NCBI GenBank assembly: GCA_019240395.1
Contig: JAFAYM010000147.1
Location: 1-47,421, forward strand
Length of the DNA: 47,421 nucleotides
Reading direction: 5' to 3'
DNA from: Acidisphaera sp.
GTDB taxonomy: Bacteria; Pseudomonadota; Alphaproteobacteria; Acetobacterales; Acetobacteraceae
This document shows positions 1 to 47,421 of this stretch, one piece after another. The first letter of the stretch is position 1, and each line of letters begins with the position of its first letter. Below the pieces are notes generated by a model that made no database searches, was not told the DNA's origin, and saw only the letters and a list, made by a program, of their open reading frames with translations. A program made the translations under genes and the position numbers.

Positions 1-249
1 TATCTCCGGACCGTGAGTCCCGGCTCCGCCGTCATCGCGAGCTGCCCCTTGGCAGCGTGGCGATCCAGGCGGCTGGCAGCTCCTGGCGGCCCTGGATCGC
101 CACGTCGCTGCGCTCCTCGCGATGACGATGCCGTTTCGCCGCTTATCCGGCATGTGGGGATGCCAACTTTCGGGATGACACGCTAGCGCGACAGCAGGCG
201 ATCGACCCAGCGCAGCAGCAGATTCTCCCCGGCCTCGGCCGGTGGCGGT
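1..249. repeat. Left copy of a ~250-bp direct duplication (soeB 3' end plus palindromic unit)
   Basis: Positions 1-249 match 297-546 almost base for base, with a few substitutions and a 3-base indel. The unit contains a 97-bp palindromic repeat and, at its right end, the antisense of the last ~21 codons of soeB including its stop (reads ...AEAGENLLLRWVDRLLSR on the minus strand at about 181-249). About 47 bases of unrelated sequence (250-296) separate the copies. The left copy is only a 3' fragment: on the minus strand its reading frame runs into an upstream stop within the spacer. No intact gene is visible from 1 to 482. Confidence 0.9.
30..127. repeat. Palindromic repeat unit L1 (97-bp family)
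   Basis: The unit begins CGTCATCGCGAG and ends with the exact reverse complement CTCGCGATGACG. Inside lies a second inverted pair around GGCGATCCAGG and CCTGGATCGCC, so the whole unit can fold as a long imperfect hairpin. The same family forms the array at 25661-26133. Confidence 0.85.
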
Positions 250-328
250 GGTGAAGAAGACGACGGAAAGCGCCGGGTTCACGGCCTGGTTCCCGCTATC
301 CCCGGACCGTGAGTCCCGGCGGCTCCGC

Positions 329-426
329 CGTCATCGCGAGCTGCCCCTCGGCAGCGTGGCGATCCAGGCGGCTGGCACCTCGTGGCGGCCCTGGATCGCC
401 ACGTCGCTGCGCTCCTCGCGATGACG
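329..426. repeat. Palindromic repeat unit L2 (97-bp family)
   Basis: This is the second copy at the left edge, inside the right half of the 1-546 duplication. It has the same 12-base terminal inverted repeats and inner inverted pair as L1. It lies just downstream of the soeB stop codon and could act as a 3' transcript-end structure. Confidence 0.85.
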
Positions 427-482
427 ATGCCGCTTCGTCGCTTATCCGGCATGTGGTGATGCCAACTTTCGGGATCGACACG

Positions 483-1220
483 CTAGCGCGACAGCAGGCG
501 GTCGACCCAGCGCAGCAGCCGGTTTTCCCCGGCCTCGGCCGGTGGCGGCGCCGGCGCATCGACCGGCGTGCGCGGCCGCGGCGGCAGATACTTGTTCACC
601 GGGCGATAGCCCATCTCCGGCATCAGGTCGTAGCCGCCGCGCGCCGCCACCAGCCGGGAGACCGCGCTGTCGGGATCGCCGAGGTCGCCGAAATGCCGGG
701 CGTTGGTCGGGCAGGTGGCGACGCAGGCCGGCACCCGTTCGTGTTCCGGCAGGTTCTCGTTGTAGATGCGGTCGATGCATAGCGTGCACTTCTTCATCAC
801 GCCGTCCGCCTCGTCCAGCTCGCGCGCGCCGTACGGACAGGCCCAGGCGCAGAGCTGGCAGCCGATGCAGAGATCGTGATCGACCAGCACGATGCCGTCC
901 TCCGCCCGCTTGTAGGAGGCGCCGGTCGGGCAGACGGTGACGCAATCCGGCGTCTCGCAATGCAGGCAGGAGCGCGGGAAGTGCACGGTGCGGCTGCTCT
1001 GGCCGGCACTCGGCCCGGCCTCGTAGGTGTGCACGCGGTTGAACCAGACGCCGTCGGGATCGGCTTCATAGGCGTGATAGTCGGTGAGCGGCGCGGAGTG
1101 GCCGCTCATGTTCCACTCCTTGCAGTTCACCGCGCAGGCGTGACAGCCGACGCAGGTGTCGAGGTCGATCACCAGCCCGAGTTTTTTCGCGCCCGGCGTG
1201 CGCGCCGGCAGGCTGGTCAT
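483..1220 (-). CDS. soeB: 4Fe-4S ferredoxin-type subunit of a sulfite dehydrogenase, SoeB-like
   Basis: A 245-residue cytoplasmic electron-transfer subunit of the DmsB/NrfC/SoeB family. It carries the Cys groups expected for four [4Fe-4S] clusters: CVGCHACAVNC, CLHCETPDCVTVC, CIGCQLCAWAC and CTLC followed by CVATC. No signal peptide is seen. The ATG at 1220 overlaps the soeA stop by four bases (ATGA), so the two are translationally coupled. By family, SoeB passes electrons from the molybdenum subunit SoeA to a membrane quinone-reducing subunit SoeC. No soeC follows: the 482 bases downstream hold only repeats. Assignment to sulfite oxidation rests on the resemblance of the SoeA partner; another DMSO-reductase-family substrate remains possible. 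Confidence 0.8.
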   Translation of the reverse strand: MTSLPARTPGAKKLGLVIDLDTCVGCHACAVNCKEWNMSGHSAPLTDYHAYEADPDGVWFNRVHTYEAGPSAGQSSRTVHFPRSCLHCETPDCVTVCPTGASYKRAEDGIVLVDHDLCIGCQLCAWACPYGARELDEADGVMKKCTLCIDRIYNENLPEHERVPACVATCPTNARHFGDLGDPDSAVSRLVAARGGYDLMPEMGYRPVNKYLPPRPRTPVDAPAPPPAEAGENRLLRWVDRLLSR

Positions 1221-4066
1221 GACGCCGGCGCCGTGGCGTGCGCGGGATTGCTGGCGTTGTAGCGCAGGGTCTCGGGCGGTCGACCGAGCCCGGGCGGGGC
1301 GCCGAGTGCCGGGGGCTGCGGTGAGGTCGCCGCAGCCGTGGTCTTTTCGAGGCGCACGCGCAGATCGAACCAGGCGGCCTGGCCGGTGACGGGATCGCTG
1401 TTGGAGATCCTGTCCTCGCCGAGCGGCAGCCACTCGCAGATCGCATGGTTCAGCAGGAACCCCTCGCGGAACTCCTGGGAATCCTGTGCAAGCTGCCAGG
1501 CGCCGGCACGCTTGCCGATGGCGTTCCACGTCCAGACGGTGCCGGGATTGACGCCCTCCATCAGCTTGACGCGCCCCTTTACCCGGCCGTGCCGGCTGAT
1601 CACCCAGACCCAGTCCTCATCCGCGAGCCCGAGCGCCTGCGCGGTGGCGCGGTTCACGAACAGCCGGTTGCGCGCCAGGATCTGCCGCAGCCAGGCGTTC
1701 TGCGAGTGCCAGGAATGGTACATCGGCATCGGCCGCTGGGTGATCGCCTGCAGCGGGAAGCGGTCTCCCGGCGCGGCGGCGTCCTCGAACGGCGGATACC
1801 AGAAGGCCAGCGGATCGCAGAAACGCCCGACGCGCGCACGCAGGCGTTCCGGCGGCTGCACCGGGCCATGGCCCTGCGCCGCCAGGCGGAATTTCTGCAG
1901 CGGCTCGCTGTACAGCGACAGCACGATCTGGTCGTCGCGCCCGACCAGGCCCATCGCCTTGGCGGTGCGCAGATAGTCCCGGTTGGCGTGCTTGAAGTAG
2001 TGCTGCTCGGGCGGCAGGTGGTGCGTCCAGAAGCACTGGTTGGCGCGATAGCGTTCGAGCTGGTCGGGATTGACCGCGCCGACGCCGACCGCACTGCCGT
2101 CGGCGCCGCGAAATCCCGCGAGCGGGCCGATGCCGGGGCGGCGCTCGTGATGCACGATGTAGTCGGCGTAGTTCTCGTAGAGCGCGCTGTCGTCCTCGCG
2201 CACGAAGCCGGGCAGGCGCAGGCGGGCGCCGAGTTCGATCAGCACGTCCTGGAACGGCCGCACGTCGCGGTCCGGCTGCAGCACCGGCTGACGTATGGCA
2301 TCCGCCGGCCCGTCCGCGCTGCCGATCGGCCGATCGAGCAGGGAGATGCAGTCGAAGCGCTCGAGATAGGTGGTGTCCGGCAGCACCAGATCGGCATAGG
2401 CCACGGTTTCCGATGCATAGGCGTCGGCATAGATCACGAACGGGATACGGTAGTTGCCGGCTGCATCCTTGTCGGCGAGCATGCGCTGCGCGTCGCCGGG
2501 ATTCATCGACGAGTTCCAGGCCATGTTGGCCATGAACATGAAGAGCGTGTCGATGGGATAGGGATCGCCCGCCCAGGCATTGCCGATGACGGTGTGCAGC
2601 ATGCCGTGCAGGGCGAGCGGCGCTTCCCAGGAGAAGGCGTGGTCGATGCGGATCGGCGTGCCGTCCGCCTGCACGAGCAGATCCTCCGGCCCGCCGGGAT
2701 AGCCGAGCGCCATCCCGGGGATCGGCTTGCCGGCTTCGCTGTCGCGGCCGGCGGGCGCCGGCGCGATCGGGAAATGCTTGGGATAGGGTGATTTGTAGCG
2801 CCAGGACCCGGGCGTATCGACCGCACCCAGCAGCATCTGCAGGATGTGCAGCGCGCGGCAGGTGTGAAAGCCGTTGCTGTGCGCGGAGATGCCGCGCATC
2901 GCGTGCATCGACACCGGCCGGCCGACCATGCGCTCGTGCCGGCGGCCGGCGCAGTCGGTCCAGGGCTGCTCGATGACGACTTCGCGCGAAGCCGCCTCGG
3001 CGATTTCCGCGGCGATGCGGCGGATGGTTGCGGCCGAAATGCCGCAGCGTTCGGCGACGGCTTCGGGCGCGTAGGCGGCATCGAGGTAGCGTTCGGCCAG
3101 CAGGTGAAACACCGGCACGGCACGCCGGCCGTCCGGCAGCGTCACTTCACCGACCAGTGCCGGCTGGCTGTCGGGCGTGGCTGCCGCCACCGGCGCGCCC
3201 GAGCGGCGGTCCCAGGCCTGTGGCCGGCCCTCGCCGTCGCGGACGAACAGGCCGTCATCGGCGCCGCCGGGATCGCGCACGACCAGGTAGGGGGCATCGG
3301 TGTAGCGGACCAGGAACTCCAGGTCGATGCGGTCGCGGCGCAGCAGCTCATGGACCAGCGCCAGCACGAACAGCCCGTCGGTGCCGGGTCGCAGGCCGAT
3401 CCACTCGTCGGCGATCGCGGAGTAGCCGGTCTTCACCGGATTGATCGAGACGAATTTCTTGCCGCGCTGCTTGAGCCTGGACAGGCCGAGCTTGATCGGA
3501 TTGGAATCGTGATCCTCGGCGACACCGAACATCAGGAAGTATTCGGTCCGGTCCCAGTCGGGCTCGCCGAATTCCCAGAACGCCCCGCCGACGGAATAGA
3601 GCCCGCCCGCCGCCATGTTGACCGAGCAGAACCCGCCATGCGCGGCGAAATTCGGCGTGCCAAACTGCGACGCCCACCAGCCCGTCAGCGACTGGCTCTG
3701 GTCGCGGCCGGTGAAGAAGGCCAGGCGCTTCGGATCGGTTTCGCGGATGCGCGCCAGCCGGTCGGTGGCGATCTGCAGCGCCTCCTCCCACTCGATCTCG
3801 CGGAATTCCCCGGCGCCGCGCTCGCCGACGCGCAGCAGCGGCTTGCGCAGCTTCGCCGGCGAATACTGCTGCATGATGCCGGCCGAGCCCTTGGCGCAGA
3901 GCACGCCGCGGTTGACGGGGTGGTCGCGGTTGCCCTCGATGTAGCGGATGCGCCCGTTCAGCAGGTGCACCTTTATGCCGCAGCGGCAGGCGCACATGTA
4001 GCAGGTGCTATAGGCGACGGCGTCATGCACCGTCGGCGACAGATCGATCGCCTCGCGTGGGGCCAA
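1217..4066 (-). CDS. soeA: Molybdopterin oxidoreductase, SoeA-like sulfite dehydrogenase catalytic subunit
   Basis: A 949-residue member of the DMSO reductase family. It starts with a [4Fe-4S] motif (C22-x2-C25-x3-C29, then C57 in GVLCAKG). C147 in the segment GGFCSVN is a candidate molybdenum ligand. The C-terminal region looks like the usual molydopterin dinucleotide-binding domain. No Tat signal precedes the Cys motif, which fits the cytoplasmic SoeA type rather than periplasmic enzymes. The length matches SoeA proteins. The only upstream start is TTG at 4066, preceded by GGGAGAGG; a GTG at residue 13 is the alternative. It forms an operon with soeB. The predicted reaction is direct oxidation of sulfite to sulfate with electrons going to the quinone pool. 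Thiosulfate, polysulfide or tetrathionate reductases are related alternatives. Confidence 0.75.
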   Translation of the reverse strand: MAPREAIDLSPTVHDAVAYSTCYMCACRCGIKVHLLNGRIRYIEGNRDHPVNRGVLCAKGSAGIMQQYSPAKLRKPLLRVGERGAGEFREIEWEEALQIATDRLARIRETDPKRLAFFTGRDQSQSLTGWWASQFGTPNFAAHGGFCSVNMAAGGLYSVGGAFWEFGEPDWDRTEYFLMFGVAEDHDSNPIKLGLSRLKQRGKKFVSINPVKTGYSAIADEWIGLRPGTDGLFVLALVHELLRRDRIDLEFLVRYTDAPYLVVRDPGGADDGLFVRDGEGRPQAWDRRSGAPVAAATPDSQPALVGEVTLPDGRRAVPVFHLLAERYLDAAYAPEAVAERCGISAATIRRIAAEIAEAASREVVIEQPWTDCAGRRHERMVGRPVSMHAMRGISAHSNGFHTCRALHILQMLLGAVDTPGSWRYKSPYPKHFPIAPAPAGRDSEAGKPIPGMALGYPGGPEDLLVQADGTPIRIDHAFSWEAPLALHGMLHTVIGNAWAGDPYPIDTLFMFMANMAWNSSMNPGDAQRMLADKDAAGNYRIPFVIYADAYASETVAYADLVLPDTTYLERFDCISLLDRPIGSADGPADAIRQPVLQPDRDVRPFQDVLIELGARLRLPGFVREDDSALYENYADYIVHHERRPGIGPLAGFRGADGSAVGVGAVNPDQLERYRANQCFWTHHLPPEQHYFKHANRDYLRTAKAMGLVGRDDQIVLSLYSEPLQKFRLAAQGHGPVQPPERLRARVGRFCDPLAFWYPPFEDAAAPGDRFPLQAITQRPMPMYHSWHSQNAWLRQILARNRLFVNRATAQALGLADEDWVWVISRHGRVKGRVKLMEGVNPGTVWTWNAIGKRAGAWQLAQDSQEFREGFLLNHAICEWLPLGEDRISNSDPVTGQAAWFDLRVRLEKTTAAATSPQPPALGAPPGLGRPPETLRYNASNPAHATAPAS

Positions 4067-4124
4067 ATGCCTCTCCCGGCTCCGAGGTGCCCAGGAAGCG
4101 CGCGCGCAGAGAACAAGTCAAAGC

Positions 4125-4150
4125 AAGGCGAGGAGAGCCCTCGCCTTTTT
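4125..4150 (+). terminator. Terminator-like hairpin upstream of the rhodanese gene
   Basis: AAGGCGAGG (4125-4133) pairs perfectly with CCTCGCCTT (4139-4147) around a five-base loop and is followed by T residues to 4150, the classic rho-independent form on the plus strand. No plus-strand gene ends before it. It lies only about 22 bases before the GTG start of the next gene, in the divergent soeA/rhodanese spacer. It resembles the first hairpin of the dispersed two-hairpin repeat family. Confidence 0.6.
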
Positions 4151-4171
4151 CCTTCCCTGCCCTAAGCTGGC

Positions 4172-5743
4172 GTGATGACCCCAGCCGCACTGCTCGCCGC
4201 ACTCGGAGACGGCGGCGAACTCGCCATCCTCGATGCCCGCGAGGAGGGCGAGTTCGGCACCGGCCACCTGTTCTGGGCGGTGCCCTGTCCGCTGTCGCGA
4301 CGCGAGATCGTCGCCCGCGCCCTGCTGCCCCGGCTGGCCACCCGCATTGTCTGCGTCGATGACGGAAGCGGCCTGGCGGCGCGCCTCGCCGAGTGGCTCC
4401 GGGCGATCGGCTGCACCGATGTAGCGCAGCTCGAGGGCGGCACCCCGGCCTGGGCGGCCGCCGGCCAGGTGCTGTTCAGCGGCGTCAACGTGCACTCGAA
4501 AGCCTTCGGCGAGTGGGTCGAGCACGAATACGGCACCGAGAGCATCGATGCCGCCGCGCTCAAGCAATGGATCGACGAGAAGCGCGACCTCGTCGTGCTG
4601 GACAGCCGCCCCCTCGACGAGTTCACCCGGATGTCGATCCCCTCGGGCATCAACGTACCGGGCGGCGAGCTGGCCTACCGTATCGGCGACCTGGTCCCCG
4701 ACCCGGCGACCGTCGTGGTGGTGAACTGCGCGGGGCGGACGCGGAGCATCCTCGGGGCGGAAAGCCTGCGCCGCGCCGGCGTGCCGAACCGGGTGCTGGC
4801 GCTGCGCAACGGCACCATGGGATGGCAGCTCGCCGGCTACACCCCGGCGCACGGCCGCACCGAGCGCTTCCCGCCGGGTCGCCCGGCGAGCGCCGACCAG
4901 GCACTCGAACGCGCCCGCCGCTTCGCCGAAGCCTCGGGGGTCGGGGTGATCGGCGCGCTCGATCTCGCCCGCTATGAGGAGGACCCGGAGCGGACGCTCT
5001 ACGTTCTCGATGTCCGCGATCCCGCGGAGTTCCGGGCCGGCCATCGGCCGGGCAGCCGCAACGCCCCCGGCGGCCAGCTCGTGCAGGCGACCGACCGGTG
5101 GATCGGCGTGTGCCGCGCCCGGATCGCGCTGATCGATGACGACGGCGTGCGCGCCCGGATGACCGGCGCGTGGCTGCGCCAGATGGGCCACCGGGACGTG
5201 TTCGTGGTCGAAGACGGCCTGGCCGGCGCCCGATCCACCGGCGACGCGCCGGTGCCGGTGCCGGAACTGGCAGCCGAGGTCGCCTCGATGGAGCCCGCCG
5301 CCCTGGCCGGGCAGCTCGCGGACAGCGTCGTCGTGGACCTGGCGCGCAGCATCGAGTTCCGCGCCGGCCATATCCCCGGCGCGCTCTGGGGGGTGCGCAG
5401 CCGGCTCGAAACACTGCGTCCCGCTCTCACGCGAAAGGTGGTCGTCACCTCGCCCGACGGCGTGCTGGCCCGCCTCGCCGTGCCGGAGGTGGAAGCATTG
5501 GCCGGGGCGCCGGTGCAGGTGCTGCGCGGCGGCACCGCGGCCTGGCAGCAGGCCGGCTACCCGATCGAGGCAAACCCGGCGGAGCCGCCGGACGAGGCCT
5601 GCGTCGACACCTATCTCCGTCCCTATGACCGCAACCACGGTGTCGAGGCAGCGATGCGGGAGTATCTCTCCTGGGAGGTCGACCTGGTGCGCGACATCGC
5701 GCGGGATAGGACCGTAAGATTCAGTCGTGCGGGTAGCGAGTAA
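4172..5743 (+). CDS. Four-domain rhodanese-like sulfurtransferase
   Basis: A 523-residue protein made of four consecutive rhodanese folds (about residues 1-115, 125-235, 255-365 and 375-480). Each shows the rhodanese endings that lead to a GGTxAWxxAG or G..GWQLAGY motif. Only the second domain has an active-site loop with cysteine (VVVNCAGRTRS). The first (VCVDDGSG), third (ALIDDDGV) and fourth (VTSPDGVL) lack it at the equivalent place, so one domain is probably catalytic and three are structural or binding modules. No signal peptide is seen, so it should act in the cytoplasm. The start is GTG at 4172 or the adjacent ATG at 4175. It is divergent from soeAB, which suggests a role in sulfane-sulfur handling linked to sulfite formation. 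The substrate is unknown. Confidence 0.85.
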   Translation: MMTPAALLAALGDGGELAILDAREEGEFGTGHLFWAVPCPLSRREIVARALLPRLATRIVCVDDGSGLAARLAEWLRAIGCTDVAQLEGGTPAWAAAGQVLFSGVNVHSKAFGEWVEHEYGTESIDAAALKQWIDEKRDLVVLDSRPLDEFTRMSIPSGINVPGGELAYRIGDLVPDPATVVVVNCAGRTRSILGAESLRRAGVPNRVLALRNGTMGWQLAGYTPAHGRTERFPPGRPASADQALERARRFAEASGVGVIGALDLARYEEDPERTLYVLDVRDPAEFRAGHRPGSRNAPGGQLVQATDRWIGVCRARIALIDDDGVRARMTGAWLRQMGHRDVFVVEDGLAGARSTGDAPVPVPELAAEVASMEPAALAGQLADSVVVDLARSIEFRAGHIPGALWGVRSRLETLRPALTRKVVVTSPDGVLARLAVPEVEALAGAPVQVLRGGTAAWQQAGYPIEANPAEPPDEACVDTYLRPYDRNHGVEAAMREYLSWEVDLVRDIARDRTVRFSRAGSE

Positions 5744-6542
5744 GCAAGGTGAGGGGCTCTGCCCCTCAACCCCGCTGGGGACCGTCGTCCCCAGACCCCA
5801 TTTACTTAAGACTTGGTTCAATAGCGCGTTCGATCTGCTGCTGCCGCCGAATTGTCTGAGCTGCGATACGCTGGTGGCGGCGCCGGGGCTGCTCTGCGCG
5901 GAGTGCTTCCGCAAGACCGCCTTCATCACCGACCCCTTCTGCCTCCGCTGCGCCACGCCGTTCACCCATGCCAGCCAGGGCGGGCCCGACCGCCTCTGCC
6001 CGGACTGCCGCCAGGCGCCGCCCCGCTTCGACCGCGCCCGCGCCGCGCTGCGCTACGACGGGCACACCGCGCGGATCGTGCTCGCACTCAAATACGCCGA
6101 CCGGACCGAGACCGCCGCCGCCCTGGCGCGCCACATGGCCCGCGCCGGCTCCGTCCTGCTGCGCGAAGCCGACGTGCTGATCCCGGTTCCGCTGCATCGC
6201 CGGCGCCTGCTGTCGCGCCGCTACAACCAGGCGGCGCTGCTGGCCTATGCGCTGCGCCGCCTCGCCCAGCTTCCCGTCGTCCCGGACGCCCTGCAGCGGG
6301 TCCGATCGACCCCGTCGCTCGGCGACAAGAGCGGCCCGGAGCGGGCGCTGATCATGGAGGACGCGATCGCCGTCCGCCGCGGCCGTGGCGCACGCATCGC
6401 CGGCCGTCGCGTGCTCCTGATCGACGACGTGCTGACGTCCGGGGCGACCGCCAATGCCTGCGCCGAGGCGCTCAAGCGAAGCGGCGCCAGGGCGGTCGAC
6501 GTGCTGGTGGCGGCACGGGTGCCGGATCCCGGCCTGGGATGA
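5727..6542 (+). CDS. ComF family double zinc ribbon / phosphoribosyltransferase protein
   Basis: A ComF-type protein. Two zinc-ribbon CxxC pairs lie near residues 42-85 (NCLSC, LCAEC, FCLRC, LCPDC), and a type I phosphoribosyltransferase domain carries the PRPP motif VLLIDDVLTSGAT near residues 230-242. In competent bacteria ComF helps handle incoming single-stranded DNA; in others its role is unclear. The only standard in-frame start before the first CxxC is GTG at 5727, which overlaps the rhodanese gene by 17 bases. Use of it means that residues ~6-25 are encoded by the two-hairpin repeat at 5751-5794. A non-standard CTG start further in cannot be excluded. Domain identity is firm; the N-terminus is not. 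Confidence 0.85.
   Translation: MRVASKQGEGLCPSTPLGTVVPRPHLLKTWFNSAFDLLLPPNCLSCDTLVAAPGLLCAECFRKTAFITDPFCLRCATPFTHASQGGPDRLCPDCRQAPPRFDRARAALRYDGHTARIVLALKYADRTETAAALARHMARAGSVLLREADVLIPVPLHRRRLLSRRYNQAALLAYALRRLAQLPVVPDALQRVRSTPSLGDKSGPERALIMEDAIAVRRGRGARIAGRRVLLIDDVLTSGATANACAEALKRSGARAVDVLVAARVPDPGLG
5751..5794. repeat. Two-hairpin intergenic repeat, copy inside the comF reading frame
   Basis: The first hairpin is GAGGGGC-TCT-GCCCCTC (5751-5767). The second is CTGGGGAC-CGTC-GTCCCCAG (5775-5794) with a perfect 8-bp stem. The same pair of hairpins recurs at 9941, 16858, 22413 and 28096. Confidence 0.8.
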
Positions 6543-6602
6543 CCGCCGAACCTTGTCCTGGGCCGGCGCCGACACGATGTCGCCGTGAGCGAGGAGGTCC
6601 GC

Positions 6603-6863
6603 ATGCCGAAGGTGGAGGTCTATACGCAGCCCTGGTGCGGCTTCTGCAGCCGGGTGAAGCGGCTGCTCGACAGCAAGGGCGTCTCCTTCCGCGAGATCGA
6701 GGCGCCGCACGGCACGCCCGAGCGCGAGGAGGCGATCCGCCGTTCGGGCGGGCGCACCACCGTGCCGCAGGTGTTCATCGACGGGCGCCATATCGGCGGC
6801 TGCGATGAGCTGACCGCGCTGGATGCCAGCGGCAAGCTCGATCCGCTGCTGGCGGCGGCATAG
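6603..6863 (+). CDS. grxC: Glutaredoxin 3-type
   Basis: An 86-residue class I glutaredoxin. By family it reduces protein disulfides and glutathione mixed disulfides with glutathione in the cytoplasm. The redox centre is C12-G-F-C15, where most dithiol glutaredoxins have CPYC. The downstream TVPQVFIDG segment (cis-Pro glutathione-binding loop) and the GGCDEL motif are intact. ATG 6603 is preferred because AGGAGG lies 7 bases before it; a GTG at 6585 would add six residues. It follows comF by about 60 bases and may be cotranscribed with it. Confidence 0.9.
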   Translation: MPKVEVYTQPWCGFCSRVKRLLDSKGVSFREIEAPHGTPEREEAIRRSGGRTTVPQVFIDGRHIGGCDELTALDASGKLDPLLAAA

Positions 6864-6872
6864 AGCGGCGCT

Positions 6873-7625
6873 CTATGCAGCGAAACTGACTTCCGCCGAT
6901 CCGAGGCCGTCGAAGCGGACGCAGCAGACCTCGCCTGGCTTCAAATAGCGCAGGCCGGTGTAGGACCCGCAGGTGACGAACTGGCCGGCCTTGACGCCGC
7001 CGGCCGGGCGCAGCAGTTCCACCAGCGCGACCGCGACGCCGAGCGGATCGTTGGTCGGGTGGCCGCCGGACTGCTCCAGCACGGCCTCTCCGTTGACCTC
7101 GAGCACGACGCGCAGGGTCGCCAGATCGAGGCTTTGCCAGTCCGCCGTCAGCTCGCCGGAAACGAAGCCCTGGTTGCTGATGCTGTCCGCGAGCTTGTCG
7201 AGCATCGGCGTGTCCGGGTCGGCGAAGCGGCTGCTGACGATCTCGATCGCGGCGCAGGCGTCGACGCAGGCGGCGATTTCCTCGCGCGTGTAGGGCGTGG
7301 GGCGCGACGGCAGGTCGCGGCGGAAGCGGAACGCGACTTCGCCCTCGACGCCGCCCTGGCCCATCTCGGCCTGCGAGATGCGCGCGGGCGAGCGGCGGAT
7401 CGCCGGCGCATAGATCGGCGCGCGAACCGGCTCCCCTCCCGCGGGGGCATTGGCCTTGAACGCGCCGACCTCGGCGCCGAGCCGTGCGGTGATCGCGTCC
7501 TGGATCGCGTGCGCGTCGGCGACGATCTGCGGGCGGCATTGCGTCGGCAGCGGGCCGATGCGCGATTGCTGCTGCCTCGCGGCAACCAGCAGAGAGGCGG
7601 CTTCGGCGACACGAGTCGGGTCCAT
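6873..7625 (-). CDS. 2-keto-4-pentenoate hydratase-like protein (FAH superfamily, MhpD group)
   Basis: A 250-residue protein resembling 2-oxopent-4-enoate / 2-oxo-hept-3-ene-1,7-dioate hydratases, which act in meta-cleavage degradation of aromatics. Family-like stretches are EGEVAFRF, the acidic region AAIEIVSSRF near residue 130, and GHPTNDPLGVAVALVELL near residue 190. The ATG at 7625 has the purine-rich AGGCGAGGTG upstream; longer in-frame extensions run into the neighbouring gene. No ring-cleavage dioxygenase lies nearby, so its pathway cannot be inferred. It is the last gene of the minus-strand run containing the nitrile hydratase genes. Confidence 0.8.
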   Translation of the reverse strand: MDPTRVAEAASLLVAARQQQSRIGPLPTQCRPQIVADAHAIQDAITARLGAEVGAFKANAPAGGEPVRAPIYAPAIRRSPARISQAEMGQGGVEGEVAFRFRRDLPSRPTPYTREEIAACVDACAAIEIVSSRFADPDTPMLDKLADSISNQGFVSGELTADWQSLDLATLRVVLEVNGEAVLEQSGGHPTNDPLGVAVALVELLRPAGGVKAGQFVTCGSYTGLRYLKPGEVCCVRFDGLGSAEVSFAA

Positions 7626-7662
7626 GATGTTCACCTCGCCTGCAGAACGTTTGACGGACGTG

Positions 7663-8067
7663 TCAGCGGATCTCGACGACCGCGCTGTCGTGCGAAATGC
7701 TCGTCCCGCCGATGACATCCCACTCGAACTGGTCGACCCCGTGGAATCCGGGCGTCGGAACATACCATACGCCCAGCCCGGGATAGATATTGCCGGTGCA
7801 GTCCGGCGCACCTTCCCGAAGCCGGGTCGACCTGGTCGGTCCCGGACGGAACGATACGGTGCCATGCGCCGGCGCCGTGCGCAGCACGAGCTGCGGCGGC
7901 TCCATCGCGGTGCAGTCCTGATGCCAGCGCCCGTAGGTAAAGACACGGAGCTCCTGGCCGGCGGAGCCGGACCGATGGAAGGTCTGCTCCCGCGACATCC
8001 GCTCCTGTCCCCAGGCCGGCATGGCACAGGCGGCCAACGCCACGCCGGCAAGGATCAGTCGCACCAT
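7663..8067 (-). CDS. Small secreted protein of unknown function
   Basis: A 134-residue protein with a clear Sec signal peptide (hydrophobic core LILAGVALAACA, probable cleavage after PAWG). The mature part has two Cys residues that could form a disulfide. It carries a pattern found in cadherin-like or tandem-repeat beta domains (APAHGTVSF...VWYVPTPGFHGVDQFEWDV), so a single beta-sandwich periplasmic protein is likely. It starts 10 bases after the nitrile hydratase alpha stop and is probably cotranscribed. I do not recognise a specific family. Confidence 0.75.
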   Translation of the reverse strand: MVRLILAGVALAACAMPAWGQERMSREQTFHRSGSAGQELRVFTYGRWHQDCTAMEPPQLVLRTAPAHGTVSFRPGPTRSTRLREGAPDCTGNIYPGLGVWYVPTPGFHGVDQFEWDVIGGTSISHDSAVVEIR

Positions 8068-8077
8068 TTCCCGATCC

Positions 8078-8662
8078 TCAGGAAGCGGCCGGAACCGTCA
8101 CCCCGATCATGTCGCCCTCGCGCACGATGCCGGCGAGCCGTTCCTCGCCCCAGCCATCGGTGGCGGCCGGGCGCACCGGCAGCACCATCCAGCGATAGTC
8201 GGCGGTGGAATCCACCACCCGCATCCGCACATTCTCCGGCAGCACGGTTCCCCACTCCGCCAACAGACCGCGCGGGTCGCGCACCGCGCGGGCGCGATAG
8301 GCCGAGGACTTGAACCAGAACGGCGGATAGCCCAGCACCGCCCGCGGATAGCAGCTGCACAAGGTGCAGACCACGAGGTGGTGCAGCTCCGCGGTGTTCT
8401 CCAGCACGCCGAGCGGCGGCGCGCCGCGCATCGGAATGCCGAGCGCCTCGGCAGCCGCGGTGCCGTCGGCGAGCATCAGCGCGCGATAGGCCGGATCGCA
8501 CCAGGCCTTCGCCACCATGCGCGCGCCCTGCCCCGGCGAGGCGGCATCGGTGAGCGCGATCCGCTCGGCGATTTCCTGCGGCGAGGCTAGGCCCTTCTTC
8601 GCGAGCAGGCTCTCGATCGCCACGAGAAGACGTTCGCTGTCCGCCTCGATGACCCCGGCCAT
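8078..8662 (-). CDS. Nitrile hydratase alpha subunit, cobalt-type
   Basis: A 194-residue metal-binding subunit of the nitrile hydratase/thiocyanate hydrolase family. The claw-setting motif C99-T-L-C102-S-C104-Y is present; Thr after the first Cys and Tyr after the last mark the cobalt type, in which two of the cysteines become oxidised. The enzyme hydrates nitriles to amides, or in the thiocyanate hydrolase branch converts thiocyanate to carbonyl sulfide and ammonia. Start ATG 8662 has GGAGG at good spacing. It follows two small beta-like genes, so the complex should have three different subunits. No separate cobalt chaperone/activator gene was seen in the window. Confidence 0.88.
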   Translation of the reverse strand: MAGVIEADSERLLVAIESLLAKKGLASPQEIAERIALTDAASPGQGARMVAKAWCDPAYRALMLADGTAAAEALGIPMRGAPPLGVLENTAELHHLVVCTLCSCYPRAVLGYPPFWFKSSAYRARAVRDPRGLLAEWGTVLPENVRMRVVDSTADYRWMVLPVRPAATDGWGEERLAGIVREGDMIGVTVPAAS

Positions 8663-8674
8663 CGCATTCCTCCG

Positions 8675-8968
8675 TTATTGGGCGGGAACTTCCTGTAGCC
8701 AGTGGCCGAAGATCTCCACCAGCAGCTCGTCCCCCGTCGCACCTTCGCCCCAGATCGCCGCCTGATCGAAGGCGACGTGATACAGCGGCAACTTCGGCGC
8801 CGGCCGGGCGAAGGCGAGATCCTCCGGGTTCGGGAATTCGCCGAGCCGCCGCACGATCCTTCCCCGACGCCCGCGCAGATAGTGCGGCGTGCGGATATGC
8901 GCCGGGCCACGCGCCTCCGGCCAGTCGGAGCGCACCTGCACCAGGCGTCCCGGCGCGAGTTCGGCCAT
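8675..8968 (-). CDS. Nitrile hydratase beta subunit, C-terminal half (SH3-like)
   Basis: A 97-residue protein matching the C-terminal, SH3-barrel half of nitrile hydratase beta (patterns such as GPAHIRTPHYLRGRRGRI and PLYHVAF...LLVEIFGHWLQ). In ordinary nitrile hydratases this is fused to an N-terminal helical half; here that half is the preceding gene. The start ATG shares one base with the stop of that gene (TGATG), so they are translated together. The split resembles thiocyanate hydrolase and toyocamycin nitrile hydratase, which have three subunits. Confidence 0.85.
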   Translation of the reverse strand: MAELAPGRLVQVRSDWPEARGPAHIRTPHYLRGRRGRIVRRLGEFPNPEDLAFARPAPKLPLYHVAFDQAAIWGEGATGDELLVEIFGHWLQEVPAQ

Positions 8969-9297
8969 CAGCCGCGCTCCAGTTCCGCCCGCAGCTCCTC
9001 CTCGCTCACCACGCCGCGGCGCAGCAGGTTGTCGGCGATCGAGCGGATCCAGCGCTGGTAATAGGACAGGCGGTGATAGGTCTCCTCCGGGATCGCCTCG
9101 ATGCCGCGCCGCAGCTCATCCACGCTCATCACCTTCTTGGCGCCCAGTATCGAGCGCACCGCATCCACCTGCTTGTCGAAATCGGTCAGCGCGTGCGGCT
9201 CGGTGTCGACGGGCTGGCAGGCGTATTTCGCGACGCCGCCCAGGTCGTGATGCGCCCGGGGCAGTTCCTCGGGTTCAGTTGACGGCTTCTCCGGCAT
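8968..9297 (-). CDS. Nitrile hydratase beta subunit, N-terminal half
   Basis: A 109-residue helical protein with the N-terminal features of nitrile hydratase beta: HDLGGVAKY near residue 16, a DFDKQVDAV helix near 39, and TYHRLSYYQRW near 73-83. Arg82 is a candidate for the conserved beta Arg that contacts the oxidised cysteines. The start at 9297 lies within the end of the upstream SH3-protein gene (23-base overlap). Co-type nitrile hydratase activators resemble this half of beta, so an activator role is an alternative. However, the neighbouring 97-residue gene lacks this half, so a structural subunit is likelier. Confidence 0.82.
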   Translation of the reverse strand: MPEKPSTEPEELPRAHHDLGGVAKYACQPVDTEPHALTDFDKQVDAVRSILGAKKVMSVDELRRGIEAIPEETYHRLSYYQRWIRSIADNLLRRGVVSEEELRAELERG

Positions 9298-9895
9298 AGC
9301 TGCCCCAGAACTCCTCGCGCTTCAGGAAGCCACGGTAGTCGCCAACCTGCACCTGGCACCAGTCCGAACCGGCCTCGCAGCCGACGATCCGCCCGATGAC
9401 GCCCGGCTTGACATAGGCGATCGCCGCGGCGTGCTCGTCGGCCGTGCGCCGCAGGCTGCGCTGCGCGCCGGTGACGATGAAGCTGCGCCGGCCGGTCAGC
9501 GTCGCCTGGTGCACCCAGCCCTTCACCCCGTCCGGGTCGCTGATCAGCCGCCAGACCTCGAACTCGCGCTCGATCTCCACGGGAAGGTCACGGCGCTGAT
9601 AGACCCAGAGGATGGGATAGCGCGTGCCCGGGCCGGCGCGCAGGTTCACGTCGTCAGAGTGCAGCGCCGCGAATCGCGGCAAGGGCATGCCGGTGGCGCT
9701 TCCCTTGGTCGGCGCTGCCGGGGTCGGCTCCGGCGCTGGCGGCGGGACCGGGGCGGGCGCCGGGGCCGGCGCCGCGGGATGCGGCGCCACACGCGGGCGA
9801 TGCTGCGGATGCAGCGGTTTCGGCGGCTGGATCACTGGCGGCTGCCCGGCCGCGGCCAGAAGAAAGACCACCGGAAGCATCGAAAGGACGCGCAT
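9275..9895 (-). CDS. Secreted bacterial SH3-domain protein
   Basis: A 206-residue exported protein. A signal peptide (RVLSMLPVVFLLAAAG) is followed by a long Pro/Ala-rich linker (about residues 25-70) and then two SH3-like repeats of the COG3807 type. The first contains NLRAGPGTRYPILWVYQ and GWVHQATL; the second contains IVGCEAGSDWCQVQVGDYRGFL. Proteins of this kind usually sit in the periplasm and may bind peptidoglycan; the exact role is unknown. ATG 9895 is preferred over the TTG at 9913 because it begins right at the signal peptide. Its 3' end overlaps the nitrile hydratase beta gene. Confidence 0.8.
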   Translation of the reverse strand: MRVLSMLPVVFLLAAAGQPPVIQPPKPLHPQHRPRVAPHPAAPAPAPAPVPPPAPEPTPAAPTKGSATGMPLPRFAALHSDDVNLRAGPGTRYPILWVYQRRDLPVEIEREFEVWRLISDPDGVKGWVHQATLTGRRSFIVTGAQRSLRRTADEHAAAIAYVKPGVIGRIVGCEAGSDWCQVQVGDYRGFLKREEFWGSYAGEAVN

Positions 9896-9940
9896 CGAAC
9901 CCAGGGGTGCCAAGAGAAGAAGGCAGGGTCAAGAAGGCCA

Positions 9941-9994
9941 GGGGCTCTGCCCCCAAAACGCTGAGTGTGGGACCCCGCTGGGGCCGCGCCCCAG
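9941..9994. repeat. Two-hairpin intergenic repeat
   Basis: GGGGC-TCT-GCCCC (9941-9953) and CTGGGGC-CGC-GCCCCAG (9978-9994). The element sits between the DsrE-like and SH3-protein genes, both on the minus strand, where it may terminate or stabilise the upstream transcript. Confidence 0.75.
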
Positions 9995-10004
9995 ACCTTA
10001 TGAC

Positions 10005-10403
10005 TCAGAAAGTAAGCATTTGTCCCTCGGCGCACGCCGACAGGAAGGTGGCGACGCCGGCGACCTCTACGCCGGGGAGCAGCCCGGCCGCATCCAGCGC
10101 CTCGGCACGCAGGCCGGCCTCGCAGGCGATCAGCCGCACGCCGAGCGAGGCCGCGGCTTCGCGGAGCTCGTCCAGCCCGGCGACCCCGCGCTCGCGCAAA
10201 ACCGCGTCGCGGCCCGCCTGCTCCAGGCCCGACCAGTCCGTCAGCAGGGCGCGGCACCCGGCATTGGTGGCGAACAGCACTACCGGTCGGCCGAGCGCCG
10301 CCGCCCCAGCCGCCAGCACGAACGCGTAGTGCGCCCGCTCATGGGCTCCGGACAGCAGCAGGATGCCTAGAGAGGGATGGCTTCTAATTGACGAAGCCAT
10401 CAC
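10005..10403 (-). CDS. DsrE-family-like protein
   Basis: A 132-residue single-domain protein resembling the DsrE/DsrF-like fold: LGILLLSGAHERAHYAFVLAAGAAALGRPVVLFATNAG at the start, a middle helix, and LGVRLIACEAGLRAEAL followed by EVAGVATFLSAC at the end. Family members handle protein-bound persulfide sulfur or are structural paralogues without cysteine. Here Cys residues lie near position 50, in IACEAG (about 95) and in LSAC near the C-terminus. The start is the ATG at 10400 or the preceding GTG at 10403. Together with the rhodanese and MoeB this hints at sulfur trafficking, but the function is not established. Confidence 0.7.
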   Translation of the reverse strand: MMASSIRSHPSLGILLLSGAHERAHYAFVLAAGAAALGRPVVLFATNAGCRALLTDWSGLEQAGRDAVLRERGVAGLDELREAAASLGVRLIACEAGLRAEALDAAGLLPGVEVAGVATFLSACAEGQMLTF

Positions 10404-10587
10404 GCTCTAACACCAGTTCTCGGGAGCGCCGACTCATGGCCGTCATATCAGCGAAGCGGGAATCCATGTGAGGCGTGGACCCCCGCTTTCGCGGGGGTGA
10501 CCATAATGGGTGGCGCTCTGTGCGACCTCGTATAACTGTTAGGTTTGAGAGCGTGAGTGAGACCTGCGGTGATTCCGCCTTCGGTCA
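10404..10587. other. Intergenic region with a small palindrome
   Basis: No gene is apparent. CCCCCGC-TTTC-GCGGGGG at 10480-10497 forms a strong hairpin, with GCGGGAATCCA nearby on its left. This is the same general palindrome type as the GIY-YIG-associated repeats. Confidence 0.6.
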
Positions 10588-11358
10588 TCACGCTTCACGG
10601 CCGCAAACCGGGCAGGCCGGGTCGCGCGGCAGCCGCACCGTGCGGAAGCGCGCGGCCAGCGCGTCCCAGAGCAGCAGGCAGCCGGCCAGGCTGTCGCCGA
10701 TGCCGAGGATCTCCTTCAGCACCTCGGTCGCCTGCAGCGTGCCCATCACGCCGGTGACCGCGCCGAGCACGCCCGCCTCGGCACAGCTCGGCACCTCCCC
10801 CTCCGGCGGCGGCTCGGGATAGAGGCAGCGATAGCAGGGCAGATCGGCACCGGCATGCGGTTTGAACACCGAGAGCTGGCCCTCGAAACGCAGCACCGCC
10901 GCCGAGACCAGGGTGCGCCGCTCGGCGACGCAGGCATCGGCCACCAGGAAACGCGTGGGGAAGTTGTCGCTGCCGTCACAGACCAGATCGTAGGCGGCGA
11001 TCAGCGCGGCGGCGTTGGCGGCGGTGAGCCTGGTCTCGTGCGCCTCGATGCGGGTTTCGGGGTTGATCGCCTGTGCCGCCATGGCGGCGGAGCGCACTTT
11101 CGCCATGCCCAGCCGATCCGTGCTGTGCGCGACCTGTCGCTGCAGGTTCGAGAGATCGACCCGGTCGTCATCGACGATGCCGAGCGTGCCGATACCCGCC
11201 GCCGCGAGGTAGAGCGCCAGCGGGCTGCCAAGTCCCCCCGCGCCGACCAGCAGCACCCGCGCAGCTTTGAGCCGTGCCTGCCCGGTGCCCCCCACCTCGC
11301 CGAGCAGGATATGCCGGGAGTAGCGGACGATCTCCTGCTCGGTGAGGTTGATTTCCAT
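10588..11358 (-). CDS. moeB: Molybdopterin-synthase adenylyltransferase (MoeB/ThiF family)
   Basis: A 256-residue E1-like enzyme that by family activates the C-terminal glycine of MoaD (or ThiS) by adenylation so that sulfur can be attached. The nucleotide-binding GAGGLGSP lies near residue 40, followed by the DxVDLSNLQRQ motif near 65-75 and the conserved DGSDNFPTR near 128. Two zinc CxxC pairs are present (CYRC near 175, CPVC near 250). No C-terminal rhodanese domain is present, which matches short MoeB. It would serve molybdenum cofactor synthesis needed by SoeA, although thiamine synthesis cannot be excluded. It is preceded by the metallopeptidase gene with a 19-base gap. Confidence 0.88.
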   Translation of the reverse strand: MEINLTEQEIVRYSRHILLGEVGGTGQARLKAARVLLVGAGGLGSPLALYLAAAGIGTLGIVDDDRVDLSNLQRQVAHSTDRLGMAKVRSAAMAAQAINPETRIEAHETRLTAANAAALIAAYDLVCDGSDNFPTRFLVADACVAERRTLVSAAVLRFEGQLSVFKPHAGADLPCYRCLYPEPPPEGEVPSCAEAGVLGAVTGVMGTLQATEVLKEILGIGDSLAGCLLLWDALAARFRTVRLPRDPACPVCGREA

Positions 11359-11377
11359 GACGCGGGCCGAGGCAGGC

Positions 11378-12076
11378 CTACCCTATCCGCAGCAACCGCG
11401 AAGCCTCCGCCCGCAGCCAGGCCACGCCCCGCCGCGTATGCGGCGTCAGCTCCGCCACCAGGGCCCAGAAATGCGGCCCGTGGTTCATGTGGCGGAGATG
11501 CGCGACCTCATGGGCGGCTACGTAGTCCTGGACGAAGGGCGGGGCCATCAGTAGCCGCCAAGAGAAGGCGATCGAGCCGTCGGAGGCGCAGCTGCCCCAG
11601 CGGCTGCGGGTATCCTTCACGCTCACCCGCTTCGGCCGCAGACCGGCCAACTCCGCCTTTTCCTGCGTCAGGCGTGCGAAGCGTCGGCGAGCCTCACGGC
11701 GGAGGAAGTCAGTGAGCCGGCGGGAGAGGAACTCCGGGGCGCCGGCGACCAGGATCTCGCCGGAGTGCACCCAGGCGCCGCCGCGGGCGCCCGGCACGTG
11801 GCGAACCCGGTGGTCGACCCCATCGAGGGGCACGATGGCGCCGTCGGCGAAGGGGATATGGCCGGGCAGGGCGGCGAGCCGGTCGGTGACCCAGTCGGCG
11901 TGGGTCATCAGCAGCGCCATTCCGGCGCCGCGCCCGGTGCGCGGCGGCAGAGTCACAACGACCGCGCCGCCGCGCGGATCGATGCGAAGGCTGACCCGGC
12001 GGGCCCGGGCGCTCCGGCGCCACTCGACTTTGGCCGGCCCCCGGGGAAGCGAGAGGATCTCTGGGGAGGGCTGCAT
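11378..12076 (-). CDS. YgjP-like M48-family metallopeptidase (DUF45)
   Basis: A 232-residue protein of the YgjP/DUF45 family. An N-terminal beta-rich half contains RARRVSLRIDPRGGAVVVTLP, and the C-terminal zinc site is HEVAHLRHMNHGPHFW with a third His further on in the same segment. The family stretch SRWGSCASDGSIAFSWRL is present. No signal peptide is seen. The physiological substrate is unknown; relatives are often called predicted metal-dependent hydrolases. Confidence 0.88.
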   Translation of the reverse strand: MQPSPEILSLPRGPAKVEWRRSARARRVSLRIDPRGGAVVVTLPPRTGRGAGMALLMTHADWVTDRLAALPGHIPFADGAIVPLDGVDHRVRHVPGARGGAWVHSGEILVAGAPEFLSRRLTDFLRREARRRFARLTQEKAELAGLRPKRVSVKDTRSRWGSCASDGSIAFSWRLLMAPPFVQDYVAAHEVAHLRHMNHGPHFWALVAELTPHTRRGVAWLRAEASRLLRIG

Positions 12077-12151
12077 CCCGGCATAGATGCAGGCCCGGGC
12101 GAGTCGGGCAACAACACCGGGAGCAAGGCTGCCCCCGGTTGGTGCACGTCT

Positions 12152-12343
12152 TCAGTAGTGGTGGCGGAACAGAAGCAGAACAAGGATGATCAGCACGACG
12201 ATCCCGAGCCCGCCGCCGCCCCAGCCGCCGGTCACCGGCACGCCGGGATCGCCGTATCCGCCGTACCAGCCCCGGCGGTAGCCGGTGTGACCGAAGCCGC
12301 CCAGGGCGACGATCACCAGAACGATCAGCAGAAGGGTAAGCAC
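12152..12343 (-). CDS. Small DUF3309-type membrane protein
   Basis: A 63-residue protein with two hydrophobic segments (LTLLLIVLVIVALGG and LGIVVLIILVLLLF) joined by a Gly/Tyr-rich, tryptophan-containing loop. This is the pattern of DUF3309 mini-proteins common in Alphaproteobacteria. The GTG start at 12343 has GGAGACTG upstream. Its function is unknown. Confidence 0.7.
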   Translation of the reverse strand: MLTLLLIVLVIVALGGFGHTGYRRGWYGGYGDPGVPVTGGWGGGGLGIVVLIILVLLLFRHHY

Positions 12344-12415
12344 GGCAGTCTCCGCATTTGCTTCGAGCTCAGGCTACGCGACGGACTGGGGCAACACCAT
12401 GGCCGCGGGCGGCAG

Positions 12416-13606
12416 CTAACGGACCCGGCCCTCGCGGAAGGCGGCGACGGTGCGCATCACGCCGCGCAGCTCGGCCAGGCCCTTGAGACGGCCGATGCAG
12501 GAATAGCCGGGGTTCACCGTCTTGCCGATGTCGTCGATCAGGAGGTGCCCGTGGTCGGGGCGCATCGGGATGATCGCGTCGGCCCGTCCCTCGGCGCCCC
12601 GCCGCTCCTCCTCGCGCATCAGCGACGCCACGACGCCGATCAGGTCGGTGTTGCCGTCCAGGTGCTCCGCTTCGTGAAAGGAGCCGTCGCCCTCGTGGCG
12701 GGTGTTGCGGAGATGCGCGAAGTGGATGCGCGGCCCGAACTCCTCGGCCATCGCCACCAGGTCGTTTCGCGGATTGCAGCCGAACGCCCCGGTGCACAGG
12801 GTGAGCCCGCTCGCCGGTTCCGGCACCGCCGCGAACAACTGCCGGACGTCATCGGCGGTGGACATGACGCGCGGCAGTCCGAAGATCGGGAAGGCGGGGT
12901 CGTCGGGGTGGATGCAGAGCCGCGCGCCGGCCGCCGCCGCTACCGGCGCCACTTCGTTGAGGAACTCGATGAGATTGGCGCGCAGGCCGTCCGGCGGGAT
13001 CGCCTTGTAGACGTCGAGCATCTTCTGGAAGCCGGCGCGGTCGTAGACGAACTCCCGGGCGGGGAGCCAGTCGATGAGGAGGTGCTCGAGGTCGGCGATG
13101 TCGCTCTCCGCCATCGCCTTGAACCGCTGCTCGGCGCGCTGCCGGCGCTCGGGCGGGTGGTCCGCCTCGGCGCCGGGGCGGCGCAGCACGAACAGGTCGT
13201 AGACGGCGATGTCGGTGTGGTCGAAGCGGAGCGCGTAGCCGCCGGTCGGCAGCCGGTACATGAGGTCGGTGCGCGTCCAGTCGGTGATCGCCATGAAGTT
13301 GTAGCAGATGGTCTTCACGCCCGCGCGGGCGACGGCTTCGATGGAGCGCTGGTAGTCGGCGATGCGCTGGCGGAAGTCGCCGCTGCGGGTTTTGATCTCC
13401 TCGGCGACCGCGATGCTTTCGACCACCGACCAGGACAGGCCGGCGGCCTCGATCTGCCGCTTGCGCGCCAGCACTTCCGCATCGGGCCAGGCCTGTCCCT
13501 GGTTGATGTGGTGCAGCGCGGTGACCACGCCGGAGGCGCCGGCCTGGGCGATGTGCGAGAGCTGCACGGTGTCGTCGGGGCCGAACCAGCGCCAGGTCTC
13601 CTGCAT
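12416..13606 (-). CDS. uxuA: Mannonate dehydratase
   Basis: A 396-residue UxuA-family TIM-barrel enzyme that dehydrates D-mannonate to 2-keto-3-deoxy-D-gluconate in hexuronate breakdown. The sequence begins with the family start [10 protein letters not shown]. It keeps metal-site stretches such as [36 protein letters not shown] and [12 protein letters not shown]. The length is the usual one. Start ATG 13606 is preceded by GGAGACAGGAT. It follows uxuB by 11 bases, forming a fructuronate-to-KDG pair. Confidence 0.95.
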
Positions 13607-13617
13607 ATCCTGTCTCC

Positions 13618-15096
13618 TCAGCGCGGCGCGTGCGAGGCCAATGTCTCCCGTGTGCCGCGGGTCAACAGGGAGTGCAACGCCTGCCGCACGCAGTCGCGGA
13701 ACTCAGGGTGGGTAGCGAGCTCGGGATCGAAGATCTCCCGCACGCCGAACAGCGCCTGGCTCAGCGAGGCGGCATCGGGCCCGTGCTCCCGGGCGATGCG
13801 GACGAGCCGCTCGGAAAGCGGGTCCTGGATGGCGTAGGGCTGGCAATCCTCGTCGCGGCCGAGCAGGAAGCGCATCCAGGCTGCGATCACCAGCGCGATC
13901 CGCCGCGGCAGCTGGCCCTGGCGCAGGTTCTCGAGCGCCGGGGTGAGCAGGCGGGGCGGCAGCTTCTGCGATCCGTCCATGGCGATCTGCTGGAGCAGAT
14001 GGCGGATAGCCGGATTGCGGAAGCGTCCCTCCAGGACGGTCGTGTAGTCGGCGACCGCGATGCCGGGGACCGGCGGCAGGGTCGGCAGCAGGTCCTCGTC
14101 CCAGAGGCTCCGCAGGAATTTTGGCAGCAGCGGTTCCGCCATGGCATCGGCCACCGTGGCGATCCGCGCGGGCGCGCCGAGATAGGCGAGGGCGGAGTGC
14201 GCGCCGTTGAGCGCGCGCAGCTTCATCAGCTCGAACGGATGCACGTCGGCCACCAGCAGCGCGCCGGCGGCTTCCCAGTGCGGGCGGCCGGCGGCGAAGC
14301 GGTCCTCGATGACCCACTGGGTGAACGGCTCGGCGACGACCGGCCAGGCGTCGCGATAGCCGAGCGCCTCCACCGCGGCGCGATCCTCGTCGCGCGTCGC
14401 CGGGACGATGCGGTCGACCATGGTGCAGGGGAAGGCGATCGTGTCGGCGACGTAGGCGGCCAGGGACGGATCGCTCAGCGCGGCGTAGCGGCCGACGATG
14501 CGCGCGACGGTCGCGCCGTTGCTGGCGAGATTGTCGCAGACCAGCACGGTGCAGGGCGGGGCGCCGGCGTCGCGGCGGCGGCGCAGCGCCTCCGTCAGCA
14601 GCCCGGGCACGCTGCGCGGCCAGGCCTCGCGCCTGAGGTCCTGGACGATGTCGGGATGCGCCTCGTCCAGCGTGCCGGTCGCGCCGTCCCCGCAATAGGC
14701 CTTCTCGGTGACCGTCAGGCTGATGATGCGGGTGCGCGGATCGGCGAGCCTGGCCATGGCGAGGTTCGGGGTCTCGGGCACGGCGAGCGCCTCCTTCACC
14801 GCGCCGACGACACGCGCGCGGTCGCCCTCCGGCCCGCGCTCGAGCACGGTGTAGAGGCAATCCTGGGGCGCCAGCGCCTGCCGCATGGCCGGCGAGCGCA
14901 GGCTGAGGCCGCAGATGCCCCAGCCCGTCTCCCCGGCCGCCAGGCGGTCGTCGGTGTAGATCGCCTGGTGGGCGCGGTGGAACGCGCCGAGCCCGACATG
15001 GACGATGCCGATCGAGACCCGGCGGCGGTCGTAGCCGGGCCGGGCGATCCCCGGGGGCAGGCGCTCCAGGGTGGATTGCGACAGCAGCGGCAGCAT
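13618..15096 (-). CDS. uxuB: Mannitol dehydrogenase family; D-mannonate oxidoreductase (fructuronate reductase)
   Basis: A 492-residue polyol/mannonate dehydrogenase. The N-terminal NAD-binding region carries [20 protein letters not shown], and the conserved [26 protein letters not shown] and [10 protein letters not shown] segments follow. In the pathway it reduces D-fructuronate to D-mannonate with NADH. Pairing with uxuA 11 bases downstream favours this role over mannitol or arabinitol oxidation. The rnd stop lies 10 bases upstream, so rnd, uxuB and uxuA are probably one transcript. Confidence 0.88.
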
Positions 15097-15106
15097 GTCG
15101 CCCGGC

Positions 15107-16294
15107 TCACCCGGGATGGCGGAGCAGCTTGACCCGCCTGCCGTCCACGCCGAGCGCGACCTCGCCCGACTTGAGCGCGAGGGCGTCGGCGCCGAACACC
15201 TCGCGGCGCCAGCCGTGCAGCGCCGGGATGTCCGGGCTGTCCTCGCCCGCGAGGCGCTCGATCTCGTCCGAGGAGGCCAGCAGCTTGGGGGCGACGTGGT
15301 GCTGTTCGCATTTGGCGGCCAGCAGCACCTTCATCAGGGACACCAGCGCCGGGGACGGGCGCGGGCCGTCGCGGCCGGCCGGCGCCGGCGGCAGCGCGTC
15401 CTCCGGCAGCGCCTTGGCCTGGGCGATGGCGGCGAGCAGCGAGGCGCCGCTGCGGCCTTCGGCGAAGCCGCGGCTGATGCCGCGGGCGCGGCCGAGCTGC
15501 TCGGCGGTGTCGGGCGCGATGGCGGCGATCTCCAGCAGCGCCTCGTCCTTGATCAGCCGCTGGCGGGGGATGTTGATGCGCTGCGCCTCGCGCTCGCGCC
15601 AGGCGGCGACGGCGCGCAGCATGCCGAGGAAGCGGCGATTGTTGGAGCGCGGGCGCAGGCGCTCCCAGATCGTCTCGGGGTTCGGGCGGTAGGTTTCCGG
15701 CGCCGAGAGGGTCGCCATCTCCTCGGCCACCCAGTCCATCCGTCCGTCGCGCTCCAGGCGCTCGCGCAGCCGCTCATAGACCTGGCGCAGCCAGGTCACG
15801 TCGGCGGCGGCGTAGGTGATCTGCTGCGCCGAGAGCGGGCGGGCGGCCCAGTCGCTGAAGCGGTGGGCCTTGTCGATCTCGCCACCGGCGAGCGAGGCGA
15901 CCAGGGCGTCGTAGCCGACCTGATCGCCGAAGCCGGCCACCATGGCGGCGACCTGCGTGTCGAAGAGCGGGCGCGGCACGTCGCCGAATTTGAGCACGAA
16001 GATCTCGATGTCCTGGCGGGCGGCGTGGAAGACCTTCACCACCGCCGGGTCGGCGAGCAGGGCGCCGAGGGGCGCGAGCTCCAGGCCGGGTGCCTGCGCG
16101 TCGACCACCGCAACTTCGCGGGCGCCGCCGAGCTGGATGACGCAGAGCTCGGGCCAGTAGGTGCGCTCGCGCATGAACTCGGTGTCCACGGTCACGTAGG
16201 CCTCCTGGCGGAGGCGGCCGCAGACCGCATCAAGCGCGGCGGTCGTGGTGATCAGCGCGGGGGGCGGGAACTCCGGTCGTTGGGGGCGGGCCAT
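15107..16294 (-). CDS. rnd: Ribonuclease D
   Basis: A 395-residue 3'-5' exoribonuclease of the DEDD group, by family involved in tRNA 3' maturation. Exo I contains VDTEFMRERTYWP, Exo II includes KVFHAARQDIEIF, and Exo III contains YAAADVTWL with the preceding FDTQVAA. HRDC-like regions follow (about residues 215-290 and 310-390). The chosen ATG at 16294 begins MARPQRPEF; a much longer open frame upstream lacks any conserved sequence. Linkage to uxuBA appears to be incidental. Confidence 0.92.
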   Translation of the reverse strand: MARPQRPEFPPPALITTTAALDAVCGRLRQEAYVTVDTEFMRERTYWPELCVIQLGGAREVAVVDAQAPGLELAPLGALLADPAVVKVFHAARQDIEIFVLKFGDVPRPLFDTQVAAMVAGFGDQVGYDALVASLAGGEIDKAHRFSDWAARPLSAQQITYAAADVTWLRQVYERLRERLERDGRMDWVAEEMATLSAPETYRPNPETIWERLRPRSNNRRFLGMLRAVAAWREREAQRINIPRQRLIKDEALLEIAAIAPDTAEQLGRARGISRGFAEGRSGASLLAAIAQAKALPEDALPPAPAGRDGPRPSPALVSLMKVLLAAKCEQHHVAPKLLASSDEIERLAGEDSPDIPALHGWRREVFGADALALKSGEVALGVDGRRVKLLRHPG

Positions 16295-16347
16295 GCCCGG
16301 CTTCCTACACGCGACGATTGACGTTCGGAAGGCTGGGCGGCTCCGGT

Positions 16348-16782
16348 TCAGCCGCGCATGCGGGTGAGATCGAGCAGCACGCCGGCCTCCAGCTCCTTCT
16401 CGTCGAGGCGGTGCTTCACCAGGTCGCCGATGCTGACGATGCCGACCAGGGCCTGGCCCTCGACGACGGGGACGTGGCGGATCTTGCGGGCGGTCATCAC
16501 GCCCATGACGGCGTCGATGCGGTCGGTGCGGCGGCAGGTGACCACGGGAGAGGTCATGACGCTGCGCACCGGCTGGCCGAGGGCTGCGGGGCCGTGCTGG
16601 GCGAGGAGGTTGACGAGGTCGCGTTCGGAGAAGATGCCGACCAGCTTCTGCCACTGATCCTCGACGACGACGGCGCCGATGCGCAGCTCGGCCAGGCGGT
16701 GGACGGCGTTCTCGACGGTGTCGTCCGGCAGGATCGTGGCGACGCTCCGGCCCTTGGCTTCAAGCACGTTGGAGATCAGCAT
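16348..16782 (-). CDS. CBS-domain pair protein
   Basis: A 144-residue protein consisting of two CBS domains (about residues 8-62 and 75-130), with the motifs [21 protein letters not shown] and [21 protein letters not shown]. Stand-alone pairs usually bind adenine nucleotides and regulate partners that cannot be deduced from sequence. ATG 16782 is chosen for the AAAGGAG ribosome-binding site just upstream. Confidence 0.9.
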
Positions 16783-16857
16783 CGGCGTGCTCCTTTGCAT
16801 CTGTCCCGGGTCATATAGGGGTTGCCGGGCCTTTCCGAAGGTTCTTTGTAATGGGGT

Positions 16858-16913
16858 CTGGGGTCCGCTGACCCCAGCGGGGTCCCACACTTCAGCGTTG
16901 GGGGCAGCGCCCC
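16858..16913. repeat. Two-hairpin intergenic repeat (reverse orientation)
   Basis: CTGGGGTC-CGCT-GACCCCAG (16858-16877, perfect 8-bp stem) and GGGGC-AGC-GCCCC (16901-16913). The copy occupies most of the divergent spacer between the CBS gene and aspS. Confidence 0.75.
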
Positions 16914-16954
16914 TGGCCTTGACTTGCTTCTCCCGCCCTGTTGTCTGCCCCGCC

Positions 16955-18730
16955 ATGCATCTCTACCGTACTCATAGCTGTGGCGAACTGCGCGCCGCAG
17001 ATGCCGGCACCGAGGCCCGCCTGTCGGGCTGGGTGCATAGCAAGCGCGACCATGGCGGGCTGCTGTTCCTCGACCTGCGCGACCATTACGGCCTGACGCA
17101 GATCGTCTTCGCCGCCGGCACGGAGGCTTTCGCGGCGGCCGACCGGGCGCGTCCGGAGAGCGTGCTCACCGTCACCGGCCAGGTGGTGCTGCGCGAGGGC
17201 GGGACGGTCAATCCGAAGCTGCCGACCGGCGAGGTGGAGCTGCGCGCCGCGGCGGTGGCGGTGCAGTCCGCCGCCGAGGTGCTGCCGATCCAGGTCGCCG
17301 GCAGCGAGCAGTTCCCCGAGGAATTGCGGCTGCGCTATCGTTTCATCGACCTGCGCCGCGAGCGCATCCACCGCAACATGCTGTTGCGCGCCGGGGTGAT
17401 CGCCAGCATCCGGCGGCGGATGATCGCGCAGGGATTCACCGAGTTCCAGACGCCGATCCTGACGGCCTCGAGCCCCGAGGGCGCGCGCGATTTCCTGGTG
17501 CCGGCGCGGCTGCATCCCGGAAAGTTCTATGCGCTGCCGCAGGCACCGCAGCAATTCAAGCAGCTCTGCATGGTCGCCGGCTTCGACCGCTATTTCCAGA
17601 TCGCGCCGTGTTTCCGCGACGAGGCGAGTCGCGCGGACCGCTCGCCGGGCGAGTTCTATCAGCTCGATTTCGAGATGAGTTTCGTCACCCAGGAGGACGT
17701 GTTCGCGACGCTCGAGCCGGTGATGGCCGGCGTGTTCGAGGAGTTCGGCGGCGGCCGTGCGGTGTCCGCCACGCCGTTCCCGCGCATTCCCTATGACACG
17801 GCGCTGCTGGAATACGGAACGGACAAGCCCGATCTGCGCAATCCGCTGAAGATCACCGACGTGACCACGCAGTTCGCCGGTTCTGGCTTCGGCCTGTTCG
17901 CGCGCATCGCCGCGTCGGGCGGGGTGGTGCGGGCGATCCCGGCGCCGGGGGCCGCGTCGCAACCGCGCTCCTTCTTCGACAAGCTGAACGACTGGGCGCG
18001 CGAGCAGGGCGCGGGCGGGCTCGGCTACATCGTCTTCGAGGCGGACGGCGGCAAGGGTCCGATCGCGCGCAACCTGGAGCCGGCGCGAACCGAGGCGATC
18101 CGCGAGGCGTGCGGGATGCGACCGGGCGATGCCGTGTTCTTCGCCGCCGGCAAGCGCGAGGACGCGCAGAAATTTTCCGGCACGGTGCGCACGCGGCTCG
18201 GCGAGGAGCTGGGGCTGATCGAGCGCGACGCCTTCCGCTTCTGCTGGATCACCGATTTTCCGATGTACGAGCTGAACGAGGAGTCCGGACAGATCGATTT
18301 CAGCCACAACCCGTTCAGCATGCCGCAGGGCGGGATGCAGGCGCTGGAGACGCAGGACCCGCTGACCATCAAGGCGTTCCAGTACGACATCGTCTGCAAC
18401 GGCATCGAGCTGTCCTCGGGTGCCATCCGCAACCACCGGCCGGACATCATGATCCGCGCCTTCGAGATCGCCGGCTACACCGCCGCGGAGGTGGAGGCGC
18501 GTTTCGGTGGGATGCTCAATGCGTTCCGATACGGCGCGCCGCCGCATGGCGGGTCGGCGCCCGGCATCGACCGCATCGTCATGCTGCTGGCCGACGAGCC
18601 GAACATCCGCGAGGTGATCCTGTTCCCGCTCAACCAGCAGGGGGAGGATTTGATGATGGGCGCACCGGCCGAGGTACCGCCGGAGCGGCTGAAGGAGCTG
18701 TCGCTCAGGGTGGAACTGCCAAGGAAGTAA
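16955..18730 (+). CDS. aspS: Aspartyl-tRNA synthetase
   Basis: A 591-residue bacterial class II synthetase. It has an N-terminal OB-fold anticodon domain ([24 protein letters not shown]) and the catalytic core with motif 1 near 165-185 and motif 2 ([24 protein letters not shown]). The bacterial GAD insertion lies around 290-400, and motif 3 is [17 protein letters not shown] 16955 begins the conserved [12 protein letters not shown]. The last ~30 codons are duplicated at 19958-20050, with a different final 14-16 codons, so the present C-terminus may have been supplied by inserted DNA. It should still be active because the divergence lies after the catalytic core. Confidence 0.97.
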
Positions 18731-18752
18731 GGCGAGGGTACTGCAAACGGTT

Positions 18753-19136
18753 CGTCATTCCCGCGCAAGCGGGAATCCAGCAGCGCCCTCCGCGTGATAG
18801 GAGCGGCGGCATGCGGGCTCCGTGTGTCTACATCCTGGCCAGCAAGCGCAACGGCACGCTCTATGTCGGGGTGACCAGCGAGCTCGTACGGCGGGTTTGG
18901 GAACACAAGAGCAGCGAGATCGCGGGATTCACGAGGAAATATGGGATCAAGCTTCTGGTCTACGTGGAAGTGCACATCACCATGTCCGCAGCGATCGTGC
19001 GTGAAAAGCAGATCAAGAAGTGGCGGCGCACCTGGAAAATCGCTTTGATCGAGCGTGACAACCCGGAATGGCGGGACCTCTATAACGAGATGACCGGGGC
19101 GGCACCGGGTGGATTCCCGCTTGCGCGGGAATGACG
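18753..19136. mobile_element. GIY-YIG unit bounded by perfect 27-bp inverted repeats
   Basis: A 27-base sequence at 18753-18779 (core ATTCCCGC-GCAA-GCGGGAAT, itself palindromic) recurs as its exact reverse complement at 19110-19136. The GIY-YIG gene fills the interior and its stop codon lies inside the right repeat. A shortened version with the same two ends follows at 19241-19361. Confidence 0.65.
18811..19134 (+). CDS. Small GIY-YIG (URI-type) endonuclease
   Basis: A 107-residue single-domain protein of the UvrC/URI nuclease superfamily (COG2827-like). The GIY-YIG core reads VYILASKRNGTLYVGVTSELVRRVWEHK, with variant GIY and YIG triplets (VYI, YVG) and conserved Arg and His in the helix. 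A basic C-terminal part includes REKQIKKWRR. ATG 18811 has AGGAG about 10 bases upstream. The last nine codons (…GFPLARE) are encoded by the right 27-bp repeat, so the gene and repeat are physically merged. By family it may nick or cut DNA; in this setting it may act on the flanking palindromes. Confidence 0.85.
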   Translation: MRAPCVYILASKRNGTLYVGVTSELVRRVWEHKSSEIAGFTRKYGIKLLVYVEVHITMSAAIVREKQIKKWRRTWKIALIERDNPEWRDLYNEMTGAAPGGFPLARE

Positions 19137-19240
19137 GATGAGAGCCGGTATCGGCCACGGACAAGCTTTGGCGCTCACGGGGACGCTGCTCCTGGCCGCG
19201 CTGGGTCAGGGAACGCGCCGCGGTGCTGCACGCACCCCTT

Positions 19241-19361
19241 CGTCATTCCCGCGCAAGCGGGAATCCAGCAGCGGGTGATAGAGCGGCGGCATGCGGCGGG
19301 ACCTCTATAACGAGGTGGCCGGGGCGGCACCGGATGGATTCCCGCTTGCGCGGGAATGACG
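19241..19361. mobile_element. Internally deleted copy of the GIY-YIG unit (MITE-like)
   Basis: A 121-bp unit with the same perfect 27-bp inverted repeats (19241-19267 and 19335-19361). It contains only the 5' leader and the 3' end of the GIY-YIG gene. The junction corresponds to loss of about 18817-19071. The sequence after it (19362-19430) also resembles that after the full unit (19137-19212), so the pair may have arisen by tandem duplication. Confidence 0.7.
19291..19359 (+). pseudogene. Remnant of the GIY-YIG gene, in-frame deletion
   Basis: A 22-codon reading frame, MRRDLYNEVAGAAPDGFPLARE, fuses the first two codons of the nuclease gene to its last twenty or so. The missing piece is 255 bp (85 codons), so the frame is kept. 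It lacks all catalytic residues. Confidence 0.7.
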
Positions 19362-19523
19362 GTTAAGAGTCGGTGTCGCCCACGGAGATGACTTGGCGCT
19401 TGGGGACTCTGCTCCTGGCCCCGCCGGGGTCAGCAGTCTCCAGGCCCGTCAGTTGAGGCGGCATGAATTTGACCAGCCATTCCGACGCAGCACGCGGATC
19501 GCAGGGCGGCGCGGGCGCGGAAT
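19362..19523. other. Intergenic sequence with duplicated flank
   Basis: The first ~70 bases are a diverged copy of 19137-19212 (shared TGCTCCTGGCC and GGGTCAG). The remainder to 19523 shows no recognisable gene or signal. Confidence 0.55.
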
Positions 19524-19946
19524 TTGGACCTGCTGATGATCGATGTTAGCGATCGGCGGATGCTTCGCCGAGGGGTCGGCTTGTTTTTCGTCCTGCCTAT
19601 ACTCGGGCCACCTATTGCCGGGTCCGCATATTACGGGCTCACGTTGGGCCTCACCGCTTCACGCCCCTGGTACGAGTTACTCCTGATTTGGGCCATGGTA
19701 TCGATGAGTCCGCCCCAATGGTTCTTCTCATACTTGCTCGCGGGCTTTGTTCCGCTTCTGGCTGGCGTTCTGTCATGCTTCAGTGCTTGGCTGATCCCGA
19801 GCGCTTCGGCCAGGATCATCGTAACTACCCTCATAGGAGCGGGCTTGGCTCCAATATCGAAGCTGGACGATCCTGCTGCGCTTGCGATCGCGGGCGGCAT
19901 CGCCTCCCTGGCCTGTAGCGCCGTCGTCGAGAAACTCTCCGCTTAA
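19524..19946 (+). CDS. Hypothetical multi-pass membrane protein
   Basis: Up to 140 residues with about four hydrophobic segments (near 17-35, 48-70, 72-92 and 95-125). There is no family that I recognise. The first possible start is TTG 19524; ATG 19536 (MIDVSDRR) may be the true one. Its base composition is visibly less GC-rich than its neighbours. It lies between the GIY-YIG units and the displaced aspS 3' end, which suggests it arrived with the inserted segment. It could be a genuine cargo gene or an unexpressed open frame. Confidence 0.55.
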   Translation: MDLLMIDVSDRRMLRRGVGLFFVLPILGPPIAGSAYYGLTLGLTASRPWYELLLIWAMVSMSPPQWFFSYLLAGFVPLLAGVLSCFSAWLIPSASARIIVTTLIGAGLAPISKLDDPAALAIAGGIASLACSAVVEKLSA

Positions 19947-19957
19947 GCCGCCCGAGC

Positions 19958-20050
19958 GAAGATTTGATGATGGGCGCCCCGGCCGAGGTGCCGCCGGAGC
20001 GGTTGCGTGAGTTGTCGCTCAAGCTCCGCACGCCTGAAGAAAGAAAGTAG
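19958..20050 (+). pseudogene. Displaced 3' end of aspS
   Basis: The sequence repeats 18644-18700 of aspS nearly exactly at its start and keeps the aspS frame: [20 protein letters not shown], then a different ending (LKLRTPEERK) and a stop. The aspS gene itself ends LRVELPRK. There is no start codon or catalytic region, so it is a fragment. It marks the right border of the ~1.2-kb segment between the two copies. Confidence 0.8.
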
Positions 20051-20075
20051 GCCGCGCGGCCAGCGGCCGGACGCC

Positions 20076-20930
20076 TTATGTCGTGCGCCGCCAGTAGACT
20101 CCTGTCGAATCGATCGGGACAATCCGATCCCGGACGTCATGTGCGGCACGGTAATCGTCAACCGCCTGCTGACAGCTCGGCCAACTGCCATAGTCGTCCA
20201 CGATCACGAACCCGCCGACACTGAGTTTCGGATACAGCGCGTCGAGCGCCTGGATCGTCGACTCGTAGAGGTCTCCGTCCAAGCGGATGATCGCGAACGC
20301 GGAGACCGTGAGATTGGGCAGGGTATCCTTGAACCACCCCTCAATAAATACGACCTGCTCATCAAGCAGACCGTAGGCTCGGAAATTCTCGGCAACGGTG
20401 TCGCGGGATACTGCCAAGTAGTCGTAGGTGTGAATGGTCTGGCCAGCGTCGGCCGGGTATTTCTCCGCATCGGGCGGAGGCAGGCCGCGAAACGAATCCG
20501 CCACATACACCTTCCGCATCCCGTCACCATAGGCCTTCAGCACGCCGCGCATCAGGATGCATGCGCCGCCCCGCCACACGCCGGTCTCGATGAGGTCACC
20601 CGGAATTCCCTCATCCAAGACGGTCCGGGTGAGGCGGCAGAGATTCTCCAGCCGTAACACGCCGATCATCGAATGGGCGACCTCCGGCCAATCCAGGCCT
20701 TCGCGTCGTGCCTCTGCGTCGTACTCGGCCGGGCGCCAGTACCCCTTGTTGGCGTCGCCATAGATCGTGTTGGTGATGCACCGGATCAGCAGATCGAGAT
20801 ACAAGCTCACCGCATCAGTCGGTTGGGCTCCGGCTGCGCCGTGCCGCGATCCGCCGGAACGCACGCCTGAAACAGCGCTGCCCGGAACGTGCGGGCTGGC
20901 GCTCATCCGACGCCGAATCAGCATCCTCAT
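20076..20930 (-). CDS. TylF/MycF-family O-methyltransferase
   Basis: About 284 residues resembling macrocin O-methyltransferase (TylF) proteins. Family stretches include the N-terminal LYLDLLIRCITNTIYGD, the SAM region GDLIETGVWRGGACILMRG, VADSFRGLPPPDAE, and the metal-site segments IRLDGDLYESTI and FVIVDDYGSW. Many bacterial relatives act on sugars of surface glycans rather than on macrolides. The start is uncertain: TTG 20957, ATG 20930 and ATG 20906 are all possible, and the N-terminal ~40 residues are not conserved-looking. Its GC content is lower than in neighbouring genes, which suggests acquisition by transfer. Confidence 0.82.
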   Translation of the reverse strand: MRMLIRRRMSASPHVPGSAVSGVRSGGSRHGAAGAQPTDAVSLYLDLLIRCITNTIYGDANKGYWRPAEYDAEARREGLDWPEVAHSMIGVLRLENLCRLTRTVLDEGIPGDLIETGVWRGGACILMRGVLKAYGDGMRKVYVADSFRGLPPPDAEKYPADAGQTIHTYDYLAVSRDTVAENFRAYGLLDEQVVFIEGWFKDTLPNLTVSAFAIIRLDGDLYESTIQALDALYPKLSVGGFVIVDDYGSWPSCQQAVDDYRAAHDVRDRIVPIDSTGVYWRRTT

Positions 20931-20996
20931 CCGGGTACGCCATCCCGGCTGGTGCAAGATCAGATACCTTTGTGCTCGGCTGAGCGAGCGCGATTG

Positions 20997-21914
20997 TCAG
21001 GCCGCTTTGGCCAGGGTCACGCCGCAGGCATCGAAGGTTGCGAACAGGCGGGACGCGGCTTCGGCGGACAAGCGCAGATGCGGCGGGCGGATGTTCAGCC
21101 AGCCGTCGTCGCCGGTGTGCCGGGCCACCAGCGCCTTCAGCCCGGGGATCAGCGCCGCCGAGGTGATCGCCTTGCGCATCGACGCCAGCACACGCTGCGC
21201 CTCCTGCCCCGCCGCGCTCCCCGGATTGCCATAGACCCGCGCATTCACCGCGCTGCTCACATTCGAGGCCGCGGTGATGCAGCCGGCGCCGCCGACCGAC
21301 ATCAGCTCATACAGCGCGCCGTCATCGCCGCAATACACCTCGAACCCGTCAGCCGCGTAATGCTCGGCATAGGCGCGGGTATTGGCGAAATCGCCGCTGC
21401 TGTCCTTGATCCCCTTGATCGTTCCGGGAAACGCGCGCAGCAGCCGGCCGATCAGCTCCAGCCCGAACGGCACCGCCGACTGCGCGGGGAAATGATAGAG
21501 GTAGATCGGCGTGCCCGTCCCGGTCCGCTGGATCACCTCGCTGAAATAGGCGAACAAGCCATCGTCGCTCGGGTTCTTGTAGAAGAACGGCGGCAGCGCC
21601 AGAACGCCGCGGCATCCCAGCTCCGCCGCCCGGCGGGTCAGCAGCACCGTGTCGGTCAGCGCCGGCGTGCCGACGCCCGGCAGCAGCTTGCCCACGGGAA
21701 TGCCGCGCTCGATCAGCCCTTCCATCAGCGCGATCCGCTCGCCGATGCCGAGGCTGTTCGCCTCGCCGGTGGTGCCGAGAATGCCCAGCCCATTGCAGCC
21801 ATTGGCCAGCAGCCAGCGGCAATGCGCCGCCATCCGGTCGAGGTCAGGCGACAGATCGTCGTGCATCGGCGTCAGCACGGCCGCATTCACGCCGCCGAAC
21901 AGCGCATCCTTCAT
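20997..21914 (-). CDS. DapA-family aldolase (dihydrodipicolinate synthase-like)
   Basis: A 305-residue class I pyruvate-aldolase TIM barrel. The GTTGE motif lies at residues 47-51, the catalytic Tyr at 140 and the Schiff-base Lys at 170 (GIKDSSGD). The Tyr segment reads YLYHFPAQS instead of the YNVPxRT pattern of true dihydrodipicolinate synthases, so another 2-keto-acid aldolase or dehydratase is more likely than lysine synthesis. The ATG at 21914 overlaps the preceding YcgN-family gene by four bases (ATGA). Confidence 0.85.
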
Positions 21915-22378
21915 GGCAGCTTCTCCTTGCACAGACGGCGCGGCACGCGGCCGGGCCAGTCCACGATGTGATCCTCCCAGGCGCCGGCATGCCGCTCGCT
22001 CACCGCCCGCCCGGCCACCGAAATACCCGCCCGGTGCACGCTGCTCGCATCGCCCGAGACCAGCGGATGCCACCACGCCAAATCCTTGCCCTCCGCCAGC
22101 CGCCGATAGGCACAGGACGGCGGCAGCCAGTCGATGTCGTGCAACGCCTGCGGCGTCAGGCCGACACAGTCCGGCACCCGCCGGCGCCGGTTGGCATAGT
22201 CGCGACAGCGGCACGTCTCGAGGTCCAGCAGCCGGCAGGCAACGTTGGTGAAGGCGAGCTCCCCGTCATCCTCGTCGCGCAGCTTATGCAGGCAACAGCG
22301 GCCGCAGCCGTCGCACAGCGACTCCCACTCCTCGGCAGTCATCTGCTCGAGGCGCTTGGTTTTCCAGAAGGGCGGCAT
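21911..22378 (-). CDS. YcgN-family cysteine cluster protein
   Basis: A 155-residue protein with the family's Cys pattern: [12 protein letters not shown] near residue 22, then VACRLLD, TCRCRDY and PDCVGLTP, followed by [21 protein letters not shown]. The cysteines probably bind an Fe-S cluster or zinc; the function is unknown. The frame is open up to 22429, but that extension is encoded by a two-hairpin repeat, so ATG 22378 (MPPFWKTK) is chosen. Confidence 0.9.
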
Positions 22379-22412
22379 GCCGGAACAGTAGCCGGGATGC
22401 ACAGGCAAGGCG

Positions 22413-22468
22413 AGGGGCTCCGCCCCCAACGCTGAAGTATGGGACCCGCTGGGGCCCGTCGGCCCCAG
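22413..22468. repeat. Two-hairpin intergenic repeat
   Basis: GGGGC-TCC-GCCCC (from 22414) and CTGGGGCC-CGTC-GGCCCCAG (22449-22468, perfect 8-bp stem). It lies between the SYLF and YcgN genes, both on the minus strand. Confidence 0.78.
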
Positions 22469-22488
22469 ACCCCTTTACGAAGGAGAAG

Positions 22489-23298
22489 TCATCTCGGCGG
22501 GGGAAGGCTCTGCTGCTGCACGGGAGCCTGCGCCGCACCCGGCGACAACTGCGTCGGGCCTGGATACGCCGGCGGGGAGGGATAGGGCCGCGGATACGGC
22601 GCCTCCTGCGCATACGGCCTGGGCGCCGGCGGCGGGCCGCCGAAGCGGGTCAGCGCCGCACGCAGCGGGTCCGCACCCGGGTTGTTCACCGCCATCTGCA
22701 GCACGATCTGCCGCGCCGCGAAATCCTGCCCGTAATAGGCGCGGTTCCACTCGGTGTTCGAGCTGAGCAGGCCGCCATTCAAGGTGATCGCGGCAAACAG
22801 CCCGCGCGCCTGGGTGAAGGCGACGATGTCCGCCCGCAACGCCGCCGTCGTCGAGCCCTCCACCCCGGCGCCGACCGTCGCAACCGCGAGCTGCGCGTCG
22901 CCGCCGATCTTGAACGCACTGTCCATGATCGCGCCGAGACCACGCTCGGTCAGGATCATCATGATCACCTCGGCATCCTGGATGCCCGCCTGCAGCCCGA
23001 AACTCGCGCTGCCCATCCGGAAAAAGGCGGGATCGGACCAGGAGCCCGAACCGTCGCGCGCCGCCAGCACGCAGTCGCCGCCCGAGCCGCCGAAGATGAA
23101 TCCGGCACGGAACACCCGCGGACAGATCATCACCGCCCGCGCCTGCTGCATCGTCGAGAGCCGGTCGTTGGAGTTCGGCACCCCCAGCATTTCCTCGACG
23201 GTGAGGGTGGCACGGTCGACCACCGCCTGCTGCTCCTGCTGCGCCCACGCCACAGCCGGCACAAGCGCCAGGACCGAAACCAGGATGAAACGTCGCAC
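22489..23298 (-). CDS. Secreted SYLF-domain (Ysc84-type) lipid-binding protein
   Basis: A 269-residue protein. A signal peptide (ILVSVLALVPAVAWA) is followed by a SYLF domain (about 45-210) with the family run MICPRVFRAGFIFGGSGGDCVL, then GLQAGIQDAEVIMMILTERGL and GGLLSSN. A Pro-rich low-complexity tail ends the protein (after ~220). SYLF domains bind phosphoinositides in eukaryotes; bacterial members are periplasmic and poorly characterised. The start is GTG 23298 with GAGGAGAG upstream. Confidence 0.88.
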   Translation of the reverse strand: MRRFILVSVLALVPAVAWAQQEQQAVVDRATLTVEEMLGVPNSNDRLSTMQQARAVMICPRVFRAGFIFGGSGGDCVLAARDGSGSWSDPAFFRMGSASFGLQAGIQDAEVIMMILTERGLGAIMDSAFKIGGDAQLAVATVGAGVEGSTTAALRADIVAFTQARGLFAAITLNGGLLSSNTEWNRAYYGQDFAARQIVLQMAVNNPGADPLRAALTRFGGPPPAPRPYAQEAPYPRPYPSPPAYPGPTQLSPGAAQAPVQQQSLPPPR

Positions 23299-23395
23299 GG
23301 GACTCTCCTCCCCGATGAGCCGACTCGGGAGGTCATTACCATGAGTCTACCCAAAGATCAGAGGATTATCTTGCGTCCCTGAGACGAAATTCGGG

Positions 23396-24013
23396 TCAGA
23401 TCAGGGCCAGCTCGTTGACGCAGACCACCCGCCAGCCGCCGGGGTGCCGCTCGAGCCGCGTCAGGGACAGATTCTGCACCGCGAGATGCAGCGCATTGTC
23501 GGCGCCGATCGCCAGGCAATGGGCCACCGCCGCCCGGATCGCCCCGCCATGGCTGATCGCCACCACATTCCGGCCGGCATGCGCCTCGGCCAGCCGCTCC
23601 AAGCAGGCGCCGACCCGCAGGATCACGTCCGCCATGCTCTCCCCGTCCGGCGGGCGCTCGTTCCCGCCCAGCGGCCAGAACAGATGCGGCGGACCGGTGA
23701 GCCGCGCCGGCAGCTCGGCGTGGCGCAAGCCCTGCCACGCGCCGAGCCCCTGTTCGAGCAGCCCCGGTTCCTCGACGAGCTCCTGGCGCGGGTAGCCTGC
23801 GGCGAACAGCGCCTCGGCGGTGCGCCGGGTGCGGGAGAGCGGGGTGACCAGCCAGGCTGCCGGCCGCGGCAAGCGCTCGGCGAGCGCGCGGTGCAGCGGC
23901 GCCTGGGTGACCAGGCTGTCCGGGCAGAGCGGCACGTCCATGGTGCCGTAGAGGAAAGCGCGGGCGTTCTCCTCGACGATGGCGTGCCGGATCAGCCAGA
24001 AGCCGACGGTCAC
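23396..24013 (-). CDS. Histidine phosphatase family protein (phosphoglycerate mutase-like)
   Basis: A 205-residue histidine phosphatase. The phosphohistidine motif is LIRHAIVEEN near residue 7 (RHA where RHG or RHA occur), TPLSRTRRTAEAL holds the Arg-rich loop, and ISHGGAIRAAV near residue 160 holds the second His. Possible substrates include alpha-ribazole phosphate and other phosphomonoesters; none can be chosen from context. The GTG start at 24013 overlaps the permease stop by four bases, so it belongs to the ABC operon. Confidence 0.87.
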   Translation of the reverse strand: MTVGFWLIRHAIVEENARAFLYGTMDVPLCPDSLVTQAPLHRALAERLPRPAAWLVTPLSRTRRTAEALFAAGYPRQELVEEPGLLEQGLGAWQGLRHAELPARLTGPPHLFWPLGGNERPPDGESMADVILRVGACLERLAEAHAGRNVVAISHGGAIRAAVAHCLAIGADNALHLAVQNLSLTRLERHPGGWRVVCVNELALI

Positions 24014-24828
24014 TCGCCGATGCTCAGCAGGGCGCCGCGCACCCGGGCGGCGTGAAACTGCCGCGCGAACAGCAGCGTCGCGGCGGCCATCCAGACGACG
24101 TTCAGGCCGAGCGCCCAGGCCATGTGGTCCCACCTTATGGTGCCGTCGCGCAGCGCCGCGCGCATCCCCTCGAAGACATGGGCGGACGGCAGGGCCAGGG
24201 CGACCGGACGCAGCACGGCCGGCAGCACGGCGACCGGGTAGAACACCGCCGAGAATGGCGTGAGCCCGAACAGCACCGACCAGGCCAACGCCTCCGCCCC
24301 CGCGCCATGCCGCAGGATCAGCGACACCACGCCGAAGGAGACCCACCAGCCCATGATCATCAGATTGGCGAAGAACAGCACGACGATCGGGCCGAGGGAG
24401 AAGAGGTTGAAGGCGTAGAGCAGCCAGGCCAGCAGGATCGCCGGCAGCACGCCGGTCAGCATGCGTATGACCGACATGCCGATCAGCGCCGCTACCATCT
24501 CCCACGGCCGCAGCGGGCTGACGAAAACGTGGCCGAGATTGCGCGACCACAATTCCTCGAGGAAGCTGATCGCCACCCCCATCTGGCTGCGCAACGCCAC
24601 CTCCCACAGCAGCACCGCGCCGAGCAGCGTGCCGCCGGCGAGCATGACGGTGGTGCCCGAACGGCTGGCGAGATAGCTCGCGGTGAAGCCCCAGATCAGC
24701 ATCTGCAGCACCGGCCAGTACGCCAGCTCCAGCAGCCGCGGCCAGGACCCGCGGTAGAGCGCGAGATGGCGGTACATCAGCCCCCAGATCCGCCGTCCGC
24801 CGGCGCCGATGCGCGGGCTCGCCGGCAT
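24010..24828 (-). CDS. ABC-2 type exporter permease
   Basis: A 272-residue membrane protein with about six hydrophobic segments and the ABC-2 permease pattern (FVSPLRPWEMVAALIG after the second or third helix, GLTPFSAVFYPVAVLP near residue 200). It should form the membrane channel partner of the adjacent ATPase; the cargo is unknown. The start ATG 24828 shares one base with the stop of the ATPase gene. Confidence 0.88.
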   Translation of the reverse strand: MPASPRIGAGGRRIWGLMYRHLALYRGSWPRLLELAYWPVLQMLIWGFTASYLASRSGTTVMLAGGTLLGAVLLWEVALRSQMGVAISFLEELWSRNLGHVFVSPLRPWEMVAALIGMSVIRMLTGVLPAILLAWLLYAFNLFSLGPIVVLFFANLMIMGWWVSFGVVSLILRHGAGAEALAWSVLFGLTPFSAVFYPVAVLPAVLRPVALALPSAHVFEGMRAALRDGTIRWDHMAWALGLNVVWMAAATLLFARQFHAARVRGALLSIGE

Positions 24829-25577
24829 CAGGCGGCGGCCTCGTCGAGCACCCGGCCGCGGTTGCGCGCGATGTCGAGGAAGACCTCGACGAGGTCGTCG
24901 CGGCCGTAGCGCTCCAGCAGCTGCTGCGGGCTGCCGGCATCGACGATGCGGCCGCGCTTGAGCATCAGCACGTGCGAGCAGAGCCGCTCGACTTCCGACA
25001 TGTTGTGCGAGGCCAGCAGGATGGTGCAGCCGCTCTCGGCGCGGTAGCGCTCCAGCCAGCCGCGCACGAGGTCCCCGGTGTCGGGGTCGAGGCTGGCGGT
25101 CGGCTCGTCGAGCAGCAGCAGCTCCGGCCGGTTGATCAGCGACTTGGCCAGCGCGACCCGGGTCTTCTGTCCGGCCGAAAGCTGCCCGGCCGGGCGGTCG
25201 AGCAGCGCTTCGAGGTCGAGCTCGGCGGCCAGCGCACGGATGCGCCGCTCGATGCCCGCGACGTTGTAGAGGTGGCCGTAGACCCGCAGGTTTTCCGTCA
25301 CCGTCAGCCGGTGCGGCAGCGAGACGTAGGGCGAGGAGAAGTTCATCCGGGCGAGGGCGGCGAAGCGGTTGCGGGCCATGTCGTAGCCGAGGACCCGGAT
25401 GCGCCCCTCGCTCGGCACCAGCAGGCCGAGCAGCATGGCGATGGTCGTCGTCTTCCCCGCGCCGTTGCCGCCGAGCAGGCCGACCGTCGCCCCGGCCGGC
25501 ACGGTGAAGCTGATCGCGTCCACCGCCAGGGTAGTGCCGTAGCGCTTGCTCAGCCCGTCGACTTCGATGACATCCAT
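24828..25577 (-). CDS. ABC transporter ATP-binding protein
   Basis: A 249-residue ATPase. The Walker A is GGNGAGKTT near 37-45, the signature region is LSAGQKTRVALAKSL near 130, the Walker B is LLLLDEPTASLDP near 155, and the switch His lies in LLASHNMSEVERL. It pairs with the downstream ABC-2 permease to form a two-component exporter of the NatA/DrrA kind. The chosen ATG 25577 begins MDVIEVDGLSKRYG. The same frame stays open for another 600 bases through the palindromic array, but that part is repeat, not protein. Confidence 0.92.
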   Translation of the reverse strand: MDVIEVDGLSKRYGTTLAVDAISFTVPAGATVGLLGGNGAGKTTTIAMLLGLLVPSEGRIRVLGYDMARNRFAALARMNFSSPYVSLPHRLTVTENLRVYGHLYNVAGIERRIRALAAELDLEALLDRPAGQLSAGQKTRVALAKSLINRPELLLLDEPTASLDPDTGDLVRGWLERYRAESGCTILLASHNMSEVERLCSHVLMLKRGRIVDAGSPQQLLERYGRDDLVEVFLDIARNRGRVLDEAAA

Positions 25578-25660
25578 CCCCGGGGGATAGGGCGCCCGGC
25601 GGTTCGCGCCAAGGCCGAGTTTCCGGGAGGCCTCGTGCGCGCGGCACCGTCTCCCTACGC

Positions 25661-26133
25661 CGTCATCGCGAGCCGCCCTTCGGCGGCGCGGCGATCCAGG
25701 GGCTTGGCACTGTGCGGCGGCCTGGATCGCCACGCCGCTGCGCGCCTCGCGATGACGGGATGCCGCCTCCCCGTCTCCCGACGCCGTCATCGCGAGCCGC
25801 TCTTCGGCGGCGCGGCGATCCAGGGGCTTGGCACTGTACGCCGGCCCTGGATCGCCACGTCGCTGCGCGCCTCGCGATGACGGGATGCCGCCTCCCCGTC
25901 TCCCGACGCCGTCATCGCGAGCCGCCCTTCGGCGGCGCGGCGATCCAAGGGCTTGGCACTGTACGGCGGCCCTGGATCGCCACGTCGCTGCGCGCCTCGC
26001 GATGACGAGGATGCCGTCTCCCCGTCTCCCGACGCCGTCATCGCGAGCCGCCCTTCGGCGGCGCGGCGATCCAGGGGCTTGGCACTGTGCGGCAGCCCTG
26101 GATCGCCACGTCGCTGCGCGCCTCGCGATGACG
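25661..26133. repeat. Array of four palindromic repeat units (97 bp each, period 124-126)
   Basis: Units lie at 25661-25757, 25785-25882, 25910-26007 and 26036-26133, separated by a conserved ~27-bp spacer (GGATGCCG..CTCCCCGTCTCC type). Each unit starts CGTCATCGCGAG and ends CTCGCGATGACG, and has the inner inverted pair GCGATCCA / TGGATCGC. The repeats fill the 25578-26181 gap between divergent genes; nothing else is seen there. They match units L1 and L2 at the left window edge. Confidence 0.93.
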
Positions 26134-26181
26134 AGGATGCCGTCTCCCCGTTCTCGAATTTCTCGATACTGTCTGCCCGGA

Positions 26182-26892
26182 ATGGTCACCTCTTCGAAAG
26201 CGCCCGGCGTTCTGGCGGCGGGCCGGCGGGTCTATGCCGTCGGCGACGTGCATGGCTGCGCCGACCGTCTGGCCGCCATGCACGCCGCGATCGCCGCCGA
26301 CCTGCAGGAGCGGCCGGTCGGGACGGCGCTGCTGATCCATCTCGGGGACTACGTCGATCGCGGTCCGGACAGCGCCGGGGTGATCGCCCGGCTCAGCGCC
26401 GGACAGGCGGTGGCCGGGGCGCGGACGATCAACCTGATGGGCAACCATGAGGGGATGATGCTGGCAGCCTTGAACGATGGCGATCCCGGTGCCGCCGCGC
26501 ATTGGCTGGACAATGGCGGCGGCGCCTCGCTCCGCAGCTGGGGCGTGCACGGGGACTTCACCAACTGGCGGCGGCAGATCCCCCCGGCGCACCTCGCCTT
26601 CCTGGGCGGGCTCGCCCTGAGCCATGTCGAGGGCGGCTACCTCTTCGTCCATGCCGGCATCCGTCCCGGCGTGGTGCTGGAGCGGCAGTCCGCCCACGAC
26701 CTGCTGTGGATGCGCGAGCCCTTCCTGTCCTGGACCGGCGAGCATGGGTGCGTGGTGGTGCACGGGCACACCCCGGTATCGGCGCCGGTGGTCCGGCCCA
26801 ATCGTATCGGCATCGACACCGGGGCGGTGCTGGGCGGACCGCTCACCTGCGTCGTGCTCGAGGCGGACCGGTTGCACTTCATTACACAGTGA
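26182..26892 (+). CDS. PPP-family metallophosphatase (ApaH/PrpE/serine-threonine phosphatase-like)
   Basis: A 236-residue calcineurin-like phosphoesterase. It has all the family metal motifs: GDVHGC near residue 22, GDYVDRGPDS near 57, GNHEGM near 90, LFVHAGIRPG near 158 and VVHGHTP near 195. By family it hydrolyses phosphoprotein or dinucleoside polyphosphate substrates. ATG 26182 directly follows the palindromic array, so any promoter is either within the array's last spacer or carried by it. Confidence 0.88.
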   Translation: MVTSSKAPGVLAAGRRVYAVGDVHGCADRLAAMHAAIAADLQERPVGTALLIHLGDYVDRGPDSAGVIARLSAGQAVAGARTINLMGNHEGMMLAALNDGDPGAAAHWLDNGGGASLRSWGVHGDFTNWRRQIPPAHLAFLGGLALSHVEGGYLFVHAGIRPGVVLERQSAHDLLWMREPFLSWTGEHGCVVVHGHTPVSAPVVRPNRIGIDTGAVLGGPLTCVVLEADRLHFITQ

Positions 26893-26916
26893 GGCGGGAC
26901 CCGCCGGCCCTGCTTC

Positions 26917-27978
26917 ATGTTGCAACGCGGCGCCGGTTTCGCTACGGCATCAACAATGGACAGCATGAGCCCGCGCAAGCTCGCCCTGGAGGAACGGGGC
27001 GAGCCGGCCGATCCTGAGCTGACGGCGGCGATCCGCCGGCTTTCACGCATCGGCGTGCTGGTGGTCGGCGACGTCATGCTCGACCGCTATATCTACGGCC
27101 AGGTCGCGCGCATCAGCTCCGAAGCGCCGGTGCCGATCCTGTCGGTGGAGCGCGAGGTCGCGATGCCCGGGGGTGCGGGCAACGTGGTGCGCAACCTGAC
27201 GGCACTCGGCGCGGCGGTGGCCTTCGTCTCGGTGGTCGGCGACGACCAGCCGGGCTCGGACCTGACCGGCCTGATCGGCGGCCAGCCCGGCGTGGAGCCG
27301 TGGCTGCTGGTCCAGGGCGGGCGGGTGACGACGCGCAAGACGCGCTTCGTCGCCCAGGGCCAGCAATTGCTGCGCACCGACCGGGAGCAGACCGACCCGG
27401 TCCACCCGAAGCTGGTGGCGCAGCTCCTGCGTATCGCCGGGGATGCCATGGCGGCGACCAGCACCACCGTGCTGTCCGATTACGGCAAGGGGGTGCTCGC
27501 CACCGACACCCCGGCCCAGCTGATCGCGGCGGCGCGCCGGGCCGGGCGGATGGTGATCGTCGATCCGCGCGGCACCGACTATTCCCGCTATGCCGGGGCC
27601 GGGATCATCGTCCCGACCTATCGCGAGCTCGCAGCGGAGACCGGGATGCCGGCCGACACCGATGCCGCGGTCGCCGCCGCCGCTTCGGGGCTACGCGATC
27701 GCCATGGCTTCGGTGCCGTCCTGGTGCTCCGGGCGGAGGCCGGCATGACGCTGGTGGACGAGACGGGGACCCGGCATTACGCGGCCGAACTCGCCGAGGT
27801 GTTCGACCCGTTCGGGGTGAACGATGCCGTCGTCGCGGCAGTCGCCGGCGGGCTGGCAGCCGGCCTCGCCCTGCAGCGCGCGGTGGATCTGGCGGCGATC
27901 GCCGCCGGCGTGGTCTCCGGCAAGGTCGGCACCGGCGTCGCTCAGCAAGCCGAGCTGCTGGCCGTCCTCGGCGCTTAA
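26917..27978 (+). CDS. PfkB-family kinase, HldA/RfaE domain I-like
   Basis: Up to 353 residues resembling the kinase half of HldE, which phosphorylates heptose-7-phosphate for lipopolysaccharide core synthesis. Conserved stretches include VLVVGDVMLDRYIYGQVARISSEAPVPIL, GGAGNVVRNLTALGA and LSDYGKGVL. Two motifs deviate: the NxxE site reads T234-Y-R-E237, and the ATP/anion-hole motif GAGD reads G300-V-N-D303, although the catalytic Asp remains. There is no cytidylyltransferase domain. The start is uncertain (ATG 26917, 26956 or 26965). It may be a kinase with changed specificity or a decaying copy. Confidence 0.8.
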   Translation: MLQRGAGFATASTMDSMSPRKLALEERGEPADPELTAAIRRLSRIGVLVVGDVMLDRYIYGQVARISSEAPVPILSVEREVAMPGGAGNVVRNLTALGAAVAFVSVVGDDQPGSDLTGLIGGQPGVEPWLLVQGGRVTTRKTRFVAQGQQLLRTDREQTDPVHPKLVAQLLRIAGDAMAATSTTVLSDYGKGVLATDTPAQLIAAARRAGRMVIVDPRGTDYSRYAGAGIIVPTYRELAAETGMPADTDAAVAAAASGLRDRHGFGAVLVLRAEAGMTLVDETGTRHYAAELAEVFDPFGVNDAVVAAVAGGLAAGLALQRAVDLAAIAAGVVSGKVGTGVAQQAELLAVLGA

Positions 27979-28017
27979 GCCCTGGGATTCCTGGGGGCCG
28001 CTGCCCCGACTCATAAC

Positions 28018-28051
28018 CGTCACCCCGCTTTCGCTTTCGCGGGAATGACGG
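28018..28051. repeat. Solitary GCGGGAATGACG-type palindrome
   Basis: The sequence starts CCGTCACCCCGC and ends GCGGGAATGACGG, forming an imperfect hairpin with the same outer arms as the inverted repeats around the GIY-YIG gene. It lies between the convergent hldA-like and trxA genes. Confidence 0.65.
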
Positions 28052-28095
28052 CTATGAGTCGGCGCGCCCGAGAACTGGTATAAGTCATGGGGTCT

Positions 28096-28152
28096 GGGGG
28101 CCGCTGCCCCCCAAACCGCTTCAAGAGGGGGGGCGAGGGCAGAGCCCTCGCC
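28096..28152. terminator. Two-hairpin repeat between convergent genes
   Basis: GGGGGC-CGCT-GCCCCC (28096-28111) and GGCGAGGGC-AGA-GCCCTCGCC (28132-28152, perfect 9-bp stem). The second hairpin lies three bases beyond the trxA stop, so it is well placed to end the long minus-strand operon. It has no clear T tract. Confidence 0.6.
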
Positions 28153-28155
28153 TGG

Positions 28156-28482
28156 CTACAGGTTCTGCCCCAGCCAGCTCTTGAGTTGGCTCTTCGGCAG
28201 CGCGCCGACCTGGGTCGCTGCCGGCTTGCCGTCCTTGAACAGGATGAGCGTCGGAATGCCGCGCACGGCATAATTCGTCGGCGTGCGCGGATTGTCGTCG
28301 ATGTTCACCTTGGCGACGGTCAGCTTGCCCTTCAGCTCCCCGGCGATCTCCTCGAGCGCCGGGCCGATCATCTTGCAGGGGCCGCACCACTCCGCCCAAA
28401 AATCCACCAGGACCGGGCCGGGGGCCTGCAGCACGTCGGTCGCGAAGCTGTCGTCGGTGACGGCCTTGGTGTTCTCGCTCAT
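28156..28482 (-). CDS. trxA: Thioredoxin
   Basis: A 108-residue thioredoxin with the active site WCGPC near residues 31-35 ([17 protein letters not shown]), and the cis-Pro loop [11 protein letters not shown]. By family it reduces cytoplasmic protein disulfides using thioredoxin reductase. ATG 28482 (MSENTKAV) is preceded by GGAGAAACC; the upstream in-frame extension is not conserved. It lies 67 bases after addA, the usual alphaproteobacterial order. Confidence 0.96.
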
Positions 28483-28549
28483 CGCTGCGGTTTCTCCGGA
28501 TAGGCATTGGAGGTGGGTCAGCAGCATCTCCCGATCAAGCGTGGGGCAG

Positions 28550-31500
28550 TCAAGCGTTGGGAGCATGCAGGTCGAGCAGCGCGTCGGGAAGGCCGACGAT
28601 CCGCGCCGCCTGGCTCCATACCAGGAAGCAGGTCACCGCCCGGCCAGGGAAGATCACCCGCAGCAGGGCGCGATAGGCGGCCATCTGCCTGACATAGCGG
28701 ATCGGGGTTGCCTCGACGGTCTCCGGCGGGGTCCGGTCGGTCTTGTAGTCGGCGACCAGCACGCGATCGGCAAGCACGGCGAGCCGGTCCACCAGCCCGC
28801 TGATCACCAGGCCGTCGACCAGCCCGGTGAGCGGCACCTCGGCCTGGCTCTCCGGCCCGAACAGGGGCGCCATCTCCGGCGCCTCGAGGATCGCCACGGC
28901 TTCGCCGGCCAGCGTCGCCGCCTCACCCGGGGCCAGCCCGCTTCCCGGACGAGCCAGGAAGGCCAGCGCCGCGGCTTCGCGCTCGGCTGCGGCGAGCGCG
29001 GGCAGATGCTGCAGCAGCGCATGCAGCAGCCGGCCGCGCCGGAAGCGCCGGCCGCCGGCATCGCGCACGGCGAGCGGCAAGGCCGTCTGCGGCACCGGGC
29101 CGGGCACCCCGTCGCCCGGTCGGCTCGGTGCGATCGGCCGGGCCGGCACGGGTTCCTCGGGCGGCGGCGCCGGTCGCCAGTCCGGCGCGGCGCCGGCCCA
29201 GGCAGGCGGCCTTGTCGTGGCGGGCCCGGCCGCCGTGCCGCCGCGCCGATCCGGGGGCGCTGACTGCGGAGTTGCCAGGCGCCGCATCGTCTCGCCCCAG
29301 TCGCCGGGGAACGGCACGGTCTGCGCGTCGGGCAGAGCATCGAAGCCGCGCCGCACCAGCTCGTACCAGCAGTTCTCGGGAAGCCCCTTGCGCGGCGCCC
29401 AGCCGCAGACCAGCAGCCGGTCCTCGGCGCGAGTCAGCGCGACGTAGAGCAGCCGGTTGTATTCCTCGAGCCGCCGCGCCTCCGCCTCCTGCCGGATCGC
29501 CTGGCTGCGGGAGCAGCGCAGCTCGCGCCGCTGCGACCAGATCGGCACGGCGGCGCCCCCCGCGGGATCGCGTGCCCAGGCGAGGGTTCTTTCGTCGGGC
29601 GGCAGGGCGGTGGTGTCCGGCAGGATCACCAGGGGCGCCTGCAGCCCCTTCGCGCCATGCACCGTCATGATGCGCACCGCGTCGCCGACGCCCTCGGCCT
29701 CGCGCTTCACTTCGGCCGCCGACTGGCGCAGCCAGAACAGGAAACCCTGCATCGCGGGCGGGTGGGTCCTGACATAGACCAGGGCGGCGCCGAGCAGCTC
29801 GTCGATCGGCTCCGCGGCCTCCGGTCCCAGCCGCGCCAGCAGGCGCGCCCGCCCGCCGAGCGGCCCCAGCGCCTCCGCCAGCAAGGCATGCGGCGTCGCG
29901 TAGTCGACGCGCGCCATCAAGGTCGAAAGAAACTCCGCGGCCTGCCGCCAGTCCGCGCGTTCGGCGGCCCGCCGGCGCAGCGCGTCCCAGAGCGTGCCCT
30001 CGCGCCGCGCCGCCAGCGGCATCAGGGACTCGTCGGACACGCCGCCGAGCGGGCTGGTCAGCACGCAGGCGAGGCTCAGATCGTCCTGCGGCAGCAGCAG
30101 GGTGTCGCAGAGCGTCAGCAGGTCGGCGACCGCCGGCTGGGCGGTCAGCAGCAGGCGATCGAGTCCCGCCACCTGCACGCCGCGCAGTTTCAGCGCGCGC
30201 ACCAGCAGGCGGGCGAACTCGTTGCGCCGGCGCAGCAGGATCAGCACGTCGCCGGCATGCAGCGGCCGGTCGCCGCTCTCCAGCCGGGTGCTGCCGATCT
30301 GCTCGGCGATCCACCGCGCCAGCGCGTCCGCCAGGCGCTGCGGCGCGCTGGTCTGGCCGTGATAGTCGTCCGGCACCGTCCAGGGCTCCGGCTTCTGCTG
30401 GTCGGGCGCCGGCAGCAGTGGCCACAACTCGACGCAGCCTGCCTGTCCGGCGCGATCGGGATAGTGCTTCAGCGTGTCATCGCCGGTGCCGACCACGCCG
30501 GGCCGGGCCAGCGGCTGCGCGAAGACCGCGTCGACCAGGTGCAGCACCGGCGCGGTGGAGCGGAAGGACACGTCGAGCGGCGACTGCACCCAGTGCCCGC
30601 CGGCATCGCGGGTGCGCCGCGCCATGACGTCGCGCCAGTGCTCGAAGGCGTCGGGGTCCGCGCCCTGGAAGGAGTAGATGGACTGCTTGCGGTCGCCGAC
30701 GGCGAAGATGGTGCGCGGCCGCTCCGGATCGCGCGCTCCCTTGCCGGCGAAGAACTCCTGGGTCAGCGCATCGGCAATGCGCCATTGCGCGGGCGCGGTG
30801 TCCTGCACCTCGTCGAGCAGCAGGTGGTCGAGCCCGCCATCCAGCTTGTAGAGCACCCAGGCCGCCCCGGGCTCGCGCATCAGCGCCACCGTACGGCCGA
30901 TCAAGTCATCATAGTCGAGCTTGTGGGCGACGGATTTGCGGCGGGCGTAGGCTTCCGCCACCGGCACGGCCAAACGCAGCAGCGCCGCCGAGAGCTCGGC
31001 CGCATCGATGGCTCGGCCGGCGTCGTCGAGGCCGGCGATGCGGGCCTGCTCGGCGAGGTAGGGTTCGCGCAGCTCCGGCGCAGCCTGCGCCAGCTTGTTG
31101 TCCACCAGCCGGCTGTCCGCCGCCGGCTCGCCGTTCCGGGTGAAGAAGACGCAGCGCCACTGGTCCCAGTGCTCGGCCCGCTGCACCGTGTCGAGTTCGA
31201 GCCAATCGAGGATGGCCTGCGCCTTCTCCGCGGGGATCTTGCCGCCGCGGCGCTGCACGACCAGCGCGGCGCGGCGCAGCTCGCGTTCCTCTTGCCAGTG
31301 CACATTGGCGGCCAGCAGCGAGGCGGCATCCGGCGCGGTCACGCCGAGCACCCGGCGCTGTGCGGCCGCCAGCGCCTCCACGCCGCCGGCCAGCGCCGCA
31401 TCCAGCCGCTCGCGGTCGCTCTGCAGCGCCGCGACCAGCCTGCCGAACTGGTCCAGCGTGGCGAGCCCGGCCAAGCGATCCAGCGCCGCGCGCGCGGCCG

Positions 31501-32026
31501 GGCTGTGGGCGCCGGCGAGCATGTCCTCGCGGGCCTCGGTCAGGGTGGCGGCGGCGTCGGCCTCCTCGACGACCTGGAAATGCGGCGAGAGCGCCGCTTC
31601 CAAGGGAAAGCGGCGCAGCAGCGACTGGCAGAAGGCGTGGATGGTGCCGATCCGCATGCCGCCGGGCAGGTCGAGCACCCGCGCGAACAGCGCCCGCGCC
31701 TGCCGGCGCAGATCGTCGGTGGGATGGAGTTCCAGCCCGAGGAGCCGCGTGTCGAGCACGGCATCCCCCAGCGTCACCCACTCGCCGAGCAGGGCATGCA
31801 GGCGCAGCGCCATCTCCGCGGCGGCCGCCTTGGTGAAGGTCAGGCACTGGATGCGCGCGGGATCGACCGCCGCGCCGGCGGGACCGCCCAGCATCAGGCG
31901 GAGCAGCCGGTCGGTCAGCAGCTTGGTCTTGCCCGATCCGGCTGAGGCCGCCACGAAGGCTGACACCGCGGGGTCGGAGGCACGAAGCTGCTCCGCCTCG
32001 GCCCGGGCGCGGGCTTCGCTGATCAT
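28550..32026 (-). CDS. addA: AddA helicase-nuclease (double-strand break repair)
   Basis: A 1158-residue UvrD-like helicase with a C-terminal RecB-type nuclease. The Walker A is ASAGSGKT at residues 28-35; helicase motifs include [33 protein letters not shown] and [18 protein letters not shown]. The nuclease core VLVADYKTD lies near residue 1093. With AddB it forms the enzyme that resects DNA ends for RecA, replacing RecBCD. The start at 32026 overlaps the addB stop by four bases; the longer open frame upstream only shadows addB. Confidence 0.96.
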
Positions 32027-34974
32027 GCCTCCTCGGCCAGCTCGCCCCATTCCGCCACCCGCGCCAGCTGGGCGTAGTCGGAGAAGCGCGGCGCGGCGCC
32101 GGGATGCGGCTGGGAGAGGTAGGCGCGGGAGGGATCGTCGAAGCGGGCGATCAGCGCGGAGAGCTTGCGCCGCGCCGTGTCGACCGTCTCGGCGATGCAC
32201 GCCGGGTCGCCCTTGCACAGACGGCGCGCCTTGCCGGGCTCGAACCCGCCGGTGAGATGCCAGTACGTAAGCTCCCCCGTTTCGCCGGTCAGCTCCGGGC
32301 CGAACGCGCCGGCCGCCGCCATCGCCGCTTCCAGCGGCAGCTGCGGGGCGTGGCCGAGATCGACGTCGCCCTGGCTGGGCGGCGCGCCCGTCTTGTAGTC
32401 GAGGATGGCGAGGCTGCCGCAGGCCTGGCGCTCGATCCGGTCGGCGCGGCCGCGCAGCTCGAACCCGCCCGCCACGTCCAGTGGCCAGGTGCCGGAAATC
32501 TCGGTCCGCAACAGCGCGGGCGCGCCGTCCTGACGACGGCGCGCCTCCTCCTCGGCGACCCAGTCGGCGATCCGCGCGAGGCGCGGCGCCCACCAGGCGA
32601 GTACGGCGGGACGCAGCCCCGCCTTGGCCAATTCGGCGTCCATGCCGCGGCGCAGCTGGTCGGCGGCATCGGGCGGGAAGCGCTCGCCGAACCGGCTGAA
32701 GAAGCCGTGCAGCGCGGCATGCACGAGCGAGCCGTAATCCGCCGCGTCGGCGGACTGCTCTATCTCGTCGAGCGCCTTCAGATCGAGCACGTGGCGCGCA
32801 TAGATGGCGTAGGGGTCGCGCAGCCAGGTCTCGATTTCGGTCACCCGGAGCCGGCGCGGCCGCCAGTCGACCGGCGGACAGGGGCGCGGCGGGGCCACCG
32901 GGCGCGGCCCGCTCTGCGGCCTGTCGAGCAGCCGCGCCCAGGCGGCAGCGGGATGCTCCGGCAGGCCGGTGCCCTGCCCCGCGAGCAGCGCATCCAGCCG
33001 GGTCAGCCAGCGTGAGGGCACGGCGGGCGCGCCGTCTCGCCGCCGCGGACAGGAGAGCACCACCGCCGGGGCGGCGCAGGCAGCCTGGACGAAGTCGTGC
33101 GCGGCCTGGCCGACGCGCTCCTCCGGGCTCGGCAGGCCGGCGCGGGCGCGCATCGGCCGGCTCAGCCACGGGCCGGGGTCGGTCGCCGGCGGCCACATCC
33201 CCTCCGCCAGACCGCCAAGCACGATCACGTCCGCGGTCTGCAGCCGCGCCTCCAGCAGCCCCCAGATGAACACCCGGGGATGTTCGGTTCCGCTCCGACC
33301 CCGCAACGCCCGGCGGCTGCGCACCACCGCGCCGGCGAGGGCCGCGTCCAGCAGGCCGGGAAGGCAGTCGGGCGGCTGGTCCGGCAAAACCGGCAAGGCC
33401 TCCTGCAACGCGGTCAGCGCGGTGGCCAGGGCTTCGCCTTCTTCGAGCGCCCAGAGCCGCGCCGGCCCCGGCGCGTCATCGCTCGCGGCGAGACGCTCGG
33501 CGGCGGTGATCAGCTCCGCGAGTGCGTCGGCCGGAGCCACGCGGACGGCACTCGCCAGCCGCAGCAGCGGCTCCAGGCAGCGCTCCAGCCCATCGAGCAG
33601 CCGGCGGGCGGGGCGGGCACCCTGGGCTCCATCGGCGGCGCGGCGCAGGCCGGGGAGGCCGGGACCCGGGCGGGGGCCGCGCAGGCATTCCCGCTCGAGC
33701 AGCCGGGCGAGATCGCGGGCCTCGGCTGGGCGCATCCCCGCCGCGGTCAGCGGGTGCTTCAGCAGCGACAGCAGGGGAACCGGCGCCAGTCCTTCGACCA
33801 CCGCCTGGGCGAGCAGGCGCAGGAAGACGGCGGGCGGCGTGTCGGCGAGTGGCTCGCCGGCGCTGTCATCCGCGACCACGCCATACCGCAGCAATTCGGC
33901 CGCCACACGACCGGCCAGGTCACGGTCGGCGGTGACCAGGGCAGCGCGTGCCCCCGGCACTTCCAGCGCCTGGCGCAGGGTCAGGGCAATGGCCGTCGCC
34001 TCCTCCTGCTGGTCGGCCGCGGCGAGGCGGTGCACCCCACTGATTGCGGCGTCGAAGCGGTCGCGCCAGGCGCCGAGCGCCGTGGCCGGCAGCAGCGCCC
34101 GGCTCAGCAGGGCGGCGCGTCCGGGCGGCGCGCATGGCGGCAGGGCAGATGGCCAGTCCCGCACGTCGTCGCGGCTTGCACCGAGCCCATCCAGCAGCCT
34201 GCGGAGCCCGGCTTGCGGATGCGAATCTTCGATCTGCTGCCAGACCGTGTCATCCATGCCGCGATCGAGCCAGGGCAGCACCAGACACCCGTCCGGCATG
34301 CCGGCGATCACCCGCAGCAGGCGGGAGACCGCGGGAATGCCACCGGTGCTGCCGGCAGCCAGCACGGGGAAGCCCGGCGGGCGTCCTCGCCAGGCCTCCG
34401 CCTGGGCCGCCAGCAGCTTCACCTGGCGGGCGGCCGGGTTCATCAGCCCATGCTCCGCCAGCCACGCCGGCCAGGCATGGGTGACGATCTCGAGGAAGCG
34501 CCGGGTCTCCTGCCAGTGCGCGGCATAGTCGGGGTCGGCCAGCTCCGGCAGGCGGGCGGCCAGATCGACATCGGCGCGCTCGGCCTCGTCCATCAGCGCC
34601 GCCAGCTCGGCAGCCAGCAGCCAGGCGCGATCGGCGCTGCGCGGCGCACCGAAGGCGCCATGGAGGGCCAGGATCATGCGGGTCAGCACCGCCAGCCGCG
34701 CGGCGGCGTCGACGGCGGGAGGCAGGGTGAGCGCGCCGGCGAGCTCCAGCGGGGTCTCGTCGAGGGCGCCGAACGCGGTGATGCGCGGCAGCAGCAGCGG
34801 CCGGCCCTCGGCCTGGCGCAGGAAGGCCTCGGCAAGCGCCCGCGCGGCGCGGCGGGTCGGCAGGAGGATGAGGCCGCGCGCCGCCGTCCGGGGATCGCCG
34901 CCACGCTCGGCGAGCCAGCCGCCGGCGAGCGCGTCCAGGAAGGGCTGGTCGGGCCGGATCGAGAACAGATTCAT
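32023..34974 (-). CDS. addB: AddB, partner of AddA (alphaproteobacterial type)
   Basis: A 983-residue protein. The N-terminal part resembles inactivated UvrD helicase modules (LILLPTRRAARALAEAFL, VLAAGSTGGIPAVSRLL), and the C-terminal RecB-like nuclease carries LAILDYKTGAPP near residue 860. It works with AddA at double-strand breaks. The ATG at 34974 overlaps the preceding nucleotidyltransferase gene by four bases. Confidence 0.95.
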   Translation of the reverse strand: MNLFSIRPDQPFLDALAGGWLAERGGDPRTAARGLILLPTRRAARALAEAFLRQAEGRPLLLPRITAFGALDETPLELAGALTLPPAVDAAARLAVLTRMILALHGAFGAPRSADRAWLLAAELAALMDEAERADVDLAARLPELADPDYAAHWQETRRFLEIVTHAWPAWLAEHGLMNPAARQVKLLAAQAEAWRGRPPGFPVLAAGSTGGIPAVSRLLRVIAGMPDGCLVLPWLDRGMDDTVWQQIEDSHPQAGLRRLLDGLGASRDDVRDWPSALPPCAPPGRAALLSRALLPATALGAWRDRFDAAISGVHRLAAADQQEEATAIALTLRQALEVPGARAALVTADRDLAGRVAAELLRYGVVADDSAGEPLADTPPAVFLRLLAQAVVEGLAPVPLLSLLKHPLTAAGMRPAEARDLARLLERECLRGPRPGPGLPGLRRAADGAQGARPARRLLDGLERCLEPLLRLASAVRVAPADALAELITAAERLAASDDAPGPARLWALEEGEALATALTALQEALPVLPDQPPDCLPGLLDAALAGAVVRSRRALRGRSGTEHPRVFIWGLLEARLQTADVIVLGGLAEGMWPPATDPGPWLSRPMRARAGLPSPEERVGQAAHDFVQAACAAPAVVLSCPRRRDGAPAVPSRWLTRLDALLAGQGTGLPEHPAAAWARLLDRPQSGPRPVAPPRPCPPVDWRPRRLRVTEIETWLRDPYAIYARHVLDLKALDEIEQSADAADYGSLVHAALHGFFSRFGERFPPDAADQLRRGMDAELAKAGLRPAVLAWWAPRLARIADWVAEEEARRRQDGAPALLRTEISGTWPLDVAGGFELRGRADRIERQACGSLAILDYKTGAPPSQGDVDLGHAPQLPLEAAMAAAGAFGPELTGETGELTYWHLTGGFEPGKARRLCKGDPACIAETVDTARRKLSALIARFDDPSRAYLSQPHPGAAPRFSDYAQLARVAEWGELAEEA

Positions 34975-35708
34975 CGCGTCTCGCCGGTGATCGGCGCGTG
35001 CAGCGTGGCTTCGGCTTCCGCCAGGTCGGCCGGCCGGGAGAGGTGGAACCACAACCCGTCATGCACCACCGGGCGCAGGCGTCCGGCGGCGATCGCCCGG
35101 TCCCACAGGAGATTCATGCTGAAAGCGCCGTCCGGCGCCCCAGCGAAGAAGCTCGGGGAAAGCAGCTGCACGCCGGCGTAGAGATACGGCACGATTTCGC
35201 GCTCACCGCGCCGGCGCAGCACACCGCTGCGGTCGATGGCGAAATCGCCGGCGCCGATATCGGCATGCACCAGGGACGTCGGATGCACCAGCAGCACGGC
35301 ATCCAGCGCCGCCGGATCGAAGGCGTCGGCCAGGCGCGTGAGCGCCGGGTGCGGGCCGTCAAGCCAGAACGCATCGCCGTTGACCACGAAGAACGGCTCC
35401 GGGCCGAGCGCGCCGGCAGCCAGCGCCGCAAGCACGGCGCCGCCGGTGTCGAGCAGCTGCTGCTCCCGGCGCAGCACGGTCATCGGCGGCGCCGTGCGGG
35501 TCGCGAGGTGGGCGGCGACCCGCTCGGCGTGCCAATGGGTGTTGACCACCGCGGTTTTCACTCCCGCTGCGGCGAGCCGGTCCAGCGCATGGTCGAGCAA
35601 GGTGCGCCCGCCGAGCGGCAGCAGCGGCTTCGCGGTCTGCGCGGTGAGCGGGCGCATGCGCGTGCCCAGCCCGGCGGCGAGCACCATGGCCTTTTCCGGC
35701 CTGGTCAT
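34971..35708 (-). CDS. Nucleotidyltransferase, MurU-like
   Basis: A 245-residue sugar-1-phosphate nucleotidyltransferase. The nucleotide loop is LAAGLGTRMRPLT near residues 11-23, then KPLLPLGG, VVNGDAFW near residue 110, and a closing PYLYAGVQLLS stretch. MurU makes UDP-MurNAc from MurNAc-1-phosphate in the AmgK-MurU recycling pathway. The overlap with the AmgK-like fusion gene (ATGA at 35705-35708) supports this over a mannose- or glucose-1-phosphate enzyme. Confidence 0.85.
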   Translation of the reverse strand: MTRPEKAMVLAAGLGTRMRPLTAQTAKPLLPLGGRTLLDHALDRLAAAGVKTAVVNTHWHAERVAAHLATRTAPPMTVLRREQQLLDTGGAVLAALAAGALGPEPFFVVNGDAFWLDGPHPALTRLADAFDPAALDAVLLVHPTSLVHADIGAGDFAIDRSGVLRRRGEREIVPYLYAGVQLLSPSFFAGAPDGAFSMNLLWDRAIAAGRLRPVVHDGLWFHLSRPADLAEAEATLHAPITGETR

Positions 35709-37135
35709 GCCGCGCAGGCTTGCGGATTGCCGCGCCGCTCGGGGGGCACCCAGCGATCGAGGAAGGCGGCGAGCGGGGCGGCCGCGGGATGAGCGAGCGC
35801 CGCCTCGAGCAGCCGCCATGTGCGCGGCCCGTGGCGCAGATAGCCGGGCTTGCCGTCGCGACGGTCGAGCCGCACCCAGAGCGCCGCCACCCGCAGGTGG
35901 CGCTGGACCGCGGCGGCGGCGCAGGCGGCGCGGAATTCCTCTGCATCGACTTCCGGGCGGCGCTCGAGGTAGCGGGCGACTTGGCGTTCCGCGAGGCCGT
36001 CGGGCAGGTCGCGCCGGGCATCCTGGGTCAGCGAGACCAGGTCGTAGGCGGGGTGGCCGATCGCGGCGTCCTGAAAGTCGATGATGCCGACCCGGCGCAC
36101 GCCGGTCCGATCCGGCAGCCAAAACAGATTGTCGGCGAAGTAGTCGCGATGCACGAAGCCGCGTTGGCGATCGAGCGGGCCGAGAAGGCTCTGGAGCGCC
36201 TCGGCGAGGTCGCGCCGCGCCGCCTCGGGCGCCGGTGTGCCGAAACAGGCGGGCCACCACCAGTCCAGGAACGTGGCCTCGGCGGTGCGGCGCATCGCCT
36301 CGGCATTCCATTGCGGCAGGCCGGGGGGCGGCGCGGCGGCGTGCAGGACGGCCAGGGCGTCGGTCGCCGTGTCGTAGAGCGCCTGCGTGTTGGCCGGGCT
36401 CAGGACTGCAGGGTAGAGCGCGTCGCCGAGATCCTCGAGCAGCACCAGCCCCGCGTGCGCCTCGGCCGCCAACACCACCGGCACGGAGAGGCCGAGCGCC
36501 GCCATGTGCGCCTGCACCTGAAGAAACGGGCGGACATCCTCGCGTTCGGGCGGTGCGTCCATGAGCACGGCATCCGGCGGCACGCGCAGGTAGCGCCGGA
36601 AGCTCGCATCCTCGGCGAGGGGGCGGGCGCCCGCGGGTTCGCGGCCATGGCGCGCCAGGAACCCGGCGATCGCCTGCGCGCGGGAGGTCTCACCCAGCCC
36701 GGCCAGCCGGTCCGGCCATCCCGAGAGGGTGGCGCGGCGGGTGCCCTCGCCGGTCGGCTCGAAGGCGATGGTCAGCGCATCCGCCGGGCGCAGCAATCCG
36801 AGGCGGTCCGGCCACTCCACGAGCACCACATCGGCGCGCGCCTCCTCCCAGCCGAGCTCGATCAAGGCGGCGGGGCCGGCGAGGCGCCAGAGGTCGAAAT
36901 GGTGCACCGGGCCGAGCCTCGTCGCGTAGCTCTGCACCAGCGTATAGCTCGGGCTCGGCACTTCGAGCGCAGGATCCTCGGCCAGCAGGCGCAGCAGGGC
37001 GCGGGCGAACGCGGTCTTGCCGGCGCCCAGCGGGCCTTCCAGCAGGATCGTGTCGCGCGAGCGGAGCAGCGGGGCGATGCGCGCGGCGAGCGCAGCCGTG
37101 GCCGCGAGATCGGGCAGGTCCTGGATCAGCGGCAT
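35705..37135 (-). CDS. tsaE: TsaE / AmgK-like phosphotransferase fusion
   Basis: A 476-residue two-domain protein. Residues ~1-150 are TsaE, the ATPase of the tRNA t6A37 threonylcarbamoyl complex (Walker A LLEGPLGAGKT near 33-43; SPSYTLVQSY; HHFDLWRL). Residues ~160-476 are an aminoglycoside phosphotransferase-type kinase with VHRDYFADNLFW (H329, D331) and GIIDFQDAAIGHPAYDL. That matches AmgK, the anomeric MurNAc/GlcNAc kinase of peptidoglycan recycling. Such fusions are found in Alphaproteobacteria. ATG 37135 (MPLIQDLP) is chosen over the start at 37171 by similarity to TsaE. It is the first gene of the operon continuing through murU-like, addB, addA and trxA. Confidence 0.92.
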   Translation of the reverse strand: MPLIQDLPDLAATAALAARIAPLLRSRDTILLEGPLGAGKTAFARALLRLLAEDPALEVPSPSYTLVQSYATRLGPVHHFDLWRLAGPAALIELGWEEARADVVLVEWPDRLGLLRPADALTIAFEPTGEGTRRATLSGWPDRLAGLGETSRAQAIAGFLARHGREPAGARPLAEDASFRRYLRVPPDAVLMDAPPEREDVRPFLQVQAHMAALGLSVPVVLAAEAHAGLVLLEDLGDALYPAVLSPANTQALYDTATDALAVLHAAAPPPGLPQWNAEAMRRTAEATFLDWWWPACFGTPAPEAARRDLAEALQSLLGPLDRQRGFVHRDYFADNLFWLPDRTGVRRVGIIDFQDAAIGHPAYDLVSLTQDARRDLPDGLAERQVARYLERRPEVDAEEFRAACAAAAVQRHLRVAALWVRLDRRDGKPGYLRHGPRTWRLLEAALAHPAAAPLAAFLDRWVPPERRGNPQACAA

Positions 37136-37195
37136 CGCCGGAAAATGCCGCAGGGAAGGAGTCGCGCACAAGCAAGCCTGCTAGGATGGCGGGTG

Positions 37196-38218
37196 ATGAC
37201 CCAGATGCTCGAGACTGACGTGGCGATCGTCGGCGCCGGCCCGGTCGGCCTGTTCGCCGCTTTCGAATGCGGCATGCTGAAGCTGCGCAGCCTGCTGATC
37301 GATGCGCTGACCGAGCCGGGCGGTCAGTGCACAGCGCTCTATCCGGAGAAGCCGATCTACGACATTCCCGCGCACCCCGCGATCAGTGCCGGCGGGCTGA
37401 TCACCCAGCTGGAGCAGCAGATCGCGCCGTTTGCTCCGCCGCGCCTGCTCGGCCGCCGGGTGGAGAGGCTGTCCGGCGAGGCCGGCGATTTCACCTTGGG
37501 CACCGATGGCGGCGACACGATACGGGCGAAGGCGATCGTGCTGGCCGCCGGTGCCGGTGCGTTTGGCCCGAACCGGCCGCCGCTGGAGCGGGTGGCGGAG
37601 TATGAGGCGGCCGGCGGCGTGCAGTATTACGTCCGCCGGCGGGAGGATTTCCGGGATCGCCGGGTGGTGATCGCCGGCGGCGGCGACTCGGCGGTGGACT
37701 GGGCGCTGGCCTTGCGCGGCGTTGCCGCGTCCATCTCGGTCGTGCATCGGCGCGCCAGGTTCCGCGCAGCGCCGGAGACGGCGGCGCAGCTGGCGGAGGC
37801 AGCCGGGCGAGGCGAGCTGGAGCTCGTGGTGCCCTATCAGCTGCATGCGCTGCACGGCGAAGGCGGCGTGCTCGAGGCGGTGGAGCTGGCCGATCTGGAC
37901 GGTGCGAGGCGTGTGCTGCCGGCGGATCGGCTGCTGGCGTTCTTCGGGCTGTCGATGGATCTGGGCCCGATCGCCGCCTGGGGCTTGGCGTCGGAGAAGC
38001 ATCACATCACGGTCGATCCGGCGACCTGCGAGACCAGCACGCGCGGCGTGTTCGCGATCGGCGACGTGGCGAGCTATGCCGGCAAGCTGAAGCTGATCCT
38101 GCAGGGCTTCAGCGAAGCCGCCGTCGCGGCCCACGCCATTCATCCCATCGTCTATCCCGGCCAGGCCCTGCACTTCGAATACTCGACGACTTCGGGCCTG
38201 CCGCGCAGCGCTCAATGA
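37196..38218 (+). CDS. Ferredoxin/flavodoxin-NADP+ reductase, thioredoxin-reductase-like type
   Basis: A 340-residue flavoprotein of the TrxB-like ferredoxin-NADP reductase group. FAD binding: VAIVGAGPVGLFAAFECGML, then EPGGQCTALYPEKPIYDIPA. NADPH binding: VVIAGGGDSAVDWALAL near residue 160. C-terminal FAD motif: GVFAIGDVASYAGKLKLILQGFSEAA. The CxxC of true thioredoxin reductases is absent. The start is ATG 37196 or GTG 37193. It is divergent from tsaE/amgK with a 60-base spacer that must contain both promoters. Confidence 0.92.
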   Translation: MTQMLETDVAIVGAGPVGLFAAFECGMLKLRSLLIDALTEPGGQCTALYPEKPIYDIPAHPAISAGGLITQLEQQIAPFAPPRLLGRRVERLSGEAGDFTLGTDGGDTIRAKAIVLAAGAGAFGPNRPPLERVAEYEAAGGVQYYVRRREDFRDRRVVIAGGGDSAVDWALALRGVAASISVVHRRARFRAAPETAAQLAEAAGRGELELVVPYQLHALHGEGGVLEAVELADLDGARRVLPADRLLAFFGLSMDLGPIAAWGLASEKHHITVDPATCETSTRGVFAIGDVASYAGKLKLILQGFSEAAVAAHAIHPIVYPGQALHFEYSTTSGLPRSAQ

Positions 38219-38221
38219 GGT

Positions 38222-38243
38222 CCAGGAGGCTTCGGCCTCCTGG
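38222..38243. terminator. UUCG-capped hairpin after the reductase gene
   Basis: CCAGGAGGC and GGCCTCCTGG-type arms pair over nine base pairs around a TTCG tetraloop, starting four bases past the reductase stop. The loop and stem are those of stable transcript-end hairpins, although only a weak T-rich stretch follows further on. Confidence 0.55.
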
Positions 38244-38289
38244 TGGGGTTCGGGGCGAAGCCTCGAGCTTTCTTGCTTGAGGGATTGCC

Positions 38290-38796
38290 ATGATCACCCC
38301 CGCCTATGTTCGCGTGATGGCCGCCTACAACGCCGAGATGAACCGCCGTATCTACGCCGCCGCCTCCCGCCTGAGCGATGAGGCAAGACGGGCCGAGCGG
38401 GGCCTGTTCTGGGGCTCGATCCACGGCACGCTCAACCATCTGCTGTGGGGCGACCGACAGTGGATGTCGCGTTTCGCCGGCTGGCCGAAGCCCGAGGTCG
38501 GTTTGAAGCAGAGCGCCGCCCTGATCGACTCCTTTTCCGAACTCGCGGCGGCACGGGTGGCGGCGGACGCGGCCCTCCAGGACTGGGCGGAAACTGTGGC
38601 AGCGGACTGGCTGCAAGCCGAGCAGACCTGGTTCAGCGGTGCCGCCGGCCGGGAAATGCGGCAAGGGCGGCCGATCCTCGTGACCCATTTGTTCAATCAT
38701 CAGACGCATCATCGCGGGCAGGTGCATGCGGCCCTGACGGCGTGCGGCGAGCGGACCGGCGACACCGACCTGTTTCTGTTGATTACCGACGGATGA
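38290..38796 (+). CDS. DinB-family four-helix metalloprotein
   Basis: A 168-residue protein of the DinB/YfiT-like superfamily. Candidate metal-binding His residues lie in SIHGTLNHLLWGDRQWM (near 42-50) and HLFNHQTHHRGQVHAAL (near 135-150). Such proteins often act as thiol-dependent enzymes, but bacterial DinB roles vary and none can be assigned here. Confidence 0.88.
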   Translation: MITPAYVRVMAAYNAEMNRRIYAAASRLSDEARRAERGLFWGSIHGTLNHLLWGDRQWMSRFAGWPKPEVGLKQSAALIDSFSELAAARVAADAALQDWAETVAADWLQAEQTWFSGAAGREMRQGRPILVTHLFNHQTHHRGQVHAALTACGERTGDTDLFLLITDG

Positions 38797-38852
38797 ATTC
38801 GCGGGGGCCGCGCCCCAGATCCCGGGTATAACCATCGAGGTGGAGATCGGAG

Positions 38853-39281
38853 ATGTCCTGGTTGAACAAGGGGCAGACCGCCGAGGCCGAGACCTTCGAG
38901 GTCTCACGCAGCGAGCAGGAGTGGCGCGAGGCGCTGACGCCGGCGCAGTTCCAGGTGCTGCGCAAGCATGGGACCGAGCGGGCCGGATCGAGTCCGCTGA
39001 ATGCCGAGCACCGTCCCGGCCGGTTCGTCTGCGCGGGATGCGGGGCGCCGCTGTTCTCGGCGGACGCCAAATTCGACAGCGGCACCGGCTGGCCGAGCTT
39101 CACCGCGCCCATCGAAGGGGCAGTCGCGACAACGACGGACCGCAGCCTGTTCATGACCCGCGTCGAGGTGCATTGCCGCCGTTGCGGCGGGCATCTCGGC
39201 CATGTCTTCGAGGACGGCCCGGCGCCAAGCGGGCTGCGCTACTGCATGAACGGCGTGGCGATGGGTTTCGAGCGGAGTTGA
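38853..39281 (+). CDS. msrB: Peptide-methionine (R)-S-oxide reductase
   Basis: A 142-residue MsrB that repairs oxidised methionine. Zinc is bound by CAGC near residue 60 and CRRC near 108; the substrate loop is FDSGTGWPSF. The catalytic Cys is in LRYCMNGVAMGF near residue 130; most MsrBs have CINS there. The start ATG 38853 follows GGAGATCGGAG. There is no signal peptide, so it is cytoplasmic. Confidence 0.93.
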   Translation: MSWLNKGQTAEAETFEVSRSEQEWREALTPAQFQVLRKHGTERAGSSPLNAEHRPGRFVCAGCGAPLFSADAKFDSGTGWPSFTAPIEGAVATTTDRSLFMTRVEVHCRRCGGHLGHVFEDGPAPSGLRYCMNGVAMGFERS

Positions 39282-39332
39282 GCCTCAAGCAATAGTGAGG
39301 GAGCCTTCGGGCCAGCTCAACCGTTCGTTTCC

Positions 39333-39346
39333 TTGATCTAGGTTAA
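39333..39346. promoter_or_regulatory. Possible FNR/FixK-type box upstream of the ChaC gene
   Basis: TTGATCTAGGTTAA fits the alphaproteobacterial FNR-type pattern TTGAY-N4-RTCAA at all but one position. It lies 30 bases before the ATG at 39376. That short distance is tight for an activator site, so the match may be chance or may act negatively. Confidence 0.3.
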
Positions 39347-39375
39347 AATCCAGTCAGCACCGGGCGGAGCTCGTC

Positions 39376-40077
39376 ATGGATCTCAGCCTCAGACACCATC
39401 GGCACGTGCTCACCCGGGACAAGCTTCTCGACGGGTCGCTGCACCAGATGATGGCGATCGCCGCGCCCTCCCTGCGTCTATGGACGGAGGCGGAATTGTC
39501 GGGCTCGCTCGAGGCGACGTTGGCGCTGCGCAGCGAGGCCGGAAACGGGGTGTGGCTCTTCGCCTATGGCTCGCTGATCTGGAACCCCACGATCCACTTC
39601 GTCGAGCGTCGCGCAGCCCGGGTGCATGGCTGGCATCGCGCGTTCTGCCTCTCCACCAGGGCCGGGCGCGGTACGCCGGAAAACCCCGGCCTGATGCTCG
39701 GGCTGGATCGGGGCGGCACCTGCTCCGGCTGCATCCTGCGCGTTGCCGAATCCGAGATACGGACCGAACTCGGCGTGCTGTGGCGGCGGGAGATGCTGGC
39801 CGGCAGCTACATCCCGCGCTGGGTCAGCCTGCGAACGCTGGAGGGCGAGCCTCTGGGCCGCGCCATCACCTTCACCATCGATCGCCGCCGCCCCTCCTAT
39901 GCCGGCACGCTCACCGAGGTGGAGACGATCCGCCGGCTTGCCACCGCCAAAGGGGCATTGGGCAGTGCCGCCGATTACCTGTTCCACACCCGGGACGGGC
40001 TGCGTAGCCTGGGACTGCGGGACCGCACCGTCGAGCGCCTCGCGCGGCGCGTGGAGGCGGCCCAGGCAGGGGCATAA
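39376..40077 (+). CDS. ChaC-family gamma-glutamylcyclotransferase
   Basis: A 233-residue ChaC-type enzyme, which by family cleaves glutathione to 5-oxoproline and Cys-Gly in the cytoplasm. The substrate loop is FAYGSLIWNP near residues 62-71, followed by VHGWHRAFCL and the ELGVLWRREM segment near 135; a Glu in that part would be catalytic. The N-terminal LTRDKLLDGSL resembles other ChaC proteins, supporting the ATG at 39376. The next gene begins 10 bases after its stop. Confidence 0.9.
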   Translation: MDLSLRHHRHVLTRDKLLDGSLHQMMAIAAPSLRLWTEAELSGSLEATLALRSEAGNGVWLFAYGSLIWNPTIHFVERRAARVHGWHRAFCLSTRAGRGTPENPGLMLGLDRGGTCSGCILRVAESEIRTELGVLWRREMLAGSYIPRWVSLRTLEGEPLGRAITFTIDRRRPSYAGTLTEVETIRRLATAKGALGSAADYLFHTRDGLRSLGLRDRTVERLARRVEAAQAGA

Positions 40078-40087
40078 GGGGGCGAGC

Positions 40088-41560
40088 ATGCGTGGGGGTT
40101 GGCTGGCGGCAATCATGCTGCTGGGATTGGCGCTGCCTGCGACGGCGCAGGAGAGGCCGCCGCATTCCGACAATCACGGTCCGGGCGTGCTCACCCTGCT
40201 GCCCGGCGACTCGGTCACCAGCCATACGCTCGACCTCGGTGACCACACCCTCGCCTATAAAGCGACCGCCGGCACCCTGCCGCTGTTCGACGACAAGGGC
40301 ACGCGGATCGCCGCCGTTTTCTACACCGCCTATGTCGTCCAGGGCGCCGATCCGGCGACGCGGCCGCTGACCTTCGTCTTCAACGGCGGCCCCGGCGCCG
40401 CCTCCGCCTACCTGCATCTCGGCCTGGTCGGGCCGCGCATCATCGATTTCGGGCCGGACGGGCGCGATGCCGCGGCACCGGCGCTGCACGACAACAAGCA
40501 GAGCTGGCTGGACTTCACCGACCTCGTGCTGATCGACCCGGTCGGCACCGGCTGGAGCCGCGCCGACACGGCAGACGACGCCAAGAAGTTCTGGGGCGTG
40601 CGACAGGATGCGCGGGCGCTGGCGAAGGTGGTGGCGCTCTATGTCTCCCGTGCCGGACGCGCGACCTCGCCGAAATACCTGCTGGGCGAAAGCTACGGCG
40701 GGATGCGGGCGCCGAAAGTGGCGCAGGCGCTGCGCCACGACCAGGGCATCCTGGTCTCCGGCATGGTGCTGCTCTCGCCGTTCCTCGACGCCGGCTTCGA
40801 CAACCGCCTGGCCCTCGGCGCGGCGCTGCAACTTCCCTCGCTCGCTGCGGCCGAGATGGAACGGACGCACGCCTACACGCCCGACCGGCTGCCGGAAATC
40901 GAGCATTTCGCGTTGACCGACTATCTGACCGCGCTCGCGGCGACGCCGGCGGACGGCACCGCCGATCCGGTTTATGCGGAGGTGGCCAAGCTCACCGGGC
41001 TGGCGCAAGACGTGGTCGCGCGCGCCCACGGCTTCGTTCGCAATCTGTATGTCAAGCACTCCGGCGAGCCGGGGCACGAGGTGGTCAGCCGCTATGACGC
41101 GGCGTTTGCCGTCGATGATCCGTTTGCCGATTACGACGGCGCGCGCGGCTCGGACCCGATCCTCGACGGCTACAGCCGCGCCTTTGGCGGCGCCTTCGCC
41201 GGCTACGCCCGCGACGAGCTGGGATTTCGCACCGACATCACCTACGAACTGCTCGCCGACGACGTCGGGCGGCACTGGGACTGGCAAAGCGAGGGCAGCG
41301 TGTTCGACCCGCCGAACGTCACCGGCGATCTGCGCGAGCTGCTCGCCTACGATCCCACCTTCAGGCTGCTGGTCGCGCACGGCACCAGCGATCTGCAGAC
41401 GCCATATGCGGTGAGCCGCTATGTGCTGGATCACCTCCCGCATATCGGCGCGCCGGGCCGGGTGCAGCTGAAGCTCTATTCGGGGGGGCACATGGTCTAT
41501 TTGAAGCAGGCCTCGCGCCTGGCGTTCACCGCCGACGCGCGGGCGTTTTACGGCGAGTAA
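40088..41560 (+). CDS. Secreted S10-family serine carboxypeptidase-like peptidase
   Basis: A 490-residue alpha/beta-hydrolase with a signal peptide (LAAIMLLGLALPATAQ). Family motifs are FVFNGGPGAAS near 98, the oxyanion region LVLIDPVGTGWS, catalytic S202 in GESYGG, D435 in HGTSDLQTPY and H468 in GGHMVY. By family it removes C-terminal residues from peptides; bacterial members act in the periplasm. It starts 10 bases after chaC and is likely cotranscribed, though glutathione breakdown in one compartment and peptides in another are not obviously linked. Confidence 0.92.
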   Translation: MRGGWLAAIMLLGLALPATAQERPPHSDNHGPGVLTLLPGDSVTSHTLDLGDHTLAYKATAGTLPLFDDKGTRIAAVFYTAYVVQGADPATRPLTFVFNGGPGAASAYLHLGLVGPRIIDFGPDGRDAAAPALHDNKQSWLDFTDLVLIDPVGTGWSRADTADDAKKFWGVRQDARALAKVVALYVSRAGRATSPKYLLGESYGGMRAPKVAQALRHDQGILVSGMVLLSPFLDAGFDNRLALGAALQLPSLAAAEMERTHAYTPDRLPEIEHFALTDYLTALAATPADGTADPVYAEVAKLTGLAQDVVARAHGFVRNLYVKHSGEPGHEVVSRYDAAFAVDDPFADYDGARGSDPILDGYSRAFGGAFAGYARDELGFRTDITYELLADDVGRHWDWQSEGSVFDPPNVTGDLRELLAYDPTFRLLVAHGTSDLQTPYAVSRYVLDHLPHIGAPGRVQLKLYSGGHMVYLKQASRLAFTADARAFYGE

Positions 41561-41568
41561 GGAAGGCG

Positions 41569-41583
41569 AGGGGCTCTGCCCCT
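41569..41583. terminator. Hairpin between convergent genes (half of the repeat family)
   Basis: AGGGGC-TCT-GCCCCT matches the first hairpin of the two-hairpin repeats; the second hairpin is missing. It separates the S10 peptidase from the convergent zincin gene and could end both transcripts. Confidence 0.5.
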
Positions 41584-41617
41584 AATCGCTGAAGCATGGG
41601 CTCTGTGCGACCTCGCC

Positions 41618-42058
41618 TTATTCCATCTCCGCCTCCAGCATCGCGATCTCGGCATCGCTGAAGCCGAAATGATGCGCCACCTCGTGCACCACGACGTTGC
41701 GAACCAGGCGAAACAGATCCTCGCCGGTCTCGATCCATTCCAGCAGGATCGGCTCGCGGTAGAGCGAAATCAGATCCGGCTGCCGCGCGATGTCGTCGAC
41801 GCTCCGCTGCGGCAGCGGGACGCCGCGGTAGAGCCCGGTCAGCTCCCAGGCGCTCTCGATCTCCATCTCCGCCAGCGTCTCCTCATCGGCGACGTCCTCC
41901 ACGACGATGCCGACGTTGCGGATGTGCCGCCGGAGCCGATCCGGGATGGCGGCCAGGGCGCGCTCGGCGAGCGCTTCGATATCCTCCGCACTCGGCGGCA
42001 GAGTATGGCGCGGACCCATCATGCCGGCGATGAATGCAGGGCCGCGGGAGCCGGTCAA
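41618..42058 (-). CDS. Minimal zincin metallopeptidase-like protein (COG3824 type)
   Basis: A 134-146-residue protein with the zinc motif [11 protein letters not shown] near the C-terminus. The family pattern of an N-terminal helical part, PLPQRSV...[14 protein letters not shown] and an acidic tail is present. No signal peptide is visible. The start could be 42058 or the ATG pair at 42023/42020; the latter leaves more room for a divergent promoter with phhB. The cellular substrate is unknown. Confidence 0.85.
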
Positions 42059-42078
42059 GCCGTCGAAGGAGTGATGCC

Positions 42079-42387
42079 ATGAAGCTGCTGACCGATGCCG
42101 AACGCGCCGCGCTGTCGACCGAACTGGCGGACTGGACGCTGATCGATGACGGCGGCGCGCTGCGGCGCCGCTTCCGCTTCGGCGATTTCGCCCAGGCCTG
42201 GGGCTTCATGTCGTGCGTCGCCTTGCTGGCCGAGCGGCTGGGCCACCATCCCGACTGGTCGAACAGCTGGAACAAGGTGGAGATCGTGCTCAGGACGCAT
42301 GACGCCGGCGGCCTGACCGGCGCCGACGTTGCCCTGGCCAAGGGCATCGACGCAATCCTGGGCACCGGGCTTTCGGTCGCGGCATAG
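42079..42387 (+). CDS. phhB: Pterin-4a-carbinolamine dehydratase-like protein
   Basis: A 102-residue protein with the family signature [22 protein letters not shown] near residues 54-75, which includes the two active-site His. By family it regenerates tetrahydrobiopterin after aromatic amino acid hydroxylation. No hydroxylase is present in the window. Start ATG 42079 has AAGGAG at the expected distance. Confidence 0.92.
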
Positions 42388-42392
42388 GGCGC

Positions 42393-42860
42393 GTGGACCC
42401 GAGCTTTCCCGCACGCGCCCTCGCCATCCGGCGCGCCGCTGCCCGCCTCTGCCGCCAGCTCGGCTGGGCGGCGGTTCACGAGGTGCCGTTGCCGAACGGC
42501 AGGCGCGCCGATCTTCTGGGGCTGCGGCCCGACGGCGGCTTCGCCTGCATCGAGGTCAAGTCCGGCGCCCGCGACTTCCTGACCGACGGCAAATGGCCGG
42601 AATATCGGGCGTTTGCCGATTTTCTCTATTTCGCCGTGGATATCGATTTTCCGGCCGGGCTGCTGCCCGAGGACGTCGGGCTGATGGTCAGCGACGGAGA
42701 GGCTGCCGAAATCCTGCGCGAGGCGCCGGTCCATCCACTCGCCCCGGCGAGGCGACGGGCGCTGTTGCACCAGTTCGCGACCCTGGCCGCCTTCCGGCTC
42801 GCCAGCCTGGAGGACCCGTTCGGCGGGGCAGCCCTTCGGGCGGCGTTGCGGGTGGAGTAA
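42393..42860 (+). CDS. mmcB: MmcB-family DNA repair protein
   Basis: A 155-residue PD-(D/E)xK-type nuclease-like protein. RRADLLGLRPDGGFACIEVKSGARDFLTDGKWPEY carries the Asp and the ExK of the fold, and YFAVDIDFPAGLLPEDVGLMVSD follows, as in MmcB proteins. In Caulobacter MmcB belongs to the mitomycin damage response. It starts at GTG 42393, five bases after phhB, and is probably cotranscribed with it. Confidence 0.9.
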   Translation: MDPSFPARALAIRRAAARLCRQLGWAAVHEVPLPNGRRADLLGLRPDGGFACIEVKSGARDFLTDGKWPEYRAFADFLYFAVDIDFPAGLLPEDVGLMVSDGEAAEILREAPVHPLAPARRRALLHQFATLAAFRLASLEDPFGGAALRAALRVE

Positions 42861-42930
42861 GCGGGGTCCCAAAGAGCGGCAGTCTGTGCAACCTCGGATC
42901 AAGTAACGATTCCGACGCTACGGATTTGGT

Positions 42931-42956
42931 GGTTCGAGGGGCAGAGCCCCTCGACC
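42931..42956. terminator. Hairpin between convergent mmcB and GH28 genes
   Basis: TCGAGGGGC-AGA-GCCCCTCGA (perfect 9-bp stem, extendable by GG/CC) sits 10 bases from the GH28 stop codon. It is the reversed first half of the two-hairpin family. Confidence 0.55.
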
Positions 42957-42965
42957 ATGCGCGTG

Positions 42966-44837
42966 CTACGCCGAGAGCGTCGTGTTGTACGTCACCCCCG
43001 CGATGACGACGTTCTTCAGCACCAGGTCCTGCACGTTGTACAGGTAGTACGGCTGCGGCGCCGCGGGGGTGCCGAAATTGCAGTCGCGGATCGTCACGTT
43101 CTCGACGGGAAGCACCGTCGGCGGCGGCTGTGTCAGGCCGTCATAGTCCGAGGCGACCGGGCCCTGGATGATGATCGCCTGATAGCAGCTGACCGACTGG
43201 CCCGGCGGGGCGGAGGCCGTCACGTTGGCGATCGTGACGTTCTGCACCACCGGCGGGCGGATGCGCACATTGTCCGAGCCCGGGGAGTAGTCGCAGTCGA
43301 AGGTGATGATGCCGCCCTGGTTCGTCGAGACCGTCTTCGCCGGGATCGGGCTGCCGGGCAGCGGCGTGTAGAAGCTCGGGGTCAGATTGATGCCGTTCGG
43401 CAGCGTGACATTCTTGACGTGGAAATTGTCGAACGTGCCGCCGCGGTTGAGGTTGGTCTTAATGCGGATGGCGATGTTCAGCGGATTGGTCGCATAGTTC
43501 TGGTTCAGCATCTGCAGGTCGTGGGCGTAGATGTTGCGCACCCCCGCGGTGATCTCGCTGCCCAGCGTGATGCCGCCATGCCCGCTGTTCATCGTGCAGT
43601 AGCGGATGACATGGTTCTGCGCCGGTCCGAATTCGGTGTCGTTGTCCTTGCCCGACTTGATGGCGATGCAATCGTCGCCGGTGTTGAAGGTCACTCCGTC
43701 GGCCACGACGTGATCGCAGGCCTCGGGATCGAACCCGTCATTGTTCGGCCCGACGCTGTTGGCATAGACGTTGCGGATCACCACGTGCCGGCAGGCGATC
43801 GGGTGATGCTGCCAGAACGGCGTGTTGGTAACCTGGTAGCCGCGCAGCACCACGCGGCGGCATTGTAGGAACTCGATCATCGCCGGCGGCAGCTGATGGC
43901 CGAGGCCGAACACCCGTTCCGACAGCGGCACACCGGCCTCGGACAGCGCCGGCAGATAGGACGCATCGGCCGTGTATTTGGTGCTGGGCGCGCTGGTGCC
44001 GTATTCGATCAGGTCGATTTCGGCCGTGGAAAGCGAGGGCGCGAGCGGCCCGATCGGCCCGTTCAGCGGATTCGGCGTGCCCTCGGCCGGCGCGCCGGTG
44101 GTGAAGCCGTACTGGCCGTTGGTGCCCTTCCAGGTCCACCAGCAATGCGTGCCGTCATACGGCGTGCCGGCCTGGCCGTTCAGGATGCTGGTCTGATCCT
44201 CGCCGGTCAGCGCGAAGTCGTGCTGTCCGGCGGCATAGACCATCGAGGAGAAATTGTAGCAGTCGTTGCCCTGCCAGCGTGACTGCACGAGGTTGCCGTT
44301 CGGGCCGAAATTATAGGGGCCGTATTTCGCATAGTCCGCCGGGTTGGGGCTGAACCAGATCTGCGCGCCGCTCGCCAGGTGGAAGTGGACATTGGTCATC
44401 AACGTGATCGGCCCGGCGCAGTACCAGTTGCCGGCCGGCACGACCACCTTGCGGCCGCCGGAGCGATGCGCCGCCGCGATCGCCGCCGCGAAGGCGGGAT
44501 AGTTGTCGAAGGCGCCCGGAACCGGTCCGGGTCCCTGGCCGAGCGTCGTCGCGCTGGTATAGATCGGCACTTGCGTGAGCTGGCAGGGCTGCGCGCCGAA
44601 ATCGGTGACGCGCAAGACCTCGCGCCCGCGCAGCAACGCCTCCAGCTCCGCCTCGACAAGCGCCAAGCGCTCGACGATCGCCGCCGCCTGTGCCCAGGGG
44701 TCGCCGAAGAGCTGCGGATCGAGCAGCGGCAGGGATTGGCCCCAGCTCCGGCGTTGCAGACCGATCAGCGCCGAGCTCGCGGCCGTGCCGGCGAGCAGAG
44801 CGCGGCGGCCGAGTGCCGCGGCGCGGTGTGGGATCAT
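42966..44837 (-). CDS. Tat-exported glycoside hydrolase family 28-like (polygalacturonase-type)
   Basis: A 623-residue exported parallel-beta-helix enzyme. The twin-arginine signal is ALGRRALLAGTAASSALIG. Family 28 catalytic elements are present: D367 in NNDGFDPEA, D388-D389 in NTGDDCIAIKSG, H420 in GHGGITLGSE and R458-I-K460 in IRIKTN. By family it hydrolyses galacturonan or related acidic polymers, which would fit the hexuronate genes uxuB-uxuA elsewhere in the window. The ATG at 44837 has AGGAGG upstream. It is divergent from the FkbM gene. Confidence 0.9.
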   Translation of the reverse strand: MIPHRAAALGRRALLAGTAASSALIGLQRRSWGQSLPLLDPQLFGDPWAQAAAIVERLALVEAELEALLRGREVLRVTDFGAQPCQLTQVPIYTSATTLGQGPGPVPGAFDNYPAFAAAIAAAHRSGGRKVVVPAGNWYCAGPITLMTNVHFHLASGAQIWFSPNPADYAKYGPYNFGPNGNLVQSRWQGNDCYNFSSMVYAAGQHDFALTGEDQTSILNGQAGTPYDGTHCWWTWKGTNGQYGFTTGAPAEGTPNPLNGPIGPLAPSLSTAEIDLIEYGTSAPSTKYTADASYLPALSEAGVPLSERVFGLGHQLPPAMIEFLQCRRVVLRGYQVTNTPFWQHHPIACRHVVIRNVYANSVGPNNDGFDPEACDHVVADGVTFNTGDDCIAIKSGKDNDTEFGPAQNHVIRYCTMNSGHGGITLGSEITAGVRNIYAHDLQMLNQNYATNPLNIAIRIKTNLNRGGTFDNFHVKNVTLPNGINLTPSFYTPLPGSPIPAKTVSTNQGGIITFDCDYSPGSDNVRIRPPVVQNVTIANVTASAPPGQSVSCYQAIIIQGPVASDYDGLTQPPPTVLPVENVTIRDCNFGTPAAPQPYYLYNVQDLVLKNVVIAGVTYNTTLSA

Positions 44838-45053
44838 CCCGGTTGCCTCCTCCTGCGTGTCGCGCCAGGGCCGGCGGACGGAGCCGGCATCCCCTCGACA
44901 GGCGATTGCTTTATCGTCACGTTCGTTCGTCCCCGGGGACCTGTAAAGAGCCGGGCGGGACAATTTCGATTGAGGTCCCCGGCGCCGTCGTCGTGCTCGG
45001 CCAGGCTCCGGGATGTTCCGAATGGGTCACTGATCTTGCCCGAGCTTCGCCCT
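44838..45053. other. Divergent spacer between the GH28 and FkbM genes
   Basis: 216 bases must contain two promoters. I see no clear operator, hairpin or repeat in it. Confidence 0.5.
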
Positions 45054-46289
45054 ATGCACCCGCCCATCGCGGCAGAGGATGCCACGGTGTCGATGCTCGA
45101 GCTCGCCTTGCAGAACGCGCCGAGCAACGCGCAACTCCGCCGGTCCTACTTCGTGAAACTGTTCCACCTGGCGCGCACGCATGTCGGCCTGACGGCGGCG
45201 AGGCTGCCCGAGCTGTCGCACCCGCTGTTCTTTCGCTGCGGCACGTCCGACATCCTGAACATGCTGCAGATCTTTCAGCGGCAGGAATACGGATCGGTTA
45301 TTCCGCACACTCCCGCTCGCATCCTCGACCTCGGTGCCTATGCCGGCTACGCCGCGGTGTTCCTGGCGAACCGGTTTCCCGCTGCCGAAATCCTCGCCGT
45401 CGAGCCATCCCCCGCCAATTACCGCATGCTGCAGATGAACACCCTGCCCTATCGCGCAATCCGCACGCTGCAGGCCGCGGTCTGGGACCGGACCGCCCGG
45501 CTGGAGGTCGCGGCGCGCGACACCGGCGACTGGGGAAACATCCTGAGGCAAGCCGATGGCGGCGACATCGCCGGCTTCTCCGTTGCCGACCTGCTCGCCT
45601 CGCAGGCTTGGCGGTGTGCGGAGTTCGTGAAGTGCGACATCGAGGGCTCGGAAGTGCGCGTGTTCTCCGACCCGCGGGCGCCGTGGCTGGACGGCATCGA
45701 CACGCTGGCGATCGAGACGCACGACCGCATGATCCCCGGATGTTCCGCGGCGGTGGCTGCGTGCTTCCCCACCGCGACCTACGATCGGAGCCGCAGCGGC
45801 GAGCTCGACGTCTTCGCCCGCCGCACGCCCCGCCGGATCGAGCCGCGACGCCTCCCGCCGGTGAAGCTGCTGCATGCCGGACCGGGCCTGTCGCCGACGC
45901 AGCCGCGCAACCTGGCGCCGCAGCCCTGGGCCTTCTTCCTGTTCGACGACACTTGCTGCCAGCTCCACCCCAACCCGCCCGGCGCATTGCCGGCCCAGCT
46001 TGCCCTGGCGGTGCGCCTGGATGGTCAGCGCCGCTTCTCGGCGCGCATCCGGATCGCGCATCCCGCTTCGCAGGACGTGGTGTTCAAGCTGGAGATCAGG
46101 GATGCAAGCGACGGCCGCATCGCCTTCAGCGCGCAACGGCGGGTCGCCGCGGCCACCTCGCAGGATTGGCGGGAGACGCTCCCGGCATTGTCGGGGGGTT
46201 TCGAGGTGGTCCTGCAGGTCGAAATGGCGCCGGGAGCAGCGCAGTGCGGCTACGCCTGGGCGCAGTGGCTCGATCCGGTCATCGCCTGA
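45054..46289 (+). CDS. FkbM-family methyltransferase with C-terminal extension
   Basis: A 411-residue protein. Residues ~80-250 form an FkbM-type SAM methyltransferase (ILDLGAYAGYAAVFLANRFP, VEPSPANYRMLQMN, FVKCDIEGSE). The C-terminal ~150 residues form a separate, beta-rich region (ALAVRLDGQRRFSARIRIAH, VVFKLEIRD) that I do not recognise. FkbM proteins often methylate sugars of surface glycans. The ATG at 45054 gives the complete domain. The frame is open further upstream but without conservation. Confidence 0.85.
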   Translation: MHPPIAAEDATVSMLELALQNAPSNAQLRRSYFVKLFHLARTHVGLTAARLPELSHPLFFRCGTSDILNMLQIFQRQEYGSVIPHTPARILDLGAYAGYAAVFLANRFPAAEILAVEPSPANYRMLQMNTLPYRAIRTLQAAVWDRTARLEVAARDTGDWGNILRQADGGDIAGFSVADLLASQAWRCAEFVKCDIEGSEVRVFSDPRAPWLDGIDTLAIETHDRMIPGCSAAVAACFPTATYDRSRSGELDVFARRTPRRIEPRRLPPVKLLHAGPGLSPTQPRNLAPQPWAFFLFDDTCCQLHPNPPGALPAQLALAVRLDGQRRFSARIRIAHPASQDVVFKLEIRDASDGRIAFSAQRRVAAATSQDWRETLPALSGGFEVVLQVEMAPGAAQCGYAWAQWLDPVIA

Positions 46290-46292
46290 CCG

Positions 46293-47421
46293 CTACGGCG
46301 AGCGGCCCGGTTCGGTGCCGGAACGCTTCAGGTTGAGTGCCAGGAGGCGCGCCAGGATTTCGGCGTCGGGCAGATCGGCGGGACAGCCATAGGCGGCGGC
46401 GACCGCCTCGTCCAAGGCGCGATGGAGGGCGTCGAGCCAGGCGCCTTCCGGCGTGCCGCGCTGGTTGTAGAGGGCGGTGAGGGTGCGCTTGCGCAGCACC
46501 GCTTCCGCCGCCGCGTCTTTCGGCAGCAGGCGGTCCGGGAAACCGGCCACCACCTCGGGCAAGCTCTCGACGAGTTCCGGCGGGTTCAGCCAGCGGTCGC
46601 GCGCCGCGACGAGCGCCCGGGCCGCTTCCGCGATGGCCTGGGCGCGCGGATCGGTGGCGTAGGAGGCCGCACGGCGGTCGGGGGTGAGGCCGTCCGGGAA
46701 GGGGAAGGTCTCGAAGGTGGTGGAGGGCGTGTAACGCGGGTCGTTTCCGACACCGAGCCATGTTCCGAGACGCAGCGCCCAGAGTTCATGGAAGCGACTG
46801 TGCAGGACGCCGAATGCCGCATCGTCTTCTCGGGCGATAGCAATGAGCTGATGATCCGGCAGTGTCGGACTGCGCATCCAAGTAAACAGCCGATGCTTGG
46901 CGACGGTGGGCGTGACGATGAACCGAGCAAGACCAGCCAGCACTTTGTGCATTCCCGGGCGTGGTTCGACATGCCGCCACCACTCCCGCGCATACGCCTC
47001 CCGGTTGTTCGTCGCCCGTACTGGCCGCACATGCTCGGCAACATATGCGTACGGCGCGGCGTAGTACGCTGCGTCTGCCTCGCTCATCGTCCAGCCAAAG
47101 TCGATGATCCAGGTGTCGGACGGCCGGCGGGTCACGTCCATGCCATTTGCCCACGGGCGCAGCACCTCGGCGTTCGGATGCCCGTTGGCATTACTCGGCA
47201 GCACCAGCCATCGACGCGCAAGCTCCCCCGGAATATCGAAGGCGCCGCCCTTTGTGTCACCCATGAACGCTACGCCGGCATTCTCCGGCAGTCGCCGTGC
47301 GGTGGTCAGATTTGCCCCGCCAGCCGTCAGGTCGGCGTGGATTGTCCGGACCGGTACTCCGTCCAGAACCGGCGCGGTTGCCCGCTCTTTGTCCCAGCAT
47401 ATCAGCGACACGCGCACCGCC
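46293..47421 (-). CDS. C-terminal part of a large class I DNA methyltransferase (type IIG/IIL or defence-associated), cut by the window edge
   Basis: At least 375 residues; the frame is still open at 47421, so the start lies outside the window. The visible part is the target-recognition and C-terminal region of large DNA methyltransferases: DTWIIDFGWTMSEADAAYYAAPYAYV, VTPTVAKHRLFTWM, STTFETFPFPDGLTPD and the closing RGTPEGAWLDALHRALDEAVAAAYGCPADLPDAEILARLLALNL. Relatives are single-chain restriction-modification enzymes or the methylase of DISARM/BREX-like systems. The catalytic NPPY motif would be upstream and is not visible. GC content appears lower than in the housekeeping genes. Its stop lies three bases from the convergent FkbM stop. 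Confidence 0.85.
   Translation of the reverse strand, partial: AVRVSLICWDKERATAPVLDGVPVRTIHADLTAGGANLTTARRLPENAGVAFMGDTKGGAFDIPGELARRWLVLPSNANGHPNAEVLRPWANGMDVTRRPSDTWIIDFGWTMSEADAAYYAAPYAYVAEHVRPVRATNNREAYAREWWRHVEPRPGMHKVLAGLARFIVTPTVAKHRLFTWMRSPTLPDHQLIAIAREDDAAFGVLHSRFHELWALRLGTWLGVGNDPRYTPSTTFETFPFPDGLTPDRRAASYATDPRAQAIAEAARALVAARDRWLNPPELVESLPEVVAGFPDRLLPKDAAAEAVLRKRTLTALYNQRGTPEGAWLDALHRALDEAVAAAYGCPADLPDAEILARLLALNLKRSGTEPGRSP

Follow-up and report, generated by a model that had tools for sequence, protein, structure and literature searches.

What is a small nuclease gene doing between two inverted repeats that are themselves palindromes, and do the gene and the palindromes belong together as one element? 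The question arises in the window, by which we mean the whole 47,421-nucleotide stretch of Acidisphaera sp. DNA analysed here, where a 384-bp unit begins and ends with 27 bases that are reverse complements of each other at every position (Table 1). The unit encloses a GIY-YIG gene whose C-terminal codons, reading GFPLARE, are the right-end repeat itself, and next to it lies a 121-bp unit (19241-19361) with the same ends, again exact reverse complements over 27 bases, and an exact in-frame loss of 85 codons. These points of the earlier note all hold. The answer that we favour, with moderate confidence, is that of a selfish cassette reduced to its minimum, in which a GIY-YIG endonuclease gene lies between inverted copies of the palindrome that its own product would recognise, a CGTC REP.

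Table 1. Positions in the window of the two units, their flanks and the separate MITE-like element.
Feature	Position	Strand	Basis
Left end, CGTC-1 REP (CGTC, 8-bp stem, 4-nt loop, CCA tail)	18753..18779	+	Pattern scan and folding
GIY-YIG nuclease gene, 107 codons, final seven codons (GFPLARE) from right REP	18811..19134	+	ORF, Pfam
Right-end CGTC-1 REP, identical to left end in inverted orientation	19110..19136	-	Sequence comparison
Right flank, copy 1; repeated downstream of miniature	19137..19209	+	Alignment 19070-19209 vs 19295-19433, 86.5%
Left REP of miniature	19241..19267	+	Pattern scan, sequence comparison
GIY-YIG gene remnant, 22 codons, 85 codons deleted in frame	19291..19359	+	ORF comparison
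Right REP of miniature	19335..19361	-	Pattern scan, sequence comparison
Right flank, copy 2	19362..19433	+	Alignment to copy 1
MITE-like element copy	10410-10545	+	End search
MITE-like element copy, truncated	28015-28081	-	End search

The 121-bp miniature has a history of its own. As the earlier note cautioned, its likeness to the full unit runs on past the right ends, the aligned stretch covering 141 bp. Because the doubling includes some 70 bp of sequence outside the right end, the miniature is most simply derived from a local tandem duplication and a subsequent internal deletion between short direct repeats, a course of events in which transposition would play no part and which we consider quite probable. 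Judged by eye, a GCGG tract and a GGCGGG tract meet at the deletion junction. However, this explanation serves for the miniature of the window only: two other loci of the genome, on contigs C51 and C108, bear other deletions, and positions 19198-19240, immediately before the miniature, are also similar to the flank of the C51 locus.

On a larger scale, the 3' end of aspS (18644-18707) is repeated 1.3 kb downstream at 19958-20021 (87.5% over 64 bp), and the two copies bracket both GIY-YIG units along with a 140-codon ORF (19524-19946) in which no Pfam family exceeded its cut-off. The bracketed block looks as if it had been inserted together with a copy of the aspS gene end. A known RNA family was rejected as the identity of the region, an Rfam search of 18500-19700 giving nothing above the gathering score and two sub-threshold matches that were taken as chance.

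Both ends of the unit have the anatomy of CGTC-1 REPs as defined by Di Nocera (2013; PMC3733652), including a stem that starts with AT, and the left-end copy is predicted to fold into a DNA hairpin of -9 kcal/mol (z -4.6). In the sections of that survey drawn on here, the family includes the neisserial dRS3 repeats, its members occur mostly as head-to-head dimers and the class is reported without a dedicated transposase. At up to 3 mismatches, the palindrome is found 4 times in the window, compared with a mean of 0.01 in shuffled sequence, and at 46 places in the genome (4.52 Mb, 303 contigs), compared with 0 for the reversed pattern; a palindrome arising by chance was rejected on these counts. 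The ends are thus a genome-wide repeat that is not confined to the window unit, a point on which the earlier note had staked its proposal, and the genome carries them in tens of copies with head-to-head dimers predominant. In tag, stem, loop, CCA tail and preferred pairing they are like the CGTC-1 REPs and dRS3 repeats, the difference being that here a nuclease gene is tied to the REPs.

The gene product scores 59.5 bits with the Pfam GIY-YIG profile (PF01541; cut-off 22.6), the sole Pfam family above cut-off in this protein, which thus shows no HUH Y1 transposase domain in that search. GIY-YIG enzymes have two Tyr, an Arg, a His, a Glu and an Asn with catalytic roles, and the residues presumed to fill them here (Tyr7, Tyr18, Arg28, His32, Glu65 and Asn84) are each conserved in 153-156 of the 156 sequences compared, a set that comprises 155 loci (146 distinct domains, some being repeats of one gene) and P0001. 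By score and residues the protein belongs to the GIY-YIG superfamily. By sequence, the window protein groups with UPF0213-type proteins, which are small GIY-YIG proteins (PDB 1zg2, 1ywl). Two other identities were rejected for it, phage cargo with homologues in 0 of 50,697 phage records, and a defence gene with a sole PADLOC match at E 0.033.

One homologue bears directly on the question of a palindromic partner. The Neisseria gonorrhoeae protein is 56% identical over 91 amino acids, its gene sits amid dRS3-type CGTC repeats, and we take it to be the founder protein of the Ssn family. Chenal, Veyrier and colleagues are said to have described Ssn proteins in Nature Communications in 2025 as GIY-YIG site-specific single-stranded nucleases directed at the NTS repeats of Neisseria. 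The enzyme reportedly acts on a sequence with hundreds of copies, thousands of homologues are said to have matching sequences, and the report is said to deal with cutting and with transformation, the Neisseria enzyme reportedly modulating natural transformation. The window enzyme, likewise a single-domain GIY-YIG protein, probably belongs to the Ssn family, and this homology, the dRS3-type surroundings and the reported Ssn activity together suggest a cognate nuclease-hairpin pair. What is described below of the REP-bounded unit, of its deleted forms and presence/absence alleles, and of paralogs with stems of their own would go beyond the Ssn report, unless it contains them too.

The earlier note had suggested that small GIY-YIG genes sit near such palindromes in other proteobacteria, and across genomes the two do go together. 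Among named records, the best 80 of 571 confirmed relatives include 74 loci with a CGTC REP within 300 bp of the gene and 45 with an inverted pair (a plus-strand REP before the gene and a minus-strand REP after it), compared with 79 REPs in 509,434 bases outside those zones; these records are mostly metagenome assemblies whose labels may err, and loci picked by closeness to a query with a REP-coded C-terminus may favour REP-flanked cases. A broader class set of 75 loci, 49 plus a further 26 (nearest-relatives search; L041, L050 and L059 left out), came to 64 after removal of 9 duplicates and 2 loci with short flanks. A REP accompanies the gene at 38 of these 64, on both sides at 21 and in inverted orientation at 16, which is 8.5 times the local density. 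The other 26 lack a strict CGTC REP; a number of these are flanked by the GTCATTGCGAG class or by repeats of other kinds, and some have none.

The association is also seen in a test that presupposes no motif. When the 250 bp before the gene were compared with the 280 bp after it, an inverted match at E 1e-4 was present at 37/64 class loci and 57/75 named loci (5 of the 80 were dropped), and shifted windows on the same contigs gave 0/90 and 0/270. With flanks exchanged between loci, an inverted match was retained at 1/64 class loci and at 39/75 named loci, a stem common to many of the named loci accounting for the second figure. At the level of whole genomes, with gene and REP counts taken as the same draw of 143, the gene is matched at E 1e-10 in 51 genomes and strongly (best E of 1e-28 or below) in 43. 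Strong matches occur in 24 of the 31 genomes that are REP-rich, defined as having at least 5 hits of a CGTC-1 REP covariance model (counted up to a ceiling of 53 per genome), versus 19 of the 112 others (Fisher p 6e-10, kinship ignored); conversely, 7 REP-rich genomes are without a strong homologue and the 19 just mentioned have one while falling short of REP-rich by the covariance model. Up to 11 gene copies are present per genome. A homologue is present in 16 of the 60 nearest relatives, and 11 of the 60 have at least one palindrome with the window stem (up to 2 mismatches). Overall, the association spans records of several phyla and many stem types. A link between GIY-YIG genes and REPs was not found in the portions of the open-licence literature that were retrieved, including those of PMC3733652, PMC9465073, PMC12306157, PMC10319059, PMC1564403 and PMC1839093.

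The stems themselves covary. Near the genes, all seven inner pairs are formed in 146 of 158 stretches of the form CGTCA-N18-TCCA, a pattern that does not demand pairing, versus full pairing in only 23% when the arms are exchanged between loci. The nearest REPs on the two sides have the same stem at 34/55 loci (permutation maximum 20). Between paralogs of one genome, among the 42 loci in 12 genomes listed, a stem is common to 2 of the 18 pairs with REPs, and one of these two is formed by the sister units of the window's own genome. A gene placed between REP copies, and related genes that often come with their own version of the palindrome, point to the enzyme as probably the missing partner of these REPs.

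The unit is also dispersed within its own genome. A GIY-YIG profile search of that genome gave four matches, three of which lie between CGTC-type palindromes, two with the stem ATTCCCGC and one with the class GTCATTGCGAG; the fourth, in a 642-codon frame, is presumably UvrC. The second full unit is at C185:16905-17312, an unrelated locus, and is 83% identical over 416 bp to the unit of the window (contig C250), with homology that covers 18748-19139 and ends at the outer REP ends. The C185 unit has a GAAA loop at two of its three REPs, and the loop of the window unit is GCAA. The third gene, at C185:30171, is flanked by the other palindrome class, GTCATTGCGAG...GCAATCCAG. The C51 and C108 loci hold REP-bounded units without a full gene, and their deletion endpoints differ. 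Unrelated loci with sharp common ends, as expected of a transposable element, are seen for C250 and C185, C51 being an exception: it has about 40 bp outside the left REP, and another stretch, in common with the window, and because this outer flank is shared the edge of the unit is not always a REP.

The earlier note had seen here an autonomous element with a MITE-like derivative. That reading is supported in part: the unit is present at two unrelated loci, and deleted forms do exist at C51 and C108; the adjoining miniature fits tandem duplication plus deletion. Several findings speak against active transposition. A direct repeat of 2-12 bp, as a target-site duplication would give, was looked for directly outside the ends of this genome's five units and found at none. 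The two full units are 17% divergent, and among 83 paralog pairs in 11 genomes this pair alone reaches 80% protein identity and 0 reach 90%, which speaks against a recent burst. With neither target duplication nor recent burst, the unit, if it moves, moves rarely.

Among related strains, a comparison that the earlier note had proposed, sites with and without the unit are seen in Sphingobium, Azospirillum and Shinella. On Sphingobium plasmids, the unit lies between fnrL and a response regulator gene in seven records, four of them aligned; in the filled copy of TomTYG73 the gene is interrupted by a gap of one base. Inspection by eye of the unit-less sites of TomTYG74 and TomTYG64 found a single palindrome with CGTC towards both sides, imperfect in TomTYG74, which looks like a fusion of the outer half of one end REP to that of the other and could be an excision scar. 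The other two unit-less relatives have no CGTC palindrome at the site by eye, and a standard CCA- or CC-tailed REP is present at 0/4 of the unit-less Sphingobium sites. The empty site of TomTYG72 has a CTCTCC...GGAGAGGG stretch instead (by eye), which belongs to another palindrome class. In Azospirillum lipoferum 4B the gene is found between sufB and sufC with a REP pair on each side, and A. ramasamyi, A. oryzae, B510 and A. thermophilum have short sufB-sufC spacers with no REPs. Likewise, two Shinella plasmids carry the gene with REPs and a third, about 80% identical, carries neither. No CGTC palindrome was found at the Azospirillum and Shinella empty sites. Set against a homing endonuclease, whose gene would lie within an otherwise intact recognition site, the empty sites give a mixed picture, with a solo palindrome in two Sphingobium strains and no CGTC palindrome in the others. 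These filled and empty comparisons amount to few independent events.

These presence/absence alleles bear on a second reading, in which nothing is mobile: the enzyme would be a resident regulator or barrier that uses the REPs as binding sites, and selection would keep REPs close to it, perhaps because they serve in autoregulation or in forming transcript ends. Such a role would accord with an active site as well kept as that of a useful enzyme (153-156 of 156 sequences for the presumed residues), with the position of the N. gonorrhoeae homologue (56% over 91 amino acids) amid dRS3-type repeats, and with the absence of bursts and target duplications. It sits poorly with the finding that an unrelated locus holds a further copy between REPs and with REP-bounded deletion products that have no gene, and also with presence and absence between relatives and up to 11 copies per genome. 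We regard this regulatory reading as unlikely, and retain the selfish cassette as the preferred one. Where the earlier note envisaged transposition, the filled and empty sites in related strains speak for it, and the absence of target duplications in five units and of a recent burst speaks against it.

A third reading turns on the other REPs of the genome, many of which have a different carrier. The earlier note listed a solitary palindrome of the same type at 28018-28051; this proved to be part of a truncated copy of a separate dispersed element of about 135 bp, ATACCAGTTCTC...CTCGTAT, and is not in a member of the GIY-YIG unit. Such an element begins with the REP in 22 of 23 aligned GAAA-loop REP copies. 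Several copies are truncated at the right; in complete ones, two CGTC REPs that differ from each other are paired head to head. The element has its own ends, ATACCAG...CTCGTAT, and the end sequence has 57 matches genome-wide at up to 3 mismatches versus 2 for a reversed control; the first REP is intact in 11 of the 31 copies read. Both ends were read in 22 copies, of which 8 have identical flanking trinucleotides, mostly TTA or TAA. Shuffling gives a mean of 3.9, and a count of 8 is attained in 36 of 2000 shuffles, which makes three-base TNA duplications suggestive only. The element looks like an ordinary MITE, and we presume that it is perhaps one of an IS5-type transposase.

Given that at least 22 other REPs lie inside this MITE-like element, much of the REP population of the genome may have another carrier, and the GIY-YIG enzyme was set aside as the spreader of those REPs. 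The finding also raises the possibility that a conventional transposase spreads REPs in general, with the GIY-YIG gene a chance passenger between two of them. Besides the REP copies inside an element with 57 end matches of its own and the identical trinucleotides at 8 of 22 copies, the GAAA loop at two of the three REPs of the C185 unit would be expected of such a history. Yet the flanks of the gene-bearing units are without the ends of the 135-bp element, the window unit has a different loop (GCAA), and an association across several phyla and many stems is not what chance would produce, shifted controls giving 0/360. We consider a passenger gene very improbable.

Our best reading is that of a cognate nuclease-REP system that would work in the manner of RAYT-REP. 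The enzyme, probably of the Ssn type, would recognise the REP as a single-stranded hairpin and cut at or near it. Cuts at REPs of the cassette ends, or at distant REPs, would be followed by repair or recombination that may occasionally copy a REP pair elsewhere, whether the gene goes along or not. A link from cutting to copying we infer from the REP-bounded dispersal, the deletion forms and the presence/absence of the unit. Internal deletion of the gene would yield REP-bounded miniatures, and fusion of the outer halves of the end REPs would leave one palindrome.

The likeness to REP/REPIN-RAYT (TnpA-REP) systems lies in short palindromes that bear a 4-base tag and pair head to head, in a small nuclease gene with these same palindromes on its flanks, and in non-autonomous forms. 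In contrast to those systems, the tag here is CGTC rather than GTAG, the enzyme has a GIY-YIG fold rather than that of an HUH Y1 transposase, and the units are sometimes bounded by single inverted REPs. With the MITEs of insertion sequences the unit has in common its inverted ends and the internally deleted derivatives of a gene-bearing form; it differs in that the ends are themselves palindromes, that target duplication was not found and that the enzyme is no known transposase.

CGTC REPs are a large class of bacterial repeats whose spreading agent was left open in the sections of the 2013 survey drawn on here (PMC3733652). If every stem type has its own nuclease, one protein and one oligonucleotide suffice to test the question of spreading. 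If the proposal is true, the RAYT-REP way of life has arisen with an unrelated enzyme fold, and many natural enzyme-hairpin pairs would be at hand.

Finally, a parallel arrangement involves another nuclease family. In Azospirillum lipoferum and, by coordinates, Shinella sp. PSBB067, the sufB-sufC gap is occupied by a GIY-YIG gene; in Sphingomonas parapaucimobilis the occupant is a DUF559 gene. The gap is a possible insertion hot spot. The DUF559 gene in this gap of a Sphingomonas plasmid prompted a comparison of the flanks of DUF559 (PF04480) genes by the test described above, which found inverted flanks at 18/29 class loci (1 of 30 was dropped for a short flank) and at 12/25 further loci from a phylum search, with shifted controls at 0/56 and 1/50. 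CGTC REPs lie near 0/29 and 1/25 of these genes. This arrangement may be a more novel lead than that of the GIY-YIG genes. More tentatively, and with more doubt than confidence, RAYT-REP might be one case of a general selfish element that consists of a small nuclease of any fold and its own palindrome, GIY-YIG enzymes having CGTC and DUF559 enzymes CTCTCCC...GGGAGAGGG and each paralog its own stem, all of which would spread by hairpin cutting and copying during repair. The repeats that flank DUF559 genes are mostly CTCTCCC...GGGAGAGGG, and GGGTGAGGG or a similar tract frequently comes next; of the 12 loci with inverted flanks in the phylum search, 10 have such a tract. The pattern CCCTCTCCC-N2..12-GGGAGAGGG has 0 copies in four hand-picked genomes without DUF559 genes, and 69, 28, 325 and 2 copies in four hand-picked genomes that bear them.
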